A DNA stretch of 44,280 nt from a bacterium (GTDB lineage: Bacteria; Bdellovibrionota_C; UBA2361; RFPC01), in the NCBI GenBank assembly GCA_009926305.1, contig RFPC01000014.1, positions 1 through 44,280 on the forward strand, given 5' to 3'. Below, piece by piece: positions 1-44,280 of the stretch (within the stretch, counting starts at the first letter, position 1; each line of letters begins with the position of its first letter). The notes beneath the pieces were generated by a model. The model made no database searches. It saw only the letters and a program-made list of their open reading frames with translations, and was not told the origin of the DNA. Position numbers and translations under genes: made by a program.

Positions 1-359
1 TCCATGAGGTTGACTCCAGTGAAATGGCGTTTAAGATAGCAGGCTCAATGTGCGTGAAGGAAGCAGCCCGGAAGGCGGGAGTAAAGCTTCTGGAGCCGGT
101 TATGAAAGTAGAGGTTGTGGCTCCTGAGGAGTTTACGAGTAATGTTGTTGGGGACTTGAACAGGCGAAGAGCCAAGATCCTCGGTATGGACACTCGTGGT
201 GGCGGGCAGGTAATCTCGGCAGAGGTTCCACTTGCTGAAATGTTTGGTTATGCTACGGATTTGCGTTCTAATACGCAGGGGCGGGCGAATTTCTCAATGG
301 AATACGACCATTATGAGGAAGTTCCCTCGCATATTGCAGAAACTATCGCTTCTCAGTAG
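1..359 (+). CDS. fusA: Elongation factor G, C-terminal fragment (partial)
   Basis: This is the C-terminal part (about 118 residues) of translational GTPase EF-G, which drives ribosomal translocation. The window starts inside the gene: the reading frame is open from base 3 ([15 protein letters not shown]) and continues to a TAG stop. Visible EF-G domain IV/V features are '[14 protein letters not shown]' followed by the ferredoxin-like domain V ending in '[20 protein letters not shown]'. The in-frame ATG at 24 is an internal methionine, not the start. The gene lies 163 bp upstream of tuf, as in a standard str operon. Confidence 0.97.
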
Positions 360-522
360 TCTACGGGCTTATTCCGATGAGGTTAGCCCTATTCCGCGAA
401 GTTCGCTAAGGAGGAAGGCATCACTGGGAGTGTTAAATGAGTTACCTCCGAAGAGAGTGGGCGAGAGCTCGCTCTTATGGTAAGTATTGTAAAGTAGAGA
501 TAATTACTTAAGGATTGGCATT

Positions 523-1719
523 ATGGGAAAGGAGAAGTTTGAACGGACCAAGCCGCACGTAAACGTCGGAACTATTGGGCACGTTGACCACGGAAAGACT
601 ACGCTAACAGCGGCGCTTGTGAACACTCAAGCATCAAGAAGTTTAGCTACAGGACTTTCATACAAGGACATCGCGAAGGGTGGAACCGAGCGAGATGAGA
701 CGAAAACGGTTACTATTGCAAGTGCTCACGTTGAGTACGAAACAGAGAGCCGGCACTATGCACACGTTGACTGTCCAGGACACGCAGATTATGTGAAGAA
801 CATGATCACTGGTGCTGCGCAGATGGACGGAGCAATCCTCGTTGTAAGTGCAGCGGATGGACCAATGCCTCAGACACGAGAGCATATCCTTCTTGCTCGT
901 CAAGTAGGTGTTCCAAAGATTGTTGTATTCCTCAACAAAGTAGACATCGTTGATGATGAAGAATTACTAGAGCTTGTTGAAATGGAAGTTCGTGATCTCT
1001 TGAATGAGTACGGGTTCCCAGGAGATGATACTCCAGTGGTAAAAGGGAGTGCTCTGAAGGCACTAAACGGCGATAATGATGATCTCGGTATCGGGAGCAT
1101 TGACCGGCTATTGAGCACCATTGACGAGTACATTCCTGTGCCTGAGCGTGATGTTGACAAGCCATTCTTGATGCCGATTGAAGATGTATTCTCAATCGAA
1201 GGTCGAGGAACTGTAGCGACTGGTCGTATCGAGCGGGGAGTTGTGAAGGTCGGTGAGGAAATTGAGATCGTTGGTCTCAGTGACACGCAGAAAACAACTA
1301 TCACTGGTGTTGAGATGTTCCGTAAAATGCTTGACCAGGGGCAGGCAGGGGACAACGTTGGTCTGCTTCTCAGGGGACTGAAGCGCGATGAGATTGAGCG
1401 TGGGCAGGTAATTGCGAAGACAGGTTCAATCACACCACACAAGAAGTTCAAGGCGGAAGCATACATCTTGAAGAAGGAAGAAGGTGGACGTCATAAGCCG
1501 TTCTTCACAGGATATCGTCCGCAGTTCTACTTCAGAACAACTGACGTAACAGGGTCGATTAACCTTCCAGAGGGAGTAGAGATGGCGATGCCAGGTGACA
1601 ACATCACTCTTGATGTTGAGCTCCATCAGCCTATCGCTCTTGAAAAGCAAGTACGCTTTGCTATCCGTGAGGGTGGACGGACTGTAGGTTCTGGTGTTGT
1701 AACCGAAGTTGTTGAGTAA
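523..1719 (+). CDS. tuf: Elongation factor Tu with variant switch I
   Basis: EF-Tu delivers aminoacyl-tRNA to the ribosome and is a cytoplasmic GTPase. The protein has 398 residues, the usual length. The P-loop GHVDHGKT lies at 19-26, DCPGH at 83-87 and NKVD at 138-141. Domains 2 and 3 are complete and end '[13 protein letters not shown]'. The oddity is switch I. Instead of the common EEKxRGITI, residues 56-65 read [10 protein letters not shown]. The Mg-binding Thr is kept (Thr64), but the usual Arg-Gly before it is Lys-Thr. An upstream AAGGA (SD-like) supports the ATG at 523. It is the last gene of the str operon, followed by a hairpin and a strong terminator. Confidence 0.98.
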
Positions 1720-1735
1720 TGAAGGCAACTGAGGA

Positions 1736-1767
1736 GGGAGCCCAGCCTCGTTAGAGGCGAGACTCCC
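1736..1767 (+). other. Imperfect hairpin just after tuf
   Basis: GGGAG (1736-1740) can pair with CTCCC (1763-1767). An inner CCTC/GAGG stem with a GTTA loop sits inside it, separated by a symmetric internal loop. It lies between the tuf stop and the intrinsic terminator and could stabilise the mRNA 3' end. The role is inferred. Confidence 0.4.
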
Positions 1768-1780
1768 CCAACAGAAAGAT

Positions 1781-1810
1781 AAAAAACCGGCTCTTGTAGC
1801 CGGTTTTTTT
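1781..1810 (+). terminator. Rho-independent terminator of the str operon
   Basis: A perfect 12-bp inverted repeat, AAAAAACCGGCT (1781-1792) and AGCCGGTTTTTT (1798-1809), surrounds the five-base loop CTTGT and ends in a T-run. It lies 62 bp after the tuf stop. The A/T flanks make it potentially bidirectional. It separates the str genes from the S10 genes. Confidence 0.92.
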
Positions 1811-2363
1811 GTCTTCGATGGCTGAGCTTGGTTCCAAAGGGGAGCCAGAATACGACTGGTTGAGGGTTGGATTCACGCACGGTTGGAAGAGTCTGCTAAA
1901 AACATGTAATTTCAGTAGCTTATGGTGTTTGGACGCGGATCGTCGTTCAGGGGGTGGTGAGCAAACTTTGGGATAGAGGCGTAAAATTACAATTTTTTTT
2001 TCTCACGGGGCCCGTTGCGTTGAAAAGAAATCGGACTTAGTCCATAGTGTTCGTTCTCTGTGCTCGGCGCTACAGCGCTCTGCTCTCAAAGTTTGAAGGT
2101 TTGCTCTGGCTTACCTCTCCTTGGCTTACCTCTCCTTGGCTTGCGGGGTGTGAGTTTGAGAGAACTTATAGGCGGAACGGGATGCGTTGCATTGAGATGC
2201 TTGACAGTTTCTGTGTGCAGGAACGTCGATAATGAGGCGAGCGAGTAATCGATAGAGTGAGCAATTCACCCTTGAGAAAATTTCTTTAAAGAGTTGGAGC
2301 TGGTAAAGGTTTGATACTTCCTCCAAGAGTTGAGGATTAGGAAAGCAGCAGGAGTAGTTTGGT
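1811..2363. other. tuf-rpsJ intergenic region (S10 leader region)
   Basis: About 550 bp without a convincing gene. It holds a 15-bp tandem repeat (2107-2142), an A/T-rich run near 1985-2000 and a TTGACA at 2201-2206 that might belong to the S10 operon promoter, although no good -10 lies at 16-18 bp. Short open frames here (for example 2047-2232) run through the repeat and resemble no known protein. I see no tRNA. Confidence 0.5.
2107..2142 (+). repeat. 15-bp tandem repeat, 2.4 copies
   Basis: The unit TGGCTTACCTCTCCT occurs at 2107-2121 and 2122-2136 without mismatch, followed by the first six bases TGGCTT. It lies in the tuf-rpsJ spacer and is one of a series of 14-17 bp local duplications in this window. 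Confidence 0.95.
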
Positions 2364-2678
2364 ATGATAGGTGGTCAGTTAATCAGAATACGTCTTAAGG
2401 GATACGACCATAAGCTTCTAGATACAGCGGTTACGGAAATTGTTTCGACAGTTCGTCGAACTGGTGGTCGGGTGGCCGGACCAATTCCATTGCCGACTCG
2501 CATTGAGAAATACACAGTGAACCGATCGACTTTTATCGATAAGAAGTCGAGGGAGCAGTTTGAGATTCGAACCCACAAGCGCTTATTAGATATTCTTGAA
2601 CCAACCCAGCAAACAATTGATGAGTTGGGCAAGTTGGAGCTTTCAACAGGAATCGATGTTGAGTTGAAGCTTCAGTAA
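2364..2678 (+). CDS. rpsJ: 30S ribosomal protein S10
   Basis: S10 (NusE) is a small-subunit protein of the 30S head and also a partner in transcription antitermination. The 104 residues match the family length. Typical S10 signatures are '[14 protein letters not shown]' near the N-terminus and '[17 protein letters not shown]' in the middle, followed by '[12 protein letters not shown]'. It starts with ATG and opens the S10 operon. The rplC ATG lies 56 bp after its stop. Confidence 0.97.
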
Positions 2679-2734
2679 ATGTGAAGTGCAGTGATCGGGT
2701 GTTAGGAACGAACGAGAAAGAGCGGAAGAAAGTC

Positions 2735-3409
2735 ATGGCAACAGTACGTCAATACAAAGAAGGGCTCATAGGGAAAAAGCTTGGTATGACCCAGATTTTT
2801 TCTGAAGATGGTGCGGCAGTGCCCGTGTCCGTCATTCAGACGGGACCAAATGTGGTAGTGCAGGTGAAGACTGAGCAGAATGATGGCTATAATGCCGTGC
2901 AGCTCGGGTTCGAACCGAAGAAGCCGCAACGAGTAAATAAGGCGAGAACCGGACATTGTTCAAAGGCGGGCAAAGGAGCCTTTTATCACCTTCGTGAAGT
3001 TCGGTGTGATGTAGAAGAGCTTGGATGGGCGGAAATTGGAAAAGAACTTGGCGTTTCGGATGTATTTGAGAAAGGTCAGTACCTTGATGTCTCTGGGGTA
3101 TCGAAGGGGAAAGGGTTCCAAGGCGTTGTGAGAAGATTTGGAGTTCGGGGTCAGCCAGCAACTCGCGGTACTCACGAAATGCGAAGACATATCGGTTCAA
3201 TTGGTTGCCGAAAATTCCCAGGACGAGTTTGGAAAAACCAGAAAATGCCAGGACACATGGGGTCAAAGAATGTGACGAAGATGAACCTTCAGGTGGTCGA
3301 TGTCATTCCAGAGAAGAATCTTTTGTTGGTCAAAGGCGCCGTGCCTGGTCCTATCAATGGGATAGTTATGGTTCACAAAGCTCAAAAGAAGGTCGCAAAG
3401 GTAGCCTAA
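2735..3409 (+). CDS. rplC: 50S ribosomal protein L3
   Basis: L3 is an early-assembly 23S rRNA-binding protein whose loop reaches towards the peptidyl-transferase centre. I place the start at ATG 2735 (MATVRQYKEGLIGKKLGMTQ), preceded by GGAAG. The frame remains open back to a GTG at 2681, but the extra 18 residues are atypical. The protein is then 224 residues. Family motifs seen are 'GLIGKKLGMTQIF', 'DVSGVSKGKGFQGVVRR' and 'FPGRVWKNQKMPGHMGSK'. Confidence 0.96.
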   Translation: MATVRQYKEGLIGKKLGMTQIFSEDGAAVPVSVIQTGPNVVVQVKTEQNDGYNAVQLGFEPKKPQRVNKARTGHCSKAGKGAFYHLREVRCDVEELGWAEIGKELGVSDVFEKGQYLDVSGVSKGKGFQGVVRRFGVRGQPATRGTHEMRRHIGSIGCRKFPGRVWKNQKMPGHMGSKNVTKMNLQVVDVIPEKNLLLVKGAVPGPINGIVMVHKAQKKVAKVA

Positions 3410-3439
3410 AGAGCATTCATCAGATAGAGAGAGAAAGAG

Positions 3440-4132
3440 ATGGAACTAGCAGTAGTGAATACATCAGGGTCAGAGGTAAAGAAGGTATCGGTTCGAGATG
3501 ATATCTTCGGAGCAGGAGTGAACGAGAGTGTTGTGCACTCAGTAGTGCGATGGCAGCGCGCCAAGCGACGGGCTGGTACACATGCAACGCTGAACCTTGC
3601 GAGAATGTCTGGTGGTACCAAGAAGCCGTTCAAGCAGAAGGGAACTGGTAGGGCACGTGCCGGGTCGGTAAACTCTCCTCTCTGGGTTGGTGGAGCCGTA
3701 ATATTTGGTCCGCAGCCACGAGACTACTCGTTCAAGTTGCCGCGTAAGGTGCGTCGTCAGGCGCTTTGCGGTGCGATTTCTGCCAAGGTAGAGGCTGGAA
3801 AGCTCGTAGTCGTCGATGCAATCTCTATCGAGAAGCCGAAGACGAAAGAATTTTTCAGTATTCTGTCGACTTTGAATCTACGGGGTTCCGAGGGTTCACC
3901 GTCGAAGCCACCAAAGGTGGTATTCCTCTTTTCGAAGGGAGAGGAAGCGGCTGCGGTGTCAGCGCGAAACATTTCAGGTGTGACGTGTCTCCCAGTGGAA
4001 GGGGTGAACGTTTATGATGTGGTGAACGCAGATTGTTTACTGCTTACAGAGCAATCGTTAGCAAATGTAACGCAGAAGTTAGGTGCTCAGATTGACAAAG
4101 TGGGAGCAGGAGAAAGCGCCTCTTCGTTATAG
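3440..4132 (+). CDS. rplD: 50S ribosomal protein L4
   Basis: L4 (230 residues) binds 23S rRNA and lines the exit tunnel. The conserved loop 'RMSGGTKKPFKQKGTGRAR' at about residues 55-73 and 'GPQPRDYSFKLPRKVRR' are clear. In E. coli L4 represses its own S10 operon; whether that happens here cannot be seen. It lies 30 bp after rplC, one of the shortest spacers in this operon. Confidence 0.97.
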   Translation: MELAVVNTSGSEVKKVSVRDDIFGAGVNESVVHSVVRWQRAKRRAGTHATLNLARMSGGTKKPFKQKGTGRARAGSVNSPLWVGGAVIFGPQPRDYSFKLPRKVRRQALCGAISAKVEAGKLVVVDAISIEKPKTKEFFSILSTLNLRGSEGSPSKPPKVVFLFSKGEEAAAVSARNISGVTCLPVEGVNVYDVVNADCLLLTEQSLANVTQKLGAQIDKVGAGESASSL

Positions 4133-4188
4133 GTTTCGGGGAAGGCATCAGGAAGTAGCTAGTAGAATTTGTTGTTGTTGAGAGAGAT

Positions 4189-4506
4189 ATGGCAAAGAAA
4201 AGTGAAAAGGAAGTTCTGAGTAAGCACTACAACACGTTGGTTCGTCCGATAGTGACAGAAAAGAGCTCATATGTTGGTGAGGTTGGATCCGTAGTTACTT
4301 TTGAGGTGGCTCGCTCAGCAACGAAGCAAGAGATTAAGGAAGCTGTGGCCGGCATCTTTGATGTTGAGGTGTTGGGAGTAAATATTCTCAACTACCGAGG
4401 AAAGCTCAAGCGTAGAGGTCGTCAAGTTGGCATGACAAACAGTTATAAGAAAGCCTATGTGACACTCGGTCCAGGGCAGGCTATTGATGTCGTTGAAGGT
4501 TTATAG
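4189..4506 (+). CDS. rplW: 50S ribosomal protein L23
   Basis: L23 (105 residues) sits at the tunnel exit, where it docks trigger factor and SRP. The start of the fold, 'LVRPIVTEKSS', and 'FEVARSATKQEIKEAV' are characteristic, as is the later 'KRRGRQVGMTNSYKKAYV'. The N-terminus carries about 14 basic residues before the conserved fold. ATG start preceded by GAGAGA. Position rplD-rplW-rplB is canonical. Confidence 0.96.
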   Translation: MAKKSEKEVLSKHYNTLVRPIVTEKSSYVGEVGSVVTFEVARSATKQEIKEAVAGIFDVEVLGVNILNYRGKLKRRGRQVGMTNSYKKAYVTLGPGQAIDVVEGL

Positions 4507-4571
4507 GGAAGGGAGAGGTCTTCTCTGAGTGAGATAGGCTGGCGAAATTTTGATTAGTTGGAAGTAATATT

Positions 4572-5399
4572 ATGGCGCTCAAAAAGTTTAAACCGATAAC
4601 TCCTGGCAGACGTTTTTACACAGTCGCCGACTACTCTGAGGTGTCTTCAAAGAAGCCCGAAAAACGGCTTTTGAAGAAGTTGTCGCGTACTGGTGGTCGA
4701 AACAATAATGGACGTATTACCAATCTCAATACTGGTGGTGGACATAAGCGACGGTACAGAGAGATCGACTTCAAGCGCAATAAGGATGGAATCCCAGCAA
4801 CCGTTGCGGCTATCGAGTACGACCCGAATAGAACGGCGCGTATCGCGTTACTTCACTATGCAGATGGAGAGAAGCGCTACATCCTTGCTCCACTGAAACT
4901 ACGAGTAGGCAGTAAGGTAATGAGCGGAGAGGCTGCAGAAGTGCAGGTGGGGAATAATCTTCCGCTGAGAAAGATTCCTACTGGACAATCCATTCACAAT
5001 ATTGAGTTGAAGATCGGGCACGGTGGGCAGTTAGTTCGTTCAGCAGGAGTGGCTGCTCAGTTAGTAGCGAAGGAGGGCAAATATGCATTTATCAAATTGC
5101 CTTCAGGTGAGATGAGAAAGGTATTGCTTGCTTGTTCAGCAACCATTGGGCAGGTATCGAACTCAGAACATCAAAATATTAGTCTCGGAAAAGCTGGGCG
5201 TTCAAGATGGTTGTCACGCCGTCCACACACAAGGGGTGTTGCGAAGAACCCAGTAGACCATCCAATGGGTGGAGGAGAAGGGAAGTCGGCTGGTGGTCGA
5301 CATCCATGTACCCCATCAGGGAAGCCCACCAAGGGGTACAAGACCCGACACAATAAGCGTACGGATCGGTTTATCGTTCGTCGTCGAGGGAGTAAGTAG
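4572..5399 (+). CDS. rplB: 50S ribosomal protein L2
   Basis: L2 (275 residues) is a core 23S rRNA-binding protein required for subunit association and peptidyl-transferase assembly. Domains in order: N-terminal basic arm '[11 protein letters not shown]' (about 40-50), the OB and SH3-like RNA-binding domains, and the C-terminal '[20 protein letters not shown]' loop. In that loop His230 corresponds to the conserved His229 of E. coli. Full length, ATG start, nothing missing. Confidence 0.98.
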
Positions 5400-5481
5400 A
5401 GGGCATAGTGCACGCAGCCTGCATCGCTTGAGTAGTGTATGCGGCGCATAGGAGTTGAGTCTTTAAAGGAGTAAAGAAGAG

Positions 5482-5745
5482 ATGCCACGTTCGTTAAAAA
5501 AAGGACCATTTGTTGATGACCATCTACTAAAGTGGATTGATAGAGCTAAGAGTGGAGCCCACAAAGGCCCTATCAAGACTTGGTCTCGGAGATCGGTAAT
5601 CATTCCCGATATGATTGGGTTAACGTTTGCTGTTCATAACGGGAAGAAGTTCATCCCAGTGTTCATTACCGATAACATGGTAGGACATAAGCTGGGAGAA
5701 TTTGCTGCGACCCGAACGTATAACGGTCACTCAGTGAAGAAATAG
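5482..5745 (+). CDS. rpsS: 30S ribosomal protein S19
   Basis: S19 (87 residues) binds 16S rRNA in the 30S head with S13. '[18 protein letters not shown]', '[18 protein letters not shown]' and '[15 protein letters not shown]' are diagnostic. An AAAGGAG Shine-Dalgarno sequence sits about 12 bases upstream of the ATG. It lies 82 bp after rplB. Confidence 0.97.
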
Positions 5746-5840
5746 TTTCGGAATTAGATAGGAAAGAGAAGAAAAGAGAGGAAGTCCCTGTAGCCTGTTT
5801 AGCGGGCAGGACAAACTCGGAAGAGCGCCAGAGGTACACG

Positions 5841-6212
5841 ATGACCAGTCAAGTAAACAAAAAGAAAAAATCTGAATCGGTAGCGTCAGCTACCCTAAGG
5901 CATGTCCGAATTCCCCCACAGAAGGTGAGGTTGGTTCTCGACTTGGTGAAGGGAAAGCAGCTAGAACCAGCTCTTAATGCAGTTCAATTTCATCCAACGA
6001 AAGGTGGGCGAATCGTCTACAAATTACTCCGTTCCGCTATGGCAAATGCCCAAGAGAAGGGGGACGTGGACGTGGATCAGCTGTGGGTAACAGGTGGTCA
6101 TGTCGATATGGGAAAGACCTTGCGACGATTTCTCCCGCGAGCACAGGGAAGAGCAACCCCTATCAGGAAGCGGTCTTCACATATTACGGTTCAGTTAGGA
6201 CGCTATCTCTAG
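5841..6212 (+). CDS. rplV: 50S ribosomal protein L22
   Basis: L22 (123 residues) binds all 23S rRNA domains, and its hairpin lines the exit tunnel. Seen are 'IPPQKVRLVLDLVKGK', 'LLRSAMANAQEKG' and the tunnel hairpin 'RRFLPRAQGRATPIRKRSSHI'-type region near residues 93-114. The N-terminus has a 13-residue Lys/Ser-rich extension. It is followed by an exceptionally long 839-bp gap before rpsC. Confidence 0.96.
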   Translation: MTSQVNKKKKSESVASATLRHVRIPPQKVRLVLDLVKGKQLEPALNAVQFHPTKGGRIVYKLLRSAMANAQEKGDVDVDQLWVTGGHVDMGKTLRRFLPRAQGRATPIRKRSSHITVQLGRYL

Positions 6213-7051
6213 AGTCTGAAGCGCTGTAGTTCCATTCTCCGGTAGAGCTATAATGTCTGGCGCAGCGTGATCATTGGGCAGTGTGATCATTGGGCAAGGA
6301 CGGACGAAGGGTCCGGTTGGTGAACGCGTGGCGCTTTGGAAAGCCCCCGAATACAGGGCATGAAGTGGTCCGTGGGTTTGAATCCTCTATTCCTCGTCAT
6401 GAATCGACGCCTAGCGAGTATATTCGTAAAGAAATCAGTGTGTTGGTTGGGAAAGTTTATACGCTCCGGTGTTTTGGTGGCCCCGTTTTTATTTCACCCC
6501 CATCCCTCTTCTTACTTCCCTTCCTTTATTTCATATCTTTCCAAATATTTAGTGCCAGATGTTTGATTTGTCATGCCCATTTAGCTAATCTTACGCAGCT
6601 TGTCTTTTTAGTCCCATTCTGGTGGGGCGCGGTTTCTTTGTCCTTGTGGCCAAATCCACAGGGGTAAAGGTAGGGGAATTTGTAGAATCTCATGGTTCTT
6701 CGGTTTGGCTGGACACGGATGTCATTGGAAAGTTGATGATCGGCCCAGTTGGCACGAAACAAGGTGGCTTGAATTAACGGGTAGCGAGTTTCGTGCAAAA
6801 AAGCACCGAAGTTGCAATGGGAGCGGAGTTTCAACGGGAACGGGTTCTGTTTGGTAGGGCACCGCGTGTGTTAGTCGCCAGTTCTGGTGTGTGCGAGCTC
6901 GGGAAGCGAGTACAGGGCAGGAGCTGAGGTGGTGAGCAAGAATGCGCAGAGTGTCAACTCCTGCAGAGAGTAGTCCGCTACAAATGTACAGGACGAGATA
7001 TTAGAAATTAAGAACGCAACAAACGAAGGCGTCTACGAAGAATAGGAAAGT
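6213..7051. other. 839-bp non-coding or decayed insert between rplV and rpsC
   Basis: These two genes are normally adjacent. No convincing full gene is visible. Contents: a 16-bp tandem duplication (6265-6296), a TATAAT at 6249-6254 without a good -35, and a strikingly pyrimidine-rich stretch (about 6485-6560) in an otherwise purine-rich + strand. There is a stop-free + frame at 6595-6774 (from about 6613, SPILVGRGFFVLVAKSTG, later DTDVIGKLMIGPVG) with no start or family I recognise. A bulged hairpin lies around 6788-6812 (TTCGTGC, A-loop, GCACCGAA). The frame at 6290-6667 would need TTG and looks spurious. Confidence 0.6.
6265..6296 (+). repeat. 16-bp tandem duplication
   Basis: Unit GYGTGATCATTGGGCA at 6265-6280 and 6281-6296 with one mismatch (C/T at the second base). 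It lies at the beginning of the unusual rplV-rpsC gap. Confidence 0.95.
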
Positions 7052-7717
7052 ATGGGACAGAAAGTTAATCCTTTCGGAATGCGGGTTGGAGTTATTGAGA
7101 CTTGGAGGTCGCGTTGGTTTGGGACTTCACAGGATACCGCAAGATATCTTCATGAGGATCGAAAAATTCGAGATTATGTGAAGTCAAAACTTCACACAGC
7201 AGGCATACCAAATATTGAAATTGAGCGGGCCGCTGCGAAGGTGAAGATCAATATTTACTCTGCGAAGCCAGGACTGGTGATTGGTAAGAAGGGGAAAGAT
7301 ATTGAAGAGCTCCGGGGTAAGCTGAGAGCTCTCGTTCAGCGAGATGTTAGCCTGAATATCATAGAGGCGCGTAAAGCTGATATGAATGCTCAGCTTGTGG
7401 CAGAGGCGGCTGCGTTCCAGTTGTCTCGACGAGTAAACTTCAGAAGAGCGATGAAGGATGCTGTAGGGCGAGCGTTAAGAGCTGGTGCTGAAGGTATCAA
7501 GGTCAGTGTGAGCGGTCGATTGAACGGCGCCGACATCGCAAGAACCGAGCAGTACAAGGAAGGACGGATTCCTTTGCATACTCTGCGAGCCGAAATTGAT
7601 TACGGGACTGCTGAGGCCAAGACAACGTATGGCATTCTCGGAATTAAAGTCTGGATCTTTAAGGGTGAAAAGTTTGAAGAGGGTGAGCAAGTCCCTCTAG
7701 AAGCAATGCAACTATGA
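7052..7717 (+). CDS. rpsC: 30S ribosomal protein S3
   Basis: S3 (221 residues) sits at the mRNA entry site of the 30S subunit. It opens with 'MGQKVNPFGMRVGVIETW' and contains the KH type-2 motif 'GLVIGKKGKDIEELR' and C-terminal 'GRLNGADIARTEQYKEGRIPLHTLRAEIDYG'-like sequence (residues about 155-185). Downstream of the 839-bp gap, so it may need an internal promoter. Its 3' end lies in an imperfect 16-bp duplication (7705-7736). Confidence 0.97.
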   Translation: MGQKVNPFGMRVGVIETWRSRWFGTSQDTARYLHEDRKIRDYVKSKLHTAGIPNIEIERAAAKVKINIYSAKPGLVIGKKGKDIEELRGKLRALVQRDVSLNIIEARKADMNAQLVAEAAAFQLSRRVNFRRAMKDAVGRALRAGAEGIKVSVSGRLNGADIARTEQYKEGRIPLHTLRAEIDYGTAEAKTTYGILGIKVWIFKGEKFEEGEQVPLEAMQL

Positions 7718-7736
7718 AGTAATGCGACTATAGGGT
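7705..7736 (+). repeat. Imperfect 16-bp duplication across the rpsC stop
   Basis: AATGCAACTATGAAGT (7705-7720) and AATGCGACTATAGGGT (7721-7736) match at 12 of 16 positions. The first copy holds the last S3 codons and the TGA stop. A second short direct repeat, TAGGGTCTAG, follows at 7731-7740 and 7753-7762. Confidence 0.7.
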
Positions 7737-7817
7737 CTAGGCCGGAGAAAGCTAGGGTCTAGCCCCAGTAGAGAGCAGGGAAGAGAAGAGTTTGTAACGA
7801 CAAGTTGAGAGAGAAAG

Positions 7818-8243
7818 ATGCAACAGCCGAAGAAGCCTAAATATCGAAAGCAGATGAAGCGGGTGCGACACCTTCGCGGTACGGAGACCCGAGGAACAAG
7901 TCTGAGCTTTGGTGATTTTGGACTAAAAGCTCTTGATGCTGGCTGGATCAGCGCCCGCCAAATTGAGGCGGGACGTGTGGCAATGACTCGCTATGCGAAG
8001 AGAGGTGGGAAAGTTTGGATTCGGATTTTTCCTGACAAGCCTTTGACCTCAAAGCCGGCTGAAACCCGAATGGGGAAAGGAAAGGGAGCACCTGACAAAT
8101 GGGTGGCTTCTGTACGAGCTGGAAGAATCATGTATGAGATAACTGGAGTAGAGCGAGAAACAGCGCGTCGTGCACTGGAGCTCGCAGCATCGAAGATGCC
8201 GGTGCGTTGTACAATTGTAGAGAGAACAAGGACTCTTATCTAG
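7818..8243 (+). CDS. rplP: 50S ribosomal protein L16
   Basis: L16 (141 residues) helps position the A-site tRNA on the large subunit. '[20 protein letters not shown]' at the N-terminus and '[20 protein letters not shown]' (about residues 75-94) are diagnostic. ATG start 100 bp after rpsC with GAGAGA upstream. Confidence 0.97.
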
Positions 8244-8252
8244 CATTCCGAG

Positions 8253-8284
8253 GCGGTGGCTATCATTTGCGGTGGCTATCATTT
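8253..8284 (+). repeat. Perfect 16-bp tandem duplication
   Basis: GCGGTGGCTATCATTT is repeated without mismatch at 8253-8268 and 8269-8284, in the rplP-rpmC spacer just after the rplP stop. Confidence 0.97.
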
Positions 8285-8336
8285 TCTGTCGGTGATGAGT
8301 GCGAGGCAAGAGAGAGAAGAGGAAAGAGAGGCTCTG

Positions 8337-8537
8337 ATGAAAACGAGAGATTATCTGAAGGGAATACGAGAACTCACAGAAGAGGGGTTGCGGGAGAAGA
8401 TTCGTAGCCTGTCCGAAGAGCGAATGAAGTTACGGTTTCGGGCCGCTTCAGGGCAACTCAACGAGACTCATCGTATCGGTGAGGTGCGACGGGAGTTAGC
8501 GCGGGCAAAGACGGTATATTCGGAAAAGTTTGAATAG
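8337..8537 (+). CDS. rpmC: 50S ribosomal protein L29
   Basis: L29 is a small helical protein beside L23 at the tunnel exit. I chose ATG 8337 (MKTRDYLKGIRELTEEGL), giving 66 residues, the usual size, with GAGAGG as Shine-Dalgarno sequence. The frame extends further upstream (to ATG 8295 or 8256), but that part runs into the tandem duplication. The family signature is 'LREKIRSLSEERMKLRFRAA' then 'RIGEVRRELARAKTV'. Confidence 0.92.
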   Translation: MKTRDYLKGIRELTEEGLREKIRSLSEERMKLRFRAASGQLNETHRIGEVRRELARAKTVYSEKFE

Positions 8538-8641
8538 AGGGCGGTAGGGATATAAGCCTGAATCGTTCGTCAGGATTGCTCAGGTTATGAGCAGGCTGGA
8601 TTTGAAACGAGAAGGTCTCAACCGGAAGAGAAGAGGAAGAT

Positions 8642-8950
8642 ATGGAGTCACAAGAGTTAAACGAACTGATAGAAGCGGCAACCAAGCCAAGAGACAAGCA
8701 GAGAGGCCTGCCGAAGACTCGGGAAGGTGTGGTGGTAAGCGATAAAATGGAGAAGACGCTGGTCGTATCAACTGTGCGTCTGATGAAGCACCCAACCTTT
8801 AAGAAGTATGTTCGGGTAACAAAGAAGTTTCACGTTCATGATGAGCGTAATGAAGCGAAGATTGGCGATCGGGTTCAGATTGTTGAAACACGGCCATTAA
8901 GCAAGACGAAGCGTTGGCGCTTGCTCAAGGTTATTCAAAAGGCGGTGTAA
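8642..8950 (+). CDS. rpsQ: 30S ribosomal protein S17 with N-terminal extension
   Basis: S17 binds the 5' domain of 16S rRNA. The OB-fold core begins at about residue 23: '[20 protein letters not shown]', followed by '[20 protein letters not shown]' and '[20 protein letters not shown]'. At 102 residues it is longer than the usual 80-90 because of an acidic N-terminal extension ([20 protein letters not shown]). AGAGGAAG lies just upstream of the ATG, so I keep the long form. Confidence 0.94.
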
Positions 8951-9064
8951 AGCGAGGCGTTGAGCGGGTCCTACGAATGCTCTGTAAACGTGATGGGAAG
9001 GAGCGAGCCGTGGGAAATGAGATGTAATTTTACAGAAGATGATTGAAGTTAGGCAGGAGAGATA

Positions 9065-9433
9065 ATGATTCAGCCAAAGTCGATTTTAAATGTGGCGGAT
9101 AACTCTGGAGCGAGAAAGGTCTCGTGCATTAAGGTGCTTGGTGGCTCCAAGCGGCGTTACGCCGCTATTGGAGACATTATTGTAGTAGCGGTTAAGGATG
9201 CCATGGCAAATTCGAAAATTGCCAAGGGGTCTATTCAGAAAGCGGTTATCGTCCGCACTACAAAGGAGACTCAAAGAGAGGATGGATCAACGATTCGCTT
9301 TGATGACAACAGTGCGGTTCTGATTAACGCTCAAAAGGATCCAATTGGAACTCGAATTTTTGGACCTGTGGCGCGTGAGCTTCGCGGTAAGCGTTTCATG
9401 AAGATCGTATCGTTAGCCCCAGAGGTTCTGTAA
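9065..9433 (+). CDS. rplN: 50S ribosomal protein L14
   Basis: L14 (122 residues, exactly the family length) binds 23S rRNA at the subunit interface. '[19 protein letters not shown]' and '[20 protein letters not shown]' then '[21 protein letters not shown]' are diagnostic. An AGGAGAGATA Shine-Dalgarno region precedes the ATG. Confidence 0.98.
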
Positions 9434-9514
9434 AGGAATAAGAGGAAAGGAAAGAGATCGGGAAACAGCGGAGAGGCGCAGGATCACGCTGACTGGTCAA
9501 GAGAGGAAAGAGTC

Positions 9515-9865
9515 ATGAATAAAAAAGAGACGACATTGAAACGGGGCGATAAGGTCATGGTCATCGCTGGCGGTAATAAGACGAAGCGTCCAAACAAGGG
9601 CCAGGTGGGTCAGATTCTCTCATTTCAGGGTGCTGATCGCGTTATCGTGGAGGGGGTGAACCTCGTCACGAAACATAAGCGAGCAACGAAGCCAGGGGAA
9701 GAGTCAACGAAGATGCAGATTCCAGCGGCTATTCATGTGTCGAACGTGATGTTCTATTCAGAGAAGTTGAAGAAGCCTGTGCGACTCAAGAAAAAGATGC
9801 TTGAGGATGGCCAGAAAGTAAGAGGATTTATTCATCCGGAAAGTGGGGAGTTCGAGCAGATTTAG
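9515..9865 (+). CDS. rplX: 50S ribosomal protein L24
   Basis: L24 (116 residues) is an assembly-initiator protein near the tunnel exit. A KOW motif is at residues 10-35 ('RGDKVMVIAGGNKTKRPNKG'), followed by 'VEGVNLVTKHKRA'. The end shows 'PVRLKKKMLEDGQKVRGFIH' in place of the zinc-ribbon-like ending of some L24s. ATG start, with GAGAGGAAAGAG upstream. Confidence 0.96.
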   Translation: MNKKETTLKRGDKVMVIAGGNKTKRPNKGQVGQILSFQGADRVIVEGVNLVTKHKRATKPGEESTKMQIPAAIHVSNVMFYSEKLKKPVRLKKKMLEDGQKVRGFIHPESGEFEQI

Positions 9866-9938
9866 CATGAACTTTCAACTGAGAGTTGGAGAGACAGATT
9901 AGGAAAGGAACTTTTGGTTCGTAGGATTCGAGGAAGTT

Positions 9939-10487
9939 ATGAAAAGGGCGAAAGAAAGATACAGCGAGGAAGCAGCTCCAAAACTGAAGGAAGAGTTCGG
10001 ATATAAGTCCGTCATGCAGGTGCCGCGCCTTGAAAAGGTAGTGATAAACTGCGGAGTTGGTGAGGCGGTCGCAAACAGCAAGGCGATTGAGAATGTTGTG
10101 TACGCTGTAACTCAGATTTCAGGTCAAAAGCCAGTGGTGACAAAGGCAAAGAAATCAATAGCGAGCTTTAAGTTGCGTGAAGGGATGCCGATTGGTGTAA
10201 AGGTAACGCTTCGTGGTGCGCGGATGTATGACTTTGTTGACCGGCTCATTTCAATAGCGTTGCCGCGCGTGCGAGATTTTCGCGGGACTCCTATCAAAGG
10301 ATTTGACGGTCGAGGGAACTATACACTCGGGATTAAGGAACAGATTGTTTTCCCAGAAGTAAATCTTGATAAGCTCGATAAGATTCGTGGTATGGATATA
10401 ACGTTTGTAACAACGGCAAACTCGAATGAGGAAGGGAAGGCACTGCTCACTCACCTCGGAATGCCGTTCCGGAAGAAAGCAGCATAA
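9939..10487 (+). CDS. rplE: 50S ribosomal protein L5
   Basis: L5 (182 residues) binds 5S rRNA in the central protuberance. Signatures are '[16 protein letters not shown]', '[16 protein letters not shown]'-type sequence (here with ISGQK), '[19 protein letters not shown]' and '[17 protein letters not shown]'. Full length. It is 21 bp upstream of rpsN, one of the tightest junctions in the operon. Confidence 0.97.
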
Positions 10488-10508
10488 GATATTTAGAGGA
10501 GAGGCATA

Positions 10509-10694
10509 GTGGCAAAGACAAGTTTATTAGTGAAGTGTAGTCGGAAACCCAAGTTTTCAGTTCGTGGGTATACGCGATGTCAGGTGTGTGGACGACCTCG
10601 GTCTGTCTATAAGAAATTTAAGTTGTGTCGCATTTGCTTTCGGGAGCACGCTCACCGCGGGCTGATACCAGGTGTAACGAAGAGCAGCTGGTAG
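10509..10694 (+). CDS. rpsN: 30S ribosomal protein S14, zinc type
   Basis: S14 sits in the 30S head next to S3 and S19. This is the short zinc-binding form (61 residues) with Cys24, Cys27, Cys40 and Cys43 (CQVCGRPR ... CRICFREH). The start is GTG, preceded by TTAGAGGAGAGG, a strong Shine-Dalgarno sequence. Nothing else in the window looks like a zinc-free paralogue. Confidence 0.97.
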
Positions 10695-10725
10695 TACGGA
10701 AATAGAGTTTTTACAGGAATAAAAG

Positions 10726-11127
10726 ATGTTAACAGACCTACTTGCAGATTTACTAACGAGAATTCGTAACGCACAACAAGCGGGGCATCCGTTGGTTCGC
10801 GTCCGGAGTTCAAAAATGTCTCGGGCTTTCCTTGATGTTCTCAAAGAGGAGGGCTTCATTGATTCGTATGAAGTGAAGAAAGATTCGGCTGGTAAGTTCG
10901 ATGAGCTTGAGGTCGTCCTGAAGTACCATCAGAGTGGCGAGCCAGCGATTGTTGATTGTCAGCGCGTCAGTAGGTCTGGTCGACGTTGGTATCGTGGTAG
11001 CTCTGAGCTTCCGCGGGTTGAGCATGGATTAGGCCTGGCAGTGATTTCAACATCGCAAGGGTTGATGGCTGATCGTAAGGCGCGACAAGAGAATATCGGT
11101 GGAGAGGTACTGGCATATATTCGGTAA
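10726..11127 (+). CDS. rpsH: 30S ribosomal protein S8
   Basis: S8 (133 residues) organises the 16S rRNA central domain and in E. coli represses the spc operon. It begins 'MLTDLLADLLTRIRNAQQAG', with a variant first position compared with MTDPIAD. The C-terminal 'GLGLAVISTSQGLMADRKAR' and 'NIGGEVLAYIR' are canonical. A short spacer (31 bp) follows rpsN. Confidence 0.97.
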   Translation: MLTDLLADLLTRIRNAQQAGHPLVRVRSSKMSRAFLDVLKEEGFIDSYEVKKDSAGKFDELEVVLKYHQSGEPAIVDCQRVSRSGRRWYRGSSELPRVEHGLGLAVISTSQGLMADRKARQENIGGEVLAYIR

Positions 11128-11221
11128 GTTTTGTGTGGGAGCTGTGTTCAAGCGACAGGCAAGGCTGCGTTAAAGTGCTAGCGGTTAGAAAAAGAAGAGT
11201 GTAACAGCGAGATTAAGAAAG

Positions 11222-11758
11222 ATGTCACGGGTAGGGAAACAACCAGTATCGCTTCCTTCGGGAGTTAAAGCGAACATAAACGAGAATCAGATCGAGATCG
11301 AAGGACCCAAGGGAAAGCTTGCATTGCCGCTATTGCCTTTGGTGAAGGTTGATATCGAAGAGGGACAGATAATCTTTAGTGGTGAGACAGGCTCGCGTCA
11401 GTCGAAGGCAAATTGGGGCACATTGCGGTCTCGAGTGAGCAATTCGATTGTTGGAGTAACCACAGGGTGGTCGAAGAATCTGGAGCTACAGGGCGTTGGT
11501 TTTACGGCTGCATTGAAGGGCAGTACTGTGACACTGGCTACTGGTTATTCGCATAAGACGGATGTTGAGATTCCAAGTGGAGTTACCGTTAAAGTTGAAA
11601 AACAAAGCATCAGTCTTGAATCGTGTGATCGTGAGCTCGTTGGACGAGTAGCTGCACAATTACGAGACGTTTGTCCGCCAGAGCCGTATCTGGGAAAAGG
11701 AGTGCGTTACGCCAATGAGCATGTAAGGCGGAAGGCTGGAAAGACAGGGGCGAAGTAA
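11222..11758 (+). CDS. rplF: 50S ribosomal protein L6
   Basis: L6 (178 residues) sits near the factor-binding site of the large subunit. It has two similar alpha/beta domains: 'MSRVGKQPVSLPSGV...IEIEGPKGKL' in the first and 'GFTAALKGSTVTLATGYSHK' into the second. The C-terminal 'PPEPYLGKGVRYANEHVRRKAGKTG' region is recognisable, with Leu in place of the usual Lys in PPEPYKGKG. Confidence 0.97.
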   Translation: MSRVGKQPVSLPSGVKANINENQIEIEGPKGKLALPLLPLVKVDIEEGQIIFSGETGSRQSKANWGTLRSRVSNSIVGVTTGWSKNLELQGVGFTAALKGSTVTLATGYSHKTDVEIPSGVTVKVEKQSISLESCDRELVGRVAAQLRDVCPPEPYLGKGVRYANEHVRRKAGKTGAK

Positions 11759-11832
11759 AAACCAGAGCTACTGAAAAACGGATATAAAGAATTCGAGAGT
11801 TGTTAGCAATTGATTCGAAGTGAGAATGAGTG

Positions 11833-12234
11833 ATGAATAAGCTGAAGAAGAAGGCAGAAGCGAGAAAAAGACGGAAGTTTCGGATTAGAACCCGTCTAAT
11901 GGGAACAGCCGAAAAGCCGAGGTTGAGTGTATTTAGGAGCGACAAGTACACCTACGTGCAAGTAGTTTCGGATGAAACGGGCAAAACGCTGGTCAGCGCA
12001 TCGACGAAAGACGCGAACGTTGCAGGACGGGCGAGTTCTATCGAAGATCCCCGTGAGGGCGCATCAGTAAGTCCAAAGAGTGTTCGGGCAGCAAAGGGAC
12101 TAGGAATGGTCGTTGCTGAGAAGTGCATCGAAAAAGGTATTAAGAAATTGGTATTTGACCGGAACGGATTTCTTTACCACGGAAGGGTGAAGGCTATTGC
12201 AGATGGACTTCGCGAAGGAGGACTGCAGGTCTAA
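11833..12234 (+). CDS. rplR: 50S ribosomal protein L18
   Basis: L18 carries 5S rRNA onto the large subunit. A GTG at 11830 directly precedes the ATG at 11833, which I take as start (MNKLKKKAEARKRRKFRIR), giving 133 residues. Signatures are 'GTAEKPRLSVFRSDKYTYVQ' and C-terminal 'FDRNGFLYHGRVKAIADGLR'. The middle (about residues 60-80) contains an insert, DPREGASVSPKS, longer than in E. coli. Confidence 0.95.
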   Translation: MNKLKKKAEARKRRKFRIRTRLMGTAEKPRLSVFRSDKYTYVQVVSDETGKTLVSASTKDANVAGRASSIEDPREGASVSPKSVRAAKGLGMVVAEKCIEKGIKKLVFDRNGFLYHGRVKAIADGLREGGLQV

Positions 12235-12299
12235 TCTAAATTGTAAGAAAAACCGGACGAGAGAGATTCGTCGGGAGTGAGATTTTCAAGGAGTAGCGA

Positions 12300-12836
12300 A
12301 TGCGATTTAAGGAATTAGTTCACGCCAGAAGAGTAGCGGCAGAGCAGTGTGGAGAGCTGACTGATAAAACAGTAGCGATCAACCGAGTAGCAAAAGTGGT
12401 AAAAGGTGGTAGGCGATTTAGCTTTAGTGCCTTGGTAGTTACTGGTGATGGTCAGGGGCATGTTGGCTTTGGTCTTGGTAAGGCAAATGAAGTGCCTGAC
12501 GCAATTCGTAAAGCCTCTGAAGCAGCGAGGAAATCTCTCGTTAAAATTCCACTTCGAGGCGCGACAATCCCTCACGATATTGTAGGGAAGTTTGGGCCAG
12601 CTACGGTAGTTCTGAAGCCTGCTCAGCCAGGTACCGGGGTTATCGCAGGGTCGGTTGTACGTTCTATCGTGGAAGCGGCAGGGATTGCAGATATTAGAAC
12701 GAAGTGTATTGGCTCTAATCGGGCTCAGAATGTGATTCAATCTACTATTGATGGGCTACTGCGGTTGAAAGATCCGGAGGCGGTGGCTCGATTCAGAGGG
12801 GTGTCCTTGGAGGAGCTTCAGTACGCACCATACTAA
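12300..12836 (+). CDS. rpsE: 30S ribosomal protein S5
   Basis: S5 (178 residues) contributes to mRNA unwinding and decoding accuracy. The N-terminal domain shows '[20 protein letters not shown]' and '[18 protein letters not shown]'; the C-terminal domain shows '[19 protein letters not shown]'. The ATG at 12300 is preceded by AAGGAG, a perfect Shine-Dalgarno sequence. Confidence 0.97.
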
Positions 12837-12842
12837 AGTGCA

Positions 12843-12862
12843 CTATTCTAGATAGTATTGTG
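12843..12862 (+). other. Small inverted repeat after rpsE
   Basis: ACTAT-TCTAG-ATAGT forms a five-bp hairpin with a five-base loop in the rpsE-rpmD spacer. It is too weak for a terminator and has no T-run. The function is unknown. Confidence 0.3.
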
Positions 12863-12925
12863 CTAGTGAGAGCGTGATTGCGAAGAGAAGATATAGTGGT
12901 TGGCTCGAAGGCGAGGGAAAGAGAG

Positions 12926-13126
12926 ATGAAAGAAGAGATCAAGTACGAAGGAAAAATCAGGGTAAAGCAGACGCGCAGTGCATGCCAGCGAACCCAGCGG
13001 GCGAAAGATACCTTAGCAGCTCTGGGGCTTGGAAGAATTGGTAAGGTTCAGGAGTTAGCATTTAATCCAGCGGTAGCCGGAATGGTGAAGAAAGTTCGTC
13101 ACCTTGTTTCTGTTGAAAAGATTTAA
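12926..13126 (+). CDS. rpmD: 50S ribosomal protein L30
   Basis: L30 is a small 23S rRNA-binding protein. I chose ATG 12926 (MKEEIKYEGKIRVKQTRSAC), 66 residues, with GAGGGAAAGAGAG upstream. The frame is open to a TTG at 12878, but the extra residues are not L30-like. The family core is 'IRVKQTRSACQRTQRAKDTL' and 'LGRIGKVQELAFNPAVAGMV'. The stop codon falls inside a 17-bp tandem duplication. Confidence 0.92.
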   Translation: MKEEIKYEGKIRVKQTRSACQRTQRAKDTLAALGLGRIGKVQELAFNPAVAGMVKKVRHLVSVEKI

Positions 13127-13154
13127 GTGAACAAGGAATTTAAGTGAACAATGA
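13121..13154 (+). repeat. 17-bp tandem duplication spanning the rpmD stop
   Basis: ATTTAAGTGAACAAGGA (13121-13137) and ATTTAAGTGAACAATGA (13138-13154) differ at one position. The first unit carries the last rpmD codon and TAA. Confidence 0.95.
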
Positions 13155-13305
13155 AGGGTGTCCGGAATACATTATTGTTTATTAAAGGCAAAGAGTAAGC
13201 GGAGCCTAAGAGAAGTAAAGTTAGTAACGATATTGAGTGAGAGAATCGTTTGGTTCAGCAGGGAATGGTAGACCGAGACGATTCAGTAAAGAAAAAGAGT
13301 GCACC

Positions 13306-13839
13306 ATGGCAAATGATTTAGAAAACATCGACTCCAAAGAATTGGCGCTTGAGAACTTGAGTCCAACAAAGGGTTCTCGTCACCGGAGAAAACGGATTGG
13401 TCGAGGAGAATCATCAGGTTGGGGAAAGACTGCGGGAAGAGGCAATAAAGGGCAACTCTCTCGCTCTGGAGGAAAAGTCCCTGCCTACTTTGAGGGGGGT
13501 CAGATGCCTCTCTATCGTAGAGTAGGAAAAATTGGCTTTCGCTCCCCGAAGCAGTTTATGGGTCTTAACCGATACGCACTGGTATCTCTCTCATTCCTTG
13601 ATCAGTTCGAAGATGGCACTGAAGTTACAACCGAACTTCTCAAGACGAAGGGGATAAAAATCAGTCCAAAGACACAAGCTGGTGTGAAAATCTTAGCAAA
13701 CGGTGAGATCGCGAAGAAGCTGACAGTCAAGGTTGAAGCGGTTACTGCCTCTGCACGCGAAAAAATTGAGAAAGCGGGCGGAACAGTTGAGCTGATAGCG
13801 AAGGCAGTGCCAGCAAAGAGTAGTGCCAGCAAAGAGTAG
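13306..13839 (+). CDS. rplO: 50S ribosomal protein L15 with extended tails
   Basis: L15 organises 23S rRNA late in assembly. I place the start at ATG 13306 (MANDLENIDSKELALENLSP), 177 residues; the frame extends upstream to 13237 but without L15-like sequence. The core 'LENLSPTKGSRHRRKRIGRG' and 'GRGNKGQLSRSGGKVPAYFE' are typical. Both ends are longer than in E. coli (about 144). The last residues (AKSSASKE) and the stop are encoded inside a 16-bp triplication, so the present C-terminus was shaped by repeat expansion. Confidence 0.94.
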   Translation: MANDLENIDSKELALENLSPTKGSRHRRKRIGRGESSGWGKTAGRGNKGQLSRSGGKVPAYFEGGQMPLYRRVGKIGFRSPKQFMGLNRYALVSLSFLDQFEDGTEVTTELLKTKGIKISPKTQAGVKILANGEIAKKLTVKVEAVTASAREKIEKAGGTVELIAKAVPAKSSASKE

Positions 13840-13853
13840 TGCCAGCAAAGAGC
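13806..13853 (+). repeat. 16-bp tandem triplication across the rplO stop
   Basis: AGTGCCAGCAAAGAGT occurs at 13806-13821 and 13822-13837; a third copy at 13838-13853 is identical except for its last base. The rplO TAG stop (13837-13839) is made from the junction of units two and three. Confidence 0.97.
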
Positions 13854-14192
13854 GCTGAAGCGTAATCCGCGGTACTCGTCTTCTGTAGGCGAAGCGAAAA
13901 GAAGCTACTTCCTTTGCCCTGTTCCTTAACTTTTTTATAGTGGAGCGACGCTGGACGATAGTCTGCAGGGGCAACTCCTCTACTGAGGTATGAGATCCTG
14001 ATGCATATCGGGTGTGTTCTGATGTGACCTTCGTTTACAGAGATGAAATAAAGAAAACTATGGGGTATTTTAAGATGAAGGAAGTATTTGATCGTAAAAT
14101 ACTTTCACCGAGAGCCACTCTGTGGTTGTCTTAAGGGTGCCAAATTAGAGGAACGCAAAACACGCACTTGTGGTCGAAAAAAGGAAAGCTAT
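13840..14192. other. rplO-secY spacer, 353 bp
   Basis: No convincing gene. It holds the end of the 16-bp triplication and an eight-bp inverted repeat AAGTATTT/AAATACTT at 14082-14089 and 14097-14104 with a seven-base loop. The secY frame is open through the last 105 bp of it. An internal promoter for secY is possible, but I see no clear -35/-10 pair. Confidence 0.5.
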
Positions 14193-15533
14193 ATGGTCGG
14201 TGGTCTTGGAAACGTAGGGAAAATCCCAGAGCTTCGGAATAGAATATTTTTTACGCTGCTCATGTTGGCCGTTTATCGGCTTGGTGTGTATGTGTCGACT
14301 CCGGGGATTGATGTCGCACAGTTGCGTAGCCTTTTTGATATGCAAGACGGAACGTTATTCGGAATGATTAATACTTTTTCCGGTGGTTCGTTTGAGCGAT
14401 TTTCGATCTTCACACTTGGCATTATGCCCTACATTAGTGTGTCTATTATTGTGCAAATTCTTACCCCCGCGATCCCGGCTCTTGATGCTCTTAAGAAAGA
14501 GGGGGAGTCGGGCAGAAGAATTTTAACGCGGTACACCCGGCAGGGAACGATATTACTCGCGCTAGCACAGTCATTTTTTATCGCCATGGGGCTTGAGTCT
14601 CAGGGGCTTGCACTAGAGCCAGGGCTGACCTTTCGTTTATCGACCATGATTACTCTTACTGCAGGAACAGCCTTCGTTATGTGGCTCGGCGAACAAATTA
14701 CCGAGAAAGGGATAGGAAACGGGATCAGCATAGTTATATTTGCGGGGATCATTGCACAAATGCCTCAGGTCTTGGCGGCCACTATTGCATTGGCGCAGAC
14801 TGGGGAAATTGAACCACTATCGGTAATTGTGCTGCTCGCATTCTGTGTTGCAACTGTTGCAGTCATCGTTTTTGTCGAGCGATCACATCGAAAAATCCCA
14901 ATTCAATATCCTCGCCGCATGGTTGGGAATCAAATGACGCAGAGTCAAACCCAGTATATGCCGCTGAAAGTGAATATGGCGGGGGTAATTCCACCAATTT
15001 TTGCCTCAGCCTTTCTCGTTGTTCCAGCGACGGTGGGTTCTGTCAGTGGATCTGAGCTTGTTCAGGACCTCGTTGCTTATCTGACTCCAGGCACGTGGAG
15101 CTATACATTAGTCTTCACTGCGCTAATCATGTTGTTTACCTTCTTTTATGTTCCGATCATCTTCAATCCAGAAGAGGTTTCTGAAAATTTGAAGAAGAAC
15201 GGGGGATTTATTCCTACTGTGCGTCCAGGAAAGCCTACCGAGGAGTTCCTGTTCCGTGTTTTAAATCGTTTGACTCTTTGGGGTGCGCTCTACATTACTG
15301 GGATTTGTATCATCCCCCAGCTGGTTTACTTTTCTTTTGGAGTAGAGTCGTTTGCGTATGTTTTTGGGGGCACAGCGGTGCTTATTGTTGTTGCTGTTAC
15401 TCTCGATACCGCTTCACAGATAGAGTCGTTTGTTGTTTCAAGAAACTACGAGTCATTTATGAATAGGAGTACCAAAAAGAGGGGAGGCGCAGGCTCTACG
15501 AGCTACACTCGTAACCGACTATTGCGACGCTAA
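14193..15533 (+). CDS. secY: Preprotein translocase subunit SecY
   Basis: SecY is the channel of the Sec translocon in the inner membrane. I take ATG 14193 (MVGGLGNVGKIPELRNRIFF), preceded by AGGAAAG, giving 446 residues; an upstream TTG-type start at 14088 would add a non-SecY-like tail. Ten hydrophobic segments are present. Recognisable blocks are 'NTFSGGSFERFSIFTLGIMP', the cytosolic 'QRTYMPLKVN'-type loop (here TQYMPLKVNMAGVIPPIFA) and 'NPEEVSENLKKNGGFIPTVR'. Canonical position between rplO and adk. Confidence 0.97.
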   Translation: MVGGLGNVGKIPELRNRIFFTLLMLAVYRLGVYVSTPGIDVAQLRSLFDMQDGTLFGMINTFSGGSFERFSIFTLGIMPYISVSIIVQILTPAIPALDALKKEGESGRRILTRYTRQGTILLALAQSFFIAMGLESQGLALEPGLTFRLSTMITLTAGTAFVMWLGEQITEKGIGNGISIVIFAGIIAQMPQVLAATIALAQTGEIEPLSVIVLLAFCVATVAVIVFVERSHRKIPIQYPRRMVGNQMTQSQTQYMPLKVNMAGVIPPIFASAFLVVPATVGSVSGSELVQDLVAYLTPGTWSYTLVFTALIMLFTFFYVPIIFNPEEVSENLKKNGGFIPTVRPGKPTEEFLFRVLNRLTLWGALYITGICIIPQLVYFSFGVESFAYVFGGTAVLIVVAVTLDTASQIESFVVSRNYESFMNRSTKKRGGAGSTSYTRNRLLRR

Positions 15534-15613
15534 GGGCGTGTAAAGTACTACTCGAGTTGTAAGTGTAAGGTTAAAAGCTTGTCAGTAAGGGGTACTACTG
15601 AAGGGGAAGTCGT

Positions 15614-16183
15614 ATGAAACGTATGATCATATTGGGGCCACCGGGAGCAGGTAAGGGAACCCAGAGCATTTTACTGTGTGCTGCGCTTGAAGTGCCGCAT
15701 ATTTCAACAGGAGATATCCTGCGCCAGGCGGTGGCAGAGGGAACAGAGCTGGGATTAAAGGCGAAAGAGTATATGGATGCCGGGCAATTGGTCCCAGATA
15801 AATTGGTGATTGACCTTACAAAAGAGCGACTCTCGCAGGAAGACTGTGCGGGTGGTTTTCTCCTCGACGGCTTTCCTCGAACATTGGCTCAAGCGCAGTC
15901 TCTGGATGTTATGTTAGAGGCGCTAGAGGCTCCGATTACAGATGTAGTAGATCTCCGGGTCGAGGAAGCTGTTTTGCTGGATCGCATCAAAGGAAGAGCC
16001 TCTGCTGGGTCTGGCAGGACTGATGATAGTGTGGAGGTCGCAGCTGAGAGGTTAAAGGTGTACTGGGCGCAGACAGCGCCGGTGAGTGGCTATTATCGCG
16101 ACTCGGGACGATATCGAGATGTTGATGGGCTTGGCTCAGTCGAAGAAGTCTCGCAGAGAATCATGAGCGCCATTAAAAACTAA
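15614..16183 (+). CDS. adk: Adenylate kinase, short-LID form
   Basis: Adenylate kinase interconverts ATP + AMP and 2 ADP. The P-loop GPPGAGKGTQ lies at 8-17, the AMP site 'HISTGDILRQAV' near 29-40, and 'GFLLDGFPRTLAQAQ' near 81-95. At 189 residues it is the short form: the zinc/LID insert of long bacterial enzymes is replaced by a short 'GRASAGSGRTDDS' loop. ATG start after AAGGGGAAG. It follows secY as usual, but map and infA do not follow it. Confidence 0.96.
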   Translation: MKRMIILGPPGAGKGTQSILLCAALEVPHISTGDILRQAVAEGTELGLKAKEYMDAGQLVPDKLVIDLTKERLSQEDCAGGFLLDGFPRTLAQAQSLDVMLEALEAPITDVVDLRVEEAVLLDRIKGRASAGSGRTDDSVEVAAERLKVYWAQTAPVSGYYRDSGRYRDVDGLGSVEEVSQRIMSAIKN

Positions 16184-16625
16184 AATAATCAAGTAGTTAT
16201 CCAGCCTTGGAGAGATGTTCCCTCTAAGCGTCTGCTCGCTATTGCTTCCTTCAGACCCTTTCATGGGAGCCACCGTCGAAATTATTGAATTTTTTTTCTC
16301 AAAAGTTGAGATATTTCGCTGTGCTCGGTAATATCCGTGGTCTCTGGTAGAGCGGAGGGCTTATCCCCTGAAGGGTGAAAAGTCAGAGAGTTCGGAGCCA
16401 GACAGTTCTCTGTAAGTTCGTGTGCTTACCGTCATTCTTCAGCGCACGGGTACAACAGGTACTTTTTGAAAAGCAACTTCTGTGTGAAGTCGCATTTGGA
16501 GAAGTTGGAGCATCAGTTGGTGTTACCGCTTTTTCTTGTGACTCGTACTGAATGTCTGTTTATGAGTTTGTAAGAAAGTGTTCGGTTGCATTTCATGTAG
16601 GTCGGACTTTTTGGAGGAAGGAACC
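16184..16625. other. adk-rpmJ spacer, 442 bp, where map and infA are usually found
   Basis: In many bacteria this interval holds methionine aminopeptidase and often IF-1. No frame here encodes recognisable Map or IF-1. A T-run with an adjacent CTCAA/TTGAG mini-hairpin occurs near 16287-16313. Nothing else is recognised. The spacer may be a remnant after gene loss or carry a promoter for the alpha operon. Confidence 0.5.
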
Positions 16626-16742
16626 GTGAAGGTAAGGGCATCAGTAAAACAAATTTGCTCGTATTGCAGAGTTGTGAGGCGGAAAGGGAAGGTGTACGTC
16701 ATTTGCAGTCGTTCGCCGAAACATAAGCAGCGCCAAGGGTAA
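16626..16742 (+). CDS. rpmJ: 50S ribosomal protein L36, zinc type
   Basis: L36 is a small zinc-ribbon protein of the large subunit. The GTG start at 16626 follows a strong GGAGGAAGGA Shine-Dalgarno sequence. The 38-residue product begins [14 protein letters not shown] and ends SPKHKQRQG, with zinc ligands Cys11, Cys14, Cys27 and His33. It opens the alpha-operon part (rpmJ-rpsM-rpsK-rpsD-rpoA-rplQ). Confidence 0.96.
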
Positions 16743-16747
16743 TGAAT

Positions 16748-16767
16748 ATGCGCTGAAGAGGGCGCAT
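16748..16767 (+). other. Hairpin after rpmJ
   Basis: ATGCGC (16748-16753) pairs with GCGCAT (16762-16767) across an eight-base loop. No T-run follows. It lies directly upstream of a 16-bp tandem duplication. Confidence 0.35.
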
Positions 16768-16769
16768 GC

Positions 16770-16807
16770 ACAGTCTGAATTTAAAACAGTCTGAATTTGA
16801 AACAGTT
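16770..16807 (+). repeat. 16-bp tandem duplication in the rpmJ-rpsM spacer
   Basis: ACAGTCTGAATTTAAA (16770-16785) and ACAGTCTGAATTTGAA (16786-16801), one mismatch, then a partial third copy ACAGTT. Confidence 0.95.
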
Positions 16808-16844
16808 TTGTAGGTAACAAGAAGAGAGTTAAAAGGCGGCGGAG

Positions 16845-17228
16845 ATGGCAAGAATTGCAGGAGTAGACTTACCAAGGAATAAGCGAGTTCTAAGAGCGCT
16901 GACATATATTTATGGAATCGGCATCTCGAAGTCCACTCAAATCCTAGAGCGGGCTGGCATTGATCCAAATACTCGGTCTGATGTTCTTACGGCAGATCAG
17001 GTAGCGAGTATACGAAGTATCCTTGAGAAAGAAGAGAAGGTAGAGGGAGATCTCAGACGCGAACGCCAGATGGCAGTGAAGCGTTTGATGGATCTTGGAT
17101 GCTATCGTGGTCTGCGACATCGTCGTGGATTGCCTGTGAGAGGACAACGCACTAAAACGAACGCCAGAACTCGGAAGGGACCTGTAAAGATGCAGGTGGC
17201 TGGTAAGAAGAAGGCAACGAAGAAGTAG
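16845..17228 (+). CDS. rpsM: 30S ribosomal protein S13
   Basis: S13 (127 residues) contacts tRNA and the large subunit from the 30S head. '[20 protein letters not shown]' opens the protein and '[20 protein letters not shown]' followed by '[10 protein letters not shown]' marks the conserved C-terminus. A short Lys-rich tail is added. GGCGGAG precedes the ATG. Confidence 0.97.
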
Positions 17229-17286
17229 GAATAAGTAAGAGGTCAAGAAGAAAGCGAAAAGCTAGGGATAAGGAAGACTAGGATAT

Positions 17287-17688
17287 ATGGCACAAGCAAA
17301 AGGTTCCGCAGGATCATCTCGAAAAAAGAAAACGAAGAAGAACGTACCGAACGGAGTCGTTCACATTCAAGCAACTTTTAACAATACGGTTGTGAGCATT
17401 ACCGACCCAACGGGGAATGTTGTTGCTTGGTCAAGTTCTGGTTGTAACGGATTTAAAGGCTCGAGAAAGTCTACCCCGTTTGCAGCTCAGGTAGCAGCAG
17501 AACAGGCTGCGCTGAAGGCAAGGGATGTTGGAATGCGTTCGGTTAGTGTGTTGGTGAAAGGACCAGGAGCAGGACGAGAGTCTGCTTTGCGTGCAATAGC
17601 ATCAGCTGGACTGAATATTTCTGTTATCAAGGATGTGACGCCGATCCCACACAATGGGTGTCGTCCACGAAAAAGTCGTCGAGTGTAG
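17287..17688 (+). CDS. rpsK: 30S ribosomal protein S11
   Basis: S11 (133 residues) forms the 30S platform near the mRNA exit. Diagnostic segments are '[20 protein letters not shown]', '[18 protein letters not shown]', '[15 protein letters not shown]' and the C-terminal '[18 protein letters not shown]'. It follows rpsM by 58 bp. Confidence 0.98.
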
Positions 17689-17781
17689 AGATTTTAGGAC
17701 TGAAGAAAAGAGGAAGTGCTGTGAGTGGTAGTCACGGCCTAATTCAAACGGAAGAAGAAGGAAGTTTTAGGGAGTAGTTGA

Positions 17782-18408
17782 ATGGCGAAGTATACGGGAC
17801 CTGTTTGTCGGTTATGCCGAAGAGAGGGAGAGAAGTTGTTCTTAAAGGGAGAGCGGTGTTACACGAGCAAGTGCACCGTCGAACGGCGCGAAGGTGGTCC
17901 GGGGCAACACGGGAAAGGTCGACAACAGTTTTCTGATTATAAAGTGCAGCTTCGCGCTAAGCAGAAAGTCCGTCGTTCTTACGGAGTGCTTGAGAAGAAG
18001 TTCCGGGACTACTTTAAGGTAGCAGCAAAGTCGAAGGGCGTGACTGGGACGGAGTTGTTGCAGCAGCTTGAGACGCGTCTTGACAATATTGTCTATCGCC
18101 TCGGATTTGGGACATCACGGGCTCACGCTCGTCAGGTAGTAAATCATGGCCATATCGTAGTGAACGGGAAGCGAGTGGATATTCCTTCATTTAAGGTGCG
18201 TGTCGGAGACGTGGTTGAGGTTCGTGAGAAGTCGAAGAAGGATTTAAGCATTGGTGCCGCGGTAGCACTGGGTGAGAGCCGTTCAATCCCTGAATGGCTT
18301 AATCTTGATCGGGAGCAGTTTCGCGGAACGGTAGTTGCGTTGCCAACGCGCGAGCAAATGCCTCAATCGTACCAAGAGCAGTTAATAGTGGAGCTTTACT
18401 CCAAGTAA
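17782..18408 (+). CDS. rpsD: 30S ribosomal protein S4, zinc type
   Basis: S4 (208 residues) nucleates 30S assembly. The N-terminal domain carries four cysteines in zinc-binding spacing (Cys9, Cys12, Cys26, Cys31). The S4 RNA-binding domain is at about 97-160, with 'LETRLDNIVYRLGFGTSRAH' and 'VVNHGHIVVNGKRVDIPSF'. GGGAG stands upstream of the ATG. Together with S14 and L36 it makes three zinc-form ribosomal proteins here. Confidence 0.97.
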   Translation: MAKYTGPVCRLCRREGEKLFLKGERCYTSKCTVERREGGPGQHGKGRQQFSDYKVQLRAKQKVRRSYGVLEKKFRDYFKVAAKSKGVTGTELLQQLETRLDNIVYRLGFGTSRAHARQVVNHGHIVVNGKRVDIPSFKVRVGDVVEVREKSKKDLSIGAAVALGESRSIPEWLNLDREQFRGTVVALPTREQMPQSYQEQLIVELYSK

Positions 18409-18521
18409 TAAGCGACGAGTAGTCAAAAAAGGTTCAGCCATGAAGGTGTTGAATCTTTGTAAGATTTGAGAAAAAGAGATTTTTGTCGAAGAGATAAATT
18501 TCATTTAGCGGAGACAAGAGA

Positions 18522-19541
18522 ATGAAAAGAGTTACGCTTCGGGACTTAATTAAGCCAAAGAGAGTAGAGATTGAGGCAAGTACACTGGATGATCGATATG
18601 GAAAGTTCGTTGCTGAACCACTAGAAAGAGGCTTCGGATTAACGGTAGGAAACAGCCTAAGAAGGATCCTGCTCTCGTCATTGCAGGGATCTGCCATTAC
18701 CGCTTTGCAGGTAGAAGGCGTAATGCATGAGTTCTCTACTATTCCGGGGGTTCTTGAGGATGTGACACAGATTGTATTGAACCTAAAAGAGGTGGTCACG
18801 CTTCTCGAGGAGAAGGATGAAGCGCATCTCTCTATTGATGCGAGTGGCCCTTGTGAAGTTACCGCGGGAATGTTTGGTGGTGACCCGGCTGTTGCGATTC
18901 TGAATCCTGACTTAAAGATAGCCACCTTGGGTGAAGGTGCTTCTCTGAAGATGAATGTGACCGTCAAGGTTGGCAGGGGATATGTATCAGCCGAAAGAAA
19001 TAAGGTTGAGGGTGCTCCAATGGGAACAGTTTTTATTGATTCTGTGTTCTCTCCAATTCGTCGGGTCAACCATGTCGTAACGAATGCTCGGGTAGGTCAG
19101 AGAACCGACTATGACAAGCTTACCATGGAAATCTGGACTGACGGGAGTATTGATTCACGGTCAGCCGTTGCACAAGCAGCTCATATTTTGGTTGATCAGT
19201 TAAATCTCTTTGTCGGTGATGGCTTAGTTGTAGAAGAGGAGCCAGTCATTGAAGAGGAGCCGAAAAAGCAGCTTAATGAAAACCTTTTCAGAAGAATTGA
19301 AGAGATTGAGCTAAGCGTGCGGAGTGCAAACTGTCTGGAGAACGCTGATATCAAGTATATCGGAGAGCTCGTTCAGCGTAGCGAAGCCGAGATGCTCAGA
19401 ACGAAGAATTTCGGAAGAAAGTCTCTGAATGAGATCAAAGAGATTCTTTCTGGTATGGGACTCTCGCTCGGAATGAGACTCGAAGAGTTTCCAGAGAGAG
19501 CAGCGCTCGATTCAATGCACCGGGAGCAGGTTGAGCAATAA
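18522..19541 (+). CDS. rpoA: RNA polymerase subunit alpha
   Basis: Alpha (339 residues) dimerises to start RNA polymerase assembly. Alpha-NTD is residues 1 to about 230, with '[20 protein letters not shown]' and '[18 protein letters not shown]'. An acidic linker ([14 protein letters not shown]) leads to alpha-CTD at about 255-325, with '[20 protein letters not shown]' and '[18 protein letters not shown]', which binds UP elements and activators. Usual place between rpsD and rplQ. Confidence 0.98.
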
Positions 19542-19628
19542 AATAGTCAAACGTATTCAAGTATCGGGAACGAATGCGAGAGCAGTCATAAGGTCGAATG
19601 GATGGTGTTCGACAGGGAGTAAGGCAGA

Positions 19629-20123
19629 ATGAGACACGGAAAGGTATTAAGAAAGTTTGGTCGAGCACCATCCCATCGGAAGGCATTGCTCAAGAATCTT
19701 GCATCGTCGCTGATCAAGCATGAAAGGATTGAGACGACGCTGGCGAAGGCAAAAGATCTAAGGCGAGTGTCAGAGAAGCTGATCACCCTTGCTAAGGAAG
19801 ATACGCTTCACCGCCGACGGCTTGCGTACGGTTATCTGCCTGAAAAGAGCGTCGTCCATAAGCTCTTTGCTGAAGTAGGTCCAAAGTTTAAGCAGCGTCC
19901 TGGTGGGTATACACGGATACTGAAGACGGCGCGAAGAGCGGGTGATGCTGCTGAGATGGCTATCATCGAGTTAGTTCAAGAAGACTACAAACCAAAGTCT
20001 CCGAAGAAAAAGACACGTTCAAAAAAGAAAGAAGCGGCTCCAGTAGCAGCGAAAGCGAAAGTTGAGGAAGCTCCAGCAGAGGAGACTGAGACAGCTTCAG
20101 AAGAGCCGAAAGCTACTGAATAG
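19629..20123 (+). CDS. rplQ: 50S ribosomal protein L17 with Ala/Glu/Lys-rich tail
   Basis: L17 sits near the tunnel exit. The conserved core 'MRHGKVLRKFGRAPSHRKAL' to 'RPGGYTRILKTARRAGDAAE' covers about 115 residues. The remaining 45 residues are a low-complexity tail with a basic patch (SPKKKTRSKKKE) followed by an acidic Ala/Glu/Thr stretch. The tail makes the protein 164 residues; such tails are known in several phyla. It ends the ribosomal block, 20 bp before fabI. Confidence 0.96.
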   Translation: MRHGKVLRKFGRAPSHRKALLKNLASSLIKHERIETTLAKAKDLRRVSEKLITLAKEDTLHRRRLAYGYLPEKSVVHKLFAEVGPKFKQRPGGYTRILKTARRAGDAAEMAIIELVQEDYKPKSPKKKTRSKKKEAAPVAAKAKVEEAPAEETETASEEPKATE

Positions 20124-20143
20124 GTGGCATCTGGAGAGAAAAG

Positions 20144-20905
20144 ATGTTTCAAGGAAAGAAAGTCCTCGTCCTCGGAGTAGCGAACAAAAAAAGCATTGCT
20201 TGGGCGGTAGCTGAGGCGCTCCACAAACAGGGGGCAGAGCTCGCATTCACGTATGTGAATGAGGCCATCGAAAAAAGAGTCCGTCCACTTGCAGAATCCC
20301 TCCAAGGGTCGTTGATTCTCCCTTGTGATGTCCAGTCTGATGAAGAGATAGAGAACCTTTTTACTGAGCTTGGGGAGCGATGGGGAACTCTTGATGGGGT
20401 GGTGCACTCTGTTGCATACGCTGAACGAGAAGACCTTCAAAATCCATTCTCAGAGACATCTCGAAGTGGTTTCCATACTGCTCTTGACGTAAGTGCTTAC
20501 TCACTTGTCGCAGTAGCAGGTCGTGCAAAGAAAATGATGAAAGAAGGCTCGAGTATCATAACTATGAGCTATCTTGGTGCCGAAAGGGCTGTTGAGAATT
20601 ATAACGTGATGGGAGTTGCGAAGGCAGCGCTTGAAGCAAGCGTTCGTTATCTTGCTGCTGACCTTGGACCGAGCGGCATACGAGTGAATGCTGTTTCTCC
20701 AGGCCCCATTAAAACACTTGCTGCTTCGGGTATTCCAAAATTTAAAGAGCTGCTCGCGCACTTTTCTGAAAAGGCTCCGCTTCGTCGAACAGTGGATACT
20801 GTTGATGTTGCTGGTACCTCCCTTTACCTCTTGAGTGAGTTGGGGTCAGGCGTTACTGGTGAGACCATATACGTCGACGGCGGTTACTCGATTACTGGAG
20901 CATAA
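20144..20905 (+). CDS. fabI: Enoyl-[acyl-carrier-protein] reductase (NADH) FabI
   Basis: FabI reduces trans-2-enoyl-ACP in the last step of each fatty-acid elongation cycle. The protein (253 residues) is an atypical SDR. A Rossmann start 'KKVLVLGVANKKSIAWAVAE' is at 5-24. The catalytic Tyr153 and Lys160 stand in the FabI-specific Y-x6-K spacing (YNVMGVAK), with the second conserved Tyr at 143. 'GIRVNAVSPGPIKTLAASGI' is typical. It starts 20 bp after rplQ and probably shares its transcript. A FabI of this type is the usual triclosan target. Confidence 0.95.
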   Translation: MFQGKKVLVLGVANKKSIAWAVAEALHKQGAELAFTYVNEAIEKRVRPLAESLQGSLILPCDVQSDEEIENLFTELGERWGTLDGVVHSVAYAEREDLQNPFSETSRSGFHTALDVSAYSLVAVAGRAKKMMKEGSSIITMSYLGAERAVENYNVMGVAKAALEASVRYLAADLGPSGIRVNAVSPGPIKTLAASGIPKFKELLAHFSEKAPLRRTVDTVDVAGTSLYLLSELGSGVTGETIYVDGGYSITGA

Positions 20906-21123
20906 TCTCCAACCTATAACAGCTTACGGACAAATCTTAGCTTCTCCTCTTTGCTGGGCTAGAGAGCTGCGCGTACATACCGTTTGTAATTTCCTGTGGG
21001 TATTATGCTGAGTGTTGAGGGTTTGGTGAGTACAGGAGAGAAAAGAGTGCTAACGGACCCCCTTTCCGAGTTCTTTCGAAGCTTTATCTTTTTCGTTGTG
21101 AAGCAGTATGCTTGTATAGTGTC

Positions 21124-21462
21124 ATGAAAGATTCAGACTCGTCTCTCTCCATTCTACTTCTTGACCTCACCCGCCATATACTGGATGAGAGTGGTGCATC
21201 TGCGGAAAAGAAGCTCGAACTTCTTGAGCAATACTCAGATACCTTTGACCAGTTGTTAGCGAGTGATGAGTTCACAAGACTATCTTCTGAGCAGCTACGT
21301 GAGATAGAAACCCGTCACGAGCGAGTAATGACATGGGCTCGAAATTTAGAGACAGAATTTTCTCACGAGATGGTAGGCTTGAGAAAGAAAGGAGTGGGGC
21401 TGGTAAAGTACCTCGATGTCTTGCCGAAGCGACTTAGTGTAAGGAACGTTAAAAAGGGATAA
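21124..21462 (+). CDS. Small helical protein of unknown function
   Basis: The product is 112 residues, charged, with no signal peptide or membrane segment, and predicted mostly helical (for example residues 20-100 rich in Leu, Glu and Arg). I do not recognise a family. The composition and helix-pair layout, ending 'LRKKGVGLVKYLDVLPK', faintly resemble flagellar export chaperones of the FliT/FlgN type, but this is only an impression. No clear Shine-Dalgarno sequence precedes ATG 21124; a TTG at 21112 is an alternative. It is 11 bp upstream of the DUF4412 gene, so probably co-transcribed. Confidence 0.7.
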   Translation: MKDSDSSLSILLLDLTRHILDESGASAEKKLELLEQYSDTFDQLLASDEFTRLSSEQLREIETRHERVMTWARNLETEFSHEMVGLRKKGVGLVKYLDVLPKRLSVRNVKKG

Positions 21463-21473
21463 GGAGAGCGCTC

Positions 21474-22286
21474 ATGCAGCCTAGATACATTTGTTTATTT
21501 CATCTCGTACTCACGATAGTTGGATTCGTAAGTATTCCCTCTGTCTCTTCAGCAGATGTCACACTTCATATCACGAGTCCACGTGGCGAAGGAAAGATTC
21601 TTGTAAAGAATGGGATGATCCGTATGTTCGGGAGTAATGGGCAAGGGGATGCAGCAGGTGAAATGATCTTTAAAGGTCCAAAGGAAGGAATCATCGTGGT
21701 TGATGCAAGCCGCAAAGAGGCTACGGTTATGACAGAGGCTGACTTCCAGAAAATGGGGCAACGGCTTGGAAACATCATGGCGAGAATGCAAGAGCAAATG
21801 CAGCATATGTCGGCCGAGCAACGTGAAAAGATGCAGCAAATGATGGGAGTAAAAATGCCATCCCAGGGACAGCAGCAAGAGGCCTCCTTGCAGGTCACCC
21901 AAACGGGGAAAACAAAGAAACTCTTAGGAACGGAATGCGCGCAGTATCTTGTTACGAGAAATGGGGAGATATCCTTTGAATATTGGATCGCTCCAAAAAG
22001 CTCGATAGATGGAGGAGAGGAGGCGGTACGTGCCTTCGCATCCATGGGAAATTTTTTCTCGAATCTTTTTGAGACACTCCATGAGACTCCCCTGCAGTCA
22101 ATGTTAAACAATCCGTACGCTGCAATGGGTCAGATAGATGGTGTTCCACTCGAGACAATCCAATACAAAAATGGGAGCAAAGGCTCCTCGACGCTAATTA
22201 CACGTATTACCCAAGAGTCGGTACCAGAAGGCCTCTTCCGTATCCCAGAGGGTTATAAAGTGACGCGTCCAGCTGATCAACTATAA
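21474..22286 (+). CDS. DUF4412-type periplasmic protein
   Basis: The product is 270 residues with an N-terminal signal peptide (hydrophobic 7-25, likely cleaved after 'SVSSA'). The body fits DUF4412: beta-rich halves ('ITSPRGEGKILVKNGMIRMF' and 'TKKLLGTECAQYLVTRNGEI') flank a Met/Gln-rich helix (about 95-140, MARMQEQMQHMSAEQREKMQ). The C-terminal 'VPEGLFRIPEGYKV' is typical for proteins of this DUF. Function unknown. AAGGAGAG upstream of the ATG. Neighbour of LPS-export genes, so an envelope role is plausible. Confidence 0.8.
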   Translation: MQPRYICLFHLVLTIVGFVSIPSVSSADVTLHITSPRGEGKILVKNGMIRMFGSNGQGDAAGEMIFKGPKEGIIVVDASRKEATVMTEADFQKMGQRLGNIMARMQEQMQHMSAEQREKMQQMMGVKMPSQGQQQEASLQVTQTGKTKKLLGTECAQYLVTRNGEISFEYWIAPKSSIDGGEEAVRAFASMGNFFSNLFETLHETPLQSMLNNPYAAMGQIDGVPLETIQYKNGSKGSSTLITRITQESVPEGLFRIPEGYKVTRPADQL

Positions 22287-22374
22287 GTGATGGAGGGGCT
22301 CAGGAGTTAGAGAGTCTTGTTTGCGATATGGGCAAGAAGACACTGGAGATCAAGAAGAGCGAAAAAGAGCAGAG

Positions 22375-23466
22375 ATGAATATTATCACTCGCTATATTTA
22401 TCACCAGGTTATCAGGAATCTAGCGCTTAGTGTTTTTATCTTCAGTGCACTGTTTCTCTTTGTTGATTTCTTTGATCGTATAGATTCTATTCTTGAAAGA
22501 GAGTCATCATTCGGGACTATGCTCTCATACTTTTCGCTCAAGCTCCCATATTTTCTTCTGATGACGCTTCCCATCAGTATGCTGGTAGCTGCTCTTTTTA
22601 CGATCGGACTTCTAACACGAAGTTCTGAGTTGACTGCAATGCGGGCCTCTGGATTTACCCTTTTTTCTTTGTCTCGCCCAATCTTTGTTGTTGGTTTAGG
22701 TGTGTCCTTATTCTCTTTTTTATTGAGCGAAACCGTTATCCCATACTCTCAGCGTCGCGTGCACGAAATGTGGAATGTGGATATTAAGCAACGCGATCAG
22801 GATGGCCATTACGACCGTCGTAGATTTTGGTTTCGAGAGGGCGATGATTTCTATTCTATTTCATTATTTGACTCCAGGGAGAATGCACTTCTTGACCTCT
22901 CTATTCTTTCACTTGATAGTTCTTTTTTAATGCGACGAAGACGAGATGCTCATAAGGCAGTCTATCTGAGTGATTCTCTTGGTTGGAATATGAGTGGTGT
23001 TGTGGAAAAGAGCTTTGACAGTCAGGGAATGAGTAACAAGCTCGACTTTCAATCTTTACCCCTTCCGATTAGTGCTAGTCCAAAAAAGTTCTATATTACG
23101 AAGACGGATCCTGCGACGATGAGTTATCGTGAATTAAAAGAGTTTATTCAAGAGCAAGAGAGGAATGGGCTATCTACCACGAGCTATCTTGGTGATCTGT
23201 ATTCGAAGTTGGCCTTCCCTTTCATTAATCTCATTGTTCCTTTATTAGTCATCCCGTTTGCGGTTGGCTCAAGTCGAACAAAAAGTCTGGCAGGAGCAGC
23301 TCTAGCGGCAGTGATAACGGGCTTCTCGTACCACATTATTCACTCTCTTGCGATTGCATTATCAAGAGCTGAGCTTTGGCCACCATTGCTGTCAGCATGG
23401 GCAGCAAATATTGTGCTCTCGGCAGTTGGTCTGGTGCTCTTTCTAGGTGCTGAGGCACCGGAATGA
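22375..23466 (+). CDS. lptG: LptF/LptG-family LPS export permease (LptG-like)
   Basis: These permeases form the inner-membrane core of the LptB2FG ABC exporter that extracts LPS. I choose ATG 22375 (MNIITRYIYHQVIRNLALSV), 363 residues; an upstream start at 22321 adds a hydrophilic tail not seen in the family. There are three N-terminal TM segments including 'LPISMLVAALFTIGLLTRSS' and 'ELTAMRASGFT', then a periplasmic beta-jellyroll part (about 140-260), then three TM segments. 'MSYRELKEFIQEQERNGLST' before TM4 resembles LptG more than LptF. The partner LptF is not in the window. Confidence 0.85.
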   Translation: MNIITRYIYHQVIRNLALSVFIFSALFLFVDFFDRIDSILERESSFGTMLSYFSLKLPYFLLMTLPISMLVAALFTIGLLTRSSELTAMRASGFTLFSLSRPIFVVGLGVSLFSFLLSETVIPYSQRRVHEMWNVDIKQRDQDGHYDRRRFWFREGDDFYSISLFDSRENALLDLSILSLDSSFLMRRRRDAHKAVYLSDSLGWNMSGVVEKSFDSQGMSNKLDFQSLPLPISASPKKFYITKTDPATMSYRELKEFIQEQERNGLSTTSYLGDLYSKLAFPFINLIVPLLVIPFAVGSSRTKSLAGAALAAVITGFSYHIIHSLAIALSRAELWPPLLSAWAANIVLSAVGLVLFLGAEAPE

Positions 23467-23483
23467 TGATTGGAGGAATAAAA

Positions 23484-24368
23484 ATGGCTTGTCTGAGAAA
23501 GGGAGTTATATCAGTTTTTTTCGTTTCACTGTTCTTGGCTGCTTCTGTATTGCAGGCAGAAGTAAAGAGAGAAGCGGTTCAGTATTATGATGGAGATGTT
23601 CCTCTTAAGGGCTATTTAGTCCTGCCTGATACCATCTATGCCACTGGTCAGACTCCTGCGGCTATACTTGTGCATGAGTGGTGGGGCCATGATGAGTTCA
23701 TTAAAGAGGCGGCTATAAGACTCGCGAAAGAGCTCGGAATAGTAGCATTTGCCATAGATATGTTTGGCAATGGGCGAGTTGCGAAGCATCCGGAGGACGC
23801 TAAGCGCTTCTCAGGTGAAATTCTTAAGACGAAAGGGCTTAGAGAGAAACGGTTTCGTGCGGCATTGAAGTATCTCTCATCGCATTCAGACGTAGATAAG
23901 GAAAAGATTGTTGCTCTCGGTTTTTGCTTTGGCGGTAGTACCGTGCTGGATATGGCAAGACTTAATCTTCCGCTTTCGGGAGTTGTGAGTTTTCATGGGG
24001 GACTCGATTCAAAGATTGAAGGTGGTAAGATCGCATCTCGCATACTGGTGTTCGTTGGAGAGCATGACACGCTCATACCAAAGGAGGAGCGAGAGAGGTT
24101 TCAGAACGAAATGCGGCAGGCAAACGCTGACGCAGAGCTTCTGGTTTTGGCGGGTGCACGGCATAGCTTTATGAATCCAAGAGCGGATGAGTATAAAAAG
24201 GAGTTCGGATTGGATATGGGATACCATCAGCGTGCAGCTGAGCTTGCATGGTCTGGAACCTATGCGTTTATTCGGCAGCTTTTCCCGAGAGATAAGCGTA
24301 TTGTAGAGGAAAAGCCTCCGTGCATCGGATGTGGAATATGGGATGAATCGAGCTCTGTTAAGGGTTGA
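23484..24368 (+). CDS. Secreted dienelactone-hydrolase-family protein
   Basis: This is an alpha/beta hydrolase of the DLH family. The start at ATG 23484 is set by a perfect GGAGG eight bases upstream; a longer frame from 23463 overlaps lptG. It has a signal peptide (residues 1-25, ending LQA). The catalytic triad is visible: Cys148 in GFCFGGS, Asp195 in GEHDTL and His227 in ARHSFMNP, plus the conserved Glu65 in VHEWWG. The C-terminus has a CIGCG pair. Periplasmic location and substrate are inferred or unknown. Sits between lptG and lptE. Confidence 0.85.
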   Translation: MACLRKGVISVFFVSLFLAASVLQAEVKREAVQYYDGDVPLKGYLVLPDTIYATGQTPAAILVHEWWGHDEFIKEAAIRLAKELGIVAFAIDMFGNGRVAKHPEDAKRFSGEILKTKGLREKRFRAALKYLSSHSDVDKEKIVALGFCFGGSTVLDMARLNLPLSGVVSFHGGLDSKIEGGKIASRILVFVGEHDTLIPKEERERFQNEMRQANADAELLVLAGARHSFMNPRADEYKKEFGLDMGYHQRAAELAWSGTYAFIRQLFPRDKRIVEEKPPCIGCGIWDESSSVKG

Positions 24369-24384
24369 AGAGCTGTGTCAGACT

Positions 24385-24454
24385 AAGGCCATGATCGTAA
24401 GGTCATGATCATAAGGCTATGATCATAAAGCTGTGATCTTAAGGCTGTGGTCAA
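24385..24454 (+). repeat. Five-unit 14-bp degenerate tandem array upstream of lptE
   Basis: Units: AAGGCCATGATCGT, AAGGTCATGATCAT, AAGGCTATGATCAT, AAAGCTGTGATCTT and AAGGCTGTGGTCAA, contiguous from 24385 to 24454. Central units contain the palindrome ATGATCAT. The array ends 16 bp before the lptE ATG. It is not a CRISPR, as there are no spacers. It may be a set of binding sites or a replication-slippage product. Confidence 0.95.
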
Positions 24455-24470
24455 TTGTAATGGGGAGAGC

Positions 24471-25133
24471 ATGAAAGAGTTAAAAGTAATCCGAGCAGGT
24501 TTTCTTCTATCCAAGATGAGACAAAATCTTGTGGACAGTACTCGCATTGGAGTACTCGCTATTTCCTTATTCGTAACTGGTTTCGTCGGCGGATGTGGTT
24601 ATCAGTTTCGAGGCTCAGAGAGCGCTCTACCCCCAGATATCCGTACCGTTTATATTCCAAGGGTATCGAATCAGAGTACGGAAGCACAGGTGGATAATCT
24701 GCTTACAGAGGCATTGCGTGACGAGTTTGAAAGGTATGGTGTGCTCACAGTAGTAGATCGCGCATCTGAGGCCGACGCAACACTCGATACGACTATTAGC
24801 AGTGTGCTTCAGGAGAGAGGAGCCACGACGTCTAACACCGATATTGCACTGCAAATGTTTACGGTGATGACCGTGGAATCTGAATTGAGACGGCGTAATG
24901 GGGTGCTCCTTTGGAGGACGGGAAATCTGCGTGTTTCGAAAGCATTTGGAGCTCAGAGTGGAGTTGTCGTGACCTCTTCGGCTGACTTTGCTGGCGGGTC
25001 GATGGGAACATCAGACTTTTCTAATCTGAGCGACCGAGAAGTGAGTCGAGGACAGGAACAACAGGCGCTTGAGGATCTGACATCAACGGTAGCTCAGCGA
25101 ATTTATTCAGAAGCTGTACTTCCTGAGTTCTAA
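24471..25133 (+). CDS. lptE: LPS-assembly lipoprotein LptE
   Basis: LptE plugs the outer-membrane LPS translocon LptD. The start at ATG 24471 follows GGGGAG; ATG 24516 is an alternative. A signal sequence ends in a lipobox VGGC (Cys about 44), followed by the typical 'GYQFRGSESALPPDIRTVYI' start of mature LptE. 'NQSTEAQVDNLLTEALRDEF' and a C-terminal 'VAQRIYSEAVLPEF' complete the fold. 220 residues. Close to the LptG-like permease, forming a small LPS-export neighbourhood. Confidence 0.88.
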   Translation: MKELKVIRAGFLLSKMRQNLVDSTRIGVLAISLFVTGFVGGCGYQFRGSESALPPDIRTVYIPRVSNQSTEAQVDNLLTEALRDEFERYGVLTVVDRASEADATLDTTISSVLQERGATTSNTDIALQMFTVMTVESELRRRNGVLLWRTGNLRVSKAFGAQSGVVVTSSADFAGGSMGTSDFSNLSDREVSRGQEQQALEDLTSTVAQRIYSEAVLPEF

Positions 25134-25158
25134 CGGACTTGCCTTTTTAGAGTATCGA

Positions 25159-26496
25159 GTGGATGCAAACTATATTCTTGCATGGTTAGTTGGAATTGGA
25201 GCGGTATTAACTGCTCTCCGTACTCGGGGTCGCAGTGAGATAGAGTTACGGACACTATTTTGGTGCGCTATTCTTATACTCGCTGCTCTCTCAGTTGGGG
25301 CACTTTTTTTGCCCTCTGTTATAGGCTATCTCGTCTTTCTCCCATGGCTTTTCGGAATCATACTTCAGCAGATACTCCTCTCTAAAGTGATCATGCTCTT
25401 TGAAGAAGGGGAGCTGGAGCGTCTCTCCAAGCTTTTACACCGTGTATCTCTCGTTCCTCTGTTTAGGATCTGGGGCCACTTATGGAAGAAGCTTATTTTC
25501 ATCGAAAAGTCGTTTTCATTTGAAATATCACAAAGTGAGCAAGAGATGCTGCTCCAAATAGCAACTACTCCATCCTTTGTTGCTATTTATGCAAGAGCAC
25601 GACTGCTCTTTTTTTCACAGGCATGGGATGAATTAGAGAAATTCTCGAGAGTAATTTTAGAAGATGGGGCAAGACGATATTCTCCTTTTTTCATGCAAAT
25701 GAGACTTCTTGCGCTGCTCTTCCAAGGCAGACGTGATGTTTTTGAAGAGGTGCTGCAGAGGTATATGACCACTCTTCCTTCACAAGCCAGTCGTGAACGT
25801 ATGGTAAGATGTCTTCGTTCTTATGCTCCCGAAGAACTACACTCTGCTCTTTTCGCTTCCGTGAATGTATCCGTGAAGGATGACTCGGCTCTTCCACAGG
25901 GAATGCCTTTAGGCGTTCAGATAATTCTTGGCATCCTTTTGAGTGGCTTCTTTGCGCAGCTTCTATTTGGTCATGAACGCGTGCTCTCACTATTTGCCTT
26001 CGATCCATATCTTATTATTGTTTATGATCAGTGGTGGAGACTTCTTACCTGTGGATTAGTGCACGCCGGCGGGCTTCACTTTCTCTCAAATAGTCTTGGA
26101 ATATTCCTGCTTGGGCCGTTTCTTGCTCGATACATGGGCAATATAAGATTTTTGTCTTTTTTCATCCTTGCAGTAATAGGCGCTTCGCTTTGGATGTTGA
26201 TGCTCATGTGGTTCAGCTTGATTGATCCAAAGCCGATGATTGGTGCATCAGGTGGCGTTATGGGATTAGTCGGCGGCTACTTTTCTTTCTACATTATCTC
26301 TTATTGGAAGTCGGGCTCTTTGTATCATCGAGAGCAGTTGAAGTCTGTGCTTGTTATCATAGCGCTACAGACTCTTTTTGATATCTCAACCCCACAGGTT
26401 AGCTTCCTTGCTCACTTCGGTGGGCTTCTCAGTGGTATTTCCCTCTTCTTCTTTACTTCTCTTTTTTCTCGCCGAGTCTGGGAAAAAGATTCTTAA
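25159..26496 (+). CDS. Rhomboid-family intramembrane serine protease with long N-terminal region
   Basis: Rhomboids cut transmembrane substrates within the membrane. The C-terminal part (about 250-440) has six TM segments with all motifs: 'HAGGLHFLSN' (His302, His307, Asn311), the nucleophile Ser364 in GASGG, and His419 in AHFGG. The first 245 residues add two TM segments (about 32-80) and a helical, cytoplasmic repeat-like part ('FSQAWDELEKFSRVILEDGA', 'LLFQGRRDVFEEVLQRYM') of TPR-like feel. GTG start, 25 bp after lptE. It ends tail-to-tail with ampD, sharing TTAA. Confidence 0.88.
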   Translation: MDANYILAWLVGIGAVLTALRTRGRSEIELRTLFWCAILILAALSVGALFLPSVIGYLVFLPWLFGIILQQILLSKVIMLFEEGELERLSKLLHRVSLVPLFRIWGHLWKKLIFIEKSFSFEISQSEQEMLLQIATTPSFVAIYARARLLFFSQAWDELEKFSRVILEDGARRYSPFFMQMRLLALLFQGRRDVFEEVLQRYMTTLPSQASRERMVRCLRSYAPEELHSALFASVNVSVKDDSALPQGMPLGVQIILGILLSGFFAQLLFGHERVLSLFAFDPYLIIVYDQWWRLLTCGLVHAGGLHFLSNSLGIFLLGPFLARYMGNIRFLSFFILAVIGASLWMLMLMWFSLIDPKPMIGASGGVMGLVGGYFSFYIISYWKSGSLYHREQLKSVLVIIALQTLFDISTPQVSFLAHFGGLLSGISLFFFTSLFSRRVWEKDS

Positions 26497-27035
26497 GGAT
26501 GACAAGCTTCGGGCAGGATTAGATTGTGCGTCGGTATGATCTCTCGGAGCGAGTGAGAGAGAAGTTCCCAGTCAAAGTTCCATGGGTCTGTTTTTCGCGT
26601 TGGGGCGATATGTCGATGACCATAGATGGAGGTAATCGGGTGACGATTTATAATTTCGACGCATAGGGATACGAGAGACGTGTATTGCTCTTCTGTAGGT
26701 GACGTTGTCTCTGAGCCGACAAGCTCAATGCCAATGCTAAAAGCATTTACTCCCGTCTTGCCATCGTGCGGCAGGACGCTCTCTCCTGCATGCCATGCTT
26801 TCAAATGTTCAGGAACGAGACTCCAGATTTCTCCATCAAGTCCGATGAGGTAGTGAACGGAAAGCTCAAGCTTTTCAAGGCAATCTTTGCAAGATTGGAG
26901 CGAGTAGGGGTCTTCTGTGCATTGAGGATTATGCATCGAATGGAGGATTATCGATTGAACGCTCTCCCCGACCGGACGCTCTTCATAGTGCGTTTCGGGA
27001 AGAAAATTCTGTAACGGCTGACGGGCAGATTTCAA
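26493..27035 (-). CDS. ampD: AmpD-like N-acetylmuramoyl-L-alanine amidase
   Basis: AmpD cleaves anhydro-muropeptides during cytoplasmic peptidoglycan recycling. It belongs to the amidase_2 family, 180 residues, without a signal peptide. Zinc ligands His32 (ILHSM), His140 (YGHRHIAP) and Asp150 (RKTDP) are present, with Glu104 and Lys148 of the catalytic set. The 'HRHIAPTRKTDPWNFDW' block is diagnostic. GGAG lies nine bases before the ATG. It converges with the rhomboid gene with a four-base overlap. Confidence 0.9.
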   Translation of the reverse strand: MKSARQPLQNFLPETHYEERPVGESVQSIILHSMHNPQCTEDPYSLQSCKDCLEKLELSVHYLIGLDGEIWSLVPEHLKAWHAGESVLPHDGKTGVNAFSIGIELVGSETTSPTEEQYTSLVSLCVEIINRHPITSIYGHRHIAPTRKTDPWNFDWELLSHSLREIIPTHNLILPEACHP

Positions 27036-27175
27036 GATGCTCCGGCTGTTATAATGATAATCCGTGGTTCATGCTCTCAAGGCGACCGTTCTTGTCAGGA
27101 GAGCGACTTTGCTTCCTTGCTGCAGCATCTCGATAGGAACCCCTAGAAAGCGCTAAGGGAAGGCACTGTTCGTTT

Positions 27176-27250
27176 AAGCTATGCACTGTTAAGCTAAGCA
27201 CTGTTAAGCTAAGCACTGTTAAGCTGTACGCTGTTAAGCTATGCTCTGTG
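27176..27250 (+). repeat. Five-unit 15-bp tandem array at the rpsT 3' end
   Basis: Units on the + strand: AAGCTATGCACTGTT, AAGCTAAGCACTGTT (twice, identical), AAGCTGTACGCTGTT and AAGCTATGCTCTGTG, covering 27176-27250. A partial unit (GGCACTGTT) precedes them. The last one to two units encode the rpsT C-terminus and its stop on the - strand. Units start AAGCT(A/G)TG, similar to those of the array at 24385. Confidence 0.96.
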
Positions 27251-27497
27251 CTTGCTGAACGAGGCGTGCAACCTTTCTGTTCGCGTTGTTCTTATGGTAG
27301 AGCCCAGAGCTCGCAGCTTTCTGGATAGCAACTTCAGCGATTTTAACAAGCTCTTGTGCTTGCGTCTTATCTTTTAACTCAATAGCAGCCTTTGCCTTCT
27401 TAATCGCAGTTCGAACTGAGGCGCGAGCGACTCTGTTTCTGTCTCGTATTTTTTGGTTTTGACGCATCCTTTTGAGCGCTGACTTATGATTTGCCAT
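27234..27497 (-). CDS. rpsT: 30S ribosomal protein S20
   Basis: S20 (87 residues) binds the 16S rRNA 5' domain. 'MANHKSALKRMRQNQKIRDR' and 'RTAIKKAKAAIE' are typical; 'LYHKNNANRKVARLVQ' is the conserved C-terminal helix. The final residues 'QSIA' and the stop lie in the 15-bp tandem array. It is a single-gene unit on the - strand between ampD and dcd. Confidence 0.96.
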   Translation of the reverse strand: MANHKSALKRMRQNQKIRDRNRVARASVRTAIKKAKAAIELKDKTQAQELVKIAEVAIQKAASSGLYHKNNANRKVARLVQQAQSIA

Positions 27498-27869
27498 TCT
27501 AGCCTGTTCTTTACGTTGTTATTAGCCTGTTAATAAAATCCTAAGGGCGGGCGTTTAAAGTTCCATTAGAAGCTTTTCATGTCACTACGCCCCAGTCTGT
27601 GCTAGGGGAACAGCTCCTCTAAGCCCTTCCCATCTGCATCATGGTAATGCTCTGGTCAAAGAAAATCAACTTTTGGCCATGCTTTCACGGACTTATTTGC
27701 CCATAGAGGGCTGATAGGGTTCATCTCCTCCCAGATGAGCGGAGCTCGTTCGAGCTCGAGAGCCACTTAGGGGCCCCGTTCTCGAGCTAATGAAGAAAGC
27801 GAAAGCTATTGAAGCAAGAGGCTCCTACTTGAGGAGATGCCAATAGGGACCCGATACTAACAGGGACCC
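27498..27869. other. rpsT-dcd intergenic region with hairpin cluster
   Basis: No gene is seen in 372 bp. Three inverted repeats stand together at 27721-27788 (separate entry). CCCGATA/TATCGGG (about 27849-27876) lies at the dcd 3' end, with two copies of AGGGACCC, and may act as an imperfect transcription stop. The motif TAGCCTGTT is repeated near the rpsT start. The region is upstream of rpsT and should hold its promoter. Confidence 0.5.
27721..27788 (-). other. Cluster of nested palindromes upstream of rpsT
   Basis: Three hairpins occur in 68 bp: TCATCT/AGATGA with a six-base loop (27721-27738); GAGCTCG/CGAGCTC with a two-base gap (27742-27757); and AGCTCGAGA (27753-27761) with TCTCGAGCT (27780-27788), whose loop holds the palindrome GGGGCCCC (27770-27777). 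The second and third overlap, so they could be alternative structures. It could be an RNA leader or a dcd terminator region. Confidence 0.6.
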
Positions 27870-28400
27870 TTATCGGGAGCTTTGCTTTGGCCCTGTAACC
27901 CTTGGAAATAATTGCTCATCCCATGCAGGGGTCGCTCCCTTTTGTCCTTGATAGTGGCCTTTTCCATTCTCGCCGTAGGCCACCTTTGGCTCGGCCTCCA
28001 TTGTAAGAAACACAAGTTGAGCTACTGGCATACCGGCTGCGAGTTCTCGCGGATATGGGCCGAGATTTTGGAGCTCCAGCGTTACCTGACCCTGGAAATT
28101 ACAGTCAATCCACCCGCTCAGGCTGTGGTTGAGCCAAAGCCGACCGAGCGAACTTTTGAGCTTTAGGTCACAGACCACATTTCGTGGCAACTGAATGACC
28201 TCAGCTGTTGTCGCTAAAATCACCTCGCCTGGGAAGAGTGTAAAGTGATCAGCCCGAGTTTCTTCAGGATCACGGGTGGGGCATATCCAGTGATTTCCGA
28301 GGGTAACATCATAACTCGCAGGATTGACCTGCTCTGGGTTAAAGGGCTGAATGCCCCCATTGGAGCCGAACTCATGTATCCAAAAATCTGGTTTAATCAT
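27870..28400 (-). CDS. dcd: dCTP deaminase-family protein
   Basis: Dcd makes dUTP from dCTP for thymidylate synthesis; close relatives also cleave dUTP. The protein has 176 residues, slightly short. Trimeric dUTPase fold motifs are 'VNPASYDVTLGNHW', 'LKSSLGRLWLNHSLSGWIDC' (Ser83/84, Arg87, Asp99) and 'GQVTLELQNLGP', with Glu109 at the catalytic Glu position. The C-terminal 'HYQGQKGATPAW' resembles the lid motif. Deaminase against dUTPase activity cannot be settled from the sequence alone. Divergent from the kinase gene at 28516. Confidence 0.85.
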   Translation of the reverse strand: MIKPDFWIHEFGSNGGIQPFNPEQVNPASYDVTLGNHWICPTRDPEETRADHFTLFPGEVILATTAEVIQLPRNVVCDLKLKSSLGRLWLNHSLSGWIDCNFQGQVTLELQNLGPYPRELAAGMPVAQLVFLTMEAEPKVAYGENGKGHYQGQKGATPAWDEQLFPRVTGPKQSSR

Positions 28401-28515
28401 GCCCCAGATAATAAGAGCAACTGTCGGCTCAGGTCAAACAAATCAGCAGCTGAAATTGATATAGGCATGAAAAAATTGTGGGGTAAGGACCTTATGGGGT
28501 AGGCTGAATGATAGT

Positions 28516-30111
28516 ATGAGCCAGTTCGATGTTTCTCATGAGGGTAAGCCCCTGTTTATAAAAACCCTGTTGGTGGAGGATGACCCAAGGCACAGTCTGC
28601 TCATTCAGCGTGCTCTTGAGCCAGTCGTGCACTCGCTTGAGATCGCGCGGACGGTTTCGGAGGCGAGGACGAAGCTCTCCTCGTGCCATTTTGACCTTGT
28701 TGTAACGGACCTCAGTTTGCCGGACTCAGACGGGGTTACCCACGTAAAAGATTTTCAGGAGATTCAAGAGGGAGTTCCTGTCGTCGTGCTCACGGTTACT
28801 ACTCGGATTGAGAACGTGGTTGCAGCTATGCGATTTGGTGCAAAGGACTTCATTCTAAAAAGTTTCGAATCTGACTTTCGCGAGCTTCTTCGTCTTTCTC
28901 TCGCACGAGTGCATGCCTCTCTACAGTTGGAGCAGGAGCGGAAGAAGCTACAAGTGGCAATAGAGAATAGTGATGATGGATTGGCTCTTGTAACTCGTGA
29001 TGGAATTGTCCGTTACTGGAATCGAGCCTATGAACTATTTTTTACGAGGTGCGGAGGGGAAGCGAATAATCTCTTTTCGTTTGATGTGCATAGGCTCACG
29101 CATGGAAACTCGTTGAAGGATCAATTGCGGATGAAGCTCGGAACTCTTTCGGGGGGAGCTGTCTGGAATACGGAAGTGAGTCTATGTGGGAGTGAATTCA
29201 GGGCCTACGGAGTGACATTATCTGGACTTGATGCAGAGCTTGGGTATGGAAGTGTTGAACGGGCTGGACTTCTGCAAAAAGAAAATGGCAAGGCTCAACA
29301 GACAGACGGTGAAAGAGAGCTTGTTCTTTGGGTGCGGGATATCACTGAAATGAAGAGGCGCGAGCGATTTCAGCGAGAGCTTCTTTCAACGACAACTCAC
29401 GATTTAAAGGGACCGATGGGGGCTATTATCACCGGAGCTGAGCTTGTCAGTAACTTGGTACGTGAGCACGAGAAAGCATCGCAGATTCTTCTTCGAGTTC
29501 AGTCGGCGGCACATGGCGTGGTCAATCTCATCGATGAGTTTCTGAGTGCACGTCGTATTGAAGAGGGGAACCTCGTGCTTCGCCCCACCTCTCAGAGTCT
29601 TTCGCGGCTTCTAGAAGAGATCGAAGGAAATTACCAGACGATTGCAGACTCTCGAGGAATAGACCTGCGTTTTTCATTCCCGAGGGAAGTTGAAGTTCAA
29701 GTGGATAAGATTGGATTTATACGCACTATGGGTAATCTTTTGAGTAATGCGCTCAAGTTTACTCCCCGCGGAGGGATGGTACAGGTCGAGGCTTCGCTGG
29801 GAGAGGAGGACGACCTGTGTGTTGTTGTAACTGATACTGGTTCGGGAATTGAAGCGGCTGAATTGAGCCGAATTTTTGACCGGTATGCCCGCCTTGACCG
29901 TCATCGCGAAATTTCAGGAACAGGACTTGGATTATTTGTTGTGAAAAGTATTGTTGATGCTCACGGGGGTTCAATTCAGGTTGAGAGTGAGACACGACGT
30001 GGAACCCGATTCACGCTATACTTCCCAAGTTCACCGCCTGTGAATGAACGGGGGGAGTTGATAAGTCTGGTCTTCTCTGATGAGGAGCGAGAGATGCCCC
30101 TTGAACCATAA
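28516..30111 (+). CDS. Receiver-PAS-histidine kinase
   Basis: The 531-residue protein has an N-terminal receiver domain (about 15-130; phospho-acceptor Asp65 in VVTDLSLP, Lys114), a PAS-like domain (about 140-275, 'IENSDDGLALVTRDGIVRYW'), HisKA with His295 (TTHDLKGPMG), and HATPase (N-box near 403-415, DTGSGI, GTGLGL). No membrane segment, so it is cytoplasmic. A receiver ahead of the kinase suggests control by an upstream phosphodonor. The DNA-binding partner is not evident; the nearest receiver protein is at 30948-31679. Confidence 0.9.
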   Translation: MSQFDVSHEGKPLFIKTLLVEDDPRHSLLIQRALEPVVHSLEIARTVSEARTKLSSCHFDLVVTDLSLPDSDGVTHVKDFQEIQEGVPVVVLTVTTRIENVVAAMRFGAKDFILKSFESDFRELLRLSLARVHASLQLEQERKKLQVAIENSDDGLALVTRDGIVRYWNRAYELFFTRCGGEANNLFSFDVHRLTHGNSLKDQLRMKLGTLSGGAVWNTEVSLCGSEFRAYGVTLSGLDAELGYGSVERAGLLQKENGKAQQTDGERELVLWVRDITEMKRRERFQRELLSTTTHDLKGPMGAIITGAELVSNLVREHEKASQILLRVQSAAHGVVNLIDEFLSARRIEEGNLVLRPTSQSLSRLLEEIEGNYQTIADSRGIDLRFSFPREVEVQVDKIGFIRTMGNLLSNALKFTPRGGMVQVEASLGEEDDLCVVVTDTGSGIEAAELSRIFDRYARLDRHREISGTGLGLFVVKSIVDAHGGSIQVESETRRGTRFTLYFPSSPPVNERGELISLVFSDEEREMPLEP

Positions 30112-30255
30112 TCATAAAATGATGCAGTATAGAGTCGAGCATGACTTCGTGATAGGTGAATGGAAGTGCTGAACAGCACCTCCGCCCGAAAGAGATTGGG
30201 TACCTCGTATCAGGAGCTACGCTAGGAAGTACATTTATCTCAAGGAAAAAAGTAG

Positions 30256-30795
30256 ATGATGAGTATACGATCTTTCACAAGACATTTCTTCTTATTCGCA
30301 GTTGTGGTGGGCCTCGGGTTTTTGGCGAGCTGTGCGCCAAGAGGAGAAACGAAGTCGCTTGACGAAGTATTTCAAATTGCAAAAGCAAGATATGAGCGCG
30401 GACTCGCCTCAGCAGAATTAAGCACTGAGACATCCGAAAAGCTTACTCAACTTACTGGCATAATGGATAGCCTTCTACAGGCAAGTTCAGATAATGAAGT
30501 GGTTGAGGCAGCGACTCGGGCGGAGGCTTTGCTTGGCGAGCTTGTAACACAATCTGCTTATACGAACCGTCCTGCGATGGGAGAGATATCGAAAGCGTAT
30601 CGAAGCTTAACAGGGCTGAGTGGACGTGAGGTGCCGTTATCAGTGAGCGCCGATCCATCGACTTCTCGGGCCGTGCAAGACGCTGGCGGGATCACCAATG
30701 CTGATACGAGAAAGCTACTCGTGGCGCGCTCCTATAATTTACTTGCTCAAGAGCTAGAAACGACTTCTTTTCAGGTAGAGAAGGCGGGAGTCTAG
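30256..30795 (+). CDS. Lipoprotein of unknown function
   Basis: The 179-residue protein has a signal sequence (basic start, hydrophobic 10-24) and lipobox LASC with Cys at 26. The mature part is helical and acidic, with no known motif ('LDEVFQIAKARYERGLASAE', 'KLTQLTGIMDSLLQASSD'). ATG ATG start; the second ATG is equally possible. AAGGAAAAAAG lies upstream. It follows the kinase gene in the same direction by 144 bp; a link is not proven. Confidence 0.75.
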   Translation: MMSIRSFTRHFFLFAVVVGLGFLASCAPRGETKSLDEVFQIAKARYERGLASAELSTETSEKLTQLTGIMDSLLQASSDNEVVEAATRAEALLGELVTQSAYTNRPAMGEISKAYRSLTGLSGREVPLSVSADPSTSRAVQDAGGITNADTRKLLVARSYNLLAQELETTSFQVEKAGV

Positions 30796-30947
30796 TACCG
30801 ACCAGCGGGATTGTAGCAAGGATAATGGAGTTTCATCTTTAGCGCTGATTCAATCAGAAGAAACCCAGTGAGCTGCGAGGGAGGGAGTATCAGTCGTTGT
30901 GGATAGAGTGCATTAAGCAGGGCATAAGGCAGGCAAACGCGTCTCTT

Positions 30948-31679
30948 TTAGGCTCCAATAGCTTCTTCTTTTCTCGAAGTTTTTAGACGTTTTCTGAGAC
31001 GACCCAGCCGCGAAGCAGGTCCTTTACTTCGATCAATGCAGAACTTTTGTAATGCTTTGATGAGCCCTTCTTCTCCACCTTTTGCAAATGTCTGGGCCAG
31101 GTCCGCTGAGACCCGAAACCCTCTGAGGGCACGCGGGACTTCTCGTTCTGCGGTTTCGAACTGTTTTGCTTGTCTCATCAAGGTGGCGACTTTATCGAGG
31201 CTCGACATGAGAATCGCAATGAGCGCTTCATTGCGGTCTTTTGCTTGCCTTACCGATTCAGCGATCGGCTCTCCCTTCGTGGCACCGATGACAGCCGCAT
31301 CCACTGTATCCATCGTGAATGGCTTTACAAGATATCCTCGAGCGCCAAGACATAAGAGGTCAAAGACGTCATCTACGCTTGGTTCAAACGAAGTCGGTAT
31401 CAGTATTAAACGGGAGTCCAGTTCCATGGCCTGACTGACGAAGTCTCTCGGCGGCATGTTCGTTTTTTTTGCATCGAAAATAATATGAGTAACTGGCCTT
31501 GTCTGAATCTTTTCAATGGCAGCTGCATGACTTGGAACATCGGTTATCCCGCCAAAGCCAAGCTTTTGGAGTGTTGAGCGCATGTTGTGTCGTTGGGCAG
31601 GATCGGTCTCAACGACTAATATTAAGGCTTTTTTCCGTTCCTTGGGGGTAAGATATAATTCGTTTTCGTAATGGCTCAT
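30948..31679 (-). CDS. Response-regulator receiver protein with non-HTH C-terminus
   Basis: The product has 243 residues. The receiver domain is about 17-135: acidic pair Glu24/Asp26 (Glu instead of the first Asp), Asp69 in IIFDA as acceptor, Thr96 and Lys119 (YLVKPF). The C-terminal 100 residues are helical with 'ALIAILMSSLDKVATLMRQA' and end in a very basic tail (RLGRLRKRLKTSRKEE). No DNA-binding domain is recognised. It may be a single-domain signalling protein or act through protein contacts. It might work with the kinase at 28516. Confidence 0.85.
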   Translation of the reverse strand: MSHYENELYLTPKERKKALILVVETDPAQRHNMRSTLQKLGFGGITDVPSHAAAIEKIQTRPVTHIIFDAKKTNMPPRDFVSQAMELDSRLILIPTSFEPSVDDVFDLLCLGARGYLVKPFTMDTVDAAVIGATKGEPIAESVRQAKDRNEALIAILMSSLDKVATLMRQAKQFETAEREVPRALRGFRVSADLAQTFAKGGEEGLIKALQKFCIDRSKGPASRLGRLRKRLKTSRKEEAIGA

Positions 31680-31848
31680 CTACCTCGCACCTTCCTGCAT
31701 TAGGAAACTGAATCGACTTCCCACGACTCAACTTCTCTTCCTTTCTAGAGAGTCGGCAGAGCACGAGGTGAACTTGAAGGGATAATTTGACTATTTTTGA
31801 AACGATATTTGGTTGGCCGAGTTGCCTCATGAAGTTTCTTGGTTCGGT

Positions 31849-32562
31849 CTAAGAGCGCGATAGTGCTTCTTTTTTGGTCGCTATAAGAGAGCTTCGTTGC
31901 TTGAGGGTGGGGTAATAGTCCCCGAGCCGAAACCCGTGCTCTCCGCCAAAGTGAACGAGTTTCTGAAGGAGTGAGCTAGCCCCACTGCTGCCCATATTGC
32001 AGCCACTCATCAGTTCTAATGCCAAGGCGTCTGCCTCTATTTCTTGTCGATAGTCTGAATGAGTGGTCTCTGTCATTTCATTATGTCGGAGCATCCGGTG
32101 GGCGATCTCATGAGCAATAATAAAAGCAAACTCCTCATCATCTCCGATCAGATTGAGAATGCCTGTTGAGAGAATAATTTCTTCTTTTGGCTGAAGGGAG
32201 GCCATAGGCAGCGATGCGGTAATTACCTTAATGCGAGGCTGAAAGCCGAGAAAAGAGTACGTATCATCCCCGACAAGAAGATGGAGAATCCGGCTTCCTT
32301 CCTCTTCCCATGATGTCGTTGTGCTTTGAACGTGTGCCTCGGCAGTATCGACTTCGATTCTATTTGGAGCTGTATTCGTTAGGGGGAAGGAGTTGGAAAT
32401 GGGAGATGCAGATGCATTTGCACCGAGGAGTAAAGCACTAAGGAGTACAAAAGTGAGCAATAGAGGAGTGATTCTCAGCACTGAGCCCTTTCCCGTTTCT
32501 TTCGTTCGATACCTATTCCTACTCTTATTAGGAGTCCTTTCATGAGAGAGAGGATTCATCAT
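31849..32562 (-). CDS. M48-type metalloprotease, membrane-anchored or secreted
   Basis: The 237-residue protein has a zinc-protease motif HEIAH at 151-155 and the third ligand Glu176 in EIEADALAL, the M48 pattern (HEXXH ... EXXAD). A hydrophobic segment (32-50, ending ANASA) after a 30-residue basic, hydrophilic start acts as signal or anchor. 'PKEEIILSTGILNLIGDDEE' is typical of M48 peptidases. It is shorter than BepA and lacks TPRs, so it is closer to LoiP/YcaL-like proteins. It could cut misfolded outer-membrane proteins (inference). Confidence 0.85.
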   Translation of the reverse strand: MMNPLSHERTPNKSRNRYRTKETGKGSVLRITPLLLTFVLLSALLLGANASASPISNSFPLTNTAPNRIEVDTAEAHVQSTTTSWEEEGSRILHLLVGDDTYSFLGFQPRIKVITASLPMASLQPKEEIILSTGILNLIGDDEEFAFIIAHEIAHRMLRHNEMTETTHSDYRQEIEADALALELMSGCNMGSSGASSLLQKLVHFGGEHGFRLGDYYPTLKQRSSLIATKKEALSRS

Positions 32563-32728
32563 CGGAATATCTGTTCGAAAACTTGATTGAGGAGCTCTTT
32601 CTGAGCAGTAGGGAGGAGGAGAGGCTGGGAGTGCTATGGCCCCTAGTGGAAATCTTCGTCAAAACCGCTTATCCTTAAGATCATGAGAATGATTGGGGTG
32701 TTATCGCCAAGAGTTCAGGAGGAGAGAA

Positions 32729-33346
32729 ATGAGCCAGCAATCCCATCAAGAGATTCGTTCAGATATGAAGCGTCTTCTCTCAAATTTAGACGGTCGATGG
32801 ATTCGGGCAGCCAGTAAACAAACTTCTGAGAGGCTTGTCTCAATTCTCAGTTCCAAACAGTTTCGTGGCTATTCTCATATTTTAGCCTGGACATCATTCT
32901 TTCCAGGAGAGGTGGACCTTTCGCTGCTGATCAGTGAGTTAGGCGATGAGCGCAGCTTTTACCTGCCCCGCTCGAACCCAGATTTTTCAATGGATTTCGT
33001 ATCAATTGGACGAGATTGGACGCGGGAGGTTGAACCAGGAGGATTTGGAATACCTGAGCCGTGCTTTGAAGCTGGCGACTTGTATAGTGCTGAGCAAGAT
33101 GCATCGCGGACGATTGTACTTGTTCCAGGACTTGCATTCGATAGAGTTGGTAACCGACTGGGGCGAGGTAAGGGATATTACGATAGGTTTCTTGGGAAGT
33201 CTGAGATGCGAAGCTCGGCTGTTGTGGGGGTTTGTTGGGAATTGCAGACGGTAGCAACGCTGCATCCGGCCCATCATGATGTAGCGATGGATTTTTTGTG
33301 CACCGAACAAGAATTGATTGTGTGTGCTGAAGCGGTAGAGGAGTAA
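32729..33346 (+). CDS. 5-formyltetrahydrofolate cyclo-ligase
   Basis: The enzyme converts 5-formyl-THF to 5,10-methenyl-THF using ATP. Start ATG 32729 is fixed by AGGAGGAGA just upstream; the frame extends to 32693. 205 residues. 'MKRLLSNLDGRW' and 'VLVPGLAFDRVGNRLGRGKG' followed by 'YYDRFL' are the family signature (ATP-binding loop). E. coli homologue: YgfA/FAU1. It starts divergently from the M48 protease gene and is eight bases upstream of the phosphoesterase gene. Confidence 0.92.
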   Translation: MSQQSHQEIRSDMKRLLSNLDGRWIRAASKQTSERLVSILSSKQFRGYSHILAWTSFFPGEVDLSLLISELGDERSFYLPRSNPDFSMDFVSIGRDWTREVEPGGFGIPEPCFEAGDLYSAEQDASRTIVLVPGLAFDRVGNRLGRGKGYYDRFLGKSEMRSSAVVGVCWELQTVATLHPAHHDVAMDFLCTEQELIVCAEAVEE

Positions 33347-33353
33347 GAGAAGT

Positions 33354-34172
33354 ATGAAAATTCTCTGTGTGGGGGATGTTGTTGCGCGACCCGGAAGGGA
33401 GGTGCTTCAAAAAACCTTATCAAAGGTGCGAACGGAGTATGAAGTTGACTTCGTGGTGGTTAATGGAGAGAACTCAGCGGGAGGCTCTGGAATTGACCTA
33501 AAGTGTTACCAAGAGTTAGTAAAGGCAGGTGCAGATGTTGTCACGCTCGGAGATCATACGTGGCGTCGTAGTGAAGTTGCGACTTTGTTAAAAGGAGCGG
33601 AGTATTCGTGTATTTGCCCTGGAAATTATCCTATTGGAGAGGCGGCGGTTCGTGGTTGGATTATTCGGGAAATCAATGGAGTTCGTGTTGGGGTAATCAA
33701 TGTGCTCGGTAGAACATTTATGTCGGGAGCACTTGATTGTCCGTTCCAGTATGTCGAGAGTGTAATTAAGAATCACTTTACGGATGTGCCGGTTCGAATT
33801 GTTGATTTTCATGCTGAGGCTACCTCTGAGAAGATAGCGTTTACTCGACACTTCGATGGTCGTCTTACCATGGTCTTTGGTACGCATACCCATGTTCCTA
33901 CTGCTGATGCTCGCATCCTTTCTCGTGGTACAGCTGCAATTACCGATGTGGGAATGACGGGCTCTCATGCTGGTGTCATTGGGATGGATGCTCAAACTGC
34001 CATTGATCGATTTCTAACCGGTTTGCCGTCGAGTTACCGACCAGCAAAGGGGGGGCTTGAGTTCAATGCAGTTCTCGTAGAGCTTGATTCGAGAACATTG
34101 CAGCCATGCGGTATTCAGCGGGTTACATCTGCGCTACAAGATGATGATGAGAATGTTTCAGTAGCTTTATGA
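33354..34172 (+). CDS. YmdB-like (TIGR00282) metallophosphoesterase
   Basis: The 272-residue protein belongs to the family of Bacillus YmdB, which acts on cyclic nucleotides. Metal-binding residues are Asp8 (VGDVV), the NGENSAGG block near 38-45, His in DFHAEATSEK, and two His in GTHTHVPT. The canonical GNHxW reads GDHTW here, so one Asn ligand is Asp. Substrate in this organism unknown. It is directly downstream of the cyclo-ligase gene (seven-base gap), a pairing that suggests one transcript. Confidence 0.9.
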   Translation: MKILCVGDVVARPGREVLQKTLSKVRTEYEVDFVVVNGENSAGGSGIDLKCYQELVKAGADVVTLGDHTWRRSEVATLLKGAEYSCICPGNYPIGEAAVRGWIIREINGVRVGVINVLGRTFMSGALDCPFQYVESVIKNHFTDVPVRIVDFHAEATSEKIAFTRHFDGRLTMVFGTHTHVPTADARILSRGTAAITDVGMTGSHAGVIGMDAQTAIDRFLTGLPSSYRPAKGGLEFNAVLVELDSRTLQPCGIQRVTSALQDDDENVSVAL

Positions 34173-34332
34173 ATAAACTCAAGAGCTTGCTGATGATTCT
34201 GCATCGCCAGAACCAAGCTATTCAAACAAGGTTATTTTTCTCTTTGCAAACAAACTCTTCGATAGCTCATCTATCTTAGAGTATGGTAATTTCTTGATGA
34301 AGGTCATGTCTGTTTATCAGAGGTTTGTTCAA

Positions 34333-35118
34333 ATGAAGAAGATGCTTTTTCGTTCCATAGTTTTTTCGTTATTGGTCGTAATCTGTACAGGACTGTGCTT
34401 TGAGGCGAGCGCGCAAGATCAGCTGCCTCGGGATAACGGGCTTTCAACGTATCATGTGGCTCCACATTATCGAGATTCTGAGTCGCATCCACTTCGAGTT
34501 CTCTCCTACATTTTTCATCCAATTGGGTGGGTGGCCCGTGAGCTTGTTTTTCGACCGCTCAGTTATCTTGCTTCTTCGAGCGAGACCCATAGGAGCGTCA
34601 TGGGGTATAGAGACCCGTTCGATTATCGACAACCTGAATGTTTCTCTTCGGACCACTCCTCTCCTGACTGCCGTAGTGTTATGCCGTATAACTACGATTC
34701 TATCACTCCGGAGGCAGTTGAGATGGCCATTGCAGAACCGGTAGTGGATGAGCCCATCAGGCAAGTATTTTTCCCTAATGTAAACTTTGATTTTGATAAG
34801 AGTGAGCTCACAGAGCTGGGCAAGGGCAGAGCTCGTCAAATAGCAGACCTCTTAGAAGATGAGAGTGATGTACATGTAGTGCTCGAAGGCCACACTGATT
34901 TCATTGGGACTGAGGAGTACAACGAAAACCTCGGCTCTCGGCGAGCAGAGTCTTTAAGGGAAGAGCTCATTGCCCTAGGCGTTTCGCCAGAGCGAGTTTC
35001 AACAGTTACCTTTGGAAAATCTCAACCGTTGGTAGCTGGAGAGTCGGACTGGGCTCGAGCAGTCAACAGACGTGTTGAAGTGCACGTTGACGAAGCGACA
35101 CCCTCAGTACAGCCTTAA
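34333..35118 (+). CDS. OmpA-family outer-membrane or peptidoglycan-binding protein
   Basis: Start ATG 34333 (MKKMLFRSIVFSLLVVICTG) follows CAGAGG; a longer form from 34294 is possible. 261 residues with a signal peptide ending ASA. A middle region (about 30-140) is rich in Tyr, Pro and His. The C-terminal OmpA domain (about 145-255) has 'VNFDFDKSELTELGKGRARQ', 'VVLEGHTDFIGTEEYNENLG' and 'SRRAESLREEL', which bind diaminopimelate. It is not a classic OmpA beta-barrel; more like a Pal-related protein without lipobox. A terminator-like hairpin follows. Confidence 0.88.
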   Translation: MKKMLFRSIVFSLLVVICTGLCFEASAQDQLPRDNGLSTYHVAPHYRDSESHPLRVLSYIFHPIGWVARELVFRPLSYLASSSETHRSVMGYRDPFDYRQPECFSSDHSSPDCRSVMPYNYDSITPEAVEMAIAEPVVDEPIRQVFFPNVNFDFDKSELTELGKGRARQIADLLEDESDVHVVLEGHTDFIGTEEYNENLGSRRAESLREELIALGVSPERVSTVTFGKSQPLVAGESDWARAVNRRVEVHVDEATPSVQP

Positions 35119-35151
35119 GCCATAATTGTTGTCTGACTCTTATAATCTTTT

Positions 35152-35186
35152 CCCGCTCCAAGACGATGAGCGGCGGGTATTTTTTA
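35152..35186 (+). terminator. Terminator after the OmpA-family gene
   Basis: CCGCTC (35153-35158) and GAGCGG (35168-35173) pair across a nine-base loop. They are followed by CGGGTATTTTTTAT, giving a T-run after a GC-rich stem. It lies 34 bp past the stop codon. Confidence 0.75.
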
Positions 35187-35227
35187 TACTTGAGCGTCTT
35201 GCTTGATGTTGACAGGTCCCATTATGG

Positions 35228-36175
35228 CTACTGATCACCGAGTACCACTCGATCCTTTCCGGATTGGAATGGAGATTTTGGTGGTTCGACCAGGCCAATC
35301 CATTCAAGGGCTTTTCTCATTGGGGAGCGTTGCATGGCATGTTGCTCCATCACTTGTCTGAGGAGTTGCGTTTCTGACATGAGAAGAATTTGGTCTCGTT
35401 CAGCTTTTTGCTCCAGCTTCTCAACACGCTCTCGCAACCAGTCTCGTTCTTTCGTTACCTCTTGAATCCGTTCTTCTCGTAGCTCGATGATCTTTTCATT
35501 CACTTCATTTACCCGTTGGAGAACGATATTGTCTGCCCGCAGATGTATGAGTTCTTCTCTCTCATCTATAGTGAGAACTTCTTCATTTGTTTCTCTTAAA
35601 GGAGGTGACTCCTCATGTTGAGATGGCGACGAGGGAATCGGTGGTATTATTCGAGTCTTTGTATCAATAGGAGATGACACCTCCTGGCTATTTGGATCTG
35701 CAGCCGTATTAACGCTCTCGGCCGAAGGCTGAGGAGTTGCGCTCAAGTTCATCCGCTGCTCCGTTGTGGTATCGGGAGTGGGGGCGCATTGTTGAACACT
35801 CTCAGAATCATTTGAAGAAAGCTGAGAGTCTGAACTATTAGTAAGAGCACTTAATCCTGTTACGGATTCATTGCGAGATAAGGTCTCACTCTCACTTTGT
35901 GCCGAGACGTCCAGTTCAGAAGAGCCCGCAGAGTTCGGTGTTGAAGATACGGTAACGGATTCGCGCAGCCCCGAAGCCTCTTTACGGAAAACACGCTTGG
36001 TCATTGGGCTTTTTCCGAACACCTTTTCAAGCTCATTGGTAGAATAGAGTTTTAGACCGTCAGACTCTTTTTCAATTGAGAGATATCCTGCTTCTGCGAA
36101 CCGAGCGAGTGTCTTGGCTGAGACTCCACACACATGCATCGCTTCCGCTTCAGATATAAAGTTTGTGAATCCCAT
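35228..36175 (-). CDS. MerR-type HTH protein with disordered linker and coiled coil
   Basis: Start ATG 36175 is preceded by AAGGAGAG; a longer frame reaches 36286. 315 residues. Residues 1-62 form a MerR-like winged HTH ('FISEAEAMHVCGVSAKTLAR' and 'YSTNELEKVFG'). About 75-205 is a Ser/Thr/Pro/Glu-rich, probably disordered linker. About 210-290 is a strong coiled coil ('ELIHLRADNIVLQRVNEVNE', 'EERIQEVTKERDWLRERVEK'). The layout recalls RacA or KfrA, DNA-binding proteins with coiled coils, rather than metal-sensing MerR. Target unknown. Confidence 0.8.
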   Translation of the reverse strand: MGFTNFISEAEAMHVCGVSAKTLARFAEAGYLSIEKESDGLKLYSTNELEKVFGKSPMTKRVFRKEASGLRESVTVSSTPNSAGSSELDVSAQSESETLSRNESVTGLSALTNSSDSQLSSNDSESVQQCAPTPDTTTEQRMNLSATPQPSAESVNTAADPNSQEVSSPIDTKTRIIPPIPSSPSQHEESPPLRETNEEVLTIDEREELIHLRADNIVLQRVNEVNEKIIELREERIQEVTKERDWLRERVEKLEQKAERDQILLMSETQLLRQVMEQHAMQRSPMRKALEWIGLVEPPKSPFQSGKDRVVLGDQ

Positions 36176-36367
36176 TTCCGCTCTCCTTGTCGCTCTTTGC
36201 CACGAGCTTACAACAGATGTTTTATCTGACCAACCTCTAAGCCAAAAGATGGATAAAGAGTCCCCGTGGGGGAAAGGGGTCCTCATTGATACCCGAGAAT
36301 CACCAGTTTGAGTGTGGAAAGGGTCTGCTGTTTGTAGTCAGACCGATAGGTTAGAGTCCCGCTTCCC

Positions 36368-36529
36368 TCAGGAAGAGCCCTTTTTCTTTGATGCCTTTGA
36401 GTCGGCAAGAAACGCGTAAGCGAATGCCAGCAGGGTGAGTGACGCCATCTGATGCTCAAGACCCGGCCACTTCGCGGTCTCAAGGGTAAGAAAAATACCG
36501 ATACAAATGAAGAAAAACTGCTTAAACAT
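36368..36529 (-). CDS. Candidate small membrane protein, 53 residues
   Basis: The reading frame MFKQFFFICIGIFLTLETAK ... ends LADSKASKKKGSS. It has two hydrophobic stretches (residues 4-16 and 29-42) joined by a short loop 'KWPGLEHQM', and a basic tail, giving a convincing two-helix membrane protein. AAGAG lies about eight bases before the ATG. I recognise no family. It is co-directional with, and 192 bp upstream of, the MerR-type gene. Because it is so short the call is tentative. Confidence 0.55.
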   Translation of the reverse strand: MFKQFFFICIGIFLTLETAKWPGLEHQMASLTLLAFAYAFLADSKASKKKGSS

Positions 36530-36867
36530 CACTCTTACTATCCCTTGGGTCAGGTTACTCCGCTTGAGGTAGAAAATGGCATTTCGCCTGCCTCTTCAAG
36601 CATTCCCAACCACTTGTGTGCCATCGGGGGATAGGCGAGTTTGCTAAAGGGTTTGGCGCATAAAATGGCGGTTTATTGTAGAGCGATAAATTAATTGGGA
36701 TAACTAGCTGAGAATCCGAAGAATATCTTTTTTAATCTCCCTTATCGGGAAAACTATGCTACCTGCTTCAGAAAAAGTTTATAACCTTGGTTATCGGTGG
36801 TGAGACAAGTGGATGCCTATCTTAAATTCAATACCTTAGAGAGGTATTTCAATGGAGCTGCATCAGC
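36530..36867. other. Intergenic region upstream of the unknown gene at 36868
   Basis: No full gene is seen. On the - strand, a short frame (36550-36624, MAHKWLGMLEEAGEMPF...) of 24 residues ends 21 bp before the small membrane protein and may be a gene remnant. ATAACC-TT-GGTTAT (36781-36794) is a 14-bp inverted repeat that could be an operator for the + strand gene. Confidence 0.4.
36781..36794 (+). promoter_or_regulatory. Possible operator (inverted repeat)
   Basis: ATAACC and GGTTAT face each other across two bases, 74 bp before the ATG at 36868. Typical size for a dimeric regulator site, but no regulator or -35/-10 is assigned. Confidence 0.3.
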
Positions 36868-37296
36868 ATGGTCAGGTTAAAGAGAAAACGAAAGAAAGAG
36901 TCCATTACAAGTACCTTCTTACGATGGATGGAGAGGACCGGGACAGAGGAAGAGGAGCAGGTGAAGGTAGTTGAAGCCTCCCAGCGTGTGCTGCTTGATG
37001 CTCTTGTTGGCGTAGTCGGTGAAGCAAAAAGCCTAACATACCAGTTCGAGCACGGGACGCTCGTTCGACTCATCTCGGGAGAGAACGACGGTATTACTGT
37101 AGAGTGGAATGTCGGAACAGAGGGTGTGCAAGCCGAAGCTCAAAACAGCACGGAACTTTATGAGGTTTGTTTTCCTACTCAAAAAAACGCTGAGAGTGAG
37201 TTCCAGTACCAGGTACGGGTTCTTGAGGGGTTAGATCGGTTCGTTGATTCAATTGCCGTCGCGACCTTAGTCTCTAGAGAGAGCTCAGCCGACTGA
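36868..37296 (+). CDS. Acidic hypothetical protein with basic N-terminus
   Basis: The 142-residue protein starts with a basic stretch (MVRLKRKRKKES) followed by an acidic body; no signal peptide or TM segment. The middle part ('LTYQFEHGTLVRLISGENDG', 'ITVEWNVGTEGVQAEAQ') looks beta-rich, the end helical. No family recognised. The codon use fits its neighbours, which supports it as a real gene. Start ATG with GGAG about 11 bases upstream, a little far. Confidence 0.65.
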   Translation: MVRLKRKRKKESITSTFLRWMERTGTEEEEQVKVVEASQRVLLDALVGVVGEAKSLTYQFEHGTLVRLISGENDGITVEWNVGTEGVQAEAQNSTELYEVCFPTQKNAESEFQYQVRVLEGLDRFVDSIAVATLVSRESSAD

Positions 37297-37456
37297 GTGA
37301 TCAGTTGCTATCCGGAGAAGAAGAAACACAGAGGCCTCCTTCTGTGCAAATCTCTGAATTTATTTACAATAGCAGATTGATGGCGATTATTTGGTTTAAC
37401 TCCGCGAATCATGTACTCTTTTATGGTAATCGGGGCATTTGTATTGAGGGTATAGC

Positions 37457-38230
37457 GTGACCGTTGTTGAGGGAGTTCATAAGGAGTTCAGTATAGACGA
37501 GCGAGGGACACGGGTTCTCGCCCGTATTCTCACGAATCTTGGCGCTCCTCCGTTTACTTTTTTCCTTACGGCACTGGTAGTTGCTGTTGCGGTAACCGTG
37601 GGATTTTCCACTCCCTTTTCAATAATGGACCTCTCCTTTGTATCAACCTCAGAGGTATTTGAGGGTGGAGAAGAGGTGGTCCAAAAGCTCTTAATGAAAA
37701 CCAACCGAGTTGGCCACGTCTTCAATCCTTTTGATGTCGCATACCTTGTTGGGCTTGTTGGTGGATGTATTCCGCTGCTCGCGCTGCTCATATTGAGGGG
37801 TTTTGGTTTCATTAAGAGCCTTGACCTGAATACCTCTGGTGAGCGAACTGTTGGATTCCTTCTCGCGTGTGGAGGTGCCATTTGTTTGCTTCCAGTTCTC
37901 GCTACCGTTGAGGCCCCAGCGCTGTTCTCTGTTTTCGTTCTTGCACATATTTTAGCAACGGCTCTCATGTTCGTATTAACTCTCGTTACGATGAAGCGAG
38001 GATGGAAAGCGAGTGTCCACAGCGGTGGAGTTGGATGTCTTTTCTATGTCTCACTCCAGTTTCTCCCGTGGTCGATGTGGCTTCTTTCTTTATTTTTACT
38101 GTTGTTGGTAAGTTGGACTCGGCTGTATCTCGATCGACATACCCTTAGTCAGGTGGTGGTTGGGGGAGCGTGGGGATTCCTCTCGTATGCTCTCGTCTTT
38201 GCGCTATGTGGAGTGACTCCGGTGCAGTAA
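37457..38230 (+). CDS. PAP2-superfamily membrane protein
   Basis: The 257-residue protein has about six TM segments. The C-terminal half carries two of three PAP2 phosphatase motifs: 'KASVHSGG' (Ser186, His188) and 'SWTRLYLDRHTLSQVVVGG' (Arg222, His228). The first motif (KX6RP) is not seen; instead 'LNTSGERTVGF' near 124-134 stands at its expected place, so activity may be altered. PAP2 enzymes dephosphorylate lipid phosphates such as undecaprenyl-PP. A GTG start in GTATAGCGTGACC. Confidence 0.8.
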   Translation: MTVVEGVHKEFSIDERGTRVLARILTNLGAPPFTFFLTALVVAVAVTVGFSTPFSIMDLSFVSTSEVFEGGEEVVQKLLMKTNRVGHVFNPFDVAYLVGLVGGCIPLLALLILRGFGFIKSLDLNTSGERTVGFLLACGGAICLLPVLATVEAPALFSVFVLAHILATALMFVLTLVTMKRGWKASVHSGGVGCLFYVSLQFLPWSMWLLSLFLLLLVSWTRLYLDRHTLSQVVVGGAWGFLSYALVFALCGVTPVQ

Positions 38231-38348
38231 AGAGGTGGGATTGGATCATGAAAGAATCTCCGAATAGAAAGAGAAATTTCCTACTCCGATTCGCTTGATT
38301 TTTATGTGGAAGCTGGCAAAACTCTCAGTACGAGTTTGAACTCTGGAT

Positions 38349-38897
38349 TTGAAATTGGCAGACGAAAAAAAGGATAAGCACGCTCAGGAGCAGGATGTGG
38401 GAGAAGTAAAGATAGACAGTGCTCTCATGTTTGAGATTGAAGAGGAAGGACGACATACTTCTTCCGTTCGTCCGTTTCCAGGTCATGTAAGCGAGAGAAT
38501 TCAGCGTGCAGTGAGTCTCGCATTGAATCTCATCCCAGAAAATAATAAGCAGGCGCTCAAGAGAACCTTTTCTTTTTCTCCCCTTGTTGATTTTCTTACA
38601 AGTCAATCCTCTAGCAATCATCGCCCGTGGGTAGCCCTGACGTCTGAAGAGTCCAAGGAGGACAATCACTTGGATGCCAAGCGGGCTATTCGCGAAATCA
38701 CTCTCACAGGAGATGCGCAAGAAGGAGATGCGCAAGAATCTCCGAGCAGTGATGGAGCGACAAACCCAAATTTCCGTTTTACTCCAGCCGGAGTGCGTTC
38801 GCCCGATTCAGTAAGCCCTGAGGAATTAAACGATGCGCTCAGAGCCCTTCGCGGCTATCAAAAGCGAGCGGATAGACGAAATTCTAAGAAGAGATAG
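38349..38897 (+). CDS. Hydrophilic hypothetical protein with duplicated pentapeptide
   Basis: The 182-residue protein is charged and probably partly disordered, with no signal peptide. The only start codons before residue 27 are TTG (38349, 38355), so the start is uncertain; ATG 38427 is the alternative. 'HVSERIQRAVSLALNLIPEN' may be a helix. A 15-bp tandem duplication (38709-38738) makes GDAQEGDAQE in frame. The C-terminus is basic (GYQKRADRRNSKKR). Function unknown. Confidence 0.65.
   Translation: MKLADEKKDKHAQEQDVGEVKIDSALMFEIEEEGRHTSSVRPFPGHVSERIQRAVSLALNLIPENNKQALKRTFSFSPLVDFLTSQSSSNHRPWVALTSEESKEDNHLDAKRAIREITLTGDAQEGDAQESPSSDGATNPNFRFTPAGVRSPDSVSPEELNDALRALRGYQKRADRRNSKKR
38709..38738 (+). 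repeat. In-frame 15-bp tandem duplication
   Basis: GGAGATGCGCAAGAA is repeated exactly at 38709-38723 and 38724-38738 inside the hypothetical gene, duplicating the peptide GDAQE. Confidence 0.96.
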
Positions 38898-39031
38898 TCG
38901 ATCTCGGAGATATAGGCATTACGGTGTATCACCAGTCCTGTATTATTGCTCAGTTATATTTTTGTTCAGTGAAGCGTATCTGCAACTCGGAAGGGTCAAT
39001 AGCGAAATAAATGATCTTTCGGTATGTTTTC

Positions 39032-39062
39032 CGAGCTTTGCTCGACTACTGTTGGAAGTAGT
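39032..39062 (+). promoter_or_regulatory. Two adjacent hairpins upstream of the SDR operon
   Basis: CGAGC-TTT-GCTCG (39032-39044) is directly followed by ACTACT-GTTGGA-AGTAGT (39045-39062), 30 bp before the SDR ATG. These could be a leader structure or an operator. No T-run, so probably not a terminator. Confidence 0.4.
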
Positions 39063-39091
39063 GAGTAGGACTGTATCTATAGGAAGATTAT

Positions 39092-39820
39092 ATGGCAGAG
39101 AGGACACTCGTTTTCGGAGCAACTGGAGGGATTGGTAGTGAAGTGGCCCGGCAATTAGTTGCAAGGGGCAATCAAGTTTTCTTGTGTGGACGCAACCAGG
39201 AAAAGCTAGAGGTGCTTTCGAAGGAACTGGATAGTCCTTATGGTGTGTTCGATATGAGCTCTGTTGAATCGGTTGGCGCTGCGTATGAGGAGGCGGCAAC
39301 ATCTCTTGGAGCATTAAATGGGGTTGTGTATGCCGTCGGAAGCGTATTACTGAAACCAGCGCATCTTACGTCACCGAGTGAATTCTCTAAGGTGCTTGAG
39401 GTCAATCTGACTTCTGCTTTTTCAGTTTTGCATTATGGGGTGAGGGCGCTCAGGGACTCTGGGGGCTCATTCGTGTTTTTCTCATCAGCAGCGGCTTCTA
39501 TCGGTCTTGCAAATCATGAAGCAATTGCGGCTGCGAAAGGAGGAATTGAGGCGATGGTGCGGAGCGCCGCTGCCAGCTATGCTGCACGAGGTATCAGAGT
39601 AAATGCGGTTGCTCCAGGGTTGGTTGAAACTCCACTTACAGAGCGCATCACAAGTTCTCAGGCGAGTCGGGAGTATTCCCAAAAGCTTCATCCTATTGGG
39701 CGTCTCGGTACTCCTCAGGATATTGCAAGTGGTGTTGTATGGCTGCTATCACCTGAGCAAACGTGGGTGAGTGGGCATATTCTACATATCGATGGAGGCC
39801 TTTCGAACTTGAAAGGATAG
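39092..39820 (+). CDS. Short-chain dehydrogenase/reductase lacking the catalytic Tyr
   Basis: The 242-residue protein is a classical SDR by shape: 'TLVFGATGGIGSEVARQL' (glycine-rich NAD(P) loop), 'NHEAIAAAKGGIEAM' and 'GIRVNAVAPGLVETPL'. At the YxxxK site it reads IAAAK, so the catalytic Tyr is Ile while Lys is kept; the Ser of 'FFSSAAASIG' is present. It may be a non-standard or non-catalytic SDR. AGGAAG precedes the ATG. First gene of the packed operon running to the window end. Confidence 0.88.
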   Translation: MAERTLVFGATGGIGSEVARQLVARGNQVFLCGRNQEKLEVLSKELDSPYGVFDMSSVESVGAAYEEAATSLGALNGVVYAVGSVLLKPAHLTSPSEFSKVLEVNLTSAFSVLHYGVRALRDSGGSFVFFSSAAASIGLANHEAIAAAKGGIEAMVRSAAASYAARGIRVNAVAPGLVETPLTERITSSQASREYSQKLHPIGRLGTPQDIASGVVWLLSPEQTWVSGHILHIDGGLSNLKG

Positions 39821-39832
39821 AGGAAGGGAAAT

Positions 39833-40396
39833 ATGAGTCGATTAAAACAGATACTTATTTTAATTGTGGGAATACTTGGCTTTTCGGGGTGTTCTCAAAT
39901 GAAGGCATCACAGTTTGCCAACTATTCTCCACGGTTCTTGCCTGAGGAGTACTTTTTGGGGCGGGGTGAGGCACACGGAGTATTCTTTGATCGCTTTGGA
40001 AAGATGCGGAAATCGTTTGTACTCACTCTTGATGGGAGACAGGAGGGAGACCTTCTCATTTTAGCGGAAGACCTCAGGTACAGTGATGGAAGGCGTTTGC
40101 AACGGGAGTACCGTATTCAAAAGAAGGATGACCATCACTATACCGTCAAGTCAGAGGCATTTGATGGAGATGGAACGATTGAGTCATACGGAAATGTGTT
40201 GAACTGGAAATACGTATTAAAAGAGGAAATAGGAGGAGATATATGGCATCTCTCCTTCGATGACTGGATGTTTCTTCAAGAAAACGGAGTTGTCCTGAAC
40301 AGAGCGTATGCTACAAAATTTGGCTTGTCTGTAGGAGAGGTGTTTCTGACGTTCCGAAAGAGTATTCATAAGGGTGAAGATGGCGGGAAATCGTAA
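39833..40396 (+). CDS. DUF3833-family lipoprotein
   Basis: The 187-residue protein has a signal with lipobox FSGC (Cys at about 20). The mature part matches DUF3833: 'FLPEEYFLGRGEAHGVFFDR' and 'DGTIESYGNVLNWKYVLKEE', then 'LSFDDWMFLQENGVVLNRA'. Beta-rich, lipocalin-like feel. Such proteins sit near SDR and DUF2256 genes in other Gram-negatives (from memory). Function unknown. GGAAGGGAAAT precedes the ATG; its end overlaps the next gene. Confidence 0.88.
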   Translation: MSRLKQILILIVGILGFSGCSQMKASQFANYSPRFLPEEYFLGRGEAHGVFFDRFGKMRKSFVLTLDGRQEGDLLILAEDLRYSDGRRLQREYRIQKKDDHHYTVKSEAFDGDGTIESYGNVLNWKYVLKEEIGGDIWHLSFDDWMFLQENGVVLNRAYATKFGLSVGEVFLTFRKSIHKGEDGGKS

Positions 40397-40592
40397 GAAG
40401 CGCGATTTTCCAACGAAGATATGCCCTGTCTGCGAGCGACCCTTCGTGTGGAGAAAGAAATGGGCACGAGTCTGGGAGCAGGTGAAGTACTGTAGTGCAG
40501 CGTGTAGAAATAATCGGAGCGGTGATAGGAAAGGGGATAGTGATGCTGATGACCTCCTTAATGCTGACAGGATGCTACCCTCCGATCAATGA
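40380..40592 (+). CDS. DUF2256 zinc-ribbon protein
   Basis: The 70-residue protein has the DUF2256 pattern: 'FPTKICPVCERPFVWRKKWA' and 'WEQVKYCSAACRNN', with Cys pairs (CPVC and CSAAC) forming a likely zinc site. The C-terminus is acidic and longer than the core because the next gene starts inside it. Start ATG 40380, 17 bp inside the DUF3833 gene, with AGGGTGAAG upstream; a GTG at 40374 is possible. Function unknown; often encoded near photolyase/cryptochrome genes (from memory). Confidence 0.88.
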   Translation: MAGNRKKRDFPTKICPVCERPFVWRKKWARVWEQVKYCSAACRNNRSGDRKGDSDADDLLNADRMLPSDQ

Positions 40593-41040
40593 TATTACGA
40601 CGGACCCCTTCGATCCGCTTCCCCTCTACCGTCATGGCCAACAGGTGCCGTATCCAGAGCGGTTTGGTGACATTCAACGAAAAAAATATCCGCTCGTGAG
40701 GCCCCGTATATTTCAGGTATCTCCAACAGAACTCTTAGAGGTTATTATTACTGTGGTCAAAGATGAAACGAGTTGGTGTGATGTAAGGGTTGATGTGGAT
40801 AATCTTCAGCTTACGGCAGTTGCTGTCTCTCGGCTGTTCCGATTTCGTGATGATATAGTGCTTCAGGTGCGATCGCTCGATGGAGAGAATGAGGCTATCG
40901 TACATATGCGTTCGCGGTCGCGAATTGGAAAAAGCGACTTAGGAGTCAATGCGAGGAGAATTACGAGTTTGTTTAGAGAAATTGAAAAGAGGCTTCAGCA
41001 GAATAATCGACTTGTGCCCCAGGAGGATGAGAGATCGTGA
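40522..41040 (+). CDS. DUF1499-family lipoprotein
   Basis: The protein has a DUF1499 domain ('FQVSPTELLEVIITVVKDET' to 'MRSRSRIGKSDLGVNARRI'). Start choice: GTG 40522 gives a short basic n-region (IGKGIVML) and lipobox MLTGC; GTG 40495 and ATG 40543 are alternatives. 172 residues with the first choice. The gene starts about 70 bp inside the DUF2256 gene, implying translational coupling. The stop overlaps the ATPase start (GTGA). Function unknown; probably an outer- or inner-membrane lipoprotein. Confidence 0.82.
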   Translation: MIGKGIVMLMTSLMLTGCYPPINDITTDPFDPLPLYRHGQQVPYPERFGDIQRKKYPLVRPRIFQVSPTELLEVIITVVKDETSWCDVRVDVDNLQLTAVAVSRLFRFRDDIVLQVRSLDGENEAIVHMRSRSRIGKSDLGVNARRITSLFREIEKRLQQNNRLVPQEDERS

Positions 41041-41723
41041 GAGGAGGTGATGGCCAGGCTCCTATTGTAACCGTTCGTGATCTGACGAAGGGGTATCCCG
41101 GCAGAGAAGAGCCAGTGCTGAACGGTTTGTTCTTAGAGGTGATGCGGGGAACATTTACTCTTATTACTGGGAAGAGTGGTCTGGGAAAAAGTAGTCTTCT
41201 TCACTGTATAGCGGGGCTTGAGAGTTATGAGTCGGGTTCTATAGTGCTCAATGGTGAGTCTTATGAGGGGAAGGGGATTGAGGAGTTAGCGCACATTCGC
41301 CTTCATCAGATTGGGATAGTTTTTCAGTTTTTTAATCTTATTAGTCATCTTACTCTGGCTCAAAATATTCTCCTACCAGCGGATATCGCTGGGATATCGA
41401 GGAGGAAAGTACGAGAACGGATGGAGTATCTTGTTCATTTTATGGGTGTAGGAACGATCCTTGACCGGCGCCCACATCAGGTTTCTGGTGGTGAGGCACA
41501 GCGTACAGCCATTGCCAGAGCACTTCTTTTGAGTCCAACTCTTATTCTAGCGGATGAACCCACGGGCAATCTTGATGAGGAGAATTCTCAACGAGTTGGC
41601 GAATTGTTTCAGGAGATTGTGCGTGAGACAGGAACTACACTGATTATGGTCTCCCATGATCGGGGATTTTCAGCGGATGCTGATAGAGTGCTCGAAATGA
41701 GTGCTCATGGAGTGTTGCAGTGA
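41037..41723 (+). CDS. LolD-like ABC transporter ATPase
   Basis: The ATPase (228 residues) has Walker A GKSGLGKS (45-52), Q-loop Gln97, signature VSGGEAQ (149-155), Walker B LILADE (169-174) and the H-loop 'SHD'. It is of the MacB/LolD/FtsE class that works with FtsX-family permeases. GTG start overlaps the DUF1499 stop by four bases, and its own stop overlaps the permease start in the same way. Substrate unknown; lipoprotein or lipid export is likely by class. Confidence 0.92.
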   Translation: MRGGDGQAPIVTVRDLTKGYPGREEPVLNGLFLEVMRGTFTLITGKSGLGKSSLLHCIAGLESYESGSIVLNGESYEGKGIEELAHIRLHQIGIVFQFFNLISHLTLAQNILLPADIAGISRRKVRERMEYLVHFMGVGTILDRRPHQVSGGEAQRTAIARALLLSPTLILADEPTGNLDEENSQRVGELFQEIVRETGTTLIMVSHDRGFSADADRVLEMSAHGVLQ

Positions 41724-44278
41724 GGTTCTCCTCTCTTCTTGTTCGATACTCATTCGGTGTATTCGTACGAGAGCGAATTTTTACTGTGCTCGGGCTCTGC
41801 GCTATTGCTCTAGCGGTTTCGCTCTTTGTATCGATTCGGTTAGCAAATCAAGCGGTCTTGAAGGAATTTCAACAGACTGTTGATTTTCTGAGTGGAACGA
41901 GTGCTTTTCAGATTGTTCCGAGAAGTGAAACCTTTCAAGCGAATCTTGTTATTCCAAGGATTCGTGCCGTTGAAGGGGTTGAAGATATTTTTCCGTTTCG
42001 TCTCGGACAGGTTTGGATAGCAAATGGAGAACGCGTAGAGCAAATTACATTGCTGGGAATAGATCTTCTCCATAGTCGTATTGGTGAATTTGTTGGAGGT
42101 CTTGGGGGTTCTGAGAGAGAAGCAGGAAATGTATTTGACTTTTCTATACTTCAATATGGGCGGATTTATCTTGCTCCAGCCTTAGAGGGTTTTATTGAGG
42201 AGCAGTCGTCTACGTTTTTAGGAAAGCCGGGCGACACCCATAGGCTGTCTGTTTCACTTCTTGAGGCAGGCTCTCATATCTATGATGTATATGGTGAAAA
42301 AATAGCGATTGGAGATCTCTCCCTTGTTGATACCCTCCTTGGAACACCTGGACGGCTCACAGGGATAAATCTCTATCTTTCGGCAGAACGTTCTGACGAA
42401 CAGGTAAAAAATCAGGTGGAGTCGATACTTCCAGGCAGTACATTCTTAACGACTCCTGCGCTTCGTTCGCAACATCTTGCTCAAACGAGTGAAGCGCTTC
42501 GGATTAATCTCGTATTTCTATCGGCTCTTTCTTTGTTTGTAGCCATATTGTTCGGATTTCAGATCGTGAGCTTGTTGCTCCTCAGGCGTCGCCGCGATAT
42601 GGCAACATTTGTTTCAATTGGAGCGTCTCCGTCAGCACTTTCTCGGCTCGTGCTTGTGGAAGCACTTTGGCTTGGCGTGGCTGGTGGGCTTTTGGGAGGG
42701 GTTGGTGGTTATCTTCTTGGTCAGTACACCGTGAGTGCTGTGCGAGGTACAATACAGACCTTGTATATGCCACTTTTCTCTGAAGGTATCACTCCCGACA
42801 TTGGCCCATTGTTCGAAGGTGCTGCTATTGGAGCGTTGATTGGTATCATTTCAGGAGCCTTCCCCGCGATTATGATTCGACGAAAGGCACCCCTCTCATA
42901 TTTTTCACGTGAGCATCTGCGTCAGAGGCTTCTCATACATCCGTTTGTTGCAGGATGTGGAGCTGTTCTTCTTGCACTTGTGGCATACGGCACATCAAGC
43001 GAGTTGTTTATGCGAGGTGCCCTGTTGATGCCATTCCTTTCTCCTACAGCACTGAGTGCCAGTATTTTACTTATAGCACCGATTCTCCTCATTGTGTTCT
43101 TCTCAATTCTCGATCCGATTTCAGACAAGTTGAGTCCCAGTACCCAGATTGCTATGCAAAATATCAGAATGAGATTGGGAGACTCTGCGCTTGCTGTCGG
43201 AGCGCTATCAGTAACCTTTGGTTTATTGATTGGTGTCTCTACGATGGTCTCAAGTTTTCGAGTTACCTTTAATGGATGGTTAGAGACGGTACTTTCAGCC
43301 GATCTTTTTCTTACCCCCCAAGAGGGGCCGCATACTACGCCGGAGAAACTCCAGAGAGCAGTGAGGATGATGCATGAGAGTCAAGATACCGAGGGGGTGC
43401 AATCAGGACGTCAGCTGAGTTATGTGTATAAGGGCGAGCAAATTTTTATTCGGAGTATTGATGCTCCGTTAGCGCAACGTATGAATACGCTCGTGGTCTT
43501 GGGTGAGAAGCAAGTTCAGTGGAGTGATTTCATTTCTGGCAAGGGTGCTGTCGTGTCAGAAAGCTTTTCTCGAAAACTGAAGTTACGTGTAGGAGATAGT
43601 CTTTTTGTTGCGGGCGATGGAGAGGAGCATATTTTTGAAATTGTAGGTGTCATTCAAGATTTTTCATCAGATCTCGGAGCTATCCTTTTGGATCAGAATC
43701 GATACGAGGAAGTATTCGGAGATTCTGGTATATTTACGGGCATTTCGGTTTTTCTGCGTGAGGGAAGTGAGCCTCAGGATGTGAAAGAGTTGATAGAAGA
43801 ACATTTCCCCGAACTCTTTCAGGTTACTGATCGAGAAGGGCTGCGACAGACTGCTTTGAAGATCTTTGACGGAACATTTACAATTACTTATGTATTACAA
43901 TTGATTACCACCGCTATCGCTTCGCTTTTTCTGGTTTTACTCTTAGTAACATCTGTACTGGATGCAAAGAGTGAGCAGTTAACCTTACGCAGTATTGGAT
44001 CACCGTACTCATTTTTACGACAACTTCTCATACGAGAGTCTGTGGGTGTCGTGGCAGCAGCAGCGATTCTTGGAATTTTCTTTGGTTTATGCCTGTCGTT
44101 ACTTCTTGTGTATCGGGTGAATGTAGTATTCTTTGGATGGACTGTAGTATTTCTATTTCCATGGAGTCTGTTGGGCGCGTTCTTTTTCACGGTTCTGTTG
44201 ATGGCGGTTATCGTTCCCTCAATTGTCGCCCACTATACCTTGCGAGAAATTCCAGTGGAGGTATTACGTTATGAGTAG
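41720..44278 (+). CDS. Large FtsX-family ABC permease
   Basis: The 852-residue protein has the layout of a duplicated FtsX/MacB permease: TM1 near 18-40, a periplasmic domain (about 45-260), three TM segments (265-390, one FtsX unit), a two-TM linker near 405-465, a fourth-strand TM near 490 followed by a second periplasmic domain (about 520-720), and three C-terminal TMs (725-840). Such proteins partner with LolD/AttE-like ATPases. GTG start, overlap of four bases. The end is complete and overlaps the next gene. Confidence 0.9.
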   Translation: MRFSSLLVRYSFGVFVRERIFTVLGLCAIALAVSLFVSIRLANQAVLKEFQQTVDFLSGTSAFQIVPRSETFQANLVIPRIRAVEGVEDIFPFRLGQVWIANGERVEQITLLGIDLLHSRIGEFVGGLGGSEREAGNVFDFSILQYGRIYLAPALEGFIEEQSSTFLGKPGDTHRLSVSLLEAGSHIYDVYGEKIAIGDLSLVDTLLGTPGRLTGINLYLSAERSDEQVKNQVESILPGSTFLTTPALRSQHLAQTSEALRINLVFLSALSLFVAILFGFQIVSLLLLRRRRDMATFVSIGASPSALSRLVLVEALWLGVAGGLLGGVGGYLLGQYTVSAVRGTIQTLYMPLFSEGITPDIGPLFEGAAIGALIGIISGAFPAIMIRRKAPLSYFSREHLRQRLLIHPFVAGCGAVLLALVAYGTSSELFMRGALLMPFLSPTALSASILLIAPILLIVFFSILDPISDKLSPSTQIAMQNIRMRLGDSALAVGALSVTFGLLIGVSTMVSSFRVTFNGWLETVLSADLFLTPQEGPHTTPEKLQRAVRMMHESQDTEGVQSGRQLSYVYKGEQIFIRSIDAPLAQRMNTLVVLGEKQVQWSDFISGKGAVVSESFSRKLKLRVGDSLFVAGDGEEHIFEIVGVIQDFSSDLGAILLDQNRYEEVFGDSGIFTGISVFLREGSEPQDVKELIEEHFPELFQVTDREGLRQTALKIFDGTFTITYVLQLITTAIASLFLVLLLVTSVLDAKSEQLTLRSIGSPYSFLRQLLIRESVGVVAAAAILGIFFGLCLSLLLVYRVNVVFFGWTVVFLFPWSLLGAFFFTVLLMAVIVPSIVAHYTLREIPVEVLRYE

Positions 44279-44280
44279 GT
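44271..44280 (+). CDS. Start of next operon gene (fragment)
   Basis: An ATG at 44271 lies inside the permease stop region (ATGAGTAGG, then TAG in the other frame), the same overlap style as elsewhere in this operon. Only three codons are in the window. In related ATPase/FtsX operons a lipocalin- or AttH/CrtC-like gene follows, but this cannot be checked here. Confidence 0.4.

Follow-up and report, generated by a model that had tools for sequence, protein, structure and literature searches.

The bacterial genus studied here carries many recent, unrelated tandem duplications with units of 14–18 bp, sorted by what genes can tolerate and arising, as we think probable, through a lineage-specific mutational process. 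The initial annotation of the window (the whole stretch of 44,280 nucleotides analysed here, one contig of a 2.99-Mb assembly in 281 contigs) had singled out tandem duplications straddling the stop codons of ribosomal genes. These repeats are real, but they stand among about a hundred unrelated duplications genome-wide and have no special tie to stop codons or to ribosomal genes.

Tandem arrays of the window and their age

The four ribosomal protein genes concerned, and the arrays detected by TRF over their stop codons, are as follows.

7052–7717, + strand: rpsC (S3), NCBIfam TIGR01009, family match to residue 209 of 221
7700–7731, + strand: rpsC array, 16 bp × 2.0 copies, 87%, over TGA 7715–7717
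12926–13126, + strand: rpmD (L30), NCBIfam TIGR01308
13121–13155, + strand: rpmD array, 17 bp × 2.1 copies, over TAA 13124–13126, stop in the first copy
13306–13839, + strand: rplO (L15), NCBIfam TIGR01071, family match to residue 162 of 177
13806–13852, + strand: rplO array, 16 bp × 2.9 copies, perfect, over TAG 13837–13839, frame-shifting
27234–27497, − strand: rpsT (S20), NCBIfam TIGR00029, family match to residue 82 of 87
27174–27249, − strand: rpsT array, 15 bp × 5.1 copies, 86%, over the stop 27234–27236

TRF and direct reading both place the rpmD TAA in a 17-bp duplication and the rplO TAG in a 16-bp triplication (2.9 perfect copies), as had been reported. The rpsC TGA and the rpsT stop also lie within repeats, with TRF spans of 7700–7731 and 27174–27249 compared to the 7705–7736 and 27176–27250 given originally. 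The rpmD protein is identical with one or two repeat copies, and S20 is 87 aa long whatever number of units is removed, an in-frame TAA being present in every 15-bp unit. A one-copy reading of rpsC keeps the same residue count, with TAG replacing TGA and two residues differing because the copies have diverged. In rplO, two 16-bp insertions displaced both the frame and the stop: with two units removed the gene ends in ...AKAVPAKSAEA-TAA, and the present gene ends in ...AKAVPAKSSASKE-TAG, the new TAG lying inside the array and the altered tail outside the family match. The suggestion that the C-terminal peptides of L15 and S20 are built from repeat units therefore holds for L15, the tail of which was rebuilt by the frame shift, but not for S20, where just about the last four residues are within the array.

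Six more TRF arrays, with no strand assigned, are present in the window.

2107–2142: 15-bp array, 2.4 copies, intergenic
6262–6296: 16-bp array, 2.2 copies, between rplV and rpsC
8253–8284: 16-bp perfect duplication about 10 bp past the rplP stop
16770–16806: 16-bp array, 2.3 copies, intergenic
24384–24449: 14-bp array, 4.7 copies, diverged, intergenic
38708–38738: 15-bp in-frame duplication within a gene

All 10 TRF arrays of the window (score of at least 50) have a period of 14–17 bp. A third-order Markov null, run ten times, yielded no arrays with a period of at least 12 bp, compared to eight in the window. The rplV-rpsC spacer (6213–7051) is itself long, ~840 bp against ~590 bp in the congener (G001) and ~46–49 bp in the family member G002, and none of the three ORFs scanned within it matched a protein family. 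Differing and apparently independent short duplications are found at the rplP stop or just past it in three genomes (window 8253–8284, L109 11041–11074 and L233 1689–1714, with units of 16, 18 and 14 bp, respectively).

Sites readable in G001 comprise rpsC, rpmD, rplO and the rplP spacer, while, apart from rpsT, the remaining window arrays are in spacers, in stretches whose divergence prevents alignment, or outside the G001 contig. At rpsC, rpmD and rplO this congener has ordinary gene ends without the arrays, bearing out at these three sites the possibility, raised at the outset, that the duplications postdate the divergence; at its rplP end there is another duplication, differing from that of the window. 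At the readable sites, the window arrays thus appear to be recent and not common to the closest relative.

Density in the genus and its relatives

About half of the assembly (1.53 Mb) was covered by a custom scan with a minimum pair score of 11 and low-complexity units excluded. By these rules the rpsC pair (14 of 16) falls below the cut, and the rpsT array stops short of the stop codon. Gene models came from our own dicodon score and are uncurated, with starts less certain than stops. The scan found 98 arrays of 14–18 bp units in 1,529,809 bp of this genome (G000; 64 per Mb) and 21 in 236,457 bp of G001 (89 per Mb), compared to two in 275,142 bp of three other family members (G002–G004) and none in 1.15 Mb of Markov null. 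Exact duplications follow the same division, with 51 in G000 (33.3 per Mb) and 12 in G001 (50.7 per Mb), none in the family sample, one in 366 kb of the order (2.7 per Mb) and five in a 1.34-Mb set of 80 named bacterial loci (3.7 per Mb); the two genus members differ in density from the three comparison sets with P ≤ 3.2 × 10⁻⁴ in all six comparisons.

We conclude that 14–18 bp arrays are strongly enriched in the genus, yet present at a low level elsewhere. Twenty stretches from other order members yielded seven near-exact arrays in 263 kb, and G006 had two in 103 kb, an order-level density above zero that counts against strict restriction to the genus. Long hexamer arrays occur in G004 (L179 4539–4625 and 15004–15062, 14.5 and 9.8 copies), in a sample holding no 14–18 bp arrays.

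Unit length, reading frame and stop codons

The length spectrum of exact G000 duplications has two edges, a lower one at 13–14 bp and an upper one at 18–19 bp, with 10 duplications of 10–13 bp, 51 of 14–18 bp and 8 of 19–30 bp. Non-coding units (intergenic, stop and start) have their mode at 16 bp, numbering 6, 12, 24, 10 and 13 at 14, 15, 16, 17 and 18 bp, respectively. Arrays inside predicted genes are depleted in G000 (33 observed versus 80.5 of 98 under uniform placement), and 31 of these 33 repeat a unit of 15 or 18 bp, versus 25/65 elsewhere (Fisher P = 6 × 10⁻⁸). This frame selection makes it hard to credit that the arrays are assembly errors, as the fragmentation into 281 contigs might suggest; since the 14–18 bp band also recurs in the second genus genome, we give that explanation almost no weight.

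The unit sequences appear to be mutually unrelated, and longer repeats linking contigs are few. CACTG/CAGTG is enriched in the units of G000 and G001 (17 versus 3.7 expected; 4 versus 0.85 in a later sample alone), with no fixed position at unit edges. Array boundaries showed no fixed motif either, the strongest of 32 columns being C at −4 (84/254, z = 3.8). The over-representation of CACTG is not predicted by a random-break model, and so counts against the explanation that we favor.

The reported four in about ten repeats hitting stops agrees with TRF (4/10 arrays scoring at least 50), a share with P = 4 × 10⁻⁴ versus uniform placement and 0.11 versus non-coding placement. In the scanned half of the genome, 14 of 98 arrays overlap a stop, versus 3.9 expected under uniform placement, so an excess exists by that measure; it disappears relative to non-coding DNA, where 14 of the 65 non-genic arrays overlap a stop versus 22% expected (P = 1.0). 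The custom scan recovers two of the window stop arrays versus four by TRF, and adding rpsC and rpsT brings the count outside genes to 16/66, still near 22%. The share in G001 is 5/12 versus 18% of non-coding DNA (P = 0.048, in a small sample), and in the pooled genomes 19/77 (P = 0.49). Starts are overlapped by just 1/65 of the G000 non-genic arrays, versus 18% expected (P = 7 × 10⁻⁵).

These counts support the view that the stop-codon arrays reflect tolerance, with no preference over other non-coding DNA: they occur at stops because a stop region, like other non-coding DNA, can usually take a further copy without harm to the protein. When the duplicated segment contains the stop, the new copy comes after it, and added copies therefore become 3′ UTR. 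For 19 of the 21 stop arrays of G000 and G001 (units of 13–20 bp), the start of the stop codon falls within the first copy or at its border. Collapsed to the last copy, 9/21 read differently; in two of these (rplO and L116 6195) the stop lies outside the first unit, and the remaining seven are read as divergence between copies. The idea that 3′ ends tolerate insertions because a stop is recreated is thus upheld as to tolerance, the share at stops being that expected of non-coding DNA, but not as to re-creation, since mostly the first copy keeps the stop.

The other proposal of the initial annotation, that duplications are promoted by transcription or translation termination or by RNA ends, now looks very unlikely. 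Weak signals in its favor remain, namely the excess over uniform placement, the G001 share, a lean of arrays in co-directional spacers toward the upstream stop (KS P = 0.054), an array density about twice as high in convergent spacers, and the differing arrays at or after the rplP stop in three genomes. However, the share at stops equals expectation both in G000 and in the pooled genomes, and a 3′ lean would be left equally by selection on promoters and start regions. A stop-specific mechanism was rejected, there being no excess over non-coding DNA.

Origin of the duplications and comparison with known systems

Among 38 exact two-copy pairs from both genomes, 18 have no junction homology, compared to 21.4 expected if none were required, and 9 have 4–8 bp of extra homology, compared to 0.9 expected. 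Ordinary replication slippage between short direct repeats, running faster in this genus, would fit the latter excess, as well as the enrichment of direct 5-mer repeats around the units and the 45/98 arrays with 2.5 copies or more. It is nevertheless somewhat unlikely as the source of the duplications, given the 18 pairs lacking homology, a lower length edge that slippage would not be expected to produce besides the upper one, and a MutS family match in both genus members. We count the nine homologous pairs against our preferred explanation, as slippage may start some duplications, unless a third copy was partly lost; the enriched direct 5-mers weigh against it too. A mixture is likely, in which most pairs are homology-independent and some stem from slippage or are remnants of longer arrays. 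Inverted and same-strand complementary repeats were not enriched around the units.

Narrow unit lengths and the many homology-free junctions would also fit the scars of a mobile element, namely target-site duplications that persist after its precise excision, but we consider this highly improbable. Direct repeats of 14–18 bp enclosing 101–400 or 2501–5000 bp are not in excess; those enclosing 401–2500 bp are (35 versus 17), but other genomes show an excess no smaller (99 versus 37). The 1.53 Mb contain nine repeat pairs of at least 60 bp and no dispersed many-copy element, with the caveat that assemblies break at multi-copy elements, and no Cas1-type integrase was matched in either genus member. 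Insertion scars were rejected, as intact insertions between matching repeats were not conspicuous.

Ku was found in neither of the two genus members and in 1 of 24 genomes searched, and neither member has a family match to Piwi or Cas1. Both members carry family matches to PolA 5′ nuclease, MutS and RNase HII, and the loss of any of these as a cause was accordingly rejected. An ATP-dependent ligase is matched in both members and in other genera too, and we found no genus-specific gene for cutting or joining, a point against our explanation.

We suggest that a lineage-specific mutational process would generate units spanning roughly 1.5 helical turns, and that, judging by unit length and junctions, the initiating event would probably be staggered breaks or paired nicks ~16 nt apart. 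The ends would be filled in and then rejoined without Ku, and some arrays may later have been enlarged by ordinary slippage. The distribution of the arrays tracks gene tolerance, with multiples of three in genes, any length in spacers or over stops, and starts nearly excluded. A duplication just upstream of a stop, as in rplO, shifts the frame, and the tail ends at a nearby stop. A more specific version, which we put forward as a doubtful speculation, is a Ku-independent process with a built-in ruler of ~16 bp, in which an enzyme pair or dimer, perhaps favoring CAGTG, nicks both strands, followed by fill-in and ligation.

The stop-codon aspect, taken alone, is ordinary. The wider interest is that one genome shows tolerance shaping where small duplications survive, and that a bacterial lineage with a sharp insertion length opens the birth, rather than the growth, of tandem repeats to study. 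Searches of an open-access library listed no description of a bacterial genus with a band of 14–18 bp duplications. Related work on plants is reported under the term 'patch-mediated'. Small tandem duplications at mammalian DNA breaks are described as arising when staggered complementary ends are filled in and then joined, a route requiring Ku80 and CST with Pol alpha-primase (PMC8355091); the fill-in idea is alike, but Ku is absent here (0/2 genus members). De novo two-copy duplications are outlined for the bacterial beta-lactamase gene penA, some bordered by direct repeats and others, without them, tied to same-strand complementary sequences (PMC4169377), which, unlike there, are unenriched here (30% versus 41% of control windows).

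The nearest described case is that of the tandem repeats of Borgs, archaeal linear extrachromosomal elements, with example units of 18–36 nt, a strong A bias and frequent flanking partial repeats, and rare in host genomes by the account in PMC9879509. As in the present genus, the arrays described there are pervasive, recent, independently arisen and rare in compared genomes, and their units are divisible by three within ORFs (31/33 here) and mostly not in intergenic regions (PMC9879509). Set against the A bias of Borg units, unit GC here is 0.469 versus 0.462 for the sample, a figure that covers GC content alone. Unlike the Borg repeats of that account, those studied here lie on bacterial contigs with ribosomal operons (L15, L30, S3, S20), and keep to a narrow band of 14–18 bp, mostly in two copies.
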